Shown one piece after another: positions 1 through 64,000 of a DNA stretch of 64,000 nucleotides (positions are counted from its first letter, which is position 1; the number at the start of each line of letters is the position of its first letter). Position numbers and translations under genes: made by a program. Origin of the DNA: Synechococcales cyanobacterium C42_A2020_086 (GTDB lineage Bacteria; Cyanobacteriota; Cyanobacteriia; Elainellales; Elainellaceae); the NCBI GenBank assembly GCA_015272325.1, contig JACYLU010000008.1, forward strand, positions 223,045-287,044. The letters are read 5' to 3'. A model generated the notes under the pieces. That model did not search any database. It saw only the letters and a program-made list of their open reading frames with translations, and was not told the DNA's origin.

Positions 1-280
1 GCATCAACGGATTCTTAAAAGTAGTTGAACCCAGGGTGCGAAGTTCGATATCTAGTTCCTCTAGAAAACACTTCAGTAAATCGCTAATAACTTCCTTATC
101 GTCTTCATGTTCAGGAAGCGGAGCCATGATTTCAAGGAGACCCTTGTTAAAGGCGATGCGGGTGCTGCGGTGTTCTCCGAGTTCCTTCAGAATGGCTTCA
201 AACTCATCCCAGCTAACGTTATGCAGCAGAACACGCTGTCCAGAGGGAATATCGAGCTGCTGAAGATGAATTGTGACCAT
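1..280 (-). CDS. Uma2-family (DUF820) endonuclease-like protein, 3' end outside window
   Basis: The reverse strand from an ATG at 280 is open to the window edge (93 codons). It begins MVTIHLQQLDIPSGQRV and continues with a stretch like WDEFEAILKELGEH, then RIAFNKGLLEIMAPLPEHE, which is the typical start of the Uma2/DUF820 family (PD-(D/E)XK nuclease fold, very abundant in cyanobacteria, role poorly known). The catalytic core would lie beyond the window edge, so activity cannot be judged. It lies 81 nt upstream of the cas6 stop, on the same strand as cas6 and downstream of it. The family call rests on the N-terminal motif only. Confidence 0.75.
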   Translation of the reverse strand, partial: MVTIHLQQLDIPSGQRVLLHNVSWDEFEAILKELGEHRSTRIAFNKGLLEIMAPLPEHEDDKEVISDLLKCFLEELDIELRTLGSTTFKNPLM

Positions 281-360
281 TGGGATTTGTCTGGGAGTCT
301 TTGCAGAAAATGATTGCTTCTATCCTAACGACTTTAGTTTATCTAGGAAGTGAATAAGGC

Positions 361-1491
361 TCAGGATTTAGTTTCTGCGGCTTTGCGGGCGAGTTTGGCG
401 TAGGTTTTAGTGGTTTCGTAGCGCAGCCCCAAATCTTCGGCGATGTCTTGCAAGGATTCACCTAGTTCGCGCCGAGCCAAGATGGTGGCCCAGGTTTCGG
501 CAATGGCGATCGCCCTTTCTCCCCCTGTGCGCTTGCGTTGGGCGAGGAACTGTTCAGTCAGGTCTGCAATGCGCTGAGCCAGCAGGTCTTGGCGGGTGGG
601 CTGGGGAGGGGTAACGGGTGCAGCCGACCAGCCGAGGCGAGTTTGGCCCAGTCCGAAGGGGGTTTTGTGGCCCGTGCCGCAGTAGGGCGCATACCTGCCC
701 AGGGCCATAAATAGCCGCACATACTCTGCATCCTCGAGGGCTGTCTTACTCAGCCCCAGTTCAATCGCCCCTGTGAATCCCGTGACCGATCCCCGCTTAC
801 CGGCAACCGTTTTGACAGATTGCAGGTGATGGCGCGTGATGAGCACCGATTCATCAATCCAGTCCAAGAAATCTTCTTGGTCATACTCTATGCCCGAAAA
901 GTCGTTCCAGCGGCGCAGGTAGCTATGGAATAGGTTTGTGGGAACGGGCAGCGGAAAGTGGTGTTTGTGGCGGCGGAAACTGGTGGGCGAGAGGAAGGAG
1001 AAGGCGATCGCCGGATTGTCGGGAATAGGCTCGTCAAACAGCTTCTGGTAAGTTGTGGCAGGATGGCTGGGAGGGGTGAGGCCCCAATCCACGATTTGCA
1101 GGGGTGCACCCCGCAACTCCACGGTTGCCGGGGGATGTTGCAACCAATCCATGAGCCAGACCACCACCGGCTGAGAGAGTGCCGTAATGGTCCAGCCATA
1201 GCGTTTGCCAGCGCTAAGTTTGGGACTGCCGCCCGGCGCAATGTCGATGCCCTGCAACCCAGAGATGGTAAAGGGCTTCTCAGACTCGCCATCGTGTAGG
1301 TAGGCAGACAGGTCGGGGTTCCTCTGCCGCACTTGATCGAGTAACCAGGCGTGCAGCCCAATCGTGTATTGAGGATAGAGCGTACTCTCTTGCTGGGGCT
1401 GGAGTTGCAGCGTTAGCCCCACCAGTTGGGTATCAGCAGGAAAAATGGAACTCTGGGTTTGTTTGGGCTGGCGGGCGCGAGTGCGAGGCAT
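361..1491 (-). CDS. cas6: Cas6 pre-crRNA endoribonuclease with C-terminal helix-turn-helix extension
   Basis: The 376-residue protein is a RAMP-fold Cas6, which cuts the CRISPR transcript within each repeat to release crRNAs. Visible marks are the N-terminal GLHAWLL segment, with His47 as the likely catalytic histidine, and the glycine-rich loop CGTGHKTPFGLG near residues 271-282. The core ends at about residue 288. About 88 further residues follow, ending in a predicted helix-turn-helix (SLQDIAEDLGLRYETTKTY, about 346-364) that resembles sigma-region-4-like DNA-binding helices. Similar tails occur on cyanobacterial Cas6 proteins from memory; their role is not known to me. It is transcribed divergently from RT-cas1. 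The repeat hairpin of the neighbouring array fits Cas6 processing. Confidence 0.93.
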   Translation of the reverse strand: MPRTRARQPKQTQSSIFPADTQLVGLTLQLQPQQESTLYPQYTIGLHAWLLDQVRQRNPDLSAYLHDGESEKPFTISGLQGIDIAPGGSPKLSAGKRYGWTITALSQPVVVWLMDWLQHPPATVELRGAPLQIVDWGLTPPSHPATTYQKLFDEPIPDNPAIAFSFLSPTSFRRHKHHFPLPVPTNLFHSYLRRWNDFSGIEYDQEDFLDWIDESVLITRHHLQSVKTVAGKRGSVTGFTGAIELGLSKTALEDAEYVRLFMALGRYAPYCGTGHKTPFGLGQTRLGWSAAPVTPPQPTRQDLLAQRIADLTEQFLAQRKRTGGERAIAIAETWATILARRELGESLQDIAEDLGLRYETTKTYAKLARKAAETKS

Positions 1492-1650
1492 AGGAAAGGG
1501 ATAGCACAGGGATGATGGTGCTTCAGCAGAGTGTTTAGTGTGTCAGTCCCGTCAATATTTTATGCCTATTTTAGTCCCCCTTTGGGGATTTAGGATCAGG
1601 TTTACCCTTCTTACTAACCTTCTTACTAATAGGTCTGCCGGTTTGGGGTA
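1492..1650. promoter_or_regulatory. Divergent cas6 / RT-cas1 intergenic region
   Basis: This 159-nt space must hold the promoters of cas6 (leftward) and RT-cas1 (rightward). It contains a small palindrome CCCC-ttt-GGGG near 1576-1586 and a perfect tandem 12-mer CCTTCTTACTAA at about 1607-1630. In the RT frame there is a TAG stop at 1630-1632, so the missing RT N-terminus is not encoded here even in the open frame. I cannot assign a -10 or -35 box with confidence. Confidence 0.4.
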
Positions 1651-3246
1651 TTGCACCTAGTGGAGCAATGGCTATCGGTGGGCATACTGACACGAGAAGG
1701 GGTGTACTTTCCCCAGCAGGGCATCCCCCAGAGGGCCGTGATTTCGCCCCTGCTGGCCAATGTCTACCTGGATGACTTTGATGAGGCGATCGATGGCACC
1801 AAGCTGAAGTTGGTGCGCTACGCCGACGATTTTGGGGTGCTGGGACGCAAACAGCAGCACGTTCAAGCCGCTAGGGAGCAAGTGTCGCAGCTTTTGGGGG
1901 AGATGGGACTAGTCTTGCACCCCCAAAAAACGAGCCTGACCAGCTTCGAGCGGGGGTTTCAGTTTTTGGGCCATGTGTTTAGCGGTGATCTGGTGCTGCC
2001 GATGAAAAAGGTGACAGACCCCAAACCCCCGGATGAAACCAACATCCGCTTGGGATCAGACCTGCGCCTTGTTCACACCGACGCGCCAGCGCAGAACACG
2101 CAGATGGAGCAGGCGCTGCTGGCGGCGCTCAAGGCATCACAACAGCCTATACCGCCACCCTTATTTGTGGTGCTGGGCTATCGGGTGCGCGAACCTGAAC
2201 GAGTTGAAATCACATCAAGCGAAACAATTTGGAGGACGGGTATGTCAACGCTGTATCTGGTGCACCAGGGCACCACGGTCAAAAAAGAGCAGAGCCGCTA
2301 TGTGCTCAAGCTGCCCAAGGAGGCGGCACTCGAAATTCCGGTGCGAGAGGTGGAGCGGGTGCTGGTGTTTGGCAATATTCAGCTCACCGCGGCAGTGATT
2401 GCTGAATGTCTGGAAAACCAGGTGCCGGTGGTGTTTATGTCCCAGCTAGGAGACTACAGGGGCCACCTGTGGAGTGCAGAGTACAACGACATCGGCACAG
2501 AACTGGTGCAGTATCAGCATCAGGGGAATGAGGGCTTTAAGCTGGCCACGGCTCGCGCCATTGTGGCGGGAAAGCTGACCAATTCGCGCCAGCTCTTGCT
2601 GCGGCTCAACCGCAAGCGCCAGCTTCCAGAGGTGGCTGAGGCAATTGCGACGCTGGCAGAGTTGCTAGAGTCTAGCCTTCAGGCCGACAACCTCAATGCT
2701 CTACGGGGCTATGAGGGGCTGGCAGCAGCCAAGTATTTTCGTGCCCTGGGGGCGCTGATTGTCAACCCGGCCTTCACGTTTACTGAGCGCAACCGTCGCC
2801 CACCCAAAGACCCGGTCAACTCGCTGCTCAGCTTTGGCTACACGCTGCTGTTTAACAACGTCTTGAGTCTGCTGCTGGCGGAGGGGCTAAATCCCTACCT
2901 GGGCAACCTGCACGGGTCAGAGAAAAAGCAAACGTTTCTGGCCTTTGATCTGGTGGAGGAGTTTCGATCGCCCGTGGTGGATAGCCTGGTGATGCGGCTG
3001 ATTAACCAGAAGTTTTTGAAGCCCACCGATTTCACCTGGCCCAATGCCGAGGGTGGCATCTACCTTAACGACGCTGCCCGCCGTCCCTTCCTCAAGCAGT
3101 TTGAAGAGCGCCTATCGCTAAAGGTGTCTCACCCCGATGTGGCAGAGCCAGTCTCCTACCGGCGGGTGATGCAGCTCCAGGTGCAGCGCTACAAGCGGGC
3201 GTTGCTGGAGGGGGTGCCCTACGAAGCGTTTCGCAAGGTGAACTAA
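1651..3246 (+). CDS. cas1: RT-Cas1 fusion with N-terminally truncated reverse transcriptase
   Basis: The 531 residues consist of a C-terminal piece of a group II-intron-like reverse transcriptase (about 1-110), a linker, and a complete Cas1 integrase from residue 198. The RT piece keeps QGIPQRAVISPLLANVYL (motif 4, with Arg where Gly is usual) and YADD at 57-60. All earlier motifs are absent, including the first catalytic Asp. An in-frame stop at 1630-1632 lies just upstream and the apparent start is TTG. Cas1 has its metal ligands: Glu355 (GYEGLAA), His421 (GNLHG) and Asp433 (FDLVEEF). RT-Cas1 proteins acquire spacers from RNA in type III systems; this RT is very likely inactive. Cas1 alone could be made from ATG 2242, which has a strong RBS. 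The stop overlaps the cas2 start by one base (TAATG). Confidence 0.92.
   Translation: MHLVEQWLSVGILTREGVYFPQQGIPQRAVISPLLANVYLDDFDEAIDGTKLKLVRYADDFGVLGRKQQHVQAAREQVSQLLGEMGLVLHPQKTSLTSFERGFQFLGHVFSGDLVLPMKKVTDPKPPDETNIRLGSDLRLVHTDAPAQNTQMEQALLAALKASQQPIPPPLFVVLGYRVREPERVEITSSETIWRTGMSTLYLVHQGTTVKKEQSRYVLKLPKEAALEIPVREVERVLVFGNIQLTAAVIAECLENQVPVVFMSQLGDYRGHLWSAEYNDIGTELVQYQHQGNEGFKLATARAIVAGKLTNSRQLLLRLNRKRQLPEVAEAIATLAELLESSLQADNLNALRGYEGLAAAKYFRALGALIVNPAFTFTERNRRPPKDPVNSLLSFGYTLLFNNVLSLLLAEGLNPYLGNLHGSEKKQTFLAFDLVEEFRSPVVDSLVMRLINQKFLKPTDFTWPNAEGGIYLNDAARRPFLKQFEERLSLKVSHPDVAEPVSYRRVMQLQVQRYKRALLEGVPYEAFRKVN
2231..2244 (+). promoter_or_regulatory. Strong internal ribosome binding site for stand-alone Cas1
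   Basis: GGAGG at 2231-2235 lies six bases before ATG 2242, in frame inside the RT-cas1 reading frame. Translation from there begins MSTLYLVHQG, a normal Cas1 N-terminus, and would give a 334-residue free Cas1. The TTG at 1651 has no comparable site. Dual initiation is an inference. Confidence 0.6.
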
Positions 3247-3521
3247 TGCTAATACTAGTGGTCTACGATATTCCCGACAACAGGCGGCGTGCAAAACTAG
3301 CGACGTTTCTGGAGGGCTATGGGCGGCGCGTGCAAAAGAGCGTATTTGAGTGCTTTTTGCCCCTGGCGGAGATGAAAACCCTCCAGCAGAAGGTGCAGCG
3401 GCGCATCAAGCCAGAAGAGGACAACGTCCGCTTTTACTGGATTCCAGCGGATGCACTCCCCAAAGTGCTGACCCTGGGCAGCGGCCCACCCGAACCGCCC
3501 CCAGAGTTTTATATCATTTAA
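3246..3521 (+). CDS. cas2: Cas2 CRISPR adaptation protein
   Basis: The 91-residue protein begins MLILVVYDIPDNRRRAK, the ferredoxin-like first strand of Cas2 with its conserved Asp8, followed by GRRVQKSVFEC, a typical second strand. Cas2 dimerises and bridges two Cas1 dimers in the spacer-integration complex. The ATG overlaps the RT-cas1 stop in TAATG, so the two genes are translationally coupled. It is the last gene before the leader and array. Confidence 0.95.
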   Translation: MLILVVYDIPDNRRRAKLATFLEGYGRRVQKSVFECFLPLAEMKTLQQKVQRRIKPEEDNVRFYWIPADALPKVLTLGSGPPEPPPEFYII

Positions 3522-3770
3522 CAATTGCCGGTCGTTTTTTGAGCCGACCTGGATTATGATGAGCCTATTGGCGATGACCGCCATAGGTCGGCTGAACCTT
3601 GAAAACCGCATGATTTCGTTGACCTATGGCGATGGCTTGCCCCATCAGGGTTTCAGCCATCAAAGTTTCCTGATTTTTGAGCCTTCGTGCCCTGATTTTC
3701 AGGTCAAGAATGACCTATGGAGATCGAGGGTACTGAACCTCTCAGCCTGTAAAGGTTCCAGAAGGCCACC
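3522..3770 (+). promoter_or_regulatory. CRISPR leader
   Basis: The 249 nt between cas2 and the first repeat have no convincing gene. Several short repeats are present. The inverted pair CGCCATAGGTC (3579-3589) and GACCTATGGCG (3621-3631) is perfect. A second inverted pair is AGCCGACCT (3542-3550) and AGGTCGGCT (3585-3593). TGACCTATGG recurs at 3620 and 3711. Leaders carry the array promoter and integration-guiding motifs; these repeats are candidates for such motifs. Orientation is supported by the intact repeats on this side and the broken repeat at the far side. Confidence 0.7.
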
Positions 3771-4889
3771 CTTTCCCAACCACTTCCCCGCAAGGGGACG
3801 GAAACACGAAACTGGCTGGGTCCGCTATCAAGGACAGCTGGTCCTACTTTCCCAACCACTTCCCCGCAAGGGGACGGAAACTGAATGGAAACCTCACGTT
3901 AGGGAGGTTAACTGGTCTTTCCCAACCACTTCCCCGCAAGGGGACGGAAACTCCGCCTAGTGGCGCACACGGTGTTGCCCGCTTTGATGCAGAACTTTCC
4001 CAACCACTTCCCCGCAAGGGGACGGAAACTCCAGTAGCAGTTCCTGTTTAAGTTGCATAGGGTTGTCCTTTCCCAACCACTTCCCCGCAAGGGGACGGAA
4101 ACACGCAGGTTTTTAAGACTGTTGGGGTGCATTGACGATCTCCTTTCCCAACCACTTCCCCGCAAGGGGACGGAAACTGTTACCACTCCGTACAAGCGGT
4201 ACCGTACGTGTGCTTTCCCAACCACTTCCCCGCAAGGGGACGGAAACTCGCGGCAATCTGCGCCTGAATCTGCTGGTTTTCCAGCTCCAAGGCTTTCCCA
4301 ACCACTTCCCCGCAAGGGGACGGAAACCTTCTAGAAGGTCCAGAACCGCTAGCGGCAGACGAAGGGTCAGCAGCTTTCCCAACCACTTCCCCGCAAGGGG
4401 ACGGAAACTGGTAAGAGTGTTGTCACTATATTCCGGGTGGGTAACTTTCCCAACCACTTCCCCGCAAGGGGACGGAAACTTGGGTAGTGGTGTCTAACCC
4501 AGTTAACGTAGTAGCACCAACTTTCCCAACCACTTCCCCGCAAGGGGACGGAAACTAATTCGATCCGGTGTTTTAGCGGTAGGCGTCTCACTGACTTTCC
4601 CAACCACTTCCCCGCAAGGGGACGGAAACCCGTTTGGGGTGGTCAGGGTTTTTAACACCACGTACCTTCTTTCCCAACCACTTCCCCGCAAGGGGACGGA
4701 AACATGGTGCAATTCCTTATTTCAACATTAGCGCTGTTGACTTTCCCAACCACTTCCCCGCAAGGGGACGGAAACTTTTTACGGACACACTGCTGGGTAG
4801 GTCCTCATGAGTTACTTTCCCAACCACTTCCCCGCAAGGGGACGGAAACTGTACACTGTATCGTGTTATGGGTGCTAAGTCAGGGTCAA

Positions 4890-6102
4890 CTTTCCCAACC
4901 ACTTCCCCGCAAGGGGACGGAAACCTGCTGATCTCCAGAGAGAAATCTGCAAAGAGATACCTCTTTCCCAACCACTTCCCCGCAAGGGGACGGAAACAAA
5001 TTCGCGGGCGCACAGGACCCGAATTTTGCGTCGCAACTTTCCCAACCACTTCCCCGCAAGGGGACGGAAACTGCAACCCGCTGCGCCCCCCACCCCTGGG
5101 TCAAGCCCACTTTCCCAACCACTTCCCCGCAAGGGGACGGAAACCGGACGCAACTGCCTCGCTCAAGAGCTGCACAATCAACTTTCCCAACCACTTCCCC
5201 GCAAGGGGACGGAAACTATTTAGGATTCCGAGCGCCGAACACCGGCAAGACCGTGCTGGCTTTCCCAACCACTTCCCCGCAAGGGGACGGAAACGGTCAT
5301 CCGTTCCAGTGATACAGAGAGTGGTCTGTACTTTCCCAACCACTTCCCCGCAAGGGGACGGAAACATTACGTGACTAGTGTCGTAGTATATCGCCTCTAC
5401 AGCTTTCCCAACCACTTCCCCGCAAGGGGACGGAAACTAATGCTACGGGGTCAAAGAGGGTGAAGTCAACAGAGAGTTGCTTTCCCAACCACTTCCCCGC
5501 AAGGGGACGGAAACCGAACACCTAAAGAAACAACAACGGGTTAGTGGACACTTTCCCAACCACTTCCCCGCAAGGGGACGGAAACGGAAGAGGCAGCTGA
5601 GACATAGTGTAACCATGGAGCAAATCCTTTCCCAACCACTTCCCCGCAAGGGGACGGAAACCTGCTGATCTCCAGAGAGAAATCTGCAAAGAGATACCTC
5701 TTTCCCAACCACTTCCCCGCAAGGGGACGGAAACAAATTCGCGGGCGCACAGGACCCGAATTTTGCGTCGCAACTTTCCCAACCACTTCCCCGCAAGGGG
5801 ACGGAAACTGCAACCCGCTGCGCCCCCCACCCCTGGGTCAAGCCCACTTTCCCAACCACTTCCCCGCAAGGGGACGGAAACCGGACGCAACTGCCTCGCT
5901 CAAGAGCTGCACAATCAACTTTCCCAACCACTTCCCCGCAAGGGGACGGAAACTATTTAGGATTCCGAGCGCCGAACACCGGCAAGACCGTGCTGGCTTT
6001 CCCAACCACTTCCCCGCAAGGGGACGGAAACGGTCATCCGTTCCAGTGATACAGAGAGTGGTCTGTACTTTCCCAACCACTTCCCCGCAAGGGGACGGAA
6101 AC
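4890..6102 (+). repeat. Six-spacer segmental duplication inside the array (4890-5365 and 5627-6102)
   Basis: The repeats at 4890, 4963, 5037, 5110, 5182, 5260 and 5331 recur at 5627, 5700, 5774, 5847, 5919, 5997 and 6068, a constant offset of 737 nt. The six spacers between them are the same in both copies. Four unique spacers separate the copies. Recombination between repeats is the simplest cause. Confidence 0.95.
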
Positions 6103-6138
6103 TATACTCTGCCATAATTGCCTCAATCTCCGCAGCCT

Positions 6139-6699
6139 GTTTCCCAACCACTTCCCCGCAAGGGGACGGAAACCAAATGAAACCATATCTGCGTTGATGA
6201 GTTATCATCTCCTTTCCCAACCACTTCCCCGCAAGGGGACGGAAACAGTTCACTGGGATCGGAGCCTTCGCAGTACTCTACGAAGAAACTTTCCCAACCA
6301 CTTCCCCGCAAGGGGACGGAAACAATATGGTTTGAGGTTGAACGATCGCTTGCATCAGTCCGACTTTCCCAACCACTTCCCCGCAAGGGGACGGAAACTA
6401 GTAGATCATGTTCAGATAGAACAACAATCCGATAAATGTCTTTCCCAACCACTTCCCCGCAAGGGGACGGAAACCAAATGAAACCATATCTGCGTTGATG
6501 AGTTATCATCTCCTTTCCCAACCACTTCCCCGCAAGGGGACGGAAACAGTTCACTGGGATCGGAGCCTTCGCAGTACTCTACGAAGAAACTTTCCCAACC
6601 ACTTCCCCGCAAGGGGACGGAAACAATATGGTTTGAGGTTGAACGATCGCTTGCATCAGTCCGACTTTCCCAACCACTTCCCCGCAAGGGGACGGAAAC
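6139..6699 (+). repeat. Three-spacer segmental duplication inside the array (6139-6398 and 6440-6699)
   Basis: The repeats at 6139, 6212, 6289 and 6364 recur at 6440, 6513, 6590 and 6665, a constant offset of 301 nt with identical spacers. The only difference seen is the first base of the repeat at 6139 (G against C at 6440). One unique spacer separates the copies. Confidence 0.95.
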
Positions 6700-7510
6700 C
6701 AGCGACCGTAAGGACACTCACCACGAACAGCAGACTTTGCTTTCCCAACCACTTCCCCGCAAGGGGACGGAAACATTTACTCCAGTATGAACGTTTGTAG
6801 TTTTGTCGAGATGCCTTTCCCAACCACTTCCCCGCAAGGGGACGGAAACTACGGATTTGCGCATCACGTGCATCCCATGCGGCGAGGCTTTCCCAACCAC
6901 TTCCCCGCAAGGGGACGGAAACACGTAGCAACAAAGGAAATAACCACCAACTGTGGCAAACATGAAACTTTCCCAACCACTTCCCCGCAAGGGGACGGAA
7001 ACAACTGAGCGGCGATTTCCTCTTGGCTCTTCTGTCCTAGACTTTCCCAACCACTTCCCCGCAAGGGGACGGAAACAACGTTAGGGTGGCTGCGACCCTA
7101 GTACAGCAGCGCAAAGCTTTCCCAACCACTTCCCCGCAAGGGGACGGAAACTTTGACTGGAAAGGATTTCGCAGACATGCCTGGAACGATGTCTTTCCCA
7201 ACCACTTCCCCGCAAGGGGACGGAAACTCTTTTACAATCGGTGTCAGAAATTGAGCGTCAATAGAAACAGCTTTCCCAACCACTTCCCCGCAAGGGGACG
7301 GAAACAATTCTCGCCGTGCGCAGCATTCAGGACGTCCAGCTTTCCCAACCACTTCCCCGCAAGGGGACGGAAACGAGAAGAACCAACCCAGAGCTGCACC
7401 TACCAGAGCTTTCCCAACCACTTCCCCGCAAGGGGACGGAAACAAACACTGCACGTGCCACATCCAATGGATTACCCGTAGTTACGTCTTTCCCAACCAC
7501 TTCCCCGCAA

Positions 7511-7597
7511 GCGATCGAATGTGATGAAGTCAAATGGGTCACTTTGGCAGAATTAAGTCAGTATCCATTCCCGAAAGCCAATCTTAAGAACATCTGA
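7511..7597 (+). pseudogene. mutY: 3' remnant of a mutY-like adenine DNA glycosylase gene
   Basis: Directly after the broken last CRISPR repeat, 28 codons are open to a TGA at 7595-7597. They encode VKWVTLAEL and YPFPKANLKNI, which match the end of the NUDIX-like C-terminal domain of cyanobacterial MutY (an A/G-mismatch adenine glycosylase), where an L-x-x-YPFPKAN motif closes the protein. No start or catalytic domain is present. The remnant shows that the array's distal end arose by a deletion or rearrangement that removed most of mutY. The family call rests on the short tail. Confidence 0.6.
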
Positions 7598-7732
7598 GTT
7601 TGGCAAGTTGGCAGTAACGATACCTGATACGGGTTTTGAAGCAGTCTACCACCTCGAACTTTCATAAATGATTTGGGAATGATTTGGGATGGCTATATTA
7701 CTTTGATAATTGTTCCTTACGGATAAAACATT

Positions 7733-8133
7733 TCACGCATTAGCTGCCCAAATAATTGAAACATCGCTGTACTGCCTGAATGTTGCATCAGCACTGACAA
7801 CCGTCATATCTTCCAACTGCGCCTGTGCAATCAACATTCTGTCAAACGGATCCCGGTGATGCAACGGTAAAGCAGCCGCGCGTAAGGCGTGAGTTGCTGT
7901 GATTTCTAGCGATCTCACACCTAACTGACCCATACGTCTAGAAATGTAGCCATCTGGGGGTTCTGGTAATGGTAGCTTTCCGAGCGCAACTTTGATACCG
8001 ATTTCCCAGATGCTAGCGACCGAGAACCACAATTCGTTTGTTTATCGGCAATGTGTGGTATTACCTCCTCGCTTAACCGGTCTGGCTGGGCAAACCACCA
8101 TAACCAGCATTGGGTATCCAACAAGAGCTTCAC
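7733..8133 (-). pseudogene. VapC-type PIN-domain toxin, frameshifted
   Basis: The GTG at 8133 opens KLLLDTQCWLWWFAQPDRL, a PIN-domain start with its first acidic residue. The frame runs off at about 8029. The next frame then continues LWFSVASIWEIGIKVALGK, the second acidic site, and DPFDRMLIAQAQ, the third, to the stop at 7733. Joining the frames gives a normal VapC of about 133 residues, so one base is missing near 8028-8030 (ACGAA-TTGTGG on the coding strand). VapC toxins are ribonucleases; this copy should be inactive. Its GTG overlaps the antitoxin stop. Confidence 0.85.
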
Positions 8134-8375
8134 TCTTCGCCGCCCTCAAAGGCAACCAAGATCTCCTCCGGTAAAGGAGCATCAAAGTCATCTGGTATGG
8201 TAAATCGACCTCGATCCAGCCCTAAACTAGCTCGTCGATTGGATGAAGGGTGAAACGGAACGAGCTTTGCAACTGGGATACCTCGGTTTGAAATAATAAT
8301 TTCTTCTCCACGTTCTACACGGGACAACAAGCGTGAGAGATTTGTTTTAGCTTGATGGATATTTACAGTCTCTAT
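8130..8375 (-). pseudogene. Phd/YefM-type antitoxin of the vapBC pair, no canonical start codon
   Basis: The reading frame encodes TVNIHQAKTNLSRLL then SRVERGEEIIISNRGIPVAKL, the classic Phd/YefM antitoxin N-terminus that binds the operator and, through its tail, the toxin. Between the upstream in-frame stop and this segment there is no ATG, GTG or TTG; an ATA at 8375-8373 sits where the start should be. The only canonical starts are TTGs within the conserved region, about 15-16 codons in (for example 8330). So the gene either uses ATA or a truncated start, or is decaying like its partner. It overlaps vapC by four bases. Confidence 0.7.
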
Positions 8376-9106
8376 GATTCTAAAAGACTTAGTTTATGAA
8401 CTAAGTCTAGTTTAATTGTGGTTTCATTGTGGCAATTCTACAAGGTTAGATTGGCTTAGAATCCTGAGGTTAGATTGGCTTAGAGTCCTGAGCAGCTGGC
8501 AAGCAACGCGGCATAATACGCGCGGGAGTGGACGGTTGAAAGATACTGGTCATGATACCGAGGTTATCTGCCGCCGCTCAGCCGTTAGGCATCTTGCTGC
8601 CGCCCATTGGAAAGTCGCCATCCACTGCTCCATCACCCCTGTTTTTGAGTTCAACTCATCTAAACCTCATCCAACAGAACTGTCTCCCAAAACTGCGTTG
8701 GTGCAGACGAAAATAACCTCAATACTGAGGTTATTAATGAAAGGACTGGACTGTGCCGACATAGCCTGAATGGCAGCAGTGATGCAAGAAGGGTGCCAGA
8801 GGCTGTTTTGCGGCTAGCTCGCAGATAGAACTGCTATGCTGGTTGCCCAACCCATCTATGTCAAACCCTTGATTTTCCGTGAAAGCCAAATTTCTCTGGT
8901 AGGGCTGGTTAAGGCTTTTGGCTCATCAAGTTACCCCCAACAAGCTTTTCAGTTTAGATAGCAGAGTGCTTACAGAGCAAGGCTTTGAGGTGCTTGTGTT
9001 AGCTAGTCAGACTGCTATAAGGAGCAATTGGTCTACCGGAGCAGATGCATCCACTTCCCCATTCGCCTGAACCCAAGTCATCTGCCGATCCGGATGCCCT
9101 TGGACA
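8376..9106. other. 730-nt region without a recognisable gene
   Basis: Apart from the tandem 24-mer at 8443-8490 I see nothing convincing here. A plus-strand open frame at 8416-8769 has no recognisable domain, starts in the tandem repeat, and lacks a clear ribosome binding site. No tRNA-like sequence was seen. Confidence 0.5.
8443..8490 (+). repeat. 24-bp tandem duplication
   Basis: AGGTTAGATTGGCTTAGA plus six more bases occurs twice in tandem (8443-8466 and 8467-8490) with one mismatch. Confidence 0.9.
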
Positions 9107-9358
9107 TTAGTCCTTTTGCAATTGAAAGGGGTTTTTGCCAATCCCTAACTCTTCTTGGCTGTGCTGGAGTTGTTCCCAAAGCAATTCGATCTGCCGGAAG
9201 GCTTCTTCGGGAGAGAGCTTGCCGTTGGTTTGCAGCCCACAAATTAAGCTAACTCGCTGGGAAAACTCTTGAAGGTTGCTGTTGAAAACCACGTTTTCGG
9301 GGTTCACTGAACCTCGATATCGGCTGTAGGGATAGAGGAAATCAGAGGGACGGACCAT
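9107..9358 (-). CDS. DUF7219-type conserved cyanobacterial protein
   Basis: The 83-residue protein starts MVRPSDFLYPYSRYRG and continues FNSNLQEFSQRVSLICGLQ and KLSPEEAFRQIELLWEQL. This matches a small soluble family restricted to cyanobacteria that I know as DUF7219. Its function is unknown. The second half is predicted to be helical and amphipathic. ATG 9358 fits the family start. It stands alone, with long non-coding stretches on both sides. Confidence 0.8.
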   Translation of the reverse strand: MVRPSDFLYPYSRYRGSVNPENVVFNSNLQEFSQRVSLICGLQTNGKLSPEEAFRQIELLWEQLQHSQEELGIGKNPFQLQKD

Positions 9359-9899
9359 CGGCTTCTCTCCTAGAAAGCGAGTTTGTCACAGGAAAATATC
9401 ATTTTGGGGCAAGATTTAACCTTTTAATAACCTTATCTTAACCTTAGATCTGGGGAATGGAAACGAAGATTGCTCTGGGAGCATCATAAGGATCGCTTTA
9501 TGGCAAAATGCATTCAATTTCTGCTTCTCTCAGTTAGCTTGATTGAGGAAATAGCAGCCGGCGGAACGCTAGCAGACCGTGCGGCAACCTTATCCCAATG
9601 ACCACACTTTGGAGTCACATCCATATTGAGCCGCTGGGCGGAGGCATGCTGACGCAAGTCATCCGGTAACAAAGGGGAAGCCTGCCGTGACGGTAGAACT
9701 GAGAAGCCTAGGAGCGAGTCCAACGAGGTAAACGCGATTCCTAGTTTGAGATTTATGCAATCAACTAAGCCCCTACTGAGAACCTAGAACTACCGCTAGG
9801 TCCTAACTATATAAGAAGCTCGATAAGAAGCTCGGCAAGGAGGCGACATCGCCCGGTACAATGATTAGGCCTGCCTTGAAGCGATGCCTCTTTTCTGCT
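9359..9899. other. Intergenic region upstream of purC
   Basis: There is no convincing gene in these 541 nt. A TANNNT-type box (TACAAT) lies near 9875 and could be a -10 for purC. The sequence ATAAGAAGCTCG occurs twice close together near 9812-9835. An upstream in-frame extension of purC to 9861 is possible but adds residues not usual for the family. Confidence 0.4.
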
Positions 9900-10628
9900 A
9901 TGTCAGCAACCCCTATCCTTTACGAAGGAAAAGCAAAAATCCTCTACCCGACGACCGATCCTGATATTCTCCTGACCCACTTTAAGGATGATGCCACTGC
10001 CTTTAATGCTCAAAAACGAGGCAACATTGTGGGCAAAGGAGAGATGAATTGCGCTATTTCTAGCCATTTGTTTCAGCTACTAGAAGCTCAAGGCATTGCA
10101 ACACATTGGATTGATCGTCCGGCTCCCAATCAGATGCGAGTTCGGGCTGTTAAGATTTTGCCGCTTGAGGTGGTGGTCAGGAACATTGCAGCAGGGAGTT
10201 TGTGTCAACAAACAGGTCTTGCTTTGGGAACTATTTTGAAACAGCCTCTGGTGGAGTTTTATTACAAAAACGACGCGCTAGGAGATCCCTTATTGACACT
10301 GGATCGCCTGCTGCTACTGGAATTAGCGACTCCTGAGCAGGTAGAGCAACTGCGCTCGCAGGCGTTACGGATTAACCGTATCCTGACGGATTTCTTCCAA
10401 AAATGTGGCATTACCTTGGTAGATTTCAAGCTGGAGTTTGGTTTGGATGCTCAACAGAACCTGCTATTGGCAGACGAAATTAGCCCGGATACCTGTCGCT
10501 TGTGGAATCAGGCAGATGCGGATCCAACGGCGCGAGTTCTTGACAAAGATCGGTTCCGTCATGATTTAGGAAATGTTGAGGCTGCCTATCGCAACGTGCT
10601 AGAACGAGTTCTGGCACAGCCCGTTTAA
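9900..10628 (+). CDS. purC: Phosphoribosylaminoimidazole-succinocarboxamide (SAICAR) synthase
   Basis: PurC joins aspartate to CAIR with ATP in de novo purine synthesis. Diagnostic segments are LYEGKAKILYPT (ATP-binding loop), DDATAFNAQKRG, VVRNIAAGSL, and DFKLEFGLD with the following LADEISPDTCRLW. Starting at ATG 9900 gives 242 residues, the usual length; an in-frame ATG at 9861 would add 13 residues that the family lacks. A hairpin with a T-run follows the stop. The purD gene lies 15 kb away, so the purine genes are dispersed, as is normal in cyanobacteria. Confidence 0.96.
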   Translation: MSATPILYEGKAKILYPTTDPDILLTHFKDDATAFNAQKRGNIVGKGEMNCAISSHLFQLLEAQGIATHWIDRPAPNQMRVRAVKILPLEVVVRNIAAGSLCQQTGLALGTILKQPLVEFYYKNDALGDPLLTLDRLLLLELATPEQVEQLRSQALRINRILTDFFQKCGITLVDFKLEFGLDAQQNLLLADEISPDTCRLWNQADADPTARVLDKDRFRHDLGNVEAAYRNVLERVLAQPV

Positions 10629-10636
10629 ATCTTGGG

Positions 10637-10672
10637 GCAAGCAATGCTGTAAAATTGCTCCGTTGCTTTTTT
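10637..10672 (+). terminator. Rho-independent-type terminator after purC
   Basis: GCAAGCAAT pairs with ATTGC and TTGC (with a short bulge) around a gctgtaaa loop and is followed by six T residues at 10667-10672. It lies nine bases after the purC stop codon. Confidence 0.65.
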
Positions 10673-10822
10673 ACATTTGCCTAAAGTTTATAGAGTTTTC
10701 TGACATTGCTAGTGCCGGTTTCGTCAGGATCGCCTGACTCAGGGCTGCAAACCGTTCTGCTGTGCAACTGCAATTACTTAATGATCGTCTGGTGTGTGGA
10801 AGTGCCAAACAGTCTAGAAACT

Positions 10823-13156
10823 ATGCGCTTTTCTCCGGTTTTGTTTGCAGCATTAACAGCGGCTGCGACGTTGGGTATGGCTCAGCCGACCCAAGCTCAG
10901 TCGCTGGATGCGGTTGATTCTAGCTCTGATTCCCTTGAGCTTTCAGAGCAGTTGTCCCTTGATCAACCTCCTGATCAGTTTGATCAGGATGACTCTGCTC
11001 CAACGGAGCTTCTAGCGGATGCGGCAGCGAGTGAATGGGTCAGTGAATCGTCGGTTGATGCTCTCAATCCTCTGGAGTGGAGCCCATTCAGCTCAACGGA
11101 AGCAATGCTCGATCCGGCAGCCCCTAGACTGGAGCTAGCTCAAGATACTCCTGAACCAACGCCCTCTGAGGTGCCGCTCAGCCCGGAGACTGCCCCGGAA
11201 CCGGCCGACGAAGCTGCGCCTTTGCCCGAGGAGCCACCAGAAACTGCCCCGGAACCAGTCGAGCCGCCTCCCGTTGACTCCCCGCAAGAGCCAACCCCTG
11301 CTCCACCTCCTCAGCCACAGCCCGAAGCTACACCGCCGGTTGAGCCGCGAGTGTTGGTGGCGGAAGTTGTGGTTACCGGAGCAGAGGGCGAACTGGCAGA
11401 CGAAGTCTATCGGGTGATTCGTACGCGACCAGGACGGACCACCACGCGCTCTCAGCTTCAGGAAGATATCAACGCCATTTTTGGAACGGGCTTCTTTTCA
11501 AATGTGCAGGCAATTCCAGAAGATACACCGCTAGGTGTGCGCGTTACCTTTGCGGTGCAACCCAATCCGGTGCTGCAATCGGTACGGCTAGAGGGCAGTG
11601 TGCTGGAAACCATCCAAGTGGATGGTGAAGAGGTGCCGCTGCAAGACGCCGTTGACCAAATTTTTGCGCCTCAATACGGGCAGGTGGCGAACCTGCGGGG
11701 GTTGCAGGCCGGCATTGAGCAGTTAAATCAGCTGTATCGAGACAATGGCTATGTGCTGGCTCAGGTGATTGGGGCACCCGAGATCTCTCCTGATGGGGTG
11801 GCGACGCTGGAAGTGGCTGAAGGGGTGATCGAAGATATCCAGATTCGCTTCTTGAACCAGGACGGTGAAGCCGTAGATGAAGAAGGCAACCCGATACGGG
11901 GACGCACCCGACCGTTCATCATTACTCGCGAATTCGAGTCTCAGCCGGGCGACGTGTTTAACCAAAACCAAATCCGAGCTGATTTACAGCGTGCGTTTGG
12001 GCTGGGTATTTTCGAAGATCTCAATATCTCGCTTGATCCAGGGCGAGATCCGCGTCAGGTAAACGTGATTGTCAACGTGACGGAACGCCGTACGGGATCG
12101 TTGGCGGCGAGTGTGGGCGTCAGCTCGGCTAGCGGTTTGTTTGGGGCCGTCAGCTTGCAGGAGCAAAACCTAGGCGGCAACAACCAGCGACTGAACGCTG
12201 AAGTGCAGGTGGGGCAGCGGGATGTTTTGTTCGACATCAGCTTCACCGATCCCTGGATTGCCACTGACCCGAACCGGACTTCCTATACTGTGAATGCCTT
12301 TGGGCGGCAGTCGATTCCGCTGGTATTTGACGGCGGCGAACGAGAGGTGGAGTTGCCTAATGGTCAGCGGCCGCGGGTGCGCCGGTTTGGGGGAGGGGTT
12401 AGCTTTAGCCGCCCCCTAGGCAACAATTGGCGAGCGTCGTTGGGAGCGCAATATCAAAATGTGACGGTGGTTGATGCCGATGGCGATATTTCTCCCCGCG
12501 ATGAATTCGGCAATCTGCTCAGTTTTAACGAGTCTGGCACCGATAACATTGCGACGCTACAATTCTCAGCGTCCCAGGACTTACGCAACGACCCGGTGCA
12601 GGCGACTAGCGGTTCTGTGTTGCGGCTGAGCACCGAGCAAGCCCTGGGGCTAGACAGCATTTTCTACAACCGCCTGCGAGCCAGCTACAGCTATTTCATC
12701 CCGGTCCGGTTGACGGCCTTCACTGAGGGCTGTCGCCTCGAAGACCCTACCCCTAGCGATTGCCCACAGGCTCTGGCTTTTAATGTGCAGGGCGGCACGA
12801 TTCTCGGCGACTTTCCACCCTACGAGGCCTTTTCCTTGGGCGGCACCGACTCGGTGCGGGGCTATGACGCTGGGGAATTGGGCAGCGGTGCTAGCTACCT
12901 GCAGGCGACTATAGAATATCGCTTTCCCATAATTAACATTGTCAGCGGGGCGCTGTTTGTGGACGCTGGTACCGACCTCGGTACTGCTGACGATGTGCAG
13001 GGCAACCCGGCCGGCATTCGGGAAAAACCGGGATCTGGCTTTGGCTATGGCATTGGGCTGCGCGTGCAGTCTCCTTTGGGGCAAATCCGGGTCGATTATG
13101 CCATTAATGATGATGGTGAAAGCCGATTTCATTTTGGGATTGGTGAGCGGTTTTGA
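10823..13156 (+). CDS. bamA: BamA/Omp85-family outer-membrane assembly protein
   Basis: The protein has 777 residues from ATG 10823, which begins a signal peptide (MRFSPVLFAALTAAATLG, cut after AQPTQAQ). An open frame extends upstream to 10706, but a start there would bury the signal peptide. A Pro/Glu-rich periplasmic stretch follows, then POTRA-like modules (for example VVVTGAEGELADEVYRVIR and FNQNQIRADLQRAFGLGIF), and a C-terminal 16-strand barrel with the conserved VRGYDAGELG loop-6 motif and a terminal Phe. Omp85 proteins insert beta-barrels into the outer membrane. It heads a cluster with lpxC, fabZ, lpxA and lpxB, so outer-membrane protein and lipid A assembly are encoded together. Confidence 0.93.
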   Translation: MRFSPVLFAALTAAATLGMAQPTQAQSLDAVDSSSDSLELSEQLSLDQPPDQFDQDDSAPTELLADAAASEWVSESSVDALNPLEWSPFSSTEAMLDPAAPRLELAQDTPEPTPSEVPLSPETAPEPADEAAPLPEEPPETAPEPVEPPPVDSPQEPTPAPPPQPQPEATPPVEPRVLVAEVVVTGAEGELADEVYRVIRTRPGRTTTRSQLQEDINAIFGTGFFSNVQAIPEDTPLGVRVTFAVQPNPVLQSVRLEGSVLETIQVDGEEVPLQDAVDQIFAPQYGQVANLRGLQAGIEQLNQLYRDNGYVLAQVIGAPEISPDGVATLEVAEGVIEDIQIRFLNQDGEAVDEEGNPIRGRTRPFIITREFESQPGDVFNQNQIRADLQRAFGLGIFEDLNISLDPGRDPRQVNVIVNVTERRTGSLAASVGVSSASGLFGAVSLQEQNLGGNNQRLNAEVQVGQRDVLFDISFTDPWIATDPNRTSYTVNAFGRQSIPLVFDGGEREVELPNGQRPRVRRFGGGVSFSRPLGNNWRASLGAQYQNVTVVDADGDISPRDEFGNLLSFNESGTDNIATLQFSASQDLRNDPVQATSGSVLRLSTEQALGLDSIFYNRLRASYSYFIPVRLTAFTEGCRLEDPTPSDCPQALAFNVQGGTILGDFPPYEAFSLGGTDSVRGYDAGELGSGASYLQATIEYRFPIINIVSGALFVDAGTDLGTADDVQGNPAGIREKPGSGFGYGIGLRVQSPLGQIRVDYAINDDGESRFHFGIGERF

Positions 13157-13165
13157 GGTAGAGGC

Positions 13166-14068
13166 ATGACTCAACCTACGATTCCAATGCAGTCTCTAGA
13201 GGCACAGGCAGTCTGTCCTGTAGCGCTGCCGGATGGTCCTCAGCAGACGCTTGCCGCAGCGGTAGAGCGTTCGGGCGTTGGGCTGCACTCTGGGCAGAGG
13301 GTACGGGTGCAGCTGCGGCCGGCTGATCCAGGAGCTGGGCGCTACTTTGTGCGAACCGATTTGCCGGGTGCGCCTGTGATTCCGGCTGGTATTGCCTATG
13401 TCAGCCAGACCACGCTCTCGACCGAGCTATCCTGTGGGGATGCAGTCGTACGCACTGTCGAGCATCTGCTAGCGGCTCTGAGCGCCATGGGCATCGATAA
13501 TGCTCGCATCGAAATAGAGGGTGCGGAGGTCCCGATCCTCGATGGCTCCGCCCAAGATTGGGTGGCTGCCATTCTGGAGGCTGGAATTGAGATCCAGGAT
13601 AGCCAGCGCCAGATACCCTGTTTGAGCACCGCTGTTTCTGTACGCCACCAGGATGCCTTTGTACTGGCAATGCCAGCCACCGAGCTGCGCTTTACCTACG
13701 GAATTGATTTTGAGCTGCCGAGCATTGGCAATCAATGGTATAGTTGGTCGCCAAGAGCGGAAAGTTTTGCGACGGCCATCGCTCCTGCTCGTACGTTTGG
13801 TTTGGCTCATCAAATTGAGCAACTGCGGCAGCGTGGGTTGATTCAAGGAGGTAGTCTCGAAAATGCTTTGGTTTGCGGTTCACAGGGATGGTTAAATCCC
13901 CCATTGCGATTTGCAAATGAACCGGTGCGTCATAAACTTTTAGATTTAGTGGGAGACTTGAGTTTGTTAGGCGTTTTTCCACGGGCGCACATCTTGGCGT
14001 ATAAGGCTAGCCATCATCTGCATACGCAACTCGCTCAGCAGCTGGCACCAGTCTGCTTGCCCGCTTGA
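13166..14068 (+). CDS. lpxC: UDP-3-O-acyl-N-acetylglucosamine deacetylase
   Basis: LpxC is the zinc-dependent committed step of lipid A synthesis. The 300-residue protein shows [17 protein letters not shown], the zinc motif [12 protein letters not shown], and [11 protein letters not shown] with its conserved Asp, then [13 protein letters not shown]. The ATG lies 10 nt after the bamA stop with a GAGG ribosome site. The length is normal. Confidence 0.96.
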
Positions 14069-14118
14069 CGCCTGCCCGCGTTACCGCTTGCTTGTTCTCT
14101 TGTGATCATCGTTTACCC

Positions 14119-14634
14119 ATGGCTATTTTGACAGACGCCCATACCACAACCCCAGTGGACGCTGAACCTGCTCAACCGGTTGCTGAAGGAACCCCTGCGG
14201 CAACGGTCTTCTCGATCGAAGAAATCCATCGCTTGCTGCCTCATCGCTACCCTTTCTCTCTAGTCGATCGAATCATCAAATACGTTCCAGACAAATTAGC
14301 GGTTGGTGTGAAGAACGTGACGTTCAACGAGCCGCAGTTCCAGGGGCATTTTCCAGGACGCCCGATTATGCCAGGGGTGCTGATTGTGGAAGCCATGGCG
14401 CAAGTGGGTGGCATTGTCCTGACCCAGATGCCCAATTTGCCGGAAGGTCTGTTCATGTTTGCCGGAATTGATAAAGTGCGATTCCGCCGCCCGGTGGTGC
14501 CCGGTGATCAGCTGATCATGACGGTTGAAGTGCTGCGCGTAAAGCGACGCTTTGGCTGGATGCATGGCCGGGCCGAAGTTGAAAATCAGCTCGTTGCTGA
14601 AGGGGAACTGATGTTTTCTTTAGTTGATATTTAA
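14119..14634 (+). CDS. fabZ: (3R)-hydroxyacyl-ACP dehydratase
   Basis: FabZ dehydrates 3-hydroxyacyl-ACP in fatty acid elongation. The hot-dog core shows [17 protein letters not shown], then [15 protein letters not shown] with the catalytic His, and the Glu in [14 protein letters not shown] 14119 gives 171 residues. The frame is open back to 14065, overlapping lpxC, but the extra 18 residues are not family-like. It lies between lpxC and lpxA, which compete with it for the same hydroxyacyl-ACP pool. Confidence 0.95.
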
Positions 14635-14757
14635 TGCCAGTCATTGGGTCATGGTTGAGACCCACCCAATCAGCGTCCTACTGTGCAGAATCCTGGATTT
14701 AGGTTTCGCTCTCTCTAGCAATCGCATTGCATCCACCTTCTCCCAATCCTGTCTCCC

Positions 14758-15585
14758 TTGACTACTCTGATTCATTCCACGGCTGTCATTCACCCTCGCG
14801 CTGAACTGCACCCCACCGTGCAAGTTGGGGCTTATGCCGTCATTGGAGAACGGGTTAAAGTCGGAGCGGGCACGGTCATTGGACCGCATGCCGTACTCGA
14901 TGGCTGGACGGAAATTGGAGCTCGCAATCAGATCTTTCCAGGGGCTGCGATTGGGCTGCCGCCTCAAGACCTCAAATACGATGGGTCTCCAAGCCAGGTG
15001 CGGATTGGCGACGACAACCTGATTCGTGAGTATGTCACGATCAATCGGGCGACCGGCGCAGGAGAAGCCACCGTGATCGGCAACGGCAATTTGCTGATGG
15101 CTTACGTGCATGTGGGTCACAATTGCGTGATTGCTGACCGGGTAGTGATTGCCAACGGCACGGCGCTAGCGGGGCATGTGCACATCGAGTCGCGAGCCAC
15201 CATCAGTGGTGTATTAGGCATTCATCAGTTTGTGCATGTGGGGCGCTTGGCCATGGTGGCAGGGATGAGCCGCATTAATCGTGATGTGCCGCCCTATATG
15301 CTGGTTGAAGGCAATCCGGCCCGGGTCCGCTCGCTCAACAAAGTCGGACTGCAGCGAGCTGGGCTGACGGAAATCAACCAGGGCAAACCATTCCGTGCGC
15401 TGAAAAAAGCCTTCCGGATTCTCTACCGCTCTGATTTGTTGCTGGATCAAGCGCTAGAGCAGCTCGATCTCCTCGACGACAACGAGCTGGTGCAGCATTT
15501 GCGGCAGTTTTTGCGGTTGAGTCATTCTCCTGGTCGTCGAGGATCCATTCCAGGACAGCACAGCCGCAGCAGGGATGAGGAGTGA
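14758..15585 (+). CDS. lpxA: UDP-N-acetylglucosamine O-acyltransferase
   Basis: LpxA transfers the 3-hydroxyacyl chain to UDP-GlcNAc, the first step of lipid A synthesis. The 275 residues are a left-handed beta-helix of hexapeptide repeats (IHPRAELHPTVQVGAYAVIG onward), with the catalytic-site stretch AYVHVGHNCVI and the helical tail typical of the family. The start is TTG 14758; no ATG precedes the conserved THSTAVIHP-like opening. A 123-nt gap separates it from fabZ. The stop overlaps the lpxB GTG. Confidence 0.95.
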   Translation: MTTLIHSTAVIHPRAELHPTVQVGAYAVIGERVKVGAGTVIGPHAVLDGWTEIGARNQIFPGAAIGLPPQDLKYDGSPSQVRIGDDNLIREYVTINRATGAGEATVIGNGNLLMAYVHVGHNCVIADRVVIANGTALAGHVHIESRATISGVLGIHQFVHVGRLAMVAGMSRINRDVPPYMLVEGNPARVRSLNKVGLQRAGLTEINQGKPFRALKKAFRILYRSDLLLDQALEQLDLLDDNELVQHLRQFLRLSHSPGRRGSIPGQHSRSRDEE

Positions 15586-16781
15586 AGCAGCGCATTAGAC
15601 GCATTTTTATCAGCACCGGTGAGGTCTCGGGCGATTTGCAAGGATCGCTACTGGTGCAGGCCTTGCAGCGACAGGCAGCCCAGCGCTACCTTGAGCTGGA
15701 GATTCTGGCCTTGGGCGGTGAGCGCATGGCCGCCGCTGGTGCCAAACTGCTAGCTGATACCAGCGCTATCGGTTCGATTGGCATTGTAGAATCGCTGCCC
15801 TACGTTCTGTCTACCTTGCGAATTCAGCGGCGAGTCAAGCAGCAGCTCCGACAGCACCCTCCGGATCTCGTCGTGATGATCGACTATTTTGGTCCTAACC
15901 TGGGCATTGGCAGCTTTGTGCGGCAAGCATTGCCCCAGGTGCCAACGGTGTACTACATCGCGCCGCAGGAATGGGTCTGGTCGATTAACCGTCACAACAC
16001 CGAGCGGATTCTACAAATCACCGACCGCCTGCTGGCAATTTTTCCGGCAGAGGCCGACTACTACCGAAACCAAGGCGGTTCCGTAACCTGGGTAGGGCAT
16101 CCGTTGATTGACCGGGTGCAGTCCGCTCCAACGCGGGCACAGGCACGACAGCAGCTTGGTCTAGATGCCGATCAACTTGTCATTGCTCTGATCCCGGCTT
16201 CTCGACGGCAAGAACTCAAGTATGTGCTGCCCATTTTGTGTGAGGCAGCGCAGCACATTCAGGCGCAACTGCCCCAGGTGCAGTTCTGGATACCCCTATC
16301 GCTAGAGCAATATCGTCCTGCGATGGAAGCTGCGATTCAGCGCTATGGGCTACAGGCTCGCATCGTGTCGGGGCAGTCGCAGACCGTAATCGCGGCGGCC
16401 GATCTGGCACTGGCAAAGTCAGGAACAGTGAACCTGGAGATAGCCTTACTGAATGTGCCGCAGGTTGTCATGTATCGCATTCATCCCGTTACGGCCTGGA
16501 TTGCAGAGCACCTGCTGAAGTTTTCGGCTCCATTTGTATCGCCACCAAATTTAGTATTAATGGAGCCGCTGATCCCAGAGTTTTTGCAAACCCAAGCGAC
16601 CCCCGAACGCATTGCCGCCGCAGCGTTAGACATTCTCTGCCACGACCAACGACGGCAAGAGATCCAGGCAGGCTATCAGCGGTTGCGGCAGCAGTTAGGA
16701 GCCGTGGGAGTGTGTGATCGGGCTGCCGGCGAAATCCTCGAATTGCTGGATACAGCTTTAAGGAACCGAGGTATAACCTAG
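15582..16781 (+). CDS. lpxB: Lipid-A-disaccharide synthase
   Basis: LpxB is a GT19 glycosyltransferase that condenses UDP-2,3-diacylglucosamine with lipid X. The 399-residue protein opens with RRIFISTGEVSGDLQG, contains GGERMAAAGAKLL, VVMIDYFGPNLGIG, YYIAPQEWVW, and the donor-site region ADLALAKSGTVNLEIALL. GTG 15582 overlaps the lpxA stop by four bases (GTGA), indicating translational coupling. It is the last gene of the outer-membrane block. Confidence 0.96.
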   Translation: MKQRIRRIFISTGEVSGDLQGSLLVQALQRQAAQRYLELEILALGGERMAAAGAKLLADTSAIGSIGIVESLPYVLSTLRIQRRVKQQLRQHPPDLVVMIDYFGPNLGIGSFVRQALPQVPTVYYIAPQEWVWSINRHNTERILQITDRLLAIFPAEADYYRNQGGSVTWVGHPLIDRVQSAPTRAQARQQLGLDADQLVIALIPASRRQELKYVLPILCEAAQHIQAQLPQVQFWIPLSLEQYRPAMEAAIQRYGLQARIVSGQSQTVIAAADLALAKSGTVNLEIALLNVPQVVMYRIHPVTAWIAEHLLKFSAPFVSPPNLVLMEPLIPEFLQTQATPERIAAAALDILCHDQRRQEIQAGYQRLRQQLGAVGVCDRAAGEILELLDTALRNRGIT

Positions 16782-16960
16782 GAAGGAAATCCCAGTTCCT
16801 CCCTTGCAATTCCTCCCACTCTGCTTTAGTGTCAAGTATGTTCGCAAGTCCTGGAGATAGTCTTAAAACCGACAGCCTGTCGTAATTTTGGTTCTATCCT
16901 AGACTGGGATATCCTCTCACGTCTGACATTAAGTTGTTTAGGTTATTCCAAGGTGTGACT

Positions 16961-17401
16961 ATGGAGCCTGAAGTGAAGCAAGAGACGACCTCCTCAGAAT
17001 TCGGTGCGGAGAAAGTCACTGTTAAAATCGAACCTGAAGATCCAGGAGTGCTGGAGACCCTGACAGACGAAGCCAACGCACAGTGGCGTCAGATTGGGGA
17101 CAAGGTTTCTGCCTTTTTAGCCGACCTTCCAGAGTATTTGGGAGACTTTTTTGGCGAATATAAGCGTCCCATTGTCACCATTGGGTTAATTCTGGGTGCC
17201 ATTATTGCTGTCAAGCTGCTGCTGGCGATTCTAGATGCTATTAACGATATTCCGCTGCTGTCGTCGTTCTTTGAGCTGGTCGGAATGGGATACTCTGCTT
17301 GGTTTGTCTATCGTTACTTGCTCAAAGCCTCAACTCGGAAAGAGCTGGGAGAAGATTTCAATGCGTTGAAAGAGCAGATATTGGGCAACAAACTGAGCTA
17401 G
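16961..17401 (+). CDS. CAAD-domain (CURT1-like) thylakoid membrane protein
   Basis: The 146-residue protein has an acidic N-terminus, an amphipathic stretch, two hydrophobic segments (RPIVTIGLILGAIIAVKLLL and SSFFELVGMGYSAWFVYRYL) and the tail LLKASTRKELGEDF. This is the CAAD fold, named for its appearance on some cyanobacterial aminoacyl-tRNA synthetases and related to plant CURT1, which bends thylakoid margins. Stand-alone copies are usual in cyanobacteria. ATG 16961 is preferred over the upstream in-frame start at 16934. Confidence 0.9.
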   Translation: MEPEVKQETTSSEFGAEKVTVKIEPEDPGVLETLTDEANAQWRQIGDKVSAFLADLPEYLGDFFGEYKRPIVTIGLILGAIIAVKLLLAILDAINDIPLLSSFFELVGMGYSAWFVYRYLLKASTRKELGEDFNALKEQILGNKLS

Positions 17402-17561
17402 GAGTTGATTTCGCAGCACAGCCTAGCCTTCATTGCCTCTACCTCAACCATCAGCCGTCATCGTTTCGGGTCTTGGGCGTACAGCGGTGCGCCCTTGCCT
17501 TTCTGCTCTAGGGTGCTTTTCTGAAGAGTGCTCTGGTTGTCCGCAATTGGTGAACCTGACC

Positions 17562-18038
17562 TCAGTCCTGCAATAGCACCACCGCATGGGCGGCAATGCC
17601 CTCCTCGCGCCCTACAGGACCCAGCTTTTCATTTGTTGTTGCTTTGATGCCCACCTGATCCACATTGACCTGTAATACTTCCGCCAACCGGTCCCGCATA
17701 GCTGGTAGATGGGGTTTCAGCTTTGGGCGCTCAGCGACAATCACCGAATCTAGGTTGCTAATTCGCCAGCCCTTGGACAGGATCAGCTGGTTTACCTGCG
17801 CTAGCAGCTTCAGGCTATCGGCGTCTTTCCACTGCGGGTCTGTAGGAGGGAAATAATGTCCTATGTCGCCTAGACTCAACGCTCCCAGCATGGCGTCCAT
17901 AATGGCGTGGGTGAGCACATCGGCATCGCTGTGCCCCAATAATCCCAAATGATGGGGAATCTCGACACCACCCAAAATCAGCCGGCGACCGCTCACCAAC
18001 TGATGGATGTCGTAACCATTGCCAATCCGGAGGTTCAT
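17562..18038 (-). CDS. ispF: 2-C-methyl-D-erythritol 2,4-cyclodiphosphate synthase
   Basis: IspF makes the cyclic diphosphate intermediate of the MEP isoprenoid pathway. The sequence shows [14 protein letters not shown] with the zinc ligands Asp and His, [20 protein letters not shown] with the third, [11 protein letters not shown], and the C-terminal [12 protein letters not shown] 18038 gives 158 residues, the normal size. The frame extends to GTG 18065, through a duplicated GGAGACAAAG segment that gives the repeated residues ETKVETK; I regard that as untranslated leader. Confidence 0.95.
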
Positions 18039-18183
18039 CTCCTTTGTCTCCACCTTTGTCTCCACCTCAGGTTTGCCATGCTTATGGAACTAGTTTGTCT
18101 TGGTTGATTAGTTAATTTAATTGATGACTTTTATGTGATAAATATTGATAATTTTTCAGCAGTTGATGTCCTGACCAACAGGG

Positions 18184-19071
18184 TTAGCCTTCTTCTGCAC
18201 GGCGCTTGGCCGCCTGATCGAGGGCTGCCTCACTATTTTGGCGATAGCGCTGCACGCGATCTTGGGCCGTTGCATAGCGGGGATCTTGCGCCGGCACTTG
18301 ATTCATCAGGTCAGAGGCCCGCTGCCAGCGGCTCGCAATATCCAGCCATTCTGCGGAGGTATCGGCAGTGCGACCGACCGCCACGGTTTCCTCGGCTAGC
18401 CGTACGGCTTGGGCAAAGGGATCGGCTGCCGCAGCAATAACGGGCTGAGTCGGAGAAGCCGCAGCTTCAGGGGAAGGACTAGCTGCCTCCGGAGCTTCGG
18501 AGGAACCCGCTACAGCTCCCCTCGGCGAGGGACTCAGCTTTGGAGCCAGCCAGTGATAGAGCGCCCAGCCGAGCAGCAGCAAAAACAAACTCAGACTCGC
18601 CCCGCCAATAATCCCTCGCCAGAAGACTCGCTTTTCTCGGGTTTGCCGCACAGACGACCTCGGTAGGGTCGTTTTAGGGTCGGGCTTATCCTGCCGACGT
18701 TGAGCCAACCGCTGTAGGAAGCTAGTCTTCGCCAAGGTAATTTCCTCAGACCACAGCAGCTTTTCTGGCTCGCGCTTAATTTCTTCTAACCATAGCAACT
18801 GCTGCTCCTGAACAATGCGGCCGTTAATATTGACCCGACGCACATTGCGCGGCTGTAGCGACTCTAGGATTTGCCGCACCCGGGGCACTAAAACCGGCTG
18901 TTCTAGCTGCTCGGTTTTTGCGGCTTCGCACAGCAGTTGCAACACCCCTTGGTCGAACATAGCTCTGGTTCGCACCCCAGAGTCAGCCAGCTTTTCGTTC
19001 AATACCTGAATAATGGCTGAAATACTGCCCTGACGAGCTTGTCGTACGATATCGTTGATCGGATCTACCAT
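18184..19071 (-). CDS. Conserved cyanobacterial membrane-anchored protein, function unknown
   Basis: The first ~75 residues (DPINDIVRQARQGSISAIIQ, then LADSGVRTRAMFDQGVLQLL) match an N-terminal domain widespread on cyanobacterial proteins of unknown role. A basic linker follows, then one membrane segment (GASLSLFLLLLGWALYHWL), an Ala/Pro/Ser-rich stretch and a helical C-terminus (residues about 210-295) likely to be periplasmic. ATG 19071 has AAGGAA upstream and starts exactly at the conserved domain; the frame continues 15 codons further upstream. I do not recognise a specific function. Confidence 0.75.
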   Translation of the reverse strand: MVDPINDIVRQARQGSISAIIQVLNEKLADSGVRTRAMFDQGVLQLLCEAAKTEQLEQPVLVPRVRQILESLQPRNVRRVNINGRIVQEQQLLWLEEIKREPEKLLWSEEITLAKTSFLQRLAQRRQDKPDPKTTLPRSSVRQTREKRVFWRGIIGGASLSLFLLLLGWALYHWLAPKLSPSPRGAVAGSSEAPEAASPSPEAAASPTQPVIAAAADPFAQAVRLAEETVAVGRTADTSAEWLDIASRWQRASDLMNQVPAQDPRYATAQDRVQRYRQNSEAALDQAAKRRAEEG

Positions 19072-19300
19072 CGTTCCTTCAGCAGCTAGACCAGTCGTGA
19101 ACTCCTCGTACCGCAATGGTAATCGCTAGTTGCGTCAGCCATGCTGATGCTTAACAGAAAAGCATATCGCTAAACGACTACCCTATGGTACTCCTCATCC
19201 TATGCCTGAGTGAGTTTCTGGACTAGAAATTGTTCGCAAACCTGTGCTGATCCGCAGAAGACCCTCAGAAGATCACCAGAACCAAAGATCATCAAAATCA

Positions 19301-20029
19301 TCAAAATAAATGTCGGCAATCATTGAATCGGCGAATTTGCCACAAATCGGTGTTAAAGCGGTTTTGATCGCGGCGTTGCCACCGTGAGCGGTCGATCCAA
19401 AACTCAAATAGCGCCGTATTGTGGACCTGGATCCGCCAGGAGCGGTCGCAGCCGAGCAGTTCCGCAATCAGGTGCTGCAAGATCCAGCAATGGGATACAA
19501 CCCAAATCTGGTCTCCATTGTGGTGGCGAGCCAGCAGGGTTTGCAAAAAGCGCCGCGCTCGCTCCCGTGCCTCCTGCAAAGACTCTGCACCGGGAATGGG
19601 AATCCAGTCTGAGGACTGTTCGAGGGCAGCACAGAGCGTAGGATAGCGGGCTTTAGCTTCTCCCCAAGTTAAGCCCTCAAAAATGCCGTTCTGGTGCTCC
19701 CGCAGTTCCTCGGCATATTCCACTGGAATCGCTGCCAGGGGCTGAGCCTCTAGGGGCACATCCACATCGCTGTCCATTAAGTCCTGAATGACTGCGGGCA
19801 GAGGCTCGGCTAGAAAGGGCGCTAGCAGAATCTCAGTCGTCTGCACAGCCCGCTGTAGAGGGCTGCTATACACATAAGATGGCCGCCACGCCTCAATCGC
19901 TAGCCGCTGCGCCAGTTTCTCGGCCTGCTGCCGCCCCGCCGGCGAGAGATCAAACTCTCCGTTGCCCTGCATCCGCTTTTGCTGGTTGCCAATGGATTGA
20001 GCATGACGGATAAACAGAAGTTTCAGCAC
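19301..20029 (-). CDS. Histidine phosphatase family protein (phosphoglycerate mutase-like)
   Basis: The 242-residue protein opens MLKLLFIRHAQSIGN, the phosphohistidine motif with Gln where many members have Glu or Gly. It has SSPLQRAVQTTEILL, the acid/base region HQNGIFEGLTWGEA, and VVSHCWILQHLIAELL with the second catalytic His. This is the branch 1 fold. The substrate cannot be read from sequence; cyanobacterial members include broad phosphatases. Confidence 0.9.
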   Translation of the reverse strand: MLKLLFIRHAQSIGNQQKRMQGNGEFDLSPAGRQQAEKLAQRLAIEAWRPSYVYSSPLQRAVQTTEILLAPFLAEPLPAVIQDLMDSDVDVPLEAQPLAAIPVEYAEELREHQNGIFEGLTWGEAKARYPTLCAALEQSSDWIPIPGAESLQEARERARRFLQTLLARHHNGDQIWVVSHCWILQHLIAELLGCDRSWRIQVHNTALFEFWIDRSRWQRRDQNRFNTDLWQIRRFNDCRHLF

Positions 20030-20060
20030 CTTTTTTCAGCACCTTCATTGAGAGCCTTGG

Positions 20061-20276
20061 TTAAACATCTGCTGCTCTAGTGTCTGCGGCGCGGCCTCCG
20101 GCGAACATGGGAGCGGACTCGGGTGCCATCGCGTCTGCGGTAACGTTGCACATTAACCTGTGTATATTAACCCATCCCGACTGTCTGCTGGCAGTGCTGC
20201 TGCTACCTCTAAAGAAGCTGCGGATGAACAGGATCAACAACCCAATTGCCATTAAGCCCAGCAGTTCCATAGCCAT
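20061..20276 (-). CDS. Small membrane protein downstream of FTR1
   Basis: The 71-residue frame starts four bases after the FTR1 stop with AAGG overlapping the gap. It has one clear hydrophobic segment (ELLGLMAIGLLILFIRSF) followed by a Ser/Arg stretch. I do not recognise it. The tight coupling suggests it is translated with the permease. The C-terminal half has no obvious conserved character, so a shorter real product is possible. Confidence 0.5.
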   Translation of the reverse strand: MAMELLGLMAIGLLILFIRSFFRGSSSTASRQSGWVNIHRLMCNVTADAMAPESAPMFAGGRAADTRAADV

Positions 20277-20280
20277 GCCT

Positions 20281-21219
20281 TCAAGAAGATGTCAGGTTTT
20301 CCGTTGCCGACTTTGGGACAGCCACTGCTGAAGCACCTGTAATGCTGCGGAGATAGATACTGCCTACAGTGCTCAGAAACACAACATACCCCACTGCCTG
20401 AGCTAAAAACAGCGTTTGGGTGTAGCCAAAGAAGGCCTTCAGCAAAATGCCCGGAAATTGGCGGTCGGGCAGCACGGTGCTCAGATCCCACACTAGCGGT
20501 CCCAACAGGCAGGAACCTGAGCTAGCGCAGAGGTCAGCAAACTGTGGATCAACTTGGGACAGTAGGATTGCCGCCTTATCGAAATGGCGCAGGGCGCTAA
20601 TCACAAGCCCCGAAACAATCAGCAGAAGCAGCACGCCCATGCCCTGAAAAAACTGCCGCAGGTTAATCTTGATGCCAATTTGAAACAGCAGAATTCCAAT
20701 CAGCGTTGCGCCCAACAAGCCAGCAAGGGCACCGATTGCCGGCAGCCAGCCCTGCTGAAACTGAGCCGCAATGAACACGACCGTCTCAAAGCCTTCCCGG
20801 AGCACGGCAATCGTAATCAGCCCAAAGACGCCCCAGCCGGCTGCCGTCCCCTGCTGCAGTGCTGCCGTAACAGCGCCTTCCACTTCTGCTTTCATGGAGC
20901 GTGCCTGCCGTGTCATCCAGATCAGCATCCAGCTCAGTAGCCCAATCGCCACCACACCAAATCCCCCCTCTAGGAGTTGCTTGACCACAGGAGCATAGGG
21001 CTGATTGGACGTAGACAGCGACACCATGACACCACTAAAGCCGACGCCAATTAAAGCGCTGGCCAGCACTCCAACGCCAATGCCCGCATACACCCAGGGG
21101 TTGAGCCGCGTCTGATTGGCTTTCTTGAGATAGGCCAGCACAATACCGACCACCAATGCGGCTTCGGTTCCCTCCCGTAGGGTGACAACGAAGGTAGGTA
21201 ATGCAGCACTCAAATCCAT
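20281..21219 (-). CDS. FTR1-family (EfeU-like) iron permease
   Basis: The 312-residue integral membrane protein has about seven hydrophobic helices. It carries the two REGxE iron-binding motifs of the oxidase-dependent FTR1 family: LREGTEAALVVG near residue 15 and VLREGFETVVF near residue 165. In bacteria such permeases act with EfeO/EfeB-type partners, none of which is adjacent here. A small membrane protein gene follows after four bases. Substrate is inferred from the family. Confidence 0.93.
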   Translation of the reverse strand: MDLSAALPTFVVTLREGTEAALVVGIVLAYLKKANQTRLNPWVYAGIGVGVLASALIGVGFSGVMVSLSTSNQPYAPVVKQLLEGGFGVVAIGLLSWMLIWMTRQARSMKAEVEGAVTAALQQGTAAGWGVFGLITIAVLREGFETVVFIAAQFQQGWLPAIGALAGLLGATLIGILLFQIGIKINLRQFFQGMGVLLLLIVSGLVISALRHFDKAAILLSQVDPQFADLCASSGSCLLGPLVWDLSTVLPDRQFPGILLKAFFGYTQTLFLAQAVGYVVFLSTVGSIYLRSITGASAVAVPKSATENLTSS

Positions 21220-21410
21220 GATCTTTGCGTTGCTCTTTGATGTTTGACTGATTTTCGATGGATTGATTTGAACTGATTTTTGATTCTTTGTTGATGTTCA
21301 CTGTTGATGTTCACAGGTCTGTCCAGTGACAGCAAGCCCGACCTGGATATAACGAATCTACCTTAGAAGCTGCATTCTCAGTTGTTACTAGCAGGTTCTG
21401 AGTGGCTTGA

Positions 21411-22511
21411 CTATGTTGCTGGACTCAGCGCTTCAGAGAGGTAATTGGCGGCCGCTTCAACGATGGCAATGGCATTCTCGTAGACCATGCGCGTAGGTCC
21501 TAACATGCCGACGCTGCCCACAGGCACGCTGCCCCGCTGGTAGGTGGCCGATACCAAAGCACAGGAGCGAATAGGCTCCAATGGATTTTCGGACCCAATG
21601 CGCACCATAACCCGCTTTCCGGGTGTACTCGACAGCTCGGCCTCAGCAGCATCAAAGATCAGCGACCAGAGTTGGTCCTGCTCCGACTCTAAAAGCTGCA
21701 GGATCGTCTGCACCTGCTGCACTTGCGAGAATTCGGGATGCCGCCGCAGCACCTCCGCTACGCCGTTGATCAAAATTTGGGTGGATACCGAAAGCTGAGT
21801 GCGGCGGTTTAATTCCAGGAGTGAGGTGCGCAGCAGGTCGCCGTAGCGTTCAAATTCGCGTCCTAGTTCGCTCCAGTCGAGGGTGACAATCTCATTCAGG
21901 GTGCGGCCTCGCAGTTGGCTAGTCAGGAAGTTCGACAGAATTTGCAGCTCGCGATCGAGGTGCTCGGCGTCAATCGTGTTGGGTTCACTGCCAGTCTGCA
22001 CATCTAGTAGGGTTGATTGGGTTTCGTAGGAGTCCAGAACCACGATTAGCATGGCTCGCCCTGGATCGACCTGCACGAGCTGGAGGTGCCGAAGTTGGGA
22101 GGTGTTAGTCTGCGGCATTGTGATCAGGGTGATATAGCCACTCAAGGTAGACAGAATTTGAGCAGCGCCCCGCAGCAGCGCCTCCAAACTCAACTCCTCC
22201 CAGTTCAATTGATCGGTGAGGAGCTGATCGACTTGGCGGGCCACCCGATCTGAAGGAGTCACCAACTGATCGACATAGATCCGATAGCCGGAGTCGGAAG
22301 GAATTCTGCCAGCCGAGGTGTGGGGTTGATACAGCAGCCCGGCTTTCTCCAGATAACCCATTGCGTTGCGAATGGTAGCTGGGCTAACCCTGGGATTAAA
22401 TTCATCGACAAGGGCTTCTGACCCCACGGGTCTGGCGGTGGCAACATAATGGCGTACAGTTGCTCCAAGCACCTGCTGCTGTCGGGAACTAAGCTTCATT
22501 GGCGTAGACAT
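21411..22511 (-). CDS. hrcA: Heat-inducible transcription repressor HrcA
   Basis: The 366-residue protein shows the winged-helix start ([20 protein letters not shown] then [17 protein letters not shown]) and the [18 protein letters not shown] signature. The C-terminus contains [20 protein letters not shown]. HrcA represses chaperonin genes by binding CIRCE. I see no complete CIRCE element (TTAGCACTC with its inverted partner) in the window, so its targets lie elsewhere. Confidence 0.96.
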
Positions 22512-22738
22512 AGCGCGATTGGGTTGAGATGCTAAATGAGCAAATAGGCAAGACTCTCAGAAGGCGAACTCTAGGGACCAAGCTGCGGAAAGGGCGAGTC
22601 GTTACCAGTTGCTACCAGTTATTACCAGTCGTTGCCTATGAAATCACTGTAGCTAAAACCCAGCAGGGTTGAAGACTGGGACAGGTCCATTGGACAACGA
22701 TTCGGAAAACGATAAGAGTGCTCTGGCGCACCTACAGG

Positions 22739-22796
22739 TTAATAGTGGGTTAGTAATAGTGGGTAATAGCGGGTTAATAGCGGGTTAATAGCGGGG
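22739..22796. repeat. Short tandem repeat, unit about TAATAGCGGGT
   Basis: Five imperfect copies of an 11-base unit lie just after the rhodanese stop, and the last copy overlaps its final codons (TAATAGCGGGG). Confidence 0.85.
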
Positions 22797-23144
22797 AATC
22801 GTCGAATCGACCTCCACCGCATAGGCTTCAATGCCTCCTACTACATTTCTCACCTGAGTAAAGCCCTGTTGCTGTAACCATTGGCACATCTGTGCCGACC
22901 GTATGCCGTGATGACACAGGACAATGGTCTCAGCCGTTGGATCGAGGTGTGTCTGGATCTGCTCAGACCAAACCGCAAACTGGCTGAGCGGTAGATTCAT
23001 GAACCCGTCAATCTGAGCTATGGCGAGTTCCTCAGGTTCTCGCACATCAATGAGCTGCAACCCTGCTGGGGCATCAGCCATACGGCTGGCTAACTCCTGA
23101 ACGCTGATTTGCGGAATCGGTTGATTAAACGATGAAACAGACAT
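22785..23144 (-). CDS. Rhodanese-domain sulfurtransferase
   Basis: The protein has a single rhodanese domain of about 115 residues. It shows LQLIDVREPEELAIAQIDG and the active-site loop VLCHHGIRSAQM with the catalytic Cys. The family moves sulfane sulfur to acceptors such as cyanide or thiols; the acceptor is unknown. ATG 23144 (MSVSSFNQPIPQISV) is the usual start of cyanobacterial homologues. The frame runs 12 codons further, but that piece looks unrelated. Confidence 0.9.
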   Translation of the reverse strand: MSVSSFNQPIPQISVQELASRMADAPAGLQLIDVREPEELAIAQIDGFMNLPLSQFAVWSEQIQTHLDPTAETIVLCHHGIRSAQMCQWLQQQGFTQVRNVVGGIEAYAVEVDSTIPRY

Positions 23145-23180
23145 TGAGGGATTATGAAGAAAGTTTTCAATAAGTACCAT

Positions 23181-23743
23181 TTAACAAAGCAAATTGGGCC
23201 GCAAAACGCACTCTTGCTGTTTCCACCTTACTTCAATCCTTCAATTATTGAGATAAACGGAGTAATACTCAGTACAGTGTGAACTTATTTTGCAAATTGG
23301 CTGAGCAGATGTATTGTGCCAAAGTGCGGACCTCGCTGCTCATTATCTAATCTGAGAACTAATCTGAGAAATCCCGGATCAGTTCGGAGATGGGCTGCTG
23401 ATTTTTTGCATTTCTTGTTAAAACAGGACCACGATATTTACGGATCTGCGCAAATCGTTGCGAATTGTGGCTGGAGAAGCCGATATCCCCGATTTGAGCC
23501 GATGATGAAGATGAAAAGGCACGAGTTGCCTGGGCCAGCGTGGCTTCGAGGAGAGTAGCCCCAGACGAGGAAGCTGTGCTGCTCCCTGCCCCCAAAAATG
23601 CTTGATTGTTTGTCAACCGCAACGCTACCCAAAACGGGTCAAGAGACAGCTCAGGCTGCTGCGCTGTCAAATTGAGGTGAAGTGCGGATGCCGCTGTCGG
23701 GCATGTTGCTGAGAATGTTTGTTTGAGAGAGGAAGAACGAGCC
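23181..23743. other. Intergenic region, no supported gene
   Basis: A minus-strand frame (23359-23778) of mostly Ser/Ala/Gln composition overlaps the start of the small plus-strand gene and shows no family features. I see no RNA gene or clear terminator. Confidence 0.4.
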
Positions 23744-23917
23744 ATGTTGACTCGCCTACTACAGGCCACCCTAATCACCGCTGCCCTTCACCTGATTCTC
23801 GGCATCCAGCAACCGGTGACGAGTTCTTCCGTGGTGGTATTGCAACCGTACTCTCCTTCTGCCGACACACCGCTCGCCCAGTTGCTCTCCCAGATGAGGC
23901 GGCGACCAGCCTACTGA
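23744..23917 (+). CDS. Small secreted or membrane peptide, unknown
   Basis: The 57-residue frame starts MLTRLLQATLITAALHLILG, a good signal peptide or membrane helix, then VVVLQPYSPSADTPLAQLL. A GAGAGAGG site lies upstream of ATG 23744. It converges on the TPR gene. I do not recognise it firmly; the hydrophobic start and ribosome site argue that it is real. Confidence 0.45.
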   Translation: MLTRLLQATLITAALHLILGIQQPVTSSSVVVLQPYSPSADTPLAQLLSQMRRRPAY

Positions 23918-23966
23918 TTCCATCTCCTCCTCCGCTTCACGGACTGAGGTTTCTCGAGGTCTGCCT

Positions 23967-25352
23967 TTACTGCATCATTTCTTGAATGCGGGCGTTGAAG
24001 AAATCTACCTTGTAGTTCAACTGTTGAGCAATTTGCAATCCCTGTTGGAAGGCTGCCAGCGCCTGCGAGCTTTCGCCACGTGTCGCGTGCAGTTGACCAA
24101 TTTGGGCGTAGGTGTTCATCTGCCCATAGCTGTTGTAGGACTGCCGCTCCACATCTAGGAGTAGCTGATAGACAATGAGCGCATCATCGAGGCGGTTTAG
24201 CGACTGATACAGCGATGCCAGCCGTTGTAAGGCGTCACTAGCATAGGCCAACTGCTGCACCGAGCGAGCCACCGCGAATGCTTCTTGGTAGCTAGTTGCA
24301 GCTAGGTCAGGACGGTTCAACGCCACATAGTTATCGCCGATTGCCAGTTTCAGTGCTGGAATAGGAGCCAAGTTTTGCTGCTTTTGGTAGACCTCCACAA
24401 GCTGCTGCTGGGCAGCAATGGCAGGTTCAGGCTGATTACTGTCTTGATAGATAGCCGCCAGTTTTTGCAGCGCCACAATTTCCGTTGCGCTATCTCTGGC
24501 TGCCCGCGACAGAACCAACAGCCGCTCATAGGCGTTAGCCGCTTCAGTATAGTCAAACCAGCCCAAGTGCAGTTCCGCCACCGTGGATAGCAACTGCTGC
24601 TGCCGAACCGTATCTTGCTGTTGCTGCGCCTGCACGAGCAGTTTTTCATATAGCGCGACTGCCCGATCCTTGGCTCGCACGGCTTGATAGGCTTGCGCTA
24701 GGCTCAGCAGCACATCGTAATTTGCAGCCGCTGAATTGACCGCAGCCTCACTAGCCGGTGTTGTCCCAGCCCCGGCGACGGGTTCGCCCGTCAGCTCTTG
24801 CTCAATCTGCTCCAGACGCAGGGTAATAAAGCGCAACTCTGAGGTTTGGCTCTGCCGCCAGGCTACCTCTCCCACGCGAGCCAGAGAGGCAATTTCAGCT
24901 TGCGGTCCCAAAAAACGCCGCAGTCGTAGCTCCCGGTTCCACAGTGCTAGTGCTCCCGGCAAATCGCCTGCTTCTAGTGCGGCCTGCCCTTGGCGCTGCA
25001 GTTCATCGAGAGCTGTTTGCAGCACCGCTCGCTCTTGCGGGTTGAGCGGTCGATCGAGCACCATAGTAGGCAGCAAGGGGTCCGGTTGCCTCAGCTCCAG
25101 CGGATTCACTAGCTCCCCATTGGTGGGTGGTTCCGGCGGCAATTCTGGAATGATCGGCACCCCGGCAGGCGGTTCAGCCGCAGGCTCGGCAGGCCGTTCG
25201 ACGGGTGCAGAAGCGTCTTGGGCTAAACTAGGAGCCGCCAGGGTTCCCAATAGTAGCACCGCCAGCCCACTGGCACTCCAATGAGTCAGCCTGGAAGAGC
25301 GGCGGCACTGGAACGGCCGCATTGGCAGCAAGTGGAATCCTCGATTGAGCAT
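23967..25352 (-). CDS. Secreted tetratricopeptide-repeat protein
   Basis: The 461-residue protein has an N-terminal signal sequence (LTHWSASGLAVLLLGTLAAP, cut near SLAQ), a Pro/Glu-rich stretch, then at least six TPR units. Examples are YDVLLSLAQAYQAVRAKDRA, TEIVALQKLAAIYQDSNQPE and MNTYAQIGQLHATRGESSQA. It is probably a periplasmic scaffold for protein contacts. A later Met (MRPFQ, residue 11) could also be the start. The partner is unknown. Confidence 0.8.
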   Translation of the reverse strand: MLNRGFHLLPMRPFQCRRSSRLTHWSASGLAVLLLGTLAAPSLAQDASAPVERPAEPAAEPPAGVPIIPELPPEPPTNGELVNPLELRQPDPLLPTMVLDRPLNPQERAVLQTALDELQRQGQAALEAGDLPGALALWNRELRLRRFLGPQAEIASLARVGEVAWRQSQTSELRFITLRLEQIEQELTGEPVAGAGTTPASEAAVNSAAANYDVLLSLAQAYQAVRAKDRAVALYEKLLVQAQQQQDTVRQQQLLSTVAELHLGWFDYTEAANAYERLLVLSRAARDSATEIVALQKLAAIYQDSNQPEPAIAAQQQLVEVYQKQQNLAPIPALKLAIGDNYVALNRPDLAATSYQEAFAVARSVQQLAYASDALQRLASLYQSLNRLDDALIVYQLLLDVERQSYNSYGQMNTYAQIGQLHATRGESSQALAAFQQGLQIAQQLNYKVDFFNARIQEMMQ

Positions 25353-25840
25353 AGGTATTGGGACGATACTCGCGACGTAAAGAGACGAATCAGAAGAAAA
25401 ACCAATATAGAGAAAAAAACAGGCTTACCTAACAGTCTTATACCAACTTGGCATCGAGCGGCACAGATGAACCGCGTCGGATGAACTGCATCTGCTGATG
25501 TAGGTTAGTCGCACTCCCACTTTCAGTTATGATTCAAGTGCTCAAAAAATTGCTCCCGGATTTCGCCGCGCTGAGATCGATCTGTCAAAATGTGGGGAGA
25601 ACAAGTTCTGTTCGTGATCAGACCATCTGAAGAGCAGCCTTACCAAAGGTGAATCGCTCGATGTGAATTGTCAAGGAAGCAGGCGGATAGACCCAGTTGA
25701 GCAACTCAACCGCTGGGACCAAGGTCTGGTCTCTGAAGCAGGCTGCGTTCTCCTTATCCCATGACTATCCAGTTCGTATGGGATAATGAATTTCATTTTG
25801 GTCCTAAAGGTTCGATATTACCAGTGAGGGTGAACACAGC
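25353..25840. other. Intergenic region between the TPR gene and purD
   Basis: Nearly 490 nt hold the divergent promoters of the TPR protein gene and purD. No gene, RNA or strong repeat is seen. The purD start GTG 25841 is preceded by GAGGG about 12 bases upstream. Confidence 0.4.
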
Positions 25841-27118
25841 GTGAAAGTCATGGTGGTTGGCAGCGGTGGGCGAGAACACGCGCTTGCTTGGAAGTTGCTG
25901 CAATCAACACGGGTGCAAGAAGTCGTCTGTATTCCTGGCAATGGTGGTACAGCTCAGCTAGAGCGCTGTCGTAATCTGGCACTGGGAATGAACGACTTTG
26001 AGGGCATTGGACGGTTTGCCCTGGTGAATAATATTGCGCTGATCGTCGTTGGACCAGAGGCCCCTTTAGCTGCTGGCATCGCCGACTATCTTCAGGCTCA
26101 AGGGCTGACGGTGTTTGGGCCAACGCAGGCTGGGGCGCAAATCGAAGCCAGTAAAGCCTGGGCTAAGGCGTTGATGACCGATGCCAAGATCCCGACTGCG
26201 GCGGCGGCCATATTCACGGATGCAGACACCGCCATTGACTATGTGAAGGCACAGGGTGCCCCAATTGTGATCAAAGCAGACGGGCTAGCCGCCGGTAAAG
26301 GGGTCACCGTTGCCACCACCCTAGAACAGGCAATCTCAGCAGTTGAGGCAGCCTTTGGGGGGCAGTTTGGGGCAGCCGGGCAGCGGGTTCTGATTGAGGA
26401 GTGCCTCACCGGGCAAGAAGTCTCGGTGCTGGCGGTCACTGATGGTCTGACGATTCGACCACTGCTGCCCGCGCAAGACCACAAGCGGATTGGGGAGGGC
26501 GATACCGGAGCCAACACTGGCGGTATGGGAGCCTATGCGCCGGCCCCTCTGGCTACTCCTGCCCTCATGGAACGCATCCAGCAAGAAATTTTGGAACCGA
26601 CCCTTGCCGCACTCCGACAGCGACAGATTGACTACCGAGGGGTGCTCTACGCAGGACTGATGATCACACCTGCCGGTGACCCCAAGGTGATCGAGTTCAA
26701 TTGCCGCTTCGGTGATCCTGAAACCCAGGTGGTGCTGCCTCTGCTCGAAACTCCTCTCGAAACCGTGCTGCTAGCCTGTGCCCAACAGCGCCTTGCTGAA
26801 TTGCCACCCCTCAACTGGACTGCCGGTTTTGCTAGCTGCGTTGTCATCGCCGCTGAAGGCTATCCTGACTCCTACCAGAAAGGCTACGAAATCAGCGGTT
26901 TGCCGCAAGCTACTGCCACAGGCGCTCTCGTCTTTCATGCCGGCACCAAACTGAAGCAGCAGCAGATCCTTAGTGATGGCGGGCGAGTACTAGGCGTCAC
27001 GGCGGTCGGTAGTTCACTGCAAGATGCCCTTACGAAAACCTATGCGGCTGTCGAGGCGATTCACTTCCAGGGGATGTACTATCGGCGCGATATTGGTCAT
27101 CGGGCCCTCAGCCCATAA
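25841..27118 (+). CDS. purD: Phosphoribosylamine-glycine ligase (GARS)
   Basis: PurD forms glycinamide ribotide in purine synthesis. The 425-residue ATP-grasp protein opens MKVMVVGSGGREHALAWKL and has VVGPEAPLAAGIADYL, the ATP-grasp core IVIKADGLAAGKGVTVA, the signature GDPETQVVLPLL and an intact C-terminal blade domain. GTG 25841 is the only start matching the family. The length is normal for a monofunctional enzyme. Confidence 0.97.
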   Translation: MKVMVVGSGGREHALAWKLLQSTRVQEVVCIPGNGGTAQLERCRNLALGMNDFEGIGRFALVNNIALIVVGPEAPLAAGIADYLQAQGLTVFGPTQAGAQIEASKAWAKALMTDAKIPTAAAAIFTDADTAIDYVKAQGAPIVIKADGLAAGKGVTVATTLEQAISAVEAAFGGQFGAAGQRVLIEECLTGQEVSVLAVTDGLTIRPLLPAQDHKRIGEGDTGANTGGMGAYAPAPLATPALMERIQQEILEPTLAALRQRQIDYRGVLYAGLMITPAGDPKVIEFNCRFGDPETQVVLPLLETPLETVLLACAQQRLAELPPLNWTAGFASCVVIAAEGYPDSYQKGYEISGLPQATATGALVFHAGTKLKQQQILSDGGRVLGVTAVGSSLQDALTKTYAAVEAIHFQGMYYRRDIGHRALSP

Positions 27119-27785
27119 TTGTTTCGGCAGCTATTGAGCTGAGATGGGCTGAAATAACGAGTGGAGACGGATTGGACTGAGGCAATCCGTAGAATCACTC
27201 AAGTTTTGAGAGAGGTGTTTGAGAGATGTGTATGTTGGGCATTCACACAGCTTTAAAGTTTTCATGAAGTACCCGTAGAAATTCTGATGGTTAGGAGAGC
27301 TGAGCGAATACAATGATTCTGCCGAGTGTGATGTAGAATCGTGCTGGATGGGTGCAGGTCAAGGACGCTGAGTGACTCTCCTTGAACTTAACAAGGGCAT
27401 TACGTAGGTTCACTTAAGGGCTAGTGTGACACATTGAACTCGTATGATGAGCTAGTATAGCTCCCAGGCTGGGTATCGCCGTATGCACAGTCAAGAAATA
27501 AACTAGTCAAAGAATAAGCAGTAAGTAAACAGTCGATGTGTTGAGCAGTTAACGAGTTCCTACACGGGCCGTCTATTTCAACTATTTCAAAGAAATGGCG
27601 TGGAGTAGAGGACTGCCAGAACGGGGAGACGGTCGCCGTTACCATCAGTGAAGAACATTACAAGCCGTCGGCTAGAGAAGTCTGAGCAGAGCAAGTACTA
27701 TAGCAAGTACTATGGAGTTGTCACGAGCGGACAGCCTAGGCTATTGCGTTATTCACCTATTCACGCCTATCGCTTTCGGTAGAGT
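27119..27785. other. Intergenic region, no supported gene
   Basis: These 667 nt hold a perfect tandem 12-mer AGCAAGTACTAT (27690-27713) and an inverted 7-mer TCAAGGA/TCCTTGA near 27359-27385. No gene, tRNA or T-tailed terminator was found. The minus-strand frame at 27421-27645 has no family features. Confidence 0.4.
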
Positions 27786-28907
27786 ATGAACCTGTTTGTT
27801 CTGTCAGAACTTAATCCTCACAATAATCACATTGGCTGGTCCGTTACTTACGGGCTAGAGGCTGTATTAGCGAGTTCCTGTCAAGCAAGCTTCCTCTATC
27901 CGCAAGAGAACAATACTCTGCGCCTTAGCAATGGCATCGAGTTGACCGATCGCAATCTGCCGCTCGTGCAGCGATGCCGACAACGACTCCAGCGCTTCAA
28001 TCGCTCTTGGTTCAGTCTCGACGAGCGACCTACCCTCGGTAAAGGTCCGAATGTGCTGCTAGTGATAGGGTTATCGCCCTATTTCTTGCTATCTATGCAT
28101 GCACTGGGACCGCAACTGAAGCAGTTTGATCTGCGGCTTGGCTATATCCTAGACGGATTCGACCTACGCTGGATTGATCGCACCCTTCTGCCTTACCTGG
28201 ATCACCTATTTGTCATGAGTGCTGAGATGGCAGAAGATGTTCAAACCCAATTCGGAATTCCTTCGACCTTTATTCCCATTGCCATCGATACCTTTTCCAG
28301 TCTGTTACCCAGTCAACCTCGCTGGATTGATATCATCTATTACGGTAGAGGCAACAAGATCGTTCATCAAACGCTTCACGCCTACTTTAACCGACCCGCC
28401 TCAGAACGACTCTACTACCACTCTACCTTCATCAACGGGGAGGTTACCAGCCCTCGGGAGCACATCGCGCTGATGCAAACTCTGCTGCAACGGTCTAAAA
28501 TCAGCCTTTGCTTTGAAGCTAGCAGCATCGCTCGGTTCCAGGGCTACTCTCCCATTCTGTACCGCTGGTTTGAAGGGTGGCTGGCGGGCTGTACTATCGT
28601 TGGCAAAAAACCCTTCGGCAAAGGCGTAGCAAGCCTGATGGATTGGGATAATAGCACCCTCGATTTACCTGATTCTCCCGACGACTCGATTCCTTTTTTA
28701 GAAAGCCTGCTGGAGGATGAAGAAACGCTGCTGCTCAACGCTCACCGCAACTATCACGAGTGCTTGCTGCGTCACGACTGGCGCTATCGCATTCGAGACT
28801 TGCTGATGACCGTTGGGCTACCGTTGCCCGAACCGCTGAATGACGACATTGCTCTGCTGCGAAAAAAGGCTTACGGGTCAATCGTACCCCTACCTAGAAT
28901 CGCGTAG
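27786..28907 (+). CDS. Glycosyltransferase-like protein (GT-B type)
   Basis: The 373-residue protein opens NLFVLSELNPHNNHIGWSVT. It has a mid-protein HLFVMSAEMAEDVQTQFGIP, as in group 1 glycosyltransferases (naming of a received host molecule by its address helix), and a C-terminal half with RFQGYSPILYRWFEGWLAGC and a Glu-containing loop like GT-B donor sites. The acceptor and sugar are unknown. It stands alone, with no other polysaccharide genes in the window. Confidence 0.7.
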   Translation: MNLFVLSELNPHNNHIGWSVTYGLEAVLASSCQASFLYPQENNTLRLSNGIELTDRNLPLVQRCRQRLQRFNRSWFSLDERPTLGKGPNVLLVIGLSPYFLLSMHALGPQLKQFDLRLGYILDGFDLRWIDRTLLPYLDHLFVMSAEMAEDVQTQFGIPSTFIPIAIDTFSSLLPSQPRWIDIIYYGRGNKIVHQTLHAYFNRPASERLYYHSTFINGEVTSPREHIALMQTLLQRSKISLCFEASSIARFQGYSPILYRWFEGWLAGCTIVGKKPFGKGVASLMDWDNSTLDLPDSPDDSIPFLESLLEDEETLLLNAHRNYHECLLRHDWRYRIRDLLMTVGLPLPEPLNDDIALLRKKAYGSIVPLPRIA

Positions 28908-29480
28908 GCAGCTACGTAGGCAGCTAAACGTCATCGTCCAAACTCATTGCCAAACTCCTGGCAAAGCCGCTCGTGGGTTTCCATGTATAGGTTTTCGACT
29001 TTGCTGATAAACCAATCGGGATTATCGGCAGATACAGCATGCAGACAACCATGCGCATAGCTAGCAACATATAGCTAGTAATATGAGCACCTCACCACAA
29101 ACGCTGTAGTTCATTGGGATGAGTGGAGATACACATCAGAATGCGCCTGTGAATGTTGCAGTGTAGCACCTTGGTATAAGAGCCGTTTGCATCTTGCTCA
29201 ATTCCATCTTGCTTACTGCTGTCAGCGTCTTCCCGGATGCCGTCAGTGGAAGAAGGTTTGCAGCAACGGTATCTAATTGCGTTCAGACGCTGCCGGTACA
29301 GCGCCACTGAATTGTCCCGGACCTTCTACGAGGTCACGCAGAACAATTACATAGAACAATCGTTCAACGTCTCGAGTTTGCAGCTTATGCAATCCGCATT
29401 CGAGATAACACCTTCTCATCGGATGCATCTCCTACACTATGGGGTCAGGAATCCCGGAAGAGTAACATCAACTATAGTCT
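28908..29480. other. Intergenic region before the MFS gene
   Basis: Besides the possible gene remnant at 28930-29076, I find no supported gene in these 573 nt. Overlapping opposite-strand frames at 29092-29494 have no recognisable features. Confidence 0.35.
28930..29076 (-). pseudogene. Possible 3' remnant of an unidentified gene
   Basis: The minus strand has an open stretch ending at a TGA at about 28932-28934. It encodes HGCLHAVSADNPDWFISKVE and then NLYMETHERLCQEFGNEFGR. The composition looks like a real protein end, but no start codon precedes it and an in-frame stop lies about 45 codons upstream. I cannot name the family. Confidence 0.3.
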
Positions 29481-30725
29481 ATGGAAACCATTAACCACGA
29501 TGAGGTAACTGTCTTTGGACAACCTGCCGAGCGAGGGAGGTGGATGCTGATTCCACTGGGAATGAGTGTTCTCCTGTGCTTAGGCAGCGTTTACTCCTGG
29601 AGTATCTTTAGAAAACCGCTGGAGGCCGAACTGGATATTAGCGCCACTGAGAGCCTCATGCCCTACACCATTGCGCTGGTCTTCTATGCCACGTTGATGC
29701 CCATTGCTGGCTTTTATATACCGCGAGTGGGGACCCGAATGATGACTGCCATTGGCGGCATTGTCGTTGGGATGGGCTACATTCTAGCGAGTTTTGCGAC
29801 CCACATTGGCATGATCATCCTGGCGTATGGCGTCATTGCCGGTACGGGCGTTGGGATAGCGTACGGCGTTCCTATGGCCGTTGTGGCTCGCTGGTTTCCT
29901 GATCAAAAAGGATTGGCCGTGGGGTTAACAATTATTGGTTTTGGCCTGTCGCCGCTGATCACTGCTCCCCTAGCCAATCAACTGATTGACGCCTACACGG
30001 TTCGCCCGGCTCTGCGGATTTTAGGCATCGCGTTTATGGTCATTATTGTGGGCATCGCTACTACGCTCAAACTGCCTCCAGCAGACTGGCAGCCCTGGCA
30101 AAGGCAAGCAGTTCCAGCCAATGCGCAACGGTTGACCTATCCTGTGATGCTGAAAAGCCGCTCTTTTTATGGACTGTGGATTTGCTATGCCATTGGTACA
30201 CTGATTGGACTGAGTGCCATTGGGATTTCCAGTCCCGTCGGGGAAGAAATCATCGAGATTGAACCCGGATTGGCAGCCAGCAGCGTGTCTCTGTTTGCCC
30301 TCTTCAATGGTGCGAGTCGTCCATTGTTTGGCTGGTTGAGCGATCGCCTAAAACCCCACTATGTGGCGATAGCCTCCTACATGCTGCTGCTGATTGCCTG
30401 TGTGCTGATGGTGAATGCTGAAACCGGACAAATCGCCAGATACTTAATGGCTTTCTGTTTGTTCTGGTTTTGTTTAGGTGGATGGCTGGCTATGGCACCG
30501 ACGATCACCCTTCGGTTTTTTGACCCAAATCAATATGCCCAGCACTACGGGATTGTGTTCACAGCCTACGGTGTTGGCGCTTTGATTGGAACCTTGGTAA
30601 CTGGGCGCATTCGGGACTGGTTCGGCACCTACACCTATGCTTTCTACCCCATGGCGCTACTAGCAATCATTGGCATGATAGTGGCTAGTCGTCTGCTCAA
30701 GCGGGAGCACTTGCCTCAGGGGTGA
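29481..30725 (+). CDS. OFA-family MFS transporter (oxalate/formate or lactate type)
   Basis: The 414-residue protein has about twelve membrane segments. It matches the OFA branch of the MFS: VYSWSIFRKPLEAEL near residue 38, GVGIAYGVPMAVVARWFPDQ with GLAVG in the middle, and RPLFGWLSDRLKP in the second half. Members carry small carboxylates such as oxalate, formate or L-lactate. The substrate here is unknown. A short tandem repeat follows the stop. Confidence 0.85.
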   Translation: METINHDEVTVFGQPAERGRWMLIPLGMSVLLCLGSVYSWSIFRKPLEAELDISATESLMPYTIALVFYATLMPIAGFYIPRVGTRMMTAIGGIVVGMGYILASFATHIGMIILAYGVIAGTGVGIAYGVPMAVVARWFPDQKGLAVGLTIIGFGLSPLITAPLANQLIDAYTVRPALRILGIAFMVIIVGIATTLKLPPADWQPWQRQAVPANAQRLTYPVMLKSRSFYGLWICYAIGTLIGLSAIGISSPVGEEIIEIEPGLAASSVSLFALFNGASRPLFGWLSDRLKPHYVAIASYMLLLIACVLMVNAETGQIARYLMAFCLFWFCLGGWLAMAPTITLRFFDPNQYAQHYGIVFTAYGVGALIGTLVTGRIRDWFGTYTYAFYPMALLAIIGMIVASRLLKREHLPQG

Positions 30726-30775
30726 TCAATCTATCCGTCTATCTATCGGTCTATCGATCCGTCTATCGATCTGTG
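30723..30775. repeat. Imperfect TCTATCGATC-type tandem repeat
   Basis: About five imperfect copies of a TCTATC(C/G)(G/A)TC unit follow the MFS stop codon, which lies in its first bases. Confidence 0.8.
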
Positions 30776-30908
30776 GCCCTCCTCTGCGGTTCTCCACAGT
30801 CTCTGCATGTTTCCCAATTACCTTAAGACCATTGGCACCCTAGAGCTAATCTAACAACAACGCCTCTAGGGCGCTCAAAACCAGTTCTCGTTGATGTCAA
30901 CCTGACTT

Positions 30909-31193
30909 ATGATTTGCTTGTTAAACCGCCTGACGACTACGCTGCTTCATCCAATAGATGATTGGCTAGAGTCTATTGAAATTCGTAGCTCCCATCAGGC
31001 ACGTTGGTTCTGTAGGGTCATTCCGGCGCGTTGCCCATTTGCTAGAGATGTGAAACTGTTCAATCATACACTGCTTCACATTCCGCCGTTATGCAAACTG
31101 AATCCATTCTATGAACAGTTGATGCAGCTACGGCTAAAAGCGCTAACTTACTTAGTGGACGAATGTCGGGAGGATATCACAATGTATTGCTAG
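30909..31193 (+). CDS. Orphan Mo-nitrogenase C-terminal domain protein (Mo_nitro_C)
   Basis: The 94-residue protein shows ARWFCRVIPARCPFARDVKLF, then LLHIPPLCKLNPFYEQL and YLVDECREDIT. This is the small Mo-dependent nitrogenase C-terminal domain (Pfam Mo-nitro_C), found as a free protein in many cyanobacteria, including ones without nitrogenase. Four Cys residues (CPF, CKL, CRE, and one near the end) are spaced as in the family. Its role is unknown. No nif genes are in the window. Confidence 0.85.
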   Translation: MICLLNRLTTTLLHPIDDWLESIEIRSSHQARWFCRVIPARCPFARDVKLFNHTLLHIPPLCKLNPFYEQLMQLRLKALTYLVDECREDITMYC

Positions 31194-31680
31194 TTGCACG
31201 ACGAGTTGTACGGTTCAATCACTTCGTGACCGGGTTGAATCAAGTATATTAAATCATCTACATTTTTCTGTTCGTCCTCTGTGCATCTATCCAAGGGTAG
31301 ATTGACATCTACCTCTGAAGTTGCTGGCAAGTTGCCTGCCGAAAGGACTAATCCTATAGAGAAGGGTTGACATGTTTCAACACGATTCCACAAGATTTGA
31401 TATATTTTGCCACCCATTGATAAGGATGTCTTCCGGCTAGGCAGTTTGGTACTGCTGAAGGTTATATACAGCCCCAATCAACAAGTCATGAATTTGCATC
31501 TTGCAACGAAAAGTAGCAATAGTATCTGCCGATTTGGTCTGACAGACGTCAAAATAATTGTGATGCTGGTATGCAACCGTTAGTAACCGAAGTTGTAGTA
31601 ACCGAAGTTGATATTGACCTGTCCGCTCGATCCATTCAAGCAATGTCCTTATCTTCCTTATCTTTAAGAGGCCACACACC

Positions 31681-32346
31681 ATGCTTACTAAAACCATTAA
31701 AGCGTCTAGCGGGCGCGAGACCGACCCGCATCAGTCTATCGCTAAGCCACCGTTAAATAAACCGTTGATGTCCGATAGAGACTTAGCGACTCCCAATCCC
31801 GACGATGATGCAGTACTCCACAGTGCCGATCGCGGTCGCATTGCCATTTTTGTCGATGGGTCCAACCTGTTCTACGCGGCGTTGCAGCTCGGCATTGAGA
31901 TTGATTACACAAAGCTGCTCTGCCACCTCACTCAAGGAAATCGCCTGCTGCGGGCATTTTTCTACACGGGGGTTGATCGGGTGAACGAAAAACAGCAAGG
32001 ATTTTTACTGTGGATGCGACGCAATGGCTATCGAGTAGTCACTAAAGATTTGATCCAGTTGCCCGACGGCTCCAAAAAAGCCAATCTTGATGTTGAGATT
32101 GCAGTCGATATGATGACGCTAGCCGGGCACTATGATACGGCGGTGTTAGTTAGCGGCGATGGCGATTTGGCATACGCTGTGAATGTCGTATCGTATCGCG
32201 GAGCGCGGGTTGAAGTGGTGAGTTTGCGCACCATGACCAGCGATAGTTTGATTAATGTTGCCGATCATTATGTAGATATTGCCACCCTGAAACCCTACAT
32301 TCAAAAGTCGGCTTCTAGCTATAGCTATCAACCGTTAACGTCTTAG
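31681..32346 (+). CDS. LabA-like NYN-domain protein
   Basis: After a ~45-residue disordered N-terminus, the NYN/PIN-like domain shows RIAIFVDGSNLFYAALQLG, GSKKANLDVEIAVDMMTLAG and VLVSGDGDLAYAVNVV. The three acidic sites are as in LabA, a Synechococcus protein linked to circadian feedback, and in DUF88 RNases. Whether this protein cuts RNA or acts in the clock is unknown. ATG 31681 is the first start; ATG 31768 is also possible. Confidence 0.85.
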   Translation: MLTKTIKASSGRETDPHQSIAKPPLNKPLMSDRDLATPNPDDDAVLHSADRGRIAIFVDGSNLFYAALQLGIEIDYTKLLCHLTQGNRLLRAFFYTGVDRVNEKQQGFLLWMRRNGYRVVTKDLIQLPDGSKKANLDVEIAVDMMTLAGHYDTAVLVSGDGDLAYAVNVVSYRGARVEVVSLRTMTSDSLINVADHYVDIATLKPYIQKSASSYSYQPLTS

Positions 32347-32539
32347 CCTTCACCCAATCTCACCGATGCAAGAGGCCGGCACAGACATCACCCCAGTTGA
32401 TTGGCTGAGCAATTACTCTGTTGTAGCTGGGAACGGCACTTAAAATCAGCTTTGCAGGCTCTGGCCGGCTATCTCCATCTCTGGTTTCAGATTAGGAACT
32501 AGGGAATATGCTACTGGGGAACCACTCCATTACCGCCAA

Positions 32540-33298
32540 TTACCGCATGTAGGATGCTCCATTGATATCCAGTGTAGCTCCAGTGGCATGGGGAGCTAGC
32601 CCTGCGGCTAAAAAGGCAATCAGGTTTGCTACTTCCTGCGGCGGTACGGGCTGCCCTAGGGGAATGTCTTGGGTGACGTAGTCCGCACCACGCTCCGCCA
32701 TGACCTCAGCGATGCGGTCAGTATGAACAAATCCAGGGGCAACGGTGAACGCCAGAATGTGGTCTTTGGCAAAGCCTCGGGCAATCGAGCGAGTCAAAGC
32801 CACAACACCACCCTTAGACGCGGCATAGTGCATATACTCAGGACCATCACCGCGAAAGGCTGCCCGACTCGCCAAATTGATGATAATGCCGCCGCCGCGA
32901 GATCGAAAGTGGGCAATAGCCAACCGGCATAGATCGGCAACGGCAATCAGATTAACCTGTAGCGTAGTTTGCCAAGCGGTAGACCAATCCGCCCATGCCT
33001 GATCAACCTCTGCTGCGGGCATAATGGCTGCATTATTGACCAGCACATCAATATGACCCCGCCACGAGAGAGCTTCCTGCCAGAGAGTGAGGGCGGCTTG
33101 GGGCTGAGCGAAATCAGCTTGCACCTTAAAACACTGCTCACTGCCAATGCGCTGCGCCACTGCTTCGACTTGGCTGCGGCTCTGCCCATAGTGCAGAATC
33201 ACGGCTGCTCCAACTTGTGCCAACGTTAGAGCCGTCGTCGCGCCAATCCCCCGTGAACTGCCAGTCACCAGAACGACTTTACCCTTGAGATCAATCAC
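32540..33298 (-). CDS. SDR-family oxidoreductase (3-oxoacyl-ACP reductase-like)
   Basis: The 252-residue protein is a classical short-chain dehydrogenase. It has VVLVTGSSRGIGATTALTLA (NAD(P)-binding glycine motif), NNAAIMPA, the catalytic Ser in IINLASRAAF, and Tyr/Lys in YMHYAASKGG. The size and motifs resemble FabG, but there are no fatty-acid genes nearby, so the substrate is open. Confidence 0.88.
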   Translation of the reverse strand: MIDLKGKVVLVTGSSRGIGATTALTLAQVGAAVILHYGQSRSQVEAVAQRIGSEQCFKVQADFAQPQAALTLWQEALSWRGHIDVLVNNAAIMPAAEVDQAWADWSTAWQTTLQVNLIAVADLCRLAIAHFRSRGGGIIINLASRAAFRGDGPEYMHYAASKGGVVALTRSIARGFAKDHILAFTVAPGFVHTDRIAEVMAERGADYVTQDIPLGQPVPPQEVANLIAFLAAGLAPHATGATLDINGASYMR

Positions 33299-33531
33299 AG
33301 ATGCCCTTTAATTGAATTGAATATGTATGAATAATGCACTGGGTGAGGAATAGAGTTAGGTTCAGCACCCCGGACGCCAGTGTAACGTGAGAACGCTACT
33401 CATTTCCTAGGGATTTCTTAGAAAACGATGAAGGATAGCTGTCTGAGCCGAGAACGCTCCCTACAATGGGTATATAGGGAATGCCTAACTCCTCGGTTCC
33501 CTTCAAGGAGTGCCCTTCAAGGAGTGGATGT

Positions 33532-34062
33532 ATGGCTTTTAAACGAGTCTTGGTTGCGCTGGATCGTTCACCCCAGGCGTCGTTGGTGTTTGAACAAGCG
33601 TTAGCACAGTTGGACCCCGCTGGCGTCCTGATGCTGGTCCATGCTGTTCGCCCCGAAACCGATATGCAGAGCGCCCCCTACCTGGGAATTGGCACGATTG
33701 CTGATGTCGATACCTACGGAACCATAAAGCGCATGCAGCGGGAACGGATGCAGCGCGAAGTCGAGCGGGCACAGCAGGGGCTAGACCAGTTCTACCAGCG
33801 AGCAGTCGCTCAAGGAATTGCAGTAGAACAAGATTGCCGTGTCGCTGAGCCTGCTGTCTGGATTTGTGAACTGGCGTACAACTGGAAAGCTGATGTCATT
33901 GTCTTGGGGCGGCGGGGGCACCGAGGCCTGACCGAAGTTGTGCTGGGTAGCGTTAGTAATTATGTGTTGCACCATGCGCCCTGTTCGGTTTTGGTAGTGC
34001 AGGGCACGCCACCCGAAGCTTTGCCCACTGAGAAGGATCGCTCGCAGGTTCATGTGCAGTAA
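33532..34062 (+). CDS. Universal stress protein (UspA family)
   Basis: From ATG 33532 (GGAG site seven bases upstream) the product is 176 residues. It opens AFKRVLVALDRSPQASLVFE and ends with the ATP-binding motif VLGRRGHRGLTEVVLGSVSN, then VLHHAPCSVLVV. A basic helical insertion (KRMQRERMQREVERAQ) lies mid-protein. The frame extends upstream to 33481 but the extra residues are not family-like. The precise role is unknown. Confidence 0.92.
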   Translation: MAFKRVLVALDRSPQASLVFEQALAQLDPAGVLMLVHAVRPETDMQSAPYLGIGTIADVDTYGTIKRMQRERMQREVERAQQGLDQFYQRAVAQGIAVEQDCRVAEPAVWICELAYNWKADVIVLGRRGHRGLTEVVLGSVSNYVLHHAPCSVLVVQGTPPEALPTEKDRSQVHVQ

Positions 34063-34139
34063 ATCTGCCTTAAAAAATCGTAAAACATCATAAAACATCT
34101 GCCACAAACCTGTGCCTGAGCGCTGCTGCTCGACTGACG

Positions 34140-34400
34140 CTATGCCAAGTGCATCTTCAGGACCGATTTAGGTGCTCGCCGCACATTACAGCGAATCGTT
34201 TCATGCCCTAACCGCATACAGGCTTCATAGCGGTGGCAGCCGGAAAAACCATAATATTGGCCGTCTACTTCTAGCACGTCAATGGGTTCTTGCAGCCCAA
34301 TCTCTCGAATGGATTCCATCAGAGCTGCCACCTTAGCTTGATCATTCTGGCGAAACAGAGGGCGGCGAATCTGCTGGATAGGAATATCTTGAACTCTCAT
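34140..34400 (-). CDS. srx: Sulfiredoxin
   Basis: Sulfiredoxin reduces cysteine-sulfinic peroxiredoxins with ATP. The 86-residue protein shows the ParB-like fold with VQDIPIQQIRRPLFRQND, VAALMESIREIGLQEPIDVL, and the active-site loop YYGFSGCHRYEACMRLG, with the catalytic Cys. Length and motif match cyanobacterial Srx. It stands alone between the universal stress protein and the phosphate-binding fusion cluster. Confidence 0.92.
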   Translation of the reverse strand: MRVQDIPIQQIRRPLFRQNDQAKVAALMESIREIGLQEPIDVLEVDGQYYGFSGCHRYEACMRLGHETIRCNVRRAPKSVLKMHLA

Positions 34401-34794
34401 AGCGGCGTCTGCTTTTCAACTCAGCGAATTACCTTTATATCATACTCATAACGACTACGACTTGCAAGTTGTCAGGCCCGTGATCTCAAAACAGTGATCT
34501 CAAAAAACGCTGAGTGGTCTTAATGGGGAGGTGGTTATGTCGTTATGTCGAAGCATGAGACTGCTGCTTGGGAGCTATCCGGGTTGAAAACTACCCGTTC
34601 TGCCCTGACGAGATTTGTTGAACCTTTGAGGCACAACTTAAAGAGGTGCAACCTTGAGATTCAACAAAAGCACAACAAAAAACAAAAAGGGAGGGCAGCG
34701 TCTACCCTCCCAATAGCCCCAATAGAAGCCCCAATAGATCAATATCGAGAACGATCGAGAACGAACCGATCGCATCGACCAAACCCATGCAGGC
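34401..34794. other. Intergenic region between srx and the DUF4912 protein
   Basis: This 394-nt space holds the terminator at 34672-34711 and short direct repeats such as GCCCCAATAG (twice near 34715-34735). No gene is supported. Confidence 0.45.
34672..34711 (-). terminator. Rho-independent terminator of the PstS-like fusion cluster
   Basis: On the minus strand GGGAGGG (34711-34705) pairs perfectly with CCCTCCC (34695-34689) around a nine-base loop and is followed by TTTTTGTTTTTTG. It lies about 84 nt after the 949-residue protein's stop and points the right way to end this transcript. Confidence 0.85.
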
Positions 34795-37632
34795 TCAGCC
34801 AACCGGTGACCGCTGCGGCAGACGCACGATAGAAATAGTGACTTCTCCTTCGTTGTCATTTGGAGCGGTATCAAAGAAGAAGGCGTGGAGCGTGGTTGGT
34901 TCTAGCACTTCTAGCGTCAGCGTCTCGTCATAGCCATTTAGACTCGACCACGTTGCTACCACTTCTGTTTCGGTTTTCTGGTTGATCACCTTACCACCCT
35001 GAATCCACAGCAGCACCAAAGGCTCACCCGGAGCATGGGGCGTTGCTCCATAGCTGAAGCTGCCACTCTTGAGCCGCACGAGATGCGTACCGCGCTCTAG
35101 CCGTTTGCTGACGGAAACCTCGTCCTGCAATTTGCGCATCTGCTCCGCATCTAGCAGGTAGCTATTGCGGCGACTATGCACCGTTAGGTTTTTAATCGAG
35201 CAGCGGCTGTGATCCGCTGCAGCAGGTTGCAGGATGGTTGCAGCTGCGGCGGCTGGAGCTATGCTGTCTGTTGGTCGTCGTACCGGCAAGGAGCGAGCGA
35301 GCTTTAGCCATTGTCCATCTGCCGTAACGTAGCCAATTTCCGCAACATAATCGCGATCGGCTTCTGGCAACGGCACATGGTGATCTGTGGCAATATCGTC
35401 GCAGTCGTACTGCTGCATGCTATGAGCTGGCTGATGATCCAGATCAATATCGGTAGCATCGTAGATGCGTAGCTGCAGTTGCTCACCGCCATTTGCTTTG
35501 GCAGTAGCCCGAACCGCCGGCGGCACTTCCCAATAGGCGTAGGCATCCTCGGAACTGCGGGGCGTTAGCACAATCCGGCTAGGCGGCGCGGAGACCTCCT
35601 TATCCTTTAGGAGTTGAGTAGCTGCGGCCACCGCTCCACCAGCAATGGCAACCGCTGGAGCCACCGCCGCTGCTGAAGGGGGGGGCGTCACGCGGATCGA
35701 GTTCGAGCGAGCCAGCTTCAGCCATTGCCCATCGCCGGTGAAGTAGCCTACTTCTGCTAGGTAATCCCGGTCTGGTGCTGGAATCGGTACATGGCAATCC
35801 TGGTCACTTTCGGCACAGTCAAACTGCTGCACGCTAGGCGGCAACGGCTGCTCCGGGCTGCGATCCGTGACATCGTAGAGGCGCAGGGCAAACTGCTGTC
35901 CGCCTTGCTGCTTCAGGGCTGCCCGCTCGGACTCGGAGACCTCCCAGTAGGCATAGGCATCGTTAGCATTGCGGGCCGTCAACACCATCCGGCTGTGGGC
36001 AAGGGGAACTGCCTCTGGACGAGTGGCTGCCGCTACACCTGCCGCCGCTAAAGCAGCTCCTGTCGCCACTCCTGCGGCTTGGGAGGTAACTGGTTCCACC
36101 GTTGGGCAGGCCGGCACCCGCACCGGCAACGAGCGAGCCAAGGGCAGCCAGCGGCTATCAGCCGTGACATATCCCAGCTCTGCGATGTAGTCCCGGTTGT
36201 CTACGGCGATGGGTAGAGGCAGATCTGGCTCAGATTCGCGGCAGTCAAACTGCTTGACGCTATGGGGGATCTGCCGCTCCATGTCGATGTCCGTCACGTC
36301 ATAGAGTCGCAGCGCCAGCTTGCGTCCACCTTGCTCACGTAGTTCTGCCTTTCGCTCCTCGGGCACTTCCCAATAGGCATAGGCATGGCGGCAGTCACGC
36401 GGTGTCAACACAATTCGACTTTCGGGAATAGGCGCGGCTACAGGGGCAACTGGCGGAGGCGGTACCGGAGCTGCTACTGGAGGAGCCACCGTTCTAGCTG
36501 GACTAGAGCGATTGCGCATCAGCCACCACAGCAGACCGCCAAGCAGGGGAATAGCTAGTAACCACAGCCAGCCTGCTCCCCCTCGCTGAGCCACTGGAGC
36601 CGCGGCCGCTTCTCCGGCAGGGGCAGGCACCAAGGCTGTTTCATCTGGGGAGGCTGTCGTCTCGGGGGTTGCTGTCGTATCCGGTGTTGCTGTAGCGTTC
36701 GGTGTTGCTGTGGCGTCAGGGGTTGCCGTCGCGGCGGGTTCAGCCGGGGCTGGAGAAGTTGCCGGAACAGTCGCCGCTGCAACCAGTCCTGGAGTCACCG
36801 TTGCCAGGCCCAAAAATGCCTGCGTTCCTACATCCGGGGTCCCGCGATAGGCATAGCCTCGCGGCTGTGAGAAGGGGTAGCGCGGATCGTCCGGCAGCGT
36901 TTGATGCATGGGGACAATCTTCACCGTCGGCTGGTTCAGCACTTGGTCAGCAATGGCATAGCTGATCCCATCCTGTCCTAGTTCCTGGATAACCAGGGCG
37001 GTATCGTCCTCTGCGACGGTAGTTGTATTGGGTCCCACTTCAAAGGGAGCTGCCTGGAAAACTTCATAATTGCGGAACGCCTGCCGCGTGTCGCTAGTCT
37101 CTGGGCGATCCACAAACCGGATGGGCCCCGGCTGACCGCCAATTTCCGACCAGTCGGTAATCTCGCCGCGGAAAATGCGAGCAAACTGCTCGAAGGTAAT
37201 GTCGCCCTGATAGGGATTGTTTGGACCAACGATAATGGCAATTTTTTCCCGGCGCAGGGGGACTTCCACTAGTCCCTGGGCTTTCTCAGCTTCGGTCAGG
37301 GGACGACCAATGGCTGCCAGCGTAATATCGCCGTTGAGCAGCGCCTGCAACGCCTGATCGGTGCCATTATCTGCCAAGGTCACCGTCGTGCCTGCAAAGC
37401 GCTCTTCATACTGCTGCTTCAGCGTTTCGTTGACGACCGTCATGCTGTGGGAGCCGTCTACTTCGACAGTGGTGCCGCTAGGTACCGAAGCTGGTAGCGG
37501 AAACGCTTGGGGGCTAGGCGATTGTGCCAAAACAGGTTCTGGTTCAAAAACCGTTGGGACCCACTTTGGTCCGGAGGCGAGGGTCAGCACAGCAGCGGCA
37601 ACCCTCAGGATAGTTTTCGTCGGGGGATGCAT
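34795..37632 (-). CDS. PstS-like phosphate-binding domain, membrane segment, three DUF4912 modules and a C-terminal domain
   Basis: The product has 945 residues from ATG 37632; a GTG at 37644 would give 949 (numbers below use the 949 form). Order: signal sequence; PstS-like periplasmic-binding domain (about 52-285, DITFEQFARIFRGEITDWSE, GPIRFVDRPETSDTRQ, LGQDGISYAIADQ); Thr/Pro linker with an ATATPD-type repeat (305-335); one membrane helix (357-376) followed by Arg, so the rest is cytoplasmic; three DUF4912 modules (408-510, 550-652, 688-790), each with AYAYWEV and a closing ARS; and a domain (812-942) identical in kind to the free 131-residue protein next to it. DUF4912 has no known function. 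It is the last gene of the cluster, before a terminator. Confidence 0.85.
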   Translation of the reverse strand: MHPPTKTILRVAAAVLTLASGPKWVPTVFEPEPVLAQSPSPQAFPLPASVPSGTTVEVDGSHSMTVVNETLKQQYEERFAGTTVTLADNGTDQALQALLNGDITLAAIGRPLTEAEKAQGLVEVPLRREKIAIIVGPNNPYQGDITFEQFARIFRGEITDWSEIGGQPGPIRFVDRPETSDTRQAFRNYEVFQAAPFEVGPNTTTVAEDDTALVIQELGQDGISYAIADQVLNQPTVKIVPMHQTLPDDPRYPFSQPRGYAYRGTPDVGTQAFLGLATVTPGLVAAATVPATSPAPAEPAATATPDATATPNATATPDTTATPETTASPDETALVPAPAGEAAAAPVAQRGGAGWLWLLAIPLLGGLLWWLMRNRSSPARTVAPPVAAPVPPPPVAPVAAPIPESRIVLTPRDCRHAYAYWEVPEERKAELREQGGRKLALRLYDVTDIDMERQIPHSVKQFDCRESEPDLPLPIAVDNRDYIAELGYVTADSRWLPLARSLPVRVPACPTVEPVTSQAAGVATGAALAAAGVAAATRPEAVPLAHSRMVLTARNANDAYAYWEVSESERAALKQQGGQQFALRLYDVTDRSPEQPLPPSVQQFDCAESDQDCHVPIPAPDRDYLAEVGYFTGDGQWLKLARSNSIRVTPPPSAAAVAPAVAIAGGAVAAATQLLKDKEVSAPPSRIVLTPRSSEDAYAYWEVPPAVRATAKANGGEQLQLRIYDATDIDLDHQPAHSMQQYDCDDIATDHHVPLPEADRDYVAEIGYVTADGQWLKLARSLPVRRPTDSIAPAAAAATILQPAAADHSRCSIKNLTVHSRRNSYLLDAEQMRKLQDEVSVSKRLERGTHLVRLKSGSFSYGATPHAPGEPLVLLWIQGGKVINQKTETEVVATWSSLNGYDETLTLEVLEPTTLHAFFFDTAPNDNEGEVTISIVRLPQRSPVG

Positions 37633-37730
37633 AGGTATCACCACAAGGTTCTAACGGGGCATGAAATTGACAGCCAAATCAGCGAATGAGTCCCGATCTA
37701 GTCGGAATCTAGACCGATTCAACCAATCCG

Positions 37731-38126
37731 CTAGATTCGCACCACCGAAAGCAGCACTTCGCCTTCGTTGTCGTCTAGATAGGTATCGAGGAAGAACGCG
37801 CACAGAGTCGCAGGTTCCAAAACCTCTAGCGTCAGCGTGTCATCGTAGCCATTCAACGTAGACCAAGTTGCACCCACCTCGACGTTTGTTTTCTTGTTGA
37901 CCACCTTGCCACCGTAGATCCAGAGCAGCACAATCGGTTCGCCGTGGTGCCCCGAATCCGAACGATAGTTAAAGCTACCGCCACGAATTTTGACCACATT
38001 CGTACCGGGTTCGAGCGTTGTACTCACGGCGGTTTCCTGCTGGATACGGCGCATCAATTCCGGATCCAGGTAGAAGCAGTTGCGCTTACTGTGAACAGTC
38101 AAATCGGTGACCACACACCCTTCCAT
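37731..38126 (-). CDS. Free copy of the cluster's C-terminal domain, unknown function
   Basis: The 131-residue soluble protein (DLTVHSKRNCFYLDPELMRR; GEPIVLLWIYGGKVVNKKT; TWSTLNGYDDTLTLEVLEP) aligns along its whole length with the last ~130 residues of the adjacent 949-residue protein, for example TWSSLNGYDETLTLEVLEP there. It looks like a compact beta-rich domain. I do not know its function. It sits between the two PstS-like fusions, on the same strand, with gaps of 261 and about 98 nt. Confidence 0.8.
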   Translation of the reverse strand: MEGCVVTDLTVHSKRNCFYLDPELMRRIQQETAVSTTLEPGTNVVKIRGGSFNYRSDSGHHGEPIVLLWIYGGKVVNKKTNVEVGATWSTLNGYDDTLTLEVLEPATLCAFFLDTYLDDNEGEVLLSVVRI

Positions 38127-38387
38127 AGAAATTACCTCGTTAATAACTGGGTTGATCTCCGGCGAAATAACCGGGTTAACAGGTGGATTGTCAATCGGAT
38201 AAACAGAGATGTTTTCCTTTAGTGCGGGAGCCGTTTGATCTGAACCAAATTGAATTGAACCAAGTTGAGATAAATCAGGTAAATCAGATGAATCAAGAGA
38301 AGCAGCACCAATCAGGGTTGAATCAGCTCGACCGGGATCGATTGATTCAGGGGGTTGTCCGGTGGGTCCGGCAGGGGGATTGGTCAG
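38127..38387. other. Intergenic region with AT-rich short repeats
   Basis: The 261 nt carry AATAACTGGGTT and AATAACCGGGTT (near 38141 and 38165) and a stretch rich in AAATCAG/TTGAACCAA-type words (about 38240-38340). A plus-strand frame there reads as Asn/Gln repeats and is judged non-coding. Confidence 0.4.
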
Positions 38388-41300
38388 CTAAGTAGGAGCG
38401 AACTCCGGCAGCGGCTGAGCAAAAGACTCAATCCGCCAAATCTCCTGGCAGTAGTCGCGAATTGCCCGATCCGACGAGAATTGCCCGATCCGTGCCGTAT
38501 TCAGAATCGACATCCGTGTCCAACGTTCTGAATCTTGATAGACTAGCCCAACTTGGTCCTGACAATCAACGTAGGCAGCGTAATCAGCGAGCAGTTTATA
38601 TTGATCTGGATAGAGCAGCAGGTTAACCAAGGGGCGAAACAGCTCCCTATCGCCTGCCGACAGCGCCCCAGACTCTATTAGATCTATAACTGCCTTCAGG
38701 TCAGCGTTGGACTGGTAATACTCGCTTGGCTGGTAGCCCGCTGCTTGCAGGCTAGCAACTTCCGAAACCGTTAACCCAAACTCAAAGAAATTCTCTGCGC
38801 CCACCGCATCCCGCAGCTCCAGGTTAGACCCATCGGGAGTGCCCATGATCAGAGAGCCGTTCATGGCATAAATCAGGTTGCCAGTGCTGCAGGCCTCCGT
38901 ACCCGCCAGCGAGATATATTCTGCCAGATCCGCTGCCGGATAAATTGTCTGCGCCACTTTAATATTGTAATTGCGAATGAAAACCACCTTTAATCGTCCA
39001 TTCACATCGGGATCAGAGTTGATCACTTGAGCGACCGCATGGATCAGCCGAATCATCAGCTTCGCTGTGAAATAGTCAGGTGCGGCTTTCCCCGCAAAAA
39101 TAAACGTACGTGGCGTCAGGGACAGAGCAGGATTCGCTTTCAGACGACGATATAGCGTCAGGATGTGCAGCACATTCAAATGCTGACGTTTGTACTCGTG
39201 CAGCCGCATCGTATGGACATCAAACAATGAATTGACATCAACTTCGATGCCGTTATGCTGGCGAATATAAGCTGCAAGTGCTTGCTTGTTAGTCTGCTTC
39301 ACCTGCCGCCAGTCCGAGCGAAACTGAGCATCTTCTACAAAGGGTTCCAACTGCCGCAGACGCGATAAATGGGTAATCCAACCATCACCAATGCGGTGGC
39401 AGATCAAGTCTGCTAGTTGTGGATTGATCAGCAGCAAGAAACGCCGTGGGGAAACGCCATTAGTTTTATTGCTGAACTTCTGGGGATATAGCTCGTAGAA
39501 ATCTCGCAACAGCATAGACTGAAGCAGCTGAGTATGCAGTTGAGAAACCCCATTGATACTATGGCTGCCCACGCAGGCCAAATAGGTAGTCCGCACATAA
39601 CGCTCGCCTCGCTCATCAATCAGCGACATCCGCGCGACTCGCTCGGGATCATTCGGATACTGCGACCGCACGTGATCGAGGAAGCGATTGTTGATCTCAA
39701 AGATGATTTCTAGGTGACGCGGCAACAATCGACCAAAGATCTCTAGCGTCCAGCAATCATCTAGGGTTTCTGGCAACAAGCTGTGATTGGTGTAGGCAAA
39801 GCTGCGTTGCGTCACTGCCCAGGCTTGCTCCCAGGGCAACTGGTGCTGATCGAGCAGGAGCCGCATCAGCTCTACAACGGCTAAGGTAGGGTCGGTGTCG
39901 TTGAGCTGAATTGCCATCCGCTCGGGCAGCGTGTCTGGGCGGCCTCCCGCTTGCAGATGCAGCCGCAAGACATCCTGCATCGCGCAGGACACCAGGAAAA
40001 ACTGCTGCTTCAGCCGCTGTTCTTTGCCTTGCTGCTCCACATCCACGGGATAGAGCACCTGACAGAGCTGCTGCGAATCAGCCGTTTTCCACAGTCGCAT
40101 CAGGTTCACCGTGCCTGTGCGGTAGCCGGAGACGGGAGTGTCGTAGGGGATGCCTGTTACTTGCTCAGCGACTAGCCAGCGCACACAGTAGCGATTTTGC
40201 TCATCTAGGTAGGCTTCGCTGTGTCCACCAAAACCAACGGTCACGGCGGCTTCTGGGCGTTCGCGTTCCCAAGGACTGCCATACCGCAACCAGCTACCCG
40301 GGATTTCCACCTGCCAGCCGTCGCGGATGTCTTGATCAAAAATACCGTATTGGTACCGAATACCATAGCCAATAGCCGGCACATTAGCCGTTGCCAGCGA
40401 GTCCAGGTAGCAGGACATCAGCCGCCCCAGCCCCCCCTTGCCCAGCCCTGGTTCTGCTTCCTGTTGCAGCAATTCATCGAGATCCAGTCCCATCTCCTGC
40501 AGCGTTTGCCGAACCGACGTCGAGATGCCTAGATTCAGCAGATGGTTGGCAAGGTGAGGTCCGGGCATGTACTCGGCAGACAGCTCGATCACCAAGCGTG
40601 AGCCAGGCTGAGCGAGAGCAACCTCGGGCAAATCCTGCTGCAAGAGCTGATCGCACACTACCTGCGCCAATGCGGTATAGCGTTCTTGGGGAGTAGCGGT
40701 CTCCACTGTCTTGCCGGAGCTTTGCAGATAGCCGAGAAAAGACTGCTGCAACGATTCAACTCCAGCGGGCGGCACGGGTGGCGGGGTCGCAATGACTGCT
40801 GTCTCTATTGTCTCTGGCAAATCTGTCTTCGGCAAATCTGCTGATTCTGGGAGTTCTGGCACATCGGCGGTGGCTGATTCGATCGCTGGAAGCTCGCCAT
40901 GACTGACCTCCGTTGCGGCGTCTGCGGTCTGTAGAGCGTCTACTTCGGTGTCTACCTCGGTCGCTGCAATTTCCTCTGTTACTTCAGTTGTGTCGGTTGT
41001 GCCCAGCGGTGCCCCAGAGACCGAAGCGACCGGGACAACATCAATAGGGCTGACCTGCAAAACCTCGGTGGCATCTCCCGCTTCGTCTGAAACCTCCTCC
41101 AGCACCGCCTCAATCACCTCGGCTGCTCCGGTGCTCTCAGGATCGAGGGGTGGGGCTAGCTCCTCTGCCGTTACCCAGGTTGCCTCTGCCGTTTCTTCTC
41201 CTGGCTGCATGGCTCTGGGCGTCGCAGCAGGTAAGTCAATCTGTTCTGCCCCGGCAGGAGAGGACGTTGCTGGTGGAGGAGCGGCCGGTGGGGCAGCCCT

Positions 41301-43043
41301 AGACCCCGATTCCCCTGGAGGCACTGGTGCTGGTTGAGCCACACCGAGCTGCCAACGGCGGTTCAGCAGCCAGCGCACCAACCCACCCAGCAGTAGGACT
41401 GGTAGCCCTAGCCCCAACCACAGCGGCACTCGCTTATGGGCACCTCGGCGAGAATCCAACGGGCGAGATGGGGCAGCAGCATCAGGCAGGCTCACTGGAG
41501 CCAACACCTCGGGGGCGGTGACAATACCCGGCTCGACCACAGGAATCGGCTGAGCAACGGGAGCCTCGGCAGGGAGGAGAGCAATTTTTCCGGGCGGCAC
41601 CGGCTTAATGACTCGCGATGCAGTCGGTTCTCGCTTAGGTGTTGGTTCAGCTTGAGAGTCTGGAGCGGATGTAGCAGCGGGAACCTCAACGGCCGCAGCA
41701 TCGGCATGGGTGGCGGCGGGTTGGGTCTGGTTCTCGGGCAGGGGGTTCACCATGGAAGGCTGAACCTTGCGGCTGCCCTCGCGATCGGGAGCAGTGGTGT
41801 CAGCGGTCGTTGGTTCGGTTACCTGGTCCGCCGCGTCAACTCTGTCCGTCTGCACTGGCTCTGCTGCCATCGGCTCGCTAATGTGGTCCGGAGCGGCTGG
41901 TGGGACCGGCTGGTGGTCTTGAGGTGGGAGTTGCAGCTCGCGAGGTTCAACCGTTGTTGGGGCGATTGCTGTCTCTGCGGCAGGCAATGGTTCCGAGGTG
42001 AGGGAAGCTGCCATCGGAGCAGCCAGGGCCGCAACAATAGCCTGAAGCTCTGCCCTCTTGGCCGTAGCAATGGCGGTTTGCCCAACGGGTGCGATCGCAA
42101 GGCTAAGAAACGACTGGGCGGCGGAATCGCTGGCGGCTTTGAAGGCATAGCTCTGCTGCTGCACATACGGATAGCGGGCATCTTCCGGCAGCGTTTCTTG
42201 CAGAACGGCAATCTTAACCAAGCGAACGGCAGCATCCTCGGGAAGTTGATCGGCAATCGCATAGCTAATGCCGTCGCTGCCCAGCTCGCGAATCACGGCT
42301 GCTGTATCATCGGTGTCTAGCTGCACCCGATTGGCGAACCGCAGGCGAAGGGACTGCGCCGCCGAGGGCAAAATGCCATACTGACTCAAGGCCAGACGAG
42401 TTTCGCTGGTGTCTGGGCGATCGATCACTCGAATTGGTCCTGCTGCGCCTCCCACGTCAGACCAGTCTGTAATAGTGCCCTGAAAAATCTCGGCCAGTTG
42501 TTCAACTGTCAGGGCACCCCGAAAGGGATTGTCGCGCCCAATTAAAATCGCAATTTTTTCCTGCGCAATCGGAATTTCGATCAGCCCTTGTGCTTTTTCC
42601 TGCGGCGTCAGCGAACGGCTAATGGCAGCCAGATCGATTTCTTCATTGAGTAATGCCTCTAGGGCAGCTTCGGTGCCACGAGCGGTAACGGTGACCTTGG
42701 TATCAGGGAAGCGCGACTCATAGCGCTGTTTTAGCTGCTCGTTGATCCGCTGCATCTCGCGGGAGCCGTCAATTCGCAGCGTGTTTTCTGAATGCGGTGC
42801 TTCGGTAGCGCCCCCTACAGAAGCAGCACTGGATGGAGTAGCACTACGCCCCTCAATGGTAATCAGGGAGATGAGATCGACCGGAGGATTTGCTGCAGGA
42901 CTAGCCGCATACATTTCACGGTTGAGGTGAGCCATAACCACCGGAGCTGCTGCCCCGGCCGGAGTAAAGGCAAGAAGTGGCACTTGGGCAATGGTCAACC
43001 AGAACACCCATTTCAGGAAAGAGGAAGTGCTTTTCCGCAGCAT
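38388..43043 (-). CDS. PstS-like phosphate-binding domain fused through a membrane helix to a glycogen phosphorylase domain lacking the PLP lysine
   Basis: The protein has 1551 residues: signal/anchor helix (about 8-34); PstS-like binding domain (88-315, LTVEQLAEIFQGTITDWSD, GPIRVIDRPDTSETRLAL); Pro/Ala linker; one membrane helix (541-560) between basic flanks; long acidic linker (600-750); and a GT35 glycogen phosphorylase domain (about 763-1551). The last is recognised by GLGRLMSCYLDSLATANVPA, YGIRYQYGIFDQ, TNHSLLPETLD, KFSNKTNGVSPRRFL and HEYKRQ. Key residues of phosphorylase (rabbit numbering) are changed: PLP Lys680 is Ile1391 (STGNLIYAMNG), Lys568 is Met1279, Ser674/Gly675 are Cys1385/Ser1386, Asn133 is Lys869, His341 is Asp1051. 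His377, Arg569 and Lys574 equivalents remain. Classical PLP catalysis is not expected. It is first in a three-gene cluster. Confidence 0.93.
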   Translation of the reverse strand: MLRKSTSSFLKWVFWLTIAQVPLLAFTPAGAAAPVVMAHLNREMYAASPAANPPVDLISLITIEGRSATPSSAASVGGATEAPHSENTLRIDGSREMQRINEQLKQRYESRFPDTKVTVTARGTEAALEALLNEEIDLAAISRSLTPQEKAQGLIEIPIAQEKIAILIGRDNPFRGALTVEQLAEIFQGTITDWSDVGGAAGPIRVIDRPDTSETRLALSQYGILPSAAQSLRLRFANRVQLDTDDTAAVIRELGSDGISYAIADQLPEDAAVRLVKIAVLQETLPEDARYPYVQQQSYAFKAASDSAAQSFLSLAIAPVGQTAIATAKRAELQAIVAALAAPMAASLTSEPLPAAETAIAPTTVEPRELQLPPQDHQPVPPAAPDHISEPMAAEPVQTDRVDAADQVTEPTTADTTAPDREGSRKVQPSMVNPLPENQTQPAATHADAAAVEVPAATSAPDSQAEPTPKREPTASRVIKPVPPGKIALLPAEAPVAQPIPVVEPGIVTAPEVLAPVSLPDAAAPSRPLDSRRGAHKRVPLWLGLGLPVLLLGGLVRWLLNRRWQLGVAQPAPVPPGESGSRAAPPAAPPPATSSPAGAEQIDLPAATPRAMQPGEETAEATWVTAEELAPPLDPESTGAAEVIEAVLEEVSDEAGDATEVLQVSPIDVVPVASVSGAPLGTTDTTEVTEEIAATEVDTEVDALQTADAATEVSHGELPAIESATADVPELPESADLPKTDLPETIETAVIATPPPVPPAGVESLQQSFLGYLQSSGKTVETATPQERYTALAQVVCDQLLQQDLPEVALAQPGSRLVIELSAEYMPGPHLANHLLNLGISTSVRQTLQEMGLDLDELLQQEAEPGLGKGGLGRLMSCYLDSLATANVPAIGYGIRYQYGIFDQDIRDGWQVEIPGSWLRYGSPWERERPEAAVTVGFGGHSEAYLDEQNRYCVRWLVAEQVTGIPYDTPVSGYRTGTVNLMRLWKTADSQQLCQVLYPVDVEQQGKEQRLKQQFFLVSCAMQDVLRLHLQAGGRPDTLPERMAIQLNDTDPTLAVVELMRLLLDQHQLPWEQAWAVTQRSFAYTNHSLLPETLDDCWTLEIFGRLLPRHLEIIFEINNRFLDHVRSQYPNDPERVARMSLIDERGERYVRTTYLACVGSHSINGVSQLHTQLLQSMLLRDFYELYPQKFSNKTNGVSPRRFLLLINPQLADLICHRIGDGWITHLSRLRQLEPFVEDAQFRSDWRQVKQTNKQALAAYIRQHNGIEVDVNSLFDVHTMRLHEYKRQHLNVLHILTLYRRLKANPALSLTPRTFIFAGKAAPDYFTAKLMIRLIHAVAQVINSDPDVNGRLKVVFIRNYNIKVAQTIYPAADLAEYISLAGTEACSTGNLIYAMNGSLIMGTPDGSNLELRDAVGAENFFEFGLTVSEVASLQAAGYQPSEYYQSNADLKAVIDLIESGALSAGDRELFRPLVNLLLYPDQYKLLADYAAYVDCQDQVGLVYQDSERWTRMSILNTARIGQFSSDRAIRDYCQEIWRIESFAQPLPEFAPT

Positions 43044-43616
43044 ACGTCACCATCGAACTCAGCGAAACGCTAGCGTCTGGGTAAAGTCGCCCAATGCTAT
43101 AGCTACTGGGCATCTTCTCAGGAAGCTTCTAAAAAAGAAAGCGGTGCCCGATACAATTGGCAATAAAACTTAATATTTTGATTGAATGGAGTTGAGCGCG
43201 GCAGCCGATTGGGCTAACAGATGCAGAAAGCGATGCCTCTATAAACTCCTATCGAGATGGCGTGAGATGGAGCTAGAGACGGATTTAGAGTTTCTTTGTT
43301 GATTCTTTTGTTGACTCTGTGTATATGGCGCGTGCAAGTGGTGGTCTCTGGTCACCCCTCGCAGAACCAGCAATGTTTATTCTTCTCTCTGTTTCATATA
43401 GATAACTCCTCATACCGAATATCTGTAATCGAGGGCACAATTCCAGTAGTTGCTTCTAGGTGTTGCTGATCCCCGCGTTTCCTTGGCTGGGTGCCCTGCT
43501 ATCAACGTGCTCCCCTCGAGGTCACCGAATAAGGTCACACAGCAGTCATCCGACGGTAGGAAGTGATAGCCGGGCTAACTTGCCATAGTGAAAACGGCAC
43601 TGAATCCGTTGGATGA
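43044..43616. other. Intergenic region between divergent genes
   Basis: The 573 nt upstream of the phosphorylase fusion must contain its promoter. I see no gene, tRNA or clear regulator box. I looked for tandem TTAACC-type Pho boxes, because of the phosphate-binding domains, and found none that was convincing. Confidence 0.4.
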
Positions 43617-43841
43617 ATGAAACTCAGGCACAAGCGGACTCGCCGCATCGGTTACTCTTTTGTGGATTGCATTATGGACAGGATATTGACCTTTTTGAAA
43701 TCGATTGTTGTCCTTTTTGGGTTGACCTGTCTGTTCTGCTGGGTTCTCAATAGAACAATCACTGCCGATCCGCTGCTAGCGTTTGTGTCATTTTTGGGTG
43801 GCATTCCGTTGATTTTATGGGGACTGGGATTAGTCGAATAG
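43617..43841 (+). CDS. Small two-helix membrane protein, unknown
   Basis: The frame encodes 74 residues. An ATG at 43674 (MDRILTFLKSIVVLFGLTC) leaves 55 residues with two hydrophobic helices, and is a likelier start than the Arg-rich upstream part. I do not recognise a family. No neighbour suggests a role. Confidence 0.55.
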   Translation: MKLRHKRTRRIGYSFVDCIMDRILTFLKSIVVLFGLTCLFCWVLNRTITADPLLAFVSFLGGIPLILWGLGLVE

Positions 43842-44000
43842 CCGTAGAGCGGTCGTGGGCCCAGTCTGCCCCTGTGGTTTCGGTCATGATCTAGGCGAAG
43901 AGGCCTTGAGTTCTGGGAAATGAGCTGCTATCTCTAGCTAGAGTTGGCAACTCCCTCCTAGATTGCCACCTGCTCATTGGTTGGTCCATCTTCAAACGAT

Positions 44001-44543
44001 ATGCGTGTAGAAGTCACCACTTGGTACCTGGAAATGCTGGACCCTAGCCAGTTGAATTTCTCCCCTCCAGGAGACTACGAGCTAAGGATTGAACAAGCGC
44101 GAATTCCTAGCCCCGAGCTGAGCCGATTTCTCTACAGTAGCGTCGGTGGCGACTGGTATTGGCTCGATCGCCTGACGTGGAATTATGACCAATGGATGCA
44201 GTATCTCGACCGCCCGGAACTAGAAACCTGGGTAGCCTACCTATCGGGCACGCCGGCGGGTTTTATCGAACTAGAGGCCCAGAATAACCGCAATGTCAAA
44301 GTTAATTACTTCGGGCTGCTGCGAGCGTTTATTGGCAAACGACTAGGCGGGCATCTGCTCAGTGTGGGAGTTGAGCGAGCCTGGGCCATGGGAGCACAGC
44401 GGGTTTGGCTGCATACCTGTAGCCTAGATGGACCAAATGCCCTCAATAATTACAAAGCCCGAGGCTTCAAAGTCTACAAATCGGTGGTGCGTGTAGAAAC
44501 CTTGCCCGATCGCCCGCCCGGACCTTGGGAGGGAGCCTATTAG
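44001..44543 (+). CDS. GNAT-family N-acetyltransferase
   Basis: From ATG 44001 the product is 180 residues. The acetyl-CoA site lies around YFGLLRAFIGKRLGGHLLSV (pyrophosphate-binding R/Q-x-x-G-x-G/A type), followed by RVWLHTCSLDGPNALNNYKA and GFKVYKS, the end of the GNAT core. The substrate is not predictable. Gene neighbours give no clue. Confidence 0.87.
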   Translation: MRVEVTTWYLEMLDPSQLNFSPPGDYELRIEQARIPSPELSRFLYSSVGGDWYWLDRLTWNYDQWMQYLDRPELETWVAYLSGTPAGFIELEAQNNRNVKVNYFGLLRAFIGKRLGGHLLSVGVERAWAMGAQRVWLHTCSLDGPNALNNYKARGFKVYKSVVRVETLPDRPPGPWEGAY

Positions 44544-44591
44544 TCGTATTAGTTGAGTTCAGTCCGATTTGATTGGTTTCTTGCTGTCAAT

Positions 44592-46721
44592 CTAGGCGGT
44601 AGGCGATAGGCGGACGAAGTCTGCTGCGGTTAATGGAGTAGTCACCCCCACCAGTTCTGCCAGCAGGACCTGCCCAAACTGAATCCGCGTCGAGGTGCTA
44701 GTTTGCACGAGCTGCAGTTGGTTGAAGTCCAGCGTCCCCACCAGCCCAATCCGGTCTCTGCCCAGTTCAAAATCGGTAATGGTGTCCGCTCCTTCGTTGT
44801 AGACCAGGGCATAGGTATCGGCTCCAGCACCGCCTGTCAAGCGATCGGCTCCGGCACCGCCCCAGAGCAGATCATCCCCATCGCCACCCACGAGCTGATC
44901 GCGGCCCGCTTCGCCATAGAGCGCGTCGTTGCCGCTGCCGCCCACCAACTGATCATCACCTGTTCCGCCGTAGAGCCGATCGTCGTCGCCGCCCGCTGTT
45001 GCCTGATCATTGCCAGCACCCGCCAGAATCAGGTCCATTCCGTTCCCCGTTTGGATCCGATCGTTGCCACCCCGCCCCAGAATCAGACTATTAAAATCTT
45101 CAACCGAAGACAGCACATCCGCCGCATCGCTGCCGCGAATCACTCGGGCATCGGCAGGAGCCGACAACACATCCAGGAAAATGGCGCTAGGAACGCCGTA
45201 GTTGCCCGCGGCATCAACGCTCTCCACAAACAGAGTATGGCGACCCGGAGCTAGATTGCTGGTGTCTACTGCCCCCACGAGCACTTCTGTGGTACTGTCG
45301 TATTTGCCATCTGCCACCGTCAGACTGTAGATCGGGATATCCGGCGTCCAGGAGGGGGCATTGACCGTGTAGCGAGCACCAGCAATTGGGCGCGGCTGCT
45401 TTTCGGCCTCTGAACCAGGACGGTTATTAGCAGCGTAGCGCGTAGCGTCAGCTGTGATGGTCAGCACTACCGAATTGGTAATTCCGGCAATTGCCTGGTT
45501 CTCGCTCAGGCTGAGGTTGAGGCTTTCGGGTCCAGCTGCCTGTTGGTAGGGACGATGAGCCGCCTTAGCTGCATACATCAAAGCCGACAACATCTGGGGT
45601 GCCGTGGTTTGTTCAAAGGTGGTGCTTGGCTCCAGGGGTTGGCTACCCAGTCGGGCGGTGTAGCTGGCAACCCGAAAATTTTTATAGACCCAGTCTGCTG
45701 GCGTCCCTGAGACCAACCCAGTACGGCTGGCTGGCTGCACTGTGTAGGCTGTGCCATCTGCCCGCTTCATGAACCCGCCCAGCTTTAATCCCAACGTGTG
45801 TAAACCTGCCGCATCAGGAGCCGTCGTTTCTGTCCAGTGCCAGGGGTAAAGCAGTGCATTGCCCTCGCTTAAGAGATGCAAGAACACACCCGCTCTGTCT
45901 TGGGCTAGCGGCACGTCGTCCGTGGAGGGTTGGGGCGCAAAACTATCCCGTACAAAACTATCCCGTAAATAGTCTCGCAGCGCCTGAGTCTCCGGCTCCG
46001 AGAAGGGAGCTGATCCGGCATAAACCGGAGAGGCTGGATCGCTACTCGCGCCCACGGTGCCCCATTGAACGTCAAAATTGCGATTGAGATTGACGCCATA
46101 GCTGGGAAAGGGAGCAGCAGTCGAGCCGATTGGTGGAGTGGGGTTGGTGTTTTTTGACCATGGCGTTCCCTGCTCAGACTGTCTGCGCCCGTCTGGATTG
46201 ACGATGGGCAGCAAGCGAATATCCCGGTAGTCGAGTAGCCACGTTGCATCGGCATCCACACCATATCCGGCGACGAGCAGCTCGGCAAAGCGAGCGACGA
46301 TTTCGGTTGTGGCATAGGCTCCGCCTTGGCTACCTGCCTGTACCAACAGCACCGGCTTTGCGGGGACCTGAGGGGCTACCTGTTCCGGGAGAGAGGGCTG
46401 GAGAACGAAGCGATTGGGTAAGCGACGAGTCAGCCGCAGCGCGTAAAGATCAAATCCGGCGGCTCCGCCCGGTGTCAGCTTGTCGTAGCTGTCGCCAATG
46501 TCGGTCCAGGTTGCCAAGTCCGGATTTTGAGCCGCCAGCCGAGCTAAATCGCGGTAGGTCGCGTCTAGAGTACGATAGCTAGGCTCAGCAGCGGAACTGC
46601 CATCTGAGGCAGGGGGCAGTTGGAGAGCTAGGCTAGAATCAGCTCTGCTAGGGGCGTCTGGGTGTGTCGCAAGGGAAGCGACCGCATCTAGAGAGGACGC
46701 AGCAATGACGGGTGTACTCAC
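44592..46721 (-). CDS. RTX-repeat protein with a degenerate M14 carboxypeptidase-like domain
   Basis: The 709-residue protein has an M14-like domain (about 47-395), a beta-sandwich-like stretch (400-515) and a C-terminal series of calcium-binding RTX nonapeptides (about 548-636, GGTGDDQLVGGSGNDALYG and relatives). RTX tails point to type I secretion; no N-terminal signal peptide is seen. The M14 domain keeps NPDGRRQ, the substrate-binding NLNRNF (Arg214) and one zinc His (His282, FLHLLSEGNALLYPW). But where M14 enzymes have H-x-x-E, this reads SQGGAYATTE, and the catalytic Glu position reads YTARLG. It is probably not an active zinc peptidase. Confidence 0.85.
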   Translation of the reverse strand: MSTPVIAASSLDAVASLATHPDAPSRADSSLALQLPPASDGSSAAEPSYRTLDATYRDLARLAAQNPDLATWTDIGDSYDKLTPGGAAGFDLYALRLTRRLPNRFVLQPSLPEQVAPQVPAKPVLLVQAGSQGGAYATTEIVARFAELLVAGYGVDADATWLLDYRDIRLLPIVNPDGRRQSEQGTPWSKNTNPTPPIGSTAAPFPSYGVNLNRNFDVQWGTVGASSDPASPVYAGSAPFSEPETQALRDYLRDSFVRDSFAPQPSTDDVPLAQDRAGVFLHLLSEGNALLYPWHWTETTAPDAAGLHTLGLKLGGFMKRADGTAYTVQPASRTGLVSGTPADWVYKNFRVASYTARLGSQPLEPSTTFEQTTAPQMLSALMYAAKAAHRPYQQAAGPESLNLSLSENQAIAGITNSVVLTITADATRYAANNRPGSEAEKQPRPIAGARYTVNAPSWTPDIPIYSLTVADGKYDSTTEVLVGAVDTSNLAPGRHTLFVESVDAAGNYGVPSAIFLDVLSAPADARVIRGSDAADVLSSVEDFNSLILGRGGNDRIQTGNGMDLILAGAGNDQATAGGDDDRLYGGTGDDQLVGGSGNDALYGEAGRDQLVGGDGDDLLWGGAGADRLTGGAGADTYALVYNEGADTITDFELGRDRIGLVGTLDFNQLQLVQTSTSTRIQFGQVLLAELVGVTTPLTAADFVRLSPTA

Positions 46722-47085
46722 AGTTGGGTAAACAGTACGTTAAGTAGGGTAGAGAGAACTAGTGAAATTAGAAAAAATCATTCAGGGCCATTGCTCAAGA
46801 TGGGGAAAACGATAGCCCCACCGAAAGCCCAGGAAACCCAGCGATGCACACCTGAAATCCAGTAAACCGTGTTTCTCGTAGAGCGACTGTCAAGATTTCA
46901 TGAACTAGAATTGGCAATGTGCTGAGCTAAGGCACTGAACCGGATGACTCCCGGAGGCTGTTGCCGGAATCATGCTTGAACTCTACCTAGGCAGGACCCG
47001 GCTGCGGCTGACTCCTCTCGCGGCTGCTCCTCCGGTGTGGCACCATAGGACATGAATGGAGACTGGCTAGACGGGAACATCCTCG
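46722..47085. other. Intergenic region between divergent genes
   Basis: These 364 nt separate the RTX protein and the response regulator, which are divergent. A GC-rich stretch at 46940-47045 has small complementary words (CCGGATGAC..CCGGAAT type) but no clear hairpin or gene. Confidence 0.4.
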
Positions 47086-47796
47086 ATGAACATCCTGATT
47101 GTTGAAGATGAGGCAGAGATTGCTCAGCTCATCCAAATTTACCTAGAAAAAGAAGGTTTCTCCTGCCGCACCTGTCGCGATGGACTGACTGCGCTGCAGT
47201 TGTTTCAAGATATTCAGCCCGACCTGATTATCCTGGATCTGATGATTCCAGGAGGGTTGGATGGTTTGGAGGTCTGCGCCCGCATTCGCCAGAAGCCCGG
47301 CAGCAAAGATCCCTACATCTTGATGCTGACTGCCAAAGGCGAAGAGATCGACCGGATTATCGGCCTGTCTACTGGAGCTGACGACTACATGGTGAAGCCG
47401 TTTAGCCCTCGGGAGCTAGTTGCCCGAGTCCGGGCTTTACTGCGCCGCACCCTGCGTCAAGGAGGTCAAAGCCGCCTCTATCAAACCTTCCACTTCTCCC
47501 TCGATGTAGACCAGCGCGTTGCGCATCGCCAGCTCGACGGTACCGCCAGCGAACCCCTCGATCTGACCACCCTAGAATTTGAGCTGCTCGCCACGTTCCT
47601 CAGTAATCCTGGTCGCGTTTGGAGCCGTGCTCAGTTGATTGAACGGCTCTGGGGCAGTGATTTCTACGGCGATGAGCGAGTCGTCGATACCCATGTAGCC
47701 CGTCTGCGCAAAAAGGTGGAGCCGGATCCGTCTAATCCTACGTTCGTGAAAACCGTGATTGGCGTTGGCTACAAATTTGAAGATCAGTCTGCCTAA
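47086..47796 (+). CDS. OmpR/PhoB-family response regulator
   Basis: The 236-residue protein has a receiver domain (1-120) with acidic residues EDE (8-10), phosphoacceptor Asp51 (LIILDLMIPGG) and Lys in DDYMVKPFSP. A winged-helix domain follows (about 135-233), with LTTLEFELLATFLSNPGRVW and VVDTHVARLRKKVE, then VIGVGYKFE. No sensor kinase gene is adjacent. Its regulon is unknown. Confidence 0.95.
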   Translation: MNILIVEDEAEIAQLIQIYLEKEGFSCRTCRDGLTALQLFQDIQPDLIILDLMIPGGLDGLEVCARIRQKPGSKDPYILMLTAKGEEIDRIIGLSTGADDYMVKPFSPRELVARVRALLRRTLRQGGQSRLYQTFHFSLDVDQRVAHRQLDGTASEPLDLTTLEFELLATFLSNPGRVWSRAQLIERLWGSDFYGDERVVDTHVARLRKKVEPDPSNPTFVKTVIGVGYKFEDQSA

Positions 47797-47808
47797 TTGC
47801 CTTTCATA

Positions 47809-47838
47809 ATCACTGGCATAATCATCACTGGCATAATC
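47809..47838. repeat. 15-bp perfect tandem repeat
   Basis: ATCACTGGCATAATC occurs twice in direct tandem just downstream of the response regulator. Confidence 0.9.
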
Positions 47839-47934
47839 AGTTGCTCTCACGGCACTCTGGTTAGCGGACTTGGCTGCGGTGGATCAGTGAGCAAAGCTGT
47901 TAGGGTCTTGTTGACCAGGCTAACTGAACGAACC

Positions 47935-49620
47935 TTAGGAGCGATGATTCTGGGTGTAAATTTGAAAGCCAGGTGTTTTGTAATCTTTAGGTAGATAGTT
48001 AGCGGGAATAGTGGAGTGATTACCATCGCGAACTGCCGAGTAGGTCGGAGATAGGATTTCAATACCTGCCTGATTGCAATAATCCTGAATATTTTGATGC
48101 AGCACTGAGTAAACTTGCGGCATCTGTTGTGGGCAATCGGTGTGGGCATTGAGTTCATAGCTAACATTGAAGTCATTAAGTGCTGTTTGCAGCACGAACG
48201 GATGCGGCTCAGGGAGGATGCTTGGAGTAGCCAGAGCAGCTTGAATGAGCACCTCGTGAACAGTGCGCCAAGGCACGTCATACCCCAAGGTAACCGTAGT
48301 ATAGATCACAAGATAACTCTCAGCCTCGCGAGATGCAGCATTGAAGTTGACCACATTGCTGTTGAGGACTGAAGCATTGGGAATGGTAATCACTTCTTGC
48401 TTAAAGGTGAGCAGACGGGTGACAAACAGCGATTTTTCCACAACTTGACCGCGAGTTTCCCCAATCTGAATGATATCGCCCATGCGAAAAGCGCGAGTGT
48501 AGATCAAAATAATGCCAGCAATCGCGTTGGCAACCGCAGAAGAGGAACCGAGAGTAAACAGAGCACCCAATAACAGGTAGATACCTTGAAACGCAGGGGA
48601 ATTGAATCCGGGCACATAGGGAGCTGCAACGATACTGCCCATGATCACCAGTAGAATCGTGACCAGACGGTCAGTGGGCTGCACCCATTCCGGATAGAAC
48701 CAGGGATAGGCATCGTCTCGTCCCAGCTCAATGATCACCAGCTTGGCGAATTGAATGACATAGTATGTAACAGTAGCAATGATAGCAATAATAACTAAAT
48801 TCGGAAGGTTTTGAGCAAAGGTGGTTAGCAGTTGACTAACACGAGCTGAAATATCGCTGAGAATGGATTGCCCGATTTTCCGTGTCGCTGGAAACTGGCT
48901 GAGAACGAAGGGAATATAGAGATAGAAACCGCCCAAAATTAGTGCTAGACGCAGCAGCTTCACTAAACCCGAGAGCAAGTAGCTCGTTGCATCTGATCCC
49001 AAAAGCTGGACATTTTGAATTCTCAAGTCCAATGCATCTGCCCGTCGAGCAGCACGCAGTCGGATCAACAGTTGCGAGACCGACCGCTGGAGCAAAATCA
49101 GAAATCCGATCAGAGCGATGGTGCTCAGAATGACGAACACAATGCCGCGAGTCACTTGACCGATGCTGCGATCTTGGCGATATTGAGCGATTGCTGTCTG
49201 CATAACCTGAATGCTCTTGGCCGCTAGTTCTTGGCGAGACTGATCACCGTCGCGATCGCTGTCTCGAACGGTAAACAGCACGGTATCACCTGCTATCACA
49301 ATCGATGCGTCCTCTTGCTCTTCGACTCGGAGCGCTTCAGGCGCAATCGTCTCATCTGCGGCAACCTGCAACAGGCGACTCTGAATCACTTCTGCCCGTT
49401 CTGCAGCAGACACCACGCCAGGAATTCCCTGCCGAACCCGAAACAAAACCTTGCCATCGAGCATCACCGGGTGGCCATCAATGGGGTTACCAATAGGCTG
49501 CTGCGCGACGGCCGGATAGATGATCAGGGTCAAACAAATGACGCTAAGGCCGAGGAACCGCCAAACTCGTTGACTGAACGGGCGAAGAACAGAGCAGACA
49601 CAAAAAGGCGGAAAACGCAT
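47935..49620 (-). CDS. MscS-family mechanosensitive channel
   Basis: From ATG 49620 the product is 561 residues, with a signal sequence (VWRFLGLSVICLTLIIYP). A periplasmic domain follows, then at least four membrane helices, and the MscS pore-beta region (GDIIQIGETRGQVVEKSLFV, TIPNASVLNSNVVNFN). MscS channels release solutes on hypo-osmotic shock. The long N-terminal periplasmic part places it among larger MscS homologues. An in-frame start at 49650 would put ten extra residues before the signal sequence. Confidence 0.9.
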   Translation of the reverse strand: MRFPPFCVCSVLRPFSQRVWRFLGLSVICLTLIIYPAVAQQPIGNPIDGHPVMLDGKVLFRVRQGIPGVVSAAERAEVIQSRLLQVAADETIAPEALRVEEQEDASIVIAGDTVLFTVRDSDRDGDQSRQELAAKSIQVMQTAIAQYRQDRSIGQVTRGIVFVILSTIALIGFLILLQRSVSQLLIRLRAARRADALDLRIQNVQLLGSDATSYLLSGLVKLLRLALILGGFYLYIPFVLSQFPATRKIGQSILSDISARVSQLLTTFAQNLPNLVIIAIIATVTYYVIQFAKLVIIELGRDDAYPWFYPEWVQPTDRLVTILLVIMGSIVAAPYVPGFNSPAFQGIYLLLGALFTLGSSSAVANAIAGIILIYTRAFRMGDIIQIGETRGQVVEKSLFVTRLLTFKQEVITIPNASVLNSNVVNFNAASREAESYLVIYTTVTLGYDVPWRTVHEVLIQAALATPSILPEPHPFVLQTALNDFNVSYELNAHTDCPQQMPQVYSVLHQNIQDYCNQAGIEILSPTYSAVRDGNHSTIPANYLPKDYKTPGFQIYTQNHRS

Positions 49621-50251
49621 GGTTTCGGGAACGAGTAAAGAATTCAACAATTCGCTGTTGCTAGAGATCTAAGAATGGGTAACGCAATGGCATAGCACAC
49701 TCTCTAGTCAGGGATTCTATACTAAACCAACGAGCGCTCGGCTAATATGGGAAGCAGTCAAGAAAGGCAATTTCAATGATGCAAGTGCTAGACCGCACTC
49801 GGGATCTATCATCTTGGTCCAGAGGGCTAGCAACGCATTGAGCGCAGTCAGCTACCGAGGCTGGAAGACCCAGATAGACCTAGATATCGAGCTGCTGGTT
49901 CGCTGTGTGTTGATGTCTGAAACCAATGCTGCGGAAGCAATCCGCACGTTCTGCAAAGCCATAGCCCGCTCGCAATTGCCTGTTGGATCTCCCTGCTAAA
50001 TAACCGCGCCATCAGGTGGCAGCCCAGCATAAGTTCCTCTGCCGATTTGCAAGAGGTATTGCAAGCACAGACGTTCCATAGCACTTCCTTGCTGAGCCGT
50101 CAGTAAAATATGAGCATCACTCATGTTTTGTCAAGAAAAATATGAGCAATCCTCAGATTTTCTGATTTCTGCTCGTAGCCCAGATCAAAGCCAGCCAATC
50201 TACGACAATGTAGAGCTAGGACCCTTAAGCGCTAGAACACTTCTGAACCGC
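49621..50251. other. Intergenic region before the TetR gene
   Basis: Apart from the two operators at 50106-50160 I see no supported feature. Overlapping frames on both strands (49814-50084) have no recognisable domain. Confidence 0.4.
50106..50160. promoter_or_regulatory. Two matching palindromes, likely TetR operators
   Basis: TGAGCATCACTCA (50111-50123) and TGAGCAATCCTCA (50143-50155) are both TGAG-N5-CTCA palindromes. The flanks extend the symmetry to AAAATATGAG on the left against CTCATGTTTT (first) and CTCAGATTTT (second), nine of ten bases each. Centres are 32 bp apart, about three helical turns. The sites lie upstream of a TetR gene, so autoregulation is the natural reading. Confidence 0.75.
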
Positions 50252-50935
50252 ATGGCTACCCACTCGTCCAAGATGTCATCCCAGGCATTATCAAAAGCCG
50301 CGTCCAATCCTGCGGGAATGCGTCGCCAGCCCCGGCAAGCTCGCAGCCAAGAGCGGGTTAATCACATTCTGGATGTGGCAGAGCAGCTTTTTATCGCCGA
50401 TGGGTATGCGGCAACGACGACAAATGCGATCGCGACTCGTGCCAATGTGCCGATCGGGTCGCTCTACCAGTTTTTTCCAGATAAAGCCGCCATTTTGCAG
50501 GCGTTGGCCCGACGCTATGCCGAACGGCTGCACCAGCAATTTATTGAACTGCATCTCACGGAAATGGCGACGCTGCCGCTGGCGGGCTATGTGGACCTGC
50601 TGATCGACACCACCGACCAATTTTTCAGCGAGCATCCCGGCTACCACGCCATTTTCATGCAGGTAGAAGGCACGATGCCCGAGCTAGAGTCGCTGGAGGC
50701 AGCGGTCGATGCTCAGTACATTCAAGACTTGGCAGGCTTCTTGTCGCGGACCTATCCGGGATTGTCGCCTGAGGACTATGAGATGATTGCCTTTGTGATT
50801 GTGAAAGCGATCGGGACGCTGCTGTGGCTGTCGCTCAGTCAAGACGCAGCGTTTCGGCAGCGCCTAGTCCGCGAAACAAAGCGCCTGATGCTGGCGTATC
50901 TGCAAAGTTACTTTCCCACAGGTGCAGACCAATGA
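50252..50935 (+). CDS. TetR/AcrR-family transcriptional regulator
   Basis: From ATG 50252 the product is 227 residues. The DNA-binding helices are RVNHILDVAEQLFIADGY and ATTTNAIATRANVPIGSLYQ with FFPDKAAIL. The C-terminal helical domain ends LAYLQSYFPTGADQ. The open frame reaches 50123 but would overlap the operators. Its stop overlaps the ATG of the PlsY-PEP-synthase-like fusion (ATGA), so the two form an operon. Confidence 0.92.
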   Translation: MATHSSKMSSQALSKAASNPAGMRRQPRQARSQERVNHILDVAEQLFIADGYAATTTNAIATRANVPIGSLYQFFPDKAAILQALARRYAERLHQQFIELHLTEMATLPLAGYVDLLIDTTDQFFSEHPGYHAIFMQVEGTMPELESLEAAVDAQYIQDLAGFLSRTYPGLSPEDYEMIAFVIVKAIGTLLWLSLSQDAAFRQRLVRETKRLMLAYLQSYFPTGADQ

Positions 50936-53850
50936 CGCTAACGCAGGTTTTGGGCGTTCTGCTGATTTTTGTTTTCTGTCCGCTGCTGGGTGGCTTGCCG
51001 CTGATTCGCTGGATCACCTACGTTGGCAGCGGGCGACGGCTAGACCAGATGGGCACAGGCAATGTCAGTGTCTCGGCGGCGTTTTATCATGGCGGGCGGT
51101 GGATCGGGCTGCTAGCGGTGCTGTCAGAGGCGTTGAAAGGCATTGCGGCGGTGCTGCTGGCCCGCTATTGCTTCCCGGTGGGGTCGGCTTGGGAGATTGT
51201 GGCGCTGATGGCGCTGGTGATGGGGCGCTACTGGTTCGCTAAAGGGGCGGGCACCACGAATGTGGTTTGGGGCTATGTTGTGCATGACCCGATTACGGCG
51301 GGGCTGGTCTTTCTGATCGGTATGTTGGGCTTTACGCTGCTGCGGGAACGGCGAACTGGCAAACTGGGGGTGCTGGTGCTGCTGGTGCTGATCACGGCGC
51401 TGCGTTATCCCCAGTCGGGAGAGCGAATTATGGCAACGATGGCGCTGGCGCTGCTCATGGCATGGATTTACCAGAAAATTCCCGATGACCTAGACTTACC
51501 AGTGGACGGTTCACAGCAGGACTCCCGCACCATGTTTCGTTTCTTTCAAGGCAATCGGGCACTGCGCTCGCTAGAGCAACCGCTAGACCCGCAGCAGGTT
51601 GGGGCAAAGGCGGCCACACTGGCTCAACTCTACCGCTGGGGCTACCCGATTCCGCCGGGCTGGGTACTGCCGCCAGGGGATGATCCGGCTCCGCTGCTGG
51701 AAACGCTCGATCCATCCCCCGAGGCTCCGCTGGTGGTGCGCTCCTCTGCAATTGGTGAAGATGGCGCTACGGCGTCGGCAGCGGGTCAGTATGAATCGCT
51801 GCTGGATATTACCAGTCGGCCGGCCCTAGAGCAGGCGATTCTGCGCTGTCAGGCATCCTACAGTTTGCCCCATGCGGTGCGCTACCGGCAGGATCGCGGA
51901 CTAGGCGAGAGCGGCATGGCGGTGCTCGTGCAGCGGCAGGTGCAGGGCGTCTTTTCGGGGGTGGCTTTCAGCCGCGATCCGATAGCGCGTCAGGGCGATG
52001 CGGTGGTTGTGGAGGCGCTGCCCGGCATGGCGTCGCCGGTGGTGTCGGGACGAGTCACGCCGGAGCGGTATTGCGTCTGGATCACGGAAGCCCTGGATTG
52101 GAGCAGTGATTGGCGGCTGCCGGAGTCGGTTGAGCTGCCCTTAGACGGCAATGGCGATGTGCCGACGCGCTTGATCCAGCAGGTTGCCTATTTGGCGCGG
52201 CATCTAGAAGCCCGATTCCACGGCATTCCTCAAGACATTGAATGGAGCTACGACGGGCAACAGCTCTGGCTGCTACAGGCTCGCCCGATCACAACGCTGC
52301 TGCCGATCTGGACGCGCAAAATTGCGGCTGAAGTGATTCCCGGCTACATCCACCCCTTGACCTGGTCAATTAATCGTCCCCTGACCTGCGGCGTCTGGGG
52401 CGATCTGTTTACGCTGGTGCTAGGTGAACGAGCAAGGGGTCTCGATTTCAATCAAACCGCGACGCTGCATCGCTCGGCCGCTTACTTCAATGCCTCGCTG
52501 CTGGGGGATCTGTTTCGCCGCATGGGGTTGCCGCCGGAAAGTCTGGAGTTCCTGACGAGGGGCGCTAAATTCAGCAAACCACCCCTTAGCGCTACCCTGC
52601 GCAATATTCCTGGATTGTGGCGCTTAGCGCAACGAGAACTGTGGCTAGAAACCGACTTTGCCCGCGACCAGGAGCAGGTGTTTCAGCCGGTATTGGCAAC
52701 CCTGTCCCAGCAATCCCTTGCAGACCTGACTCCCGAAGAGTTGCTGAGCCGCATTCATCGCATCCTGGATCGGCTGCAGCGAGCCACGTACTACAGCATC
52801 CTCGCGCCCTTGAGTGCAGCCTTGCGAGCGGCGATACTGCGGGTAGACCAATCAACCTTAGACAATAGTGCCCTGCCTGAGGTGGCCGCTGTACGAGCCT
52901 TGCAGCAGTTGGCGAACGAGCTGCGCCCGAGTCTGCCTTCCCTAGACGCCATCCCTCCCGAGCCAGCCTGGGCCATGCTGACGACCAACCTCGAGGGAAA
53001 AGTTATTCTGCCGCGATTTCAGCAATTTCTCGACGACTATGGCTACCTCAGCGAAGTTGGGACCGATATTGCCGTTCCCACCTGGAAAGAAGATCCGCAT
53101 CCGGTGCAAGATCTGCTGATCCAGTTTTTGGTGCAGCCGCCAACGCCGCCAACCTCCACTCCAGCCGTGAGCACCTGGAAGCAGCGCCAAGCTCAGCGCC
53201 GCCTCACCCTCAAAGGACGAGTGACCGAGGTCTACAGCAAATTGTTGGCAGAACTGCGCTGGAGTGTGGTGGCTCTAGAACAGCGGTGGCTGCAAGCGGG
53301 TATCCTGACTCAGCCGGGGGATATTTTCTTTCTCACCTTCGCGGAGATCCAGCAGCAGATTGCAGACCCCGACGCTATCCGGCCAACCCTCGCGCCTCTC
53401 ATTGCCCAACGTCGCGATCAGCTTGACCAGGACCGCCAGATAACGCCGCCGCTGCTAGTCTACGGCAACGCGCCCCTGACAACAACCCTCAGCTCAGTCA
53501 TGCCAAACGGTGCGAACAACCTGCGCGGCATTCCTGCTAGCCCTGGCCAAGCCGAAGGACGAGTGCTGATTTTGCGCCAACTGCGGGCAGTCCCCGATCT
53601 CGACCGGCAAACCATTCTAGTCGTACCCTACACGGATTCGGGGTGGGCACCCCTGCTGGCGCGAGCTGGCGGCCTGATTGCCGAGGTGGGGGGGCAGTTG
53701 TCCCACGGGGCGATTGTGGCCCGAGAATACGGCATCCCGGCGGTAATGGATCTGCACCACGCCAGCGACTATTTGCGGGATGGGCAGCGCGTCCGTATTG
53801 ATGGGGCAACGGGGTTAGTCGAGGTGTTGGAGAATGGGGATCATTCCTAA
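50932..53850 (+). CDS. PlsY-like acyltransferase domain fused to PEP-synthase-type phosphotransfer domains
   Basis: The 972-residue protein has a membrane domain (1-185, about five helices) like PlsY glycerol-3-phosphate acyltransferase: GSGRRLDQMGTGNVSVSAAF near 32-51 in place of GSGNPGATN, and GRYWFAKGAGTTNV near 98-111 in place of the GGKG motif. It is followed by an ATP-grasp domain of pyruvate phosphate dikinase type (about 215-465, VGAKAATLAQL, VVRSSAIGEDGATASAAG, FSGVAFSRDP, LLQARPIT). After a helical middle comes the phospho-histidine domain (GGQLSHGAIVAREYGIP, His925). The PEP-binding TIM barrel is missing, as in rifampicin phosphotransferase. PlsY motifs are divergent, so acyl transfer is not certain. 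It is coupled to tetR. Confidence 0.88.
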   Translation: MTLTQVLGVLLIFVFCPLLGGLPLIRWITYVGSGRRLDQMGTGNVSVSAAFYHGGRWIGLLAVLSEALKGIAAVLLARYCFPVGSAWEIVALMALVMGRYWFAKGAGTTNVVWGYVVHDPITAGLVFLIGMLGFTLLRERRTGKLGVLVLLVLITALRYPQSGERIMATMALALLMAWIYQKIPDDLDLPVDGSQQDSRTMFRFFQGNRALRSLEQPLDPQQVGAKAATLAQLYRWGYPIPPGWVLPPGDDPAPLLETLDPSPEAPLVVRSSAIGEDGATASAAGQYESLLDITSRPALEQAILRCQASYSLPHAVRYRQDRGLGESGMAVLVQRQVQGVFSGVAFSRDPIARQGDAVVVEALPGMASPVVSGRVTPERYCVWITEALDWSSDWRLPESVELPLDGNGDVPTRLIQQVAYLARHLEARFHGIPQDIEWSYDGQQLWLLQARPITTLLPIWTRKIAAEVIPGYIHPLTWSINRPLTCGVWGDLFTLVLGERARGLDFNQTATLHRSAAYFNASLLGDLFRRMGLPPESLEFLTRGAKFSKPPLSATLRNIPGLWRLAQRELWLETDFARDQEQVFQPVLATLSQQSLADLTPEELLSRIHRILDRLQRATYYSILAPLSAALRAAILRVDQSTLDNSALPEVAAVRALQQLANELRPSLPSLDAIPPEPAWAMLTTNLEGKVILPRFQQFLDDYGYLSEVGTDIAVPTWKEDPHPVQDLLIQFLVQPPTPPTSTPAVSTWKQRQAQRRLTLKGRVTEVYSKLLAELRWSVVALEQRWLQAGILTQPGDIFFLTFAEIQQQIADPDAIRPTLAPLIAQRRDQLDQDRQITPPLLVYGNAPLTTTLSSVMPNGANNLRGIPASPGQAEGRVLILRQLRAVPDLDRQTILVVPYTDSGWAPLLARAGGLIAEVGGQLSHGAIVAREYGIPAVMDLHHASDYLRDGQRVRIDGATGLVEVLENGDHS

Positions 53851-53858
53851 CGGCGGCT

Positions 53859-54350
53859 TCAGGATAAAATTTGAGCCGGGAGAGCCGGAGATGCGGCTGC
53901 AGGGCTGGCCAAGGCTTGGGGCAGATCGAGCAAAAAAACGGTGGTGGTGACTTGATTGTGGGAGAAGACGGCAGCGTGGCTGGCGATCCTTAATACCCCA
54001 GAGGATGGCTCAACGCGAGGCAGCGAACGCATCATCTCAACGGAAAATTCCATCAGGTCGGGCGGCTCGTAGACGAGAATACCGCAGCAGCCTCCTTGGG
54101 GGGATGGCGTCAGCACCAAGAATGAACCGCTTCCGGGTTCTACAGCGAAGGTGCCTGAGTGGCACTGTGAATGTAAATCCACTACTCGAATCATGTGCTG
54201 CCCCAACTGCATCAGCCCGAGTTGGCTAATGTCCTGGCTGGTCTGTGGCGGGCAATTCACGACTTGCAAGACATCCCGGATGGGTAGAGCAAAGTGGTAC
54301 TGGGCAATCTTAAAAACAACGAATTGTTCTAGCTGGGATTCACTATGCAT
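53859..54350 (-). CDS. CheW-like adaptor (second copy of the operon)
   Basis: The 163-residue CheW fold shows FVVFKIAQYHFALPIRDVLQ, HMIRVVDLHSQ in the place of the usual I-x-V-x-D-L motif, and a long insert before the last strands. CheW links receptors to CheA. It is the last gene of the phototaxis operon, 73 nt after cheA. An extra CheW at the end is not part of the classical pixGHIJL order, so it may serve a different receptor. Confidence 0.88.
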   Translation of the reverse strand: MHSESQLEQFVVFKIAQYHFALPIRDVLQVVNCPPQTSQDISQLGLMQLGQHMIRVVDLHSQCHSGTFAVEPGSGSFLVLTPSPQGGCCGILVYEPPDLMEFSVEMMRSLPRVEPSSGVLRIASHAAVFSHNQVTTTVFLLDLPQALASPAAASPALPAQILS

Positions 54351-54423
54351 GGTGTTTCACGTTCTTAGGAAGCGATTGGAGGAAAACATTGCTACGAACA
54401 TTGCTATAGCAGTTTGCTGAGAT

Positions 54424-57400
54424 CTAGGGAGTATTAGAGCTGATTCTCGTTCGTTTCAATAGATCATTCACCATGACCAACAATTTGTGTTCCATATAGG
54501 GTTTTGTCATGTAGGCAGTGGCTCCTAATTGGGCAGCCAGCGAGCGATACTGTTCATCGTTGCGCGAGGTGAGAGTGATGATGGGAATGCCGGCTAGCGC
54601 CGGGAGTTGCTGGCAATGTCTGAGAAATTCCAAGCCGTTCATGCGAGGCATCTCAATATCGCAGATCACAAGCTCAATGCCGATCAGGTGCTGCAATTGC
54701 TCGATGCCGTCTTGGCCGTCTTGCGCTTGAAAAACCTGGTAGCCTGCTTTCTGAAGTGCCAGCACTAGAGACTGACGGGTTGTAATCGAGTCTTCGACAA
54801 CGAGAATGCGAGCTTGGGATTTCGCCTCGGGCGGAAGTAGGGCAGTCGGGGCGGTGGGAGTTGGAGGAAGCGACGATTGCCCTGAGTGAAGGGGAGGCCT
54901 TGAATCTTCTGAGGAAGCGGGTGTTGCCCAGTTGCTATCGGCAAGGCGATCGCTTTGCTGCTCTAGGGCAGTTCGGATCAGCATCGTTCCGTCGATGACC
55001 AGCGCTAATTGACCATCCGCCAACACGCTAGCGCCTTGAATATAGCTAGGTGCCTCCATCATAGAACCCAGGGGACGAATCACTAACTCCTGCTCTCCAA
55101 TGAGCTGATCGACTTCAATGCCGATGAAATGGTCTTGAGAGGCATTGGGAGCGCGCATCACAATCACGGGTTTCAAGAGTCCTGGAGCGACGACCGACGA
55201 AGATGGCAGCATTGCGGCATGGAAGAGGGGAGAGTTATAGTTGAGGGCCGCTGCTAGCGAATAAATGGGCACTAATCGCTTTGTATTGTCTCGAGTCCAC
55301 TGCAGCACATGACCAGAACTGCGCCGCTGAATCTGGCTCGGTTGAGGAATGAGAATCTGTTCGACGGCATCATCAAGAAACGCATAGGTTCTGGAACCCG
55401 CCTGACACAGGAGCAATTGAGCGATGCTGAGACCTAGGGGAATGTGCAGAGTAAAAGTCGTGCCCTGCTGCGGAATCGACTGAACGGTAATGGTTCCTTG
55501 CAAAGCCTGCAATTGATTGCGCACGACATCCAAGCCAATGCCGCGTCCAGAGAGATCGTTAACCTGAGGTGCGGTAGAAAAACCCGGCTCAAACAAAAAG
55601 TCAATTAGCTGCTCGGAGGTGTAGCGGTTAGCATCTTCGAGAGTAATCCGCCGAGTTTCAACAATGCGCTGCCGAATTTGCTCAATATCTATTCCTTTAC
55701 CATCATCGCGAACTTCTATGACTAGATTTCTCCCCTGATTATAGGCACAAATCTGAAGTTGTCCCTTTTCCGGTTTGCCGCGCTGTTGCCGAACTGAGAT
55801 GGGTTCAATGCCGTGGTCAAACGCATTACGGATCAGGTGCAGCAGCGGATCGTAGAGTTTCTCTGCCACAACTTTGTCCACCAAAACATCGGTGCCTTGC
55901 AGTTCCAAAGCAATGGGCTTGTTGTGCAGAGTTTCTAGCTGCCGCAGCACCCCCGGAAAGCGATTCAGGATCTCCCCCAACGGCAGCATCCGAGCTTCGA
56001 TGAGGGCATCTCGATTATGGGATAGCAGTTGCCGCTGTTGCTCTAGAGTCTGCTGGGCTTGACGGGTGAACAGCTCGACCGCTTCAGCAACTTCGGTAAG
56101 CTGGATGGTGTTGGTTAGCAGAGATTGAATTAGATGAGAGGAATTGCTGGCCGCTCGTTTTCGAGAGGGGCGTTTTTTGGTTTTGGAAGGCTTTGCTGAT
56201 TTTGAAGAATGGGAAATAGAATGAGATATAGAATGAATTTCAGAATGAGCTGTGATATTAGCATGGGTATTTTGCAGTTGCTTGAGAAGCTGCTGATGCT
56301 GTTTTAGTCGGGTGAGCAGGGTTTGAGCGGTCGTTTGTAACTGTTCGATTTGCAGAGACTGACGATTTTGGTTGGTTAATAGCTCACCGACCGAGACATT
56401 GAGCTGATCGAGATGCTTCACACTCACCCGCACCTGAGCCGATGGAGGAACTGGCTCTTTCTGCCACAGTGGCGTTGCAGCACTGATCGCGGGTTCAACG
56501 GGGCGGCTGAGCGGGTCTCGCTCCACCGGAGCAGGGGTCGGCTCAATCGAGGAGACGGGTGTGCTCTGAGAAGCGGCTGAGGACGTGGCAGCGGCTGTTC
56601 GCCCTCCCCAAATCGAGTCTAGGAGGATGCTGGCAGTTTCAAGCTCAGGCTGCTGCAATCCGGACTCCCCTGCGACAGGTATCACTTCAGCCGGAACAGC
56701 TCGCTCAGCAAGCTGCTGCAAAAACTCAGAGGGCTGACCGCCGTAGGTGCGATCGCCTGCCAATACCTCCGCTTGACCGCGTCGAAAATCAGCTAGGGCT
56801 GCCTCGGCGATGGGCCTAACCTGATCTGGGTGCTGATTAAGAGCGGCGATGGCGGTTTGAGCGATGGCTCCAAAGCCCGGTAAATTCAGGGATTCCGCAA
56901 GTCCTAGAAACACCTCGGCTTGAGATCGCAGCATGACCATGATTTCGTCTGGCGACGCATTGGGGAGTGCCGCCGCTAGCTGACTCAGCCGTTGCTCGAC
57001 GCCGGTTTCAAAAATAGATTGGGTAATATCAAAGCCCAACTCTGCGGAGGTTGGTAGGGGAGCAGTTTGATCGAAACAATCCCCTAGCTTGTCCTGGAGT
57101 TGGGCAAAAATAGCTGCCGTTCGATTCAAGATTTCAGCATGATCCACCGTGCCGCCGGTCAATTCGGCAATTAAAGGCAGGCGCAGGCACTCAAACCCCT
57201 CGAATAGCAATGCCTGAATCTCAGCGTCAATCGCGACATCCGGCTTGCAAAGAGAGCGAAAAATATCTTCTAGTGAGTGTGCAACGGTAGTAATCGTCGT
57301 GAGTTCGACACTGGAGGCTGCCCCTTTCAAGGTATGGGTGGTTCGCATCAGGTTGTTGACCTGGTTGATCGTGCAGTCATTCTGGAGGCTGAGCAGCCCT

Positions 57401-57519
57401 TGTTCTAAGGCGTGCAGCAGTTCGGGGGCTTCCTGGAGGAAGTACTGGTAGGTTTGCTCGCGAATCGTGGGATCGGTGGTCATGGGCATGTGGTAGTCGA
57501 TGGACGCGGAATGGCGCAT
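54424..57519 (-). CDS. pixL: Hybrid chemotaxis kinase CheA (PixL-like)
   Basis: The 1031-residue kinase has an Hpt domain with phosphoacceptor His62 (RTTHTLKGAASS), a second helical Hpt-like region (about 155-270), a basic Ser/Lys linker (KPSKTKKRPSRKRAAS), a dimerisation helix, HATPase (LLHLIRNAFDHGIEPISVRQ, VRDDGKGIDIEQIR, SGRGIGLDVVRNQL), a CheW-like domain, and a C-terminal receiver with ILVVEDSITTRQSL and Asp in ELVICDIEMPRMNG. ATG 57519 is preceded by AGGTGA, the best ribosome site. It lies 21 nt after the receptor gene. Confidence 0.94.
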   Translation of the reverse strand: MRHSASIDYHMPMTTDPTIREQTYQYFLQEAPELLHALEQGLLSLQNDCTINQVNNLMRTTHTLKGAASSVELTTITTVAHSLEDIFRSLCKPDVAIDAEIQALLFEGFECLRLPLIAELTGGTVDHAEILNRTAAIFAQLQDKLGDCFDQTAPLPTSAELGFDITQSIFETGVEQRLSQLAAALPNASPDEIMVMLRSQAEVFLGLAESLNLPGFGAIAQTAIAALNQHPDQVRPIAEAALADFRRGQAEVLAGDRTYGGQPSEFLQQLAERAVPAEVIPVAGESGLQQPELETASILLDSIWGGRTAAATSSAASQSTPVSSIEPTPAPVERDPLSRPVEPAISAATPLWQKEPVPPSAQVRVSVKHLDQLNVSVGELLTNQNRQSLQIEQLQTTAQTLLTRLKQHQQLLKQLQNTHANITAHSEIHSISHSISHSSKSAKPSKTKKRPSRKRAASNSSHLIQSLLTNTIQLTEVAEAVELFTRQAQQTLEQQRQLLSHNRDALIEARMLPLGEILNRFPGVLRQLETLHNKPIALELQGTDVLVDKVVAEKLYDPLLHLIRNAFDHGIEPISVRQQRGKPEKGQLQICAYNQGRNLVIEVRDDGKGIDIEQIRQRIVETRRITLEDANRYTSEQLIDFLFEPGFSTAPQVNDLSGRGIGLDVVRNQLQALQGTITVQSIPQQGTTFTLHIPLGLSIAQLLLCQAGSRTYAFLDDAVEQILIPQPSQIQRRSSGHVLQWTRDNTKRLVPIYSLAAALNYNSPLFHAAMLPSSSVVAPGLLKPVIVMRAPNASQDHFIGIEVDQLIGEQELVIRPLGSMMEAPSYIQGASVLADGQLALVIDGTMLIRTALEQQSDRLADSNWATPASSEDSRPPLHSGQSSLPPTPTAPTALLPPEAKSQARILVVEDSITTRQSLVLALQKAGYQVFQAQDGQDGIEQLQHLIGIELVICDIEMPRMNGLEFLRHCQQLPALAGIPIITLTSRNDEQYRSLAAQLGATAYMTKPYMEHKLLVMVNDLLKRTRISSNTP

Positions 57520-57540
57520 CAGTCACCTAAGGCATTGGGG

Positions 57541-60500
57541 TTAGATGACCTTGAACTGGTTGCTCTTCGCCTGGAGGTCTTCAGCCATGGTGAGCAAGTC
57601 TTTAAAAGATGCGGCAATGGCAGCCGAATCCTCGGAGGTTTTGTCGGCAATGGCGGCGACGTCGGCCACGGTGTGGGTCAGGAGTTGGACTTGCTGGGTC
57701 TGGTCTTGGGTTGCTTGGGTAATGCCGGAGATTAGCTGGCTGATTTGGCTGGTAGCGCTGACAATAGCATTCAGGCTTTGGCGAGCTTCAGTTACGACTT
57801 GAGTCCCCGATTCAACTTGATCAATGCCGGTCTCCATGGCGGTAGACACTTCAGCCATGCCTGCCTGGATTTCCTGCACTAGCTCCTCAATGTCGGTGGC
57901 CGCATCGGCCGACTGGCGAGCCAAAGACCGAACCTCGTTGGCAACTACCGCAAACCCCCGTCCATACTCTCCTGCTCGGGTGGCTTCAATCGAGGCGTTG
58001 AGGGCAAGAAGCTGAGTCTGGGTAGTGAAATTGCGAATCAGGTTCAAGACCCGGGCAATTTTCTGCACTGATTCGCTGAGTCGCTGCAACCGCTCGTCGG
58101 CTTCCGTCACGGTTTCCCGGATATTTTGCATTTCATCCACGGTACGGTCAATTGTCGCGTCTCCGGTCATCACCGTCTGGTTCGCTTGCTGCACGGCAGC
58201 TTCTACCTGCTGGGAGTTAGCCTCCACCGCCCGAGTGGAAGCTAGAATTGTCTGCACCCGTTCTAGTGCCTGGTTGAGCGCCTGAGATTGGGCTGTTGCC
58301 TGGCTGGTCAGTTGGGCAATTGCCGATTCACTCGCCTGTGAGGTTTGCGTGACCTGACTCGCTGCTGCCAGCATTTGCGAGACAATTTGACGCAGGCTTC
58401 CCAAGGTATTGTTGTAGGCATCGGCGATTGTGCCCACCTCGTTGTCGGTGACGGGAGCGCGCACGGTCAGGTCGCCTTCTAGGGCTGGTCGCACTGCCAC
58501 TAGGAGCTGAATCACCTGCTGCTGGATCAGCTCTTTCTGCTCTGCCTGCTGCTGAAGCTGCTCCACATATTCGCCCTGCTGAATCGCCACATTCAGCTGC
58601 GCTGCAATCTGCTTGGCAAATTCGATGTCGGCTGCCTGCCAGTGCCGGGGACCGCTGCACTGATGAATGCAGAACAAGCCCCAAAGCTCTTCTCCCTTCA
58701 GCAGAGGGACGACTAAATTGGCCCGCACCTGGAACCGAGCCAGGGTTTCAAGATAGCACTCCTGCAAATTGGCTTGCTCAACATCTGCAATTGCCCAGGT
58801 TTGCCCCTGCTGGTATAGCGTTGCGTAGCGCTCCCCGAAACAGTGGTCATCCACCTCGGCACCCAGGGCCGAAACGCAGCCGGGCTGGAGATCTTCAGCC
58901 ACAATCTCGCCTCGGTTATATCCGGATCCGGGTTTGAAGCGAAACACTGCCACCCGATCGACGTTCAAGAAGCTGCGAATTTCTTTGGCTGTGGTCTTAA
59001 ACGCCTTCTGCAAGTCAAGCGATTGCCGGATGCGCTCCACGATTCTAGAAATCAACTGCTCTCGTTCAGCGGTCTTCGCTAGCTCGGCTGAGGTGCGCTG
59101 TAGCTGTTGCAGATATTCGATCTGCTGCATCGCGACGCTGATCTGAACGGCAATCTGGTTTAGCGCATGGATCTCGGCTTCAGTCCAGGAGCGGGATTCG
59201 CTGGTTTGGTAGGCGCTCAACACTCCCCAGAGCTGATCGGCGTTGAAGATAGGAACCGTCACATAGGCCTGAACTCCAAATTCCTGCAATCGCTCAATTT
59301 CATCGAGAGAGTGACCCACGACGTGAATATTGTTCACCACTAGGCTTTGCCGATGGCGATAGGGGCCGCCTTGGGTGTCTTGCAAATGGGTATCGGGCCA
59401 GAGAGGACCCAGTTCCGAGTCGGGCCCATCCTCCCCCGGTTTCATTCCGGATGCTCCGATTAGCGTGCTGCTCCAATCTGGCTGGAAGCGGTAGATGGCA
59501 ATGCGGTCGCACTTGAGCAGTCGGCGAACGGATTGGGTGGTAACGCGAACCAGCGTATCTAGGTCTGGTGACTGTAGGATCTTAGGAATTACGTCAGCAA
59601 CCGACCGGTTGATTTGCGCCGCTTTGGCCATCTGGCTTGCCTGCTCCTGTAACTGCGCCAGATAGTCTGCCTGCTGCAGCGACGCCCCCAGTTGCCGCCC
59701 CATGTCGGTCAGCATGTTAATTTCTGTTTCTAGCCAGTGTCGAGGACCGCTATGCTGAAAGGCGCTCAACAGTCCCCAGAGCTTTTCTCCTTGCTTGATG
59801 GCAACAACCACGAAGGCTTTGACACCGAAGTGTTCCAGGGCGGCGACATGGCAATCGCTCAGGCCGGCTGTGTAAATATTGTCGGCGGTAAAGGGTTCCT
59901 GGTTGCGCAGCCTGCCGCCTTGGTGCTGCTGGACATAGGTATCTTCCCAAGCACTGCCCACAAGCGGGGGAAATCCTCCAGACTCCGACTCGTAGATGAA
60001 ATCCCCAAAATAGTCTGGGCGGAATCGGTAGATACAGACACGCTCGACATTCAGCAGCCGCCGAATTTCCTGGACAGCCGTCTGGCAAATCGTCTGAATA
60101 TAGGACGCATTGCTCATCTTGTGGAGGATGGCGGGCAATTCCTCCTTGTAAGTTTCAGCCGCCAGCTTTTCCTGGAATAACTGCCCTCGCTGAATGGCAA
60201 GCCCAAGCTGGTTACTGATCTGGTCTAAAAATTGCACCTCGGGATCAGTCCACTGACGCGGGCTGCTGTGCTGACAGCTCCACAGAACTCCCCACAGCGT
60301 TTCGCCTGCAAAAATGGGGGTGATTGCGCAGGCTCGAATCTCAAAGTTCTCCAGACGGCTCACATCGCAATCGTCCCGATCTGCCCGGGCAACATCCTCT
60401 ATGATCAGCGTTTGGGGATGGCGCAATCGCCCGCCTTGCTGCCGCAGGTGGGGATCCGTCCAAACGCGACCCATCATGGAAGTCCACTCTCCACGCTTGG

Positions 60501-61491
60501 ACTCGGCCACCACCTCGGCCGCGTCATCCGAGCGGAATTGGCAAATTGCGACTCGCTCTACCTGCAAGAATTGGCGGGCTTCGCGGCTCACAGACTGAAG
60601 AATGGTATCGAGATCCATCGTCTCGCGCATCGTATCGGTGACACGGGCAAGAACCTGTTGTTCTCGACGAAATCCCAAGGACTGGAACTGCAGCCGCAAT
60701 TCAGTGATGATCGAATGCAACAGCGCAATCTCAGCCTCCTGCCAGTACCGGGGTTTCACACACTGCTGCACTACAAGCAAGCCCCAGAGCTGTCCTTCTA
60801 ACCAGATCGGCAAGCTGAGGCTGGCCTGTACCTGAAATCGCTCTAGCAGTTGCCATTGATGAGGCGTCAAGGTGGCTTCAGCCGGGTTGTGAAGCGCCAC
60901 AAAGGGAAGCTGCTGATAGGACGAGGGTTCTCCAGCGCCAAAGGCAATTGCCGGCAGCCATTCTCCCTGCATCGGCGTATAGCCCTCCACTAAGGACTCC
61001 GCCAGCACCGTGCCCTGACTTTCAGTTCGAAAGCGGTAAATGAGCACCCGATCGGCCTGAAACGATTGGCGAATCTCGGTCACCGTTGTTTCCAGCAATG
61101 CCTCTCTAGTCTCGGCTCGGCGGATTTGGTCCATGAACTGAAGGACCCACTCTGGAGGCGATAATGATGCCTGCCCAAACCGTCTATTCTCTGGATTGGG
61201 ATTCAGTAATGGATCACTCTGCGGCTTAGCATGAATATCTTTTGGGGAGGTTGATGGGGATGCTGATGAGGATGCTGCTGTGGACGCAGAACGGCGAACT
61301 GGCTGTGATGAATTAGAAGTCTGCATAGGTAAAATCTCCGAAGAAATATTGTGATTAACAAGAGTATTAGGAGAGGAATCAGACGAATTTTCCGAGCTGA
61401 AGGTTGCTAAAGCATGTTTGACAAATTGCAGAATCGGAGAAGATTCAAAGGCAAATAACCTCACCGAACTTCTCTTGGATGGCTCTTCCAT
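57541..61491 (-). CDS. pixJ: Five-GAF methyl-accepting receptor with cyanobacteriochrome signatures (PixJ-like)
   Basis: Numbered from the GTG at 61500 (1319 residues; ATG 61491 is used here). Five GAF domains (about 127-270, 290-440, 465-612, 640-795, 820-980) are followed by a HAMP-like stretch (1000-1045) and a signalling domain with LLALNASIEATRAGEYGRGF. GAF5 has the DXCF motif (Asp885-His-Cys887-Phe888) and the downstream Cys915-Tyr916 in NLQECYLETL, then RFQVRANLVVPLL, as in bilin-binding cyanobacteriochromes. GAF3 has the Cys-His pair (Cys550-His551). GAF2 has Cys378 with Asp; GAF1 and GAF4 lack the Cys. No membrane helices are seen. It overlaps the cheW end by about 31 nt. Confidence 0.93.
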   Translation of the reverse strand: MEEPSKRSSVRLFAFESSPILQFVKHALATFSSENSSDSSPNTLVNHNISSEILPMQTSNSSQPVRRSASTAASSSASPSTSPKDIHAKPQSDPLLNPNPENRRFGQASLSPPEWVLQFMDQIRRAETREALLETTVTEIRQSFQADRVLIYRFRTESQGTVLAESLVEGYTPMQGEWLPAIAFGAGEPSSYQQLPFVALHNPAEATLTPHQWQLLERFQVQASLSLPIWLEGQLWGLLVVQQCVKPRYWQEAEIALLHSIITELRLQFQSLGFRREQQVLARVTDTMRETMDLDTILQSVSREARQFLQVERVAICQFRSDDAAEVVAESKRGEWTSMMGRVWTDPHLRQQGGRLRHPQTLIIEDVARADRDDCDVSRLENFEIRACAITPIFAGETLWGVLWSCQHSSPRQWTDPEVQFLDQISNQLGLAIQRGQLFQEKLAAETYKEELPAILHKMSNASYIQTICQTAVQEIRRLLNVERVCIYRFRPDYFGDFIYESESGGFPPLVGSAWEDTYVQQHQGGRLRNQEPFTADNIYTAGLSDCHVAALEHFGVKAFVVVAIKQGEKLWGLLSAFQHSGPRHWLETEINMLTDMGRQLGASLQQADYLAQLQEQASQMAKAAQINRSVADVIPKILQSPDLDTLVRVTTQSVRRLLKCDRIAIYRFQPDWSSTLIGASGMKPGEDGPDSELGPLWPDTHLQDTQGGPYRHRQSLVVNNIHVVGHSLDEIERLQEFGVQAYVTVPIFNADQLWGVLSAYQTSESRSWTEAEIHALNQIAVQISVAMQQIEYLQQLQRTSAELAKTAEREQLISRIVERIRQSLDLQKAFKTTAKEIRSFLNVDRVAVFRFKPGSGYNRGEIVAEDLQPGCVSALGAEVDDHCFGERYATLYQQGQTWAIADVEQANLQECYLETLARFQVRANLVVPLLKGEELWGLFCIHQCSGPRHWQAADIEFAKQIAAQLNVAIQQGEYVEQLQQQAEQKELIQQQVIQLLVAVRPALEGDLTVRAPVTDNEVGTIADAYNNTLGSLRQIVSQMLAAASQVTQTSQASESAIAQLTSQATAQSQALNQALERVQTILASTRAVEANSQQVEAAVQQANQTVMTGDATIDRTVDEMQNIRETVTEADERLQRLSESVQKIARVLNLIRNFTTQTQLLALNASIEATRAGEYGRGFAVVANEVRSLARQSADAATDIEELVQEIQAGMAEVSTAMETGIDQVESGTQVVTEARQSLNAIVSATSQISQLISGITQATQDQTQQVQLLTHTVADVAAIADKTSEDSAAIAASFKDLLTMAEDLQAKSNQFKVI

Positions 61492-61982
61492 AGCGGACAC
61501 CGGGCGATTTGTTTTATGTCTAGTACCGCATCACTGCACTCGGGCAAAACCCCTGCAACCAGAGGCATTAACCCTGCCGGGAATAAGCCTGGAGGTGCGG
61601 CTTGCAGCGGCTGCAGATCGTGTAGCTCAATCTCATTAACTTGAGATACTGCAATTCCTAAAGACTGACCATCCACTTGCACGACCATCACCATGAGCGT
61701 GGAGGGCGGCGGTTCGTGCTGAAATGGGGACAGATAGCCTGTCAAGTTATTAAAGTCAACTAACCAAAGCATTTTGCCTCGCCACTGGCAAATGCCCAAC
61801 ACACAGCTCGGCATTTCAGGGACCGGCAGGATCTCGGTCGTCCTTACTCGGATCACTTCTGTAATCTGCTCCAACGGGATCAGCGCCTGGTCTCGCTCGC
61901 TGAGTGGAAATTGCAGCAAGGGTTGACGGGTGTCTGGAGGAAGCGGATTGAATGCCAGCGCCGCGATCAGTGAGTCCACCAT
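61461..61982 (-). CDS. pixI: CheW-like adaptor (PixI-like)
   Basis: The 173-residue CheW fold has QALIPLEQITEVIRV, VLGICQWRGKMLWLVDFNNL and SLGIAVSQVNEIELHDL. It links the receptor to the CheA kinase. Its 3' end overlaps the receptor start, and it follows the CheY gene by nine nt. Position in the operon matches pixI. Confidence 0.9.
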   Translation of the reverse strand: MVDSLIAALAFNPLPPDTRQPLLQFPLSERDQALIPLEQITEVIRVRTTEILPVPEMPSCVLGICQWRGKMLWLVDFNNLTGYLSPFQHEPPPSTLMVMVVQVDGQSLGIAVSQVNEIELHDLQPLQAAPPGLFPAGLMPLVAGVLPECSDAVLDIKQIARCPLWKSHPREVR

Positions 61983-61991
61983 ACTGTCTCC

Positions 61992-62354
61992 CTAAGCGGT
62001 CAATCGCAAAACGGTGTTGGTCAACTCACTTTGATCAACCGGCTTAGCCAGATAGGCATCTGCGCCCAGCATTGCACCCCACAGTCGGTCAGCTTCGGTG
62101 CCTTTGGTGGAACAAATCACCACCGGAATATGCTGCGTATCAGAACTGGTCTTCAGTTGGCGGCACAGCTCAAATCCACTTTGTCCCGGCAGAATCACAT
62201 CCAGAATCACGAGATCGGGTTTTTGGGACTGAAGTTTGATCTGCGCCTCTTCGCAATTCGTGACGCTAATGACAGCTAGCCCAGCTCGCTTCAGGCAAAG
62301 AGTCAGCCGTTCGGCGTCAGTCAAACTATCTTCAACGAGAAGAATCGTTGTCAT
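61992..62354 (-). CDS. pixH: CheY-like response regulator (PixH-like)
   Basis: The 120-residue single receiver domain has ILLVEDSLTDAERL, phosphoacceptor Asp52 (PDLVILDVILPG), CSTKG with its Thr/Ser, and AYLAKPVD with the conserved Lys. It has no output domain, as in CheY/PixH. Order and size match the second gene of pix-type operons. Confidence 0.93.
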   Translation of the reverse strand: MTTILLVEDSLTDAERLTLCLKRAGLAVISVTNCEEAQIKLQSQKPDLVILDVILPGQSGFELCRQLKTSSDTQHIPVVICSTKGTEADRLWGAMLGADAYLAKPVDQSELTNTVLRLTA

Positions 62355-62470
62355 ACAGTGTGGTCCTAATCAATTAACACAATGAACAACCGGTGTGCGC
62401 TACAGGTTAGGAGATTGAGCACTTCTGATCAGAAGTATGATGTTGCCCCCCTATCCTGCAAAATTGGGAC

Positions 62471-63709
62471 TTAAACAGGTAGATACTGCTGCAACACAGA
62501 GAGCACTTTTTCTGGGTCAATCGGTTTGGCTAAAAAGCCGGAAGACCCCATAAGCTTCGCTCGCACCCGATCCACAATGCCATCGCTGCTCGTGACAATG
62601 ACAATCGGCGTTTCTTGGAATACCGAAATGCGCCGAATTTGGGCACAGATTTCATATCCATTGGCGACTGGCATCAGTAAATCTAAAAAAATCAGATCTG
62701 GCTTGTGCTCCAACAAAATGGGTAAAGCCTGCGTTGCGTCGGGAATATCGATAAAGCGACAGCCGGCCTGAGCCAGAATATGCTTCATTGTTGCGCTATC
62801 AAATCGGCTGTCCTCGATGTAGGCTACTAATGGTCCTGATGCCGACTCAACAAAACAGGAGATGTCTCCCACCTGATTCAAGCCCATGATGCCTTGGCGA
62901 ATGAAGGGCAGAATCGATTGCGTCAGCGGTAGCAGGGGGTAGTTCAACTTGACGGCCAAATCCCTCAACGTCCAGGTTCCATTGGCTAGCGTTGAAAGAT
63001 TGTGATAGGTGAGGAGCGACGTTTGGCGTCGCAGTTCCTCTGTATCCCAAATCACAGGCGCTAAGTTTGGGGAAAACTCGGCTAAGCCGGCCCGCTGCCA
63101 AGCTTCCCAAGTCTGCTGAGCTTGTTCCCAGGCCAACACTGCCGGCAAAACTATCAACATTGAATTGAGAACATCCTGGGGAAGCTGCCTATACGTCACC
63201 TGCATATCCAGGCGATGTAGCAGCTGATGACTCACTTGCAGAATGTCAAATAGGGACTCGGCAATCATTCCTGCTACAATCCCTGCCAAATGTTTTTGCT
63301 CGATTTTTCCCTGCTTGAGCAATTCGATCAAAGAGCCATAATCTGGACATTGGCAGTGATGGATTGTGGAATCGGTTCCTCGGAAAATAAAGAGATGAGA
63401 GCCACTAGAACCGTTAGAACCATCCGCACGATCACCCTGGGAACCCCCCACGAGTTGCGGACAGTGGCGAAACAGGTGCCGACTCCAACGCCGAATCGGG
63501 TGCAGCTCACTCGCACTCCAGGCTAAACGACCGGATCGAAACAGGAGGCTCCACTGTAGATTCTGATGATGTTGAAGGTTTAAATCCAGGCGACCTGTAA
63601 ACTGACCTTGACTACAAAGTTGAATCTGTTTTGCTAACTCGGTGATCGTACTTACTCTACTAGTTGCTAAGGTGGGCTCTACAAAGTCTATCGATGACGG
63701 AGTCAGCAT
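62471..63709 (-). CDS. pixG: PatA-type response regulator (PixG-like)
   Basis: From ATG 63709 the product is 412 residues. An N-terminal PATAN-type domain (TITELAKQIQLCSQGQFTGR and LLFRSGRLAWSASELHPIRR) is followed by a helical middle and a C-terminal receiver (about 290-412) with AYIEDSRFDSATM, Asp in DLIFLDLLMPVANG, and FLAKPIDPEKVL. This is the architecture of PatA/PixG, which steers motility output in cyanobacteria. The open frame reaches 63766. It is the first gene of the operon, 116 nt before the CheY gene. Confidence 0.92.
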   Translation of the reverse strand: MLTPSSIDFVEPTLATSRVSTITELAKQIQLCSQGQFTGRLDLNLQHHQNLQWSLLFRSGRLAWSASELHPIRRWSRHLFRHCPQLVGGSQGDRADGSNGSSGSHLFIFRGTDSTIHHCQCPDYGSLIELLKQGKIEQKHLAGIVAGMIAESLFDILQVSHQLLHRLDMQVTYRQLPQDVLNSMLIVLPAVLAWEQAQQTWEAWQRAGLAEFSPNLAPVIWDTEELRRQTSLLTYHNLSTLANGTWTLRDLAVKLNYPLLPLTQSILPFIRQGIMGLNQVGDISCFVESASGPLVAYIEDSRFDSATMKHILAQAGCRFIDIPDATQALPILLEHKPDLIFLDLLMPVANGYEICAQIRRISVFQETPIVIVTSSDGIVDRVRAKLMGSSGFLAKPIDPEKVLSVLQQYLPV

Positions 63710-64000
63710 TGGGCGTTTTACTTTACTATCGTCATGCTTCTGGTACAGACAGCCTGTACGAATCAAATGTCTGCCTTACACAAATGGCGTGCCTCCTTGC
63801 ACAACATAAGCTCTGATCTTTAATTTCCTTAGGGCAGTTCCAAGATCCGGAATATTTCGGTTGACTTTTAGTAACTTTGCTACAAAAGCTCCGAGCTGAG
63901 ATAAGATTGCATAACTTGGGATGGCGCAACTTATTCATGACTGACGGCTTTGTTGCATGATTAAAAAATGGATAGATTAGCCTGAAGCAAGCTTAGTATT

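Follow-up and report, generated by a model that had tools for sequence, protein, structure and literature searches.

Glycogen phosphorylase is among the classic examples of allosteric enzymes. The 64,000-nucleotide stretch of cyanobacterial DNA analysed here (the window) encodes a protein in which a domain of this family, devoid of its cofactor lysine, shares a single chain with a PBP domain and a predicted membrane helix. What role can a phosphorylase fold play in such a protein? An earlier, sequence-only reading had interpreted it as a sensor or scaffold and had found a link between phosphate outside the cell and glycogen suggestive. The pseudoenzyme character, the predicted membrane layout and the preference for a sensor or scaffold over a GT35 enzyme were upheld in our analysis, while phosphate as the ligand came out weaker.

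A PBP domain, a predicted membrane helix and a phosphorylase-like domain in one chain

The gene (protein P0001) occupies positions 38388..43043. The protein had been read correctly, and only its strand needed correction: the plus-strand translation of this interval contains many stops, and the frame runs from 43043 to 38388 on the minus strand as a 1551-aa open reading frame without internal stop. All features of the fusion gene given below lie on this strand. A putative signal peptide, judged by eye, covers residues ~1-33 (42945..43043); the N-terminus of P0001 stays below the hydropathy threshold, and an N-terminal hydrophobic segment is found in 26 of the 34 listed family members. The PBP domain (residues 82-314, 42102..42800) matches PF12849 (PBP_like_2, E 3.5e-35) and the solved chain 9l8j (E 9.4e-47). 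Hydropathy places a single hydrophobic segment between the two domains, the predicted membrane helix at residues 538-556 (41376..41432), and such a segment precedes the phosphorylase domain in 32/34 listed members.

The pseudo-glycogen-phosphorylase domain extends over residues 763-1551 (38391..40757). It matches PF00343 (E 1.5e-286; 952.8 bits, cut-off 27) and TIGR02093 (990.9 bits, cut-off 552.9), and its closest solved chain by sequence is an alpha-1,4-glucan phosphorylase, 9wvu (E 1.2e-293). The Pfam Phosphorylase match spans residues 848-1538 and the full profile (1-713). Compared by pieces with the three GT35 enzymes of its own genome, the domain is 50-59% identical. The proposed fusion of PBP, membrane helix and GT35 domain is thus borne out by the reading frame, Pfam and hydropathy, with a layout that is predicted: the PBP half would be exported and the phosphorylase half would stay in the cytosol.

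The lysine-less domains form a single clade

In a homology search, the best 120 of 7677 matches were listed, and 34 of them (query included) carry the pseudo-domain. All 34 are without the PLP lysine, K568, H341 and N133 (rabbit glycogen phosphorylase numbering), whereas the other 86 proteins keep all four. Of the 35 listed matches longer than 900 aa, all but P0109, an ordinary enzyme of 901 aa, belong to these 34. The PBP part is absent or cut in three of the 34 family members (P0007, P0009 and P0024). TPRs were found in five of six relatives scanned; in P0004, P0019, P0049 and P0099 they lie C-terminal to the predicted helix, in the presumed cytosolic part, and in the fifth, P0012, hydropathy detected no middle helix.

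The listed matches were then combined with genome loci and duplicates removed, giving 159 distinct GT35 domains, 114 with the lysine and 45 without. In a FastTree phylogeny of these 159 domains, the 45 lysine-less ones form a single clade with a support of 1.0. In the window's order, represented by one family, it was present in 12 of 36 genomes, and an evenly drawn sample of 388 genomes from the class contained at least 16 carriers (the same 12 and four more) from two families. Among the best 80 named loci of 577 relatives, 11 are pseudo-phosphorylases, all in cyanobacterial records; of 70 other phosphorylase rows in this set, 69 fit the lysine pattern and one was unmatched by it. Databases label the relatives "starch phosphorylase" or "glycogen phosphorylase", names that the lysine test contradicts. 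The combination of fusion and lysine loss is therefore recurrent in cyanobacteria, and none of the 45 pseudo-domains has kept the lysine.

Loss of most of the PLP/Pi site under purifying selection

In GT35 phosphorylases, an invariant lysine is described as forming the Schiff base with PLP (PMC2837607). Its equivalent, K680 of the rabbit enzyme, is replaced in P0001 by Ile1391 in the motif STGNLIY (38871..38873). This position is Lys in 114/114 enzymes, and Ile (35), Met (9) or Ala (1) in the 45 pseudo-domains. Met1279 (39207..39209) stands for K568, which is Lys in all 114 enzymes and in none of the pseudo-domains. Similarly, Lys869 (40437..40439) corresponds to N133, Asn in every enzyme and Lys or Arg in 45/45 pseudo-domains, and Asp1051 (39891..39893) corresponds to H341, His in every enzyme and Asp in 45/45 pseudo-domains. 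Cys1385/Ser1386 occupy the positions of S674/G675. A sequence check of P0001 found each of the active-site losses listed in the earlier reading. Further losses affect R569 (lost in 42/45, kept in 3) and G675 (lost in 37/45, kept in 8). Remnants of the site persist at K574 (43/45), G134 (44/45), G135 (41/45) and T676 (38/45). Without PLP, the domain should be unable to carry out phosphorolysis.

At 243 alignment sites, at least 98% of the enzymes have the same residue. At 166 of them the enzyme residue is retained in at least 90% of the pseudo-domains, and at 16 it is altered in at least 90%. H341D, T378S, E385D and A456S are new residues fixed in 45/45. Of eight ortholog pairs, one was saturated; the other seven gave dN/dS ratios of 0.068-0.113 (dS >2 in two of them), and no stops interrupt the frames of the 14 genes used. 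The low dN/dS indicates a maintained protein and not a relic. The loss of most of the PLP/Pi site in a domain under purifying selection fits a sensor or scaffold better than a GT35 enzyme.

Loss of the tower helix and alteration of the cap

The sequence-only reading had missed a deletion in the same domain. Mapped via human liver phosphorylase in rabbit-like numbering, residues 986-993 (40065..40088) mark the site where positions 248-255 and 257-271 are missing. The 250' loop is given as 248-260 and tower helix alpha-7 as 261-276 (PMC10116597), and the gap takes in this loop and the greater part of the helix. The stretch between the motifs MRLW and VLYP measures 15-18 aa in 45/45 pseudo-domains against 39 aa in 114/114 enzymes, so that lysine loss and tower deletion coincide in 45/45 pseudo-domains and in 0/114 enzymes. 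The tower helix is described as a conserved dimer-interface element of phosphorylases (PMC2837607, PMC10116597) and, beside the cap, as one of the two sites where the subunits meet (PMC10116597). At cap positions 37, 42 and 45, the share of hydrophobic residues drops from 100, 81 and 96% in the enzymes to 2, 11 and 9% in the pseudo-domains. Hydrophobicity is retained at positions 35 and 46 and rises from 5 to 69% at position 43; the cap has thus been altered, not erased. Lacking the tower and with its cap altered, the pseudo-phosphorylase domain is predicted to be a monomer. The known GlgP enzymes are all described as PLP-dependent and active as dimers, and dimerisation as stabilising the PLP bond (PMC2837607); seen in this way, losing PLP and losing the tower fit each other.

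Retention of glucan-facing residues

The residues taken here as glucan contacts are mostly intact; of E88, Y280, R292, D339, H377, E382, N484 and E672, the first seven are kept in 45/45 pseudo-domains and E672 in 44/45. Likewise, of the presumed glycogen storage-site residues, R398, N407 and R409 are kept in 45/45 and E433 in 43/45; position 404 of this site is Leu in 16/45. The cleft itself has changed at H341 (Asp in 45/45) and at Y573 (His or Ser in 12/45). T378 is Ser in all 45 pseudo-domains, a replacement that retains the hydroxyl. In barley Pho1, the side chain of the residue that we map to T378 is described as bonding the acceptor (PMC5391026).

A cluster with a sister receptor and an orphan protein

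The fusion gene belongs to a gene cluster, which the sequence-only reading had also missed. Downstream lies an orphan gene (P0122; 37731..38126, minus strand) for a 131-aa predicted beta-sandwich protein (AF2 pLDDT 86) with 282 matches, for which no Pfam family was matched. A P0122-like gene follows the fusion gene in 9/15 loci. The next gene (34795..37644, minus strand) encodes, by domain scan and hydropathy, a sister receptor made of a PBP domain, a predicted membrane helix, three DUF4912 repeats and a P0122-like domain. A sister PBP-TM receptor follows the fusion gene in 7/15 loci, six of them with DUF4912, a domain predicted to be FN3-like and named by a single paper in the open-licence literature. 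From residue 2 onwards, the P0259 protein, which carries the species name Thermocoleostomius sinensis, matches the sister receptor of genome G029 exactly.

Several observations extend this picture. The P0122 family is a highly conserved cyanobacterial orphan that doubles as the C-terminal domain of PBP-DUF4912 receptors. The genome of the window holds three PBP proteins with DUF4912 repeats: the sister receptor at 34795-37644 (-), L082:894-4568 (-) and L083:1301-3409 (-). In genome G035, the PBP-TM protein encoded by L081:13197-16079 (+) has a long linker and, as its sole C-terminal domain, a P0122-like one; it represents a third type of output on this PBP-TM chassis.

Enzymes of glycogen or sugar-phosphate metabolism occur near the fusion gene in 5/15 loci from three genera (a raw count), namely phosphoketolase, AckA, transaldolase, PGI, GlgP or a debranching enzyme. 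No glycogen enzyme was found among the scanned neighbours in the window outside the cluster. The cluster can be linked to glycogen catabolism in part. Elsewhere in the window, the gene at 50824-53850 (+) combines PPDK_N and PEP-utilizer domains with a membrane domain of the glycerol-3-phosphate acyltransferase type (PF02660); in genome G010, a homologue with 64% identity (L077:11809-14769) is found immediately upstream of the gene for the pseudo-phosphorylase. At 44592-46721 (-) there is an M14 zinc carboxypeptidase with RTX calcium-binding repeats.

A possible glycogen-binding receptor and alternative explanations

We lean, with a confidence just short of even, towards the PBP-TM-pseudophosphorylase being a one-component transmembrane receptor or scaffold that binds alpha-glucan inside the cell and a small ligand outside. 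The cytosolic domain, predicted to be monomeric and incapable of phosphorolysis, would use the kept acceptor cleft and storage-site residues to grip alpha-1,4-glucan chains. Binding of the outside ligand may then alter how the domain holds glycogen, or glycogen enzymes assembled at this place, and nutrient state would in this way be tied to glycogen breakdown. The receptor would act together with its sister receptor. A more specific version is correspondingly more tentative: a monomeric glycogen-chain reader at the cytosolic membrane face, gated by the outside nutrient-binding domain and docking with the DUF4912 receptor and the orphan beta-sandwich protein. It is equally speculative, as part of the same version, that shedding the cofactor and the dimer helix freed the fold for a role as receptor output.

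Pseudoenzymes often regulate their active cousins, and it is conceivable, if rather unlikely, that the pseudo-domain directly binds a glycogen enzyme, be it active GlgP or a different one, and thereby recruits it to the membrane or restrains it there, with no need for glycogen binding. Three intact GlgP genes in the same genome, and a GlgP gene ~5 kb downstream of the fusion gene in G035, would provide partners. An ordinary heterodimer with GlgP is unlikely, however, given the deleted tower helix and the three cap positions that turned polar, and such a partner would not need the fixed glucan-facing residues.

As to the outside ligand, the solved chains most similar in sequence to the PBP domain include Sll0540 (9l8j) and bacterial phosphate-binding proteins. 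A strict orthophosphate receptor, forming part of the Pi-starvation response, would agree with these relatives and with the oxyanion loop, in which R209, S213 and T215 are invariant in 31/31 fusions checked. The loop in P0001, DRPDTSETR (residues 208-216, 42396..42422), departs nonetheless from the S-G-T that we take to be a PstS trait and that is seen in 9l8j, 4gd5 and 1twy. The Gly, present at the same spot in Sll0540, 4gd5, 1twy and three stand-alone PBPs of these genomes, is replaced in 31/31 fusions (Asp 30, Glu 1). In a DUF4912 set of 120 rows, 100 have a complete pocket, and 98 of these also show the resulting S[D/E]T. The domain falls far below the NCBIfam PstS cut-offs (TIGR02136, 86.5 against 206.6 bits; TIGR00975, 25.8 against 205 bits), and a Pho-box consensus scored no higher than in shuffled sequence in any of 14 upstream stretches, 12 of which belong to fusion genes. 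Synechocystis GlgP(2) is reported to be more abundant in low phosphate (PMC3600050), which would suit such a response. All in all, a dedicated phosphate receptor seems improbable. Of the suggested link between outside phosphate and glycogen, the PstS-type domain stands, and phosphate itself is a possible ligand. In two genomes of the same genus, G005 (L078, by Pfam scan) and G008 (L079, by similarity), two stand-alone PBP_like_2 genes adjoin the fusion gene.

Related GT-B enzymes act without PLP, and the fixation of four new residues together with K/R at N133, as well as the retention of E672 and K574, could be read as the making of a new PLP-free glucan activity that relies on the fixed Asp1051, Lys/Arg869 and the kept Glu1383. 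The replacement of K568 by M/I/T/N, a variable R569 and a K680 that is mostly Ile look like hydrophobic filling and not like a new catalytic set, and we regard this activity as very doubtful. Finally, a decaying duplicate or an assembly artefact, to which one might assign the G246 relative (L073 7256-11437), where one in-frame stop splits the gene in that assembly, is contradicted by the low dN/dS, the stop-free frames and the clade-specific fixed residues, and an assembly error by the recurrence of the architecture in many assemblies, including the single-contig genomes G029 (5.8 Mb) and G030 (5.5 Mb), which makes it a negligible explanation.

Relation to known proteins

Compared to GT35 GlgP/MalP enzymes (PF00343, TIGR02093), the pseudo-domain shares the full profile and most of the presumed glucan contacts, but it is without the PLP lysine, K568 and the tower helix, has an altered cap and is fused to a PBP and a predicted helix. 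Its PBP is of the same sequence family as PstS/PBP_like_2 proteins such as Sll0540, with R..S.T of the oxyanion loop in common, but is predicted to be anchored and not free, with SGT changed to S[D/E]T. The N-terminal PBP with S[D/E]T is shared with the cyanobacterial PBP-TM-DUF4912 proteins, one of which sits two genes downstream and which databases call "DUF4912 domain-containing protein"; their cytosolic part is DUF4912, whereas that of the fusion is a pseudo-phosphorylase. PBP-type sensor kinases also have the PBP outside and the output inside in a single chain, an arrangement that the fusion repeats with a pseudo-phosphorylase, and no kinase, as its output. In the open-licence literature there is apparently no description of a glycogen-phosphorylase pseudoenzyme or of its fusion to a PBP, so the earlier statement that this design was undescribed appears to hold there.

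The joint absence of lysine and tower in a fold under strong selection amounts to an evolutionary experiment, and it fits the idea that the dimer holds PLP. The presence of relatives in named strains, Thermocoleostomius sinensis and Leptolyngbya sp. FACHB-8, makes the proposal testable. If the domain does read glycogen, cyanobacteria would possess a direct connection, independent of kinases, between an external nutrient and their carbon store.
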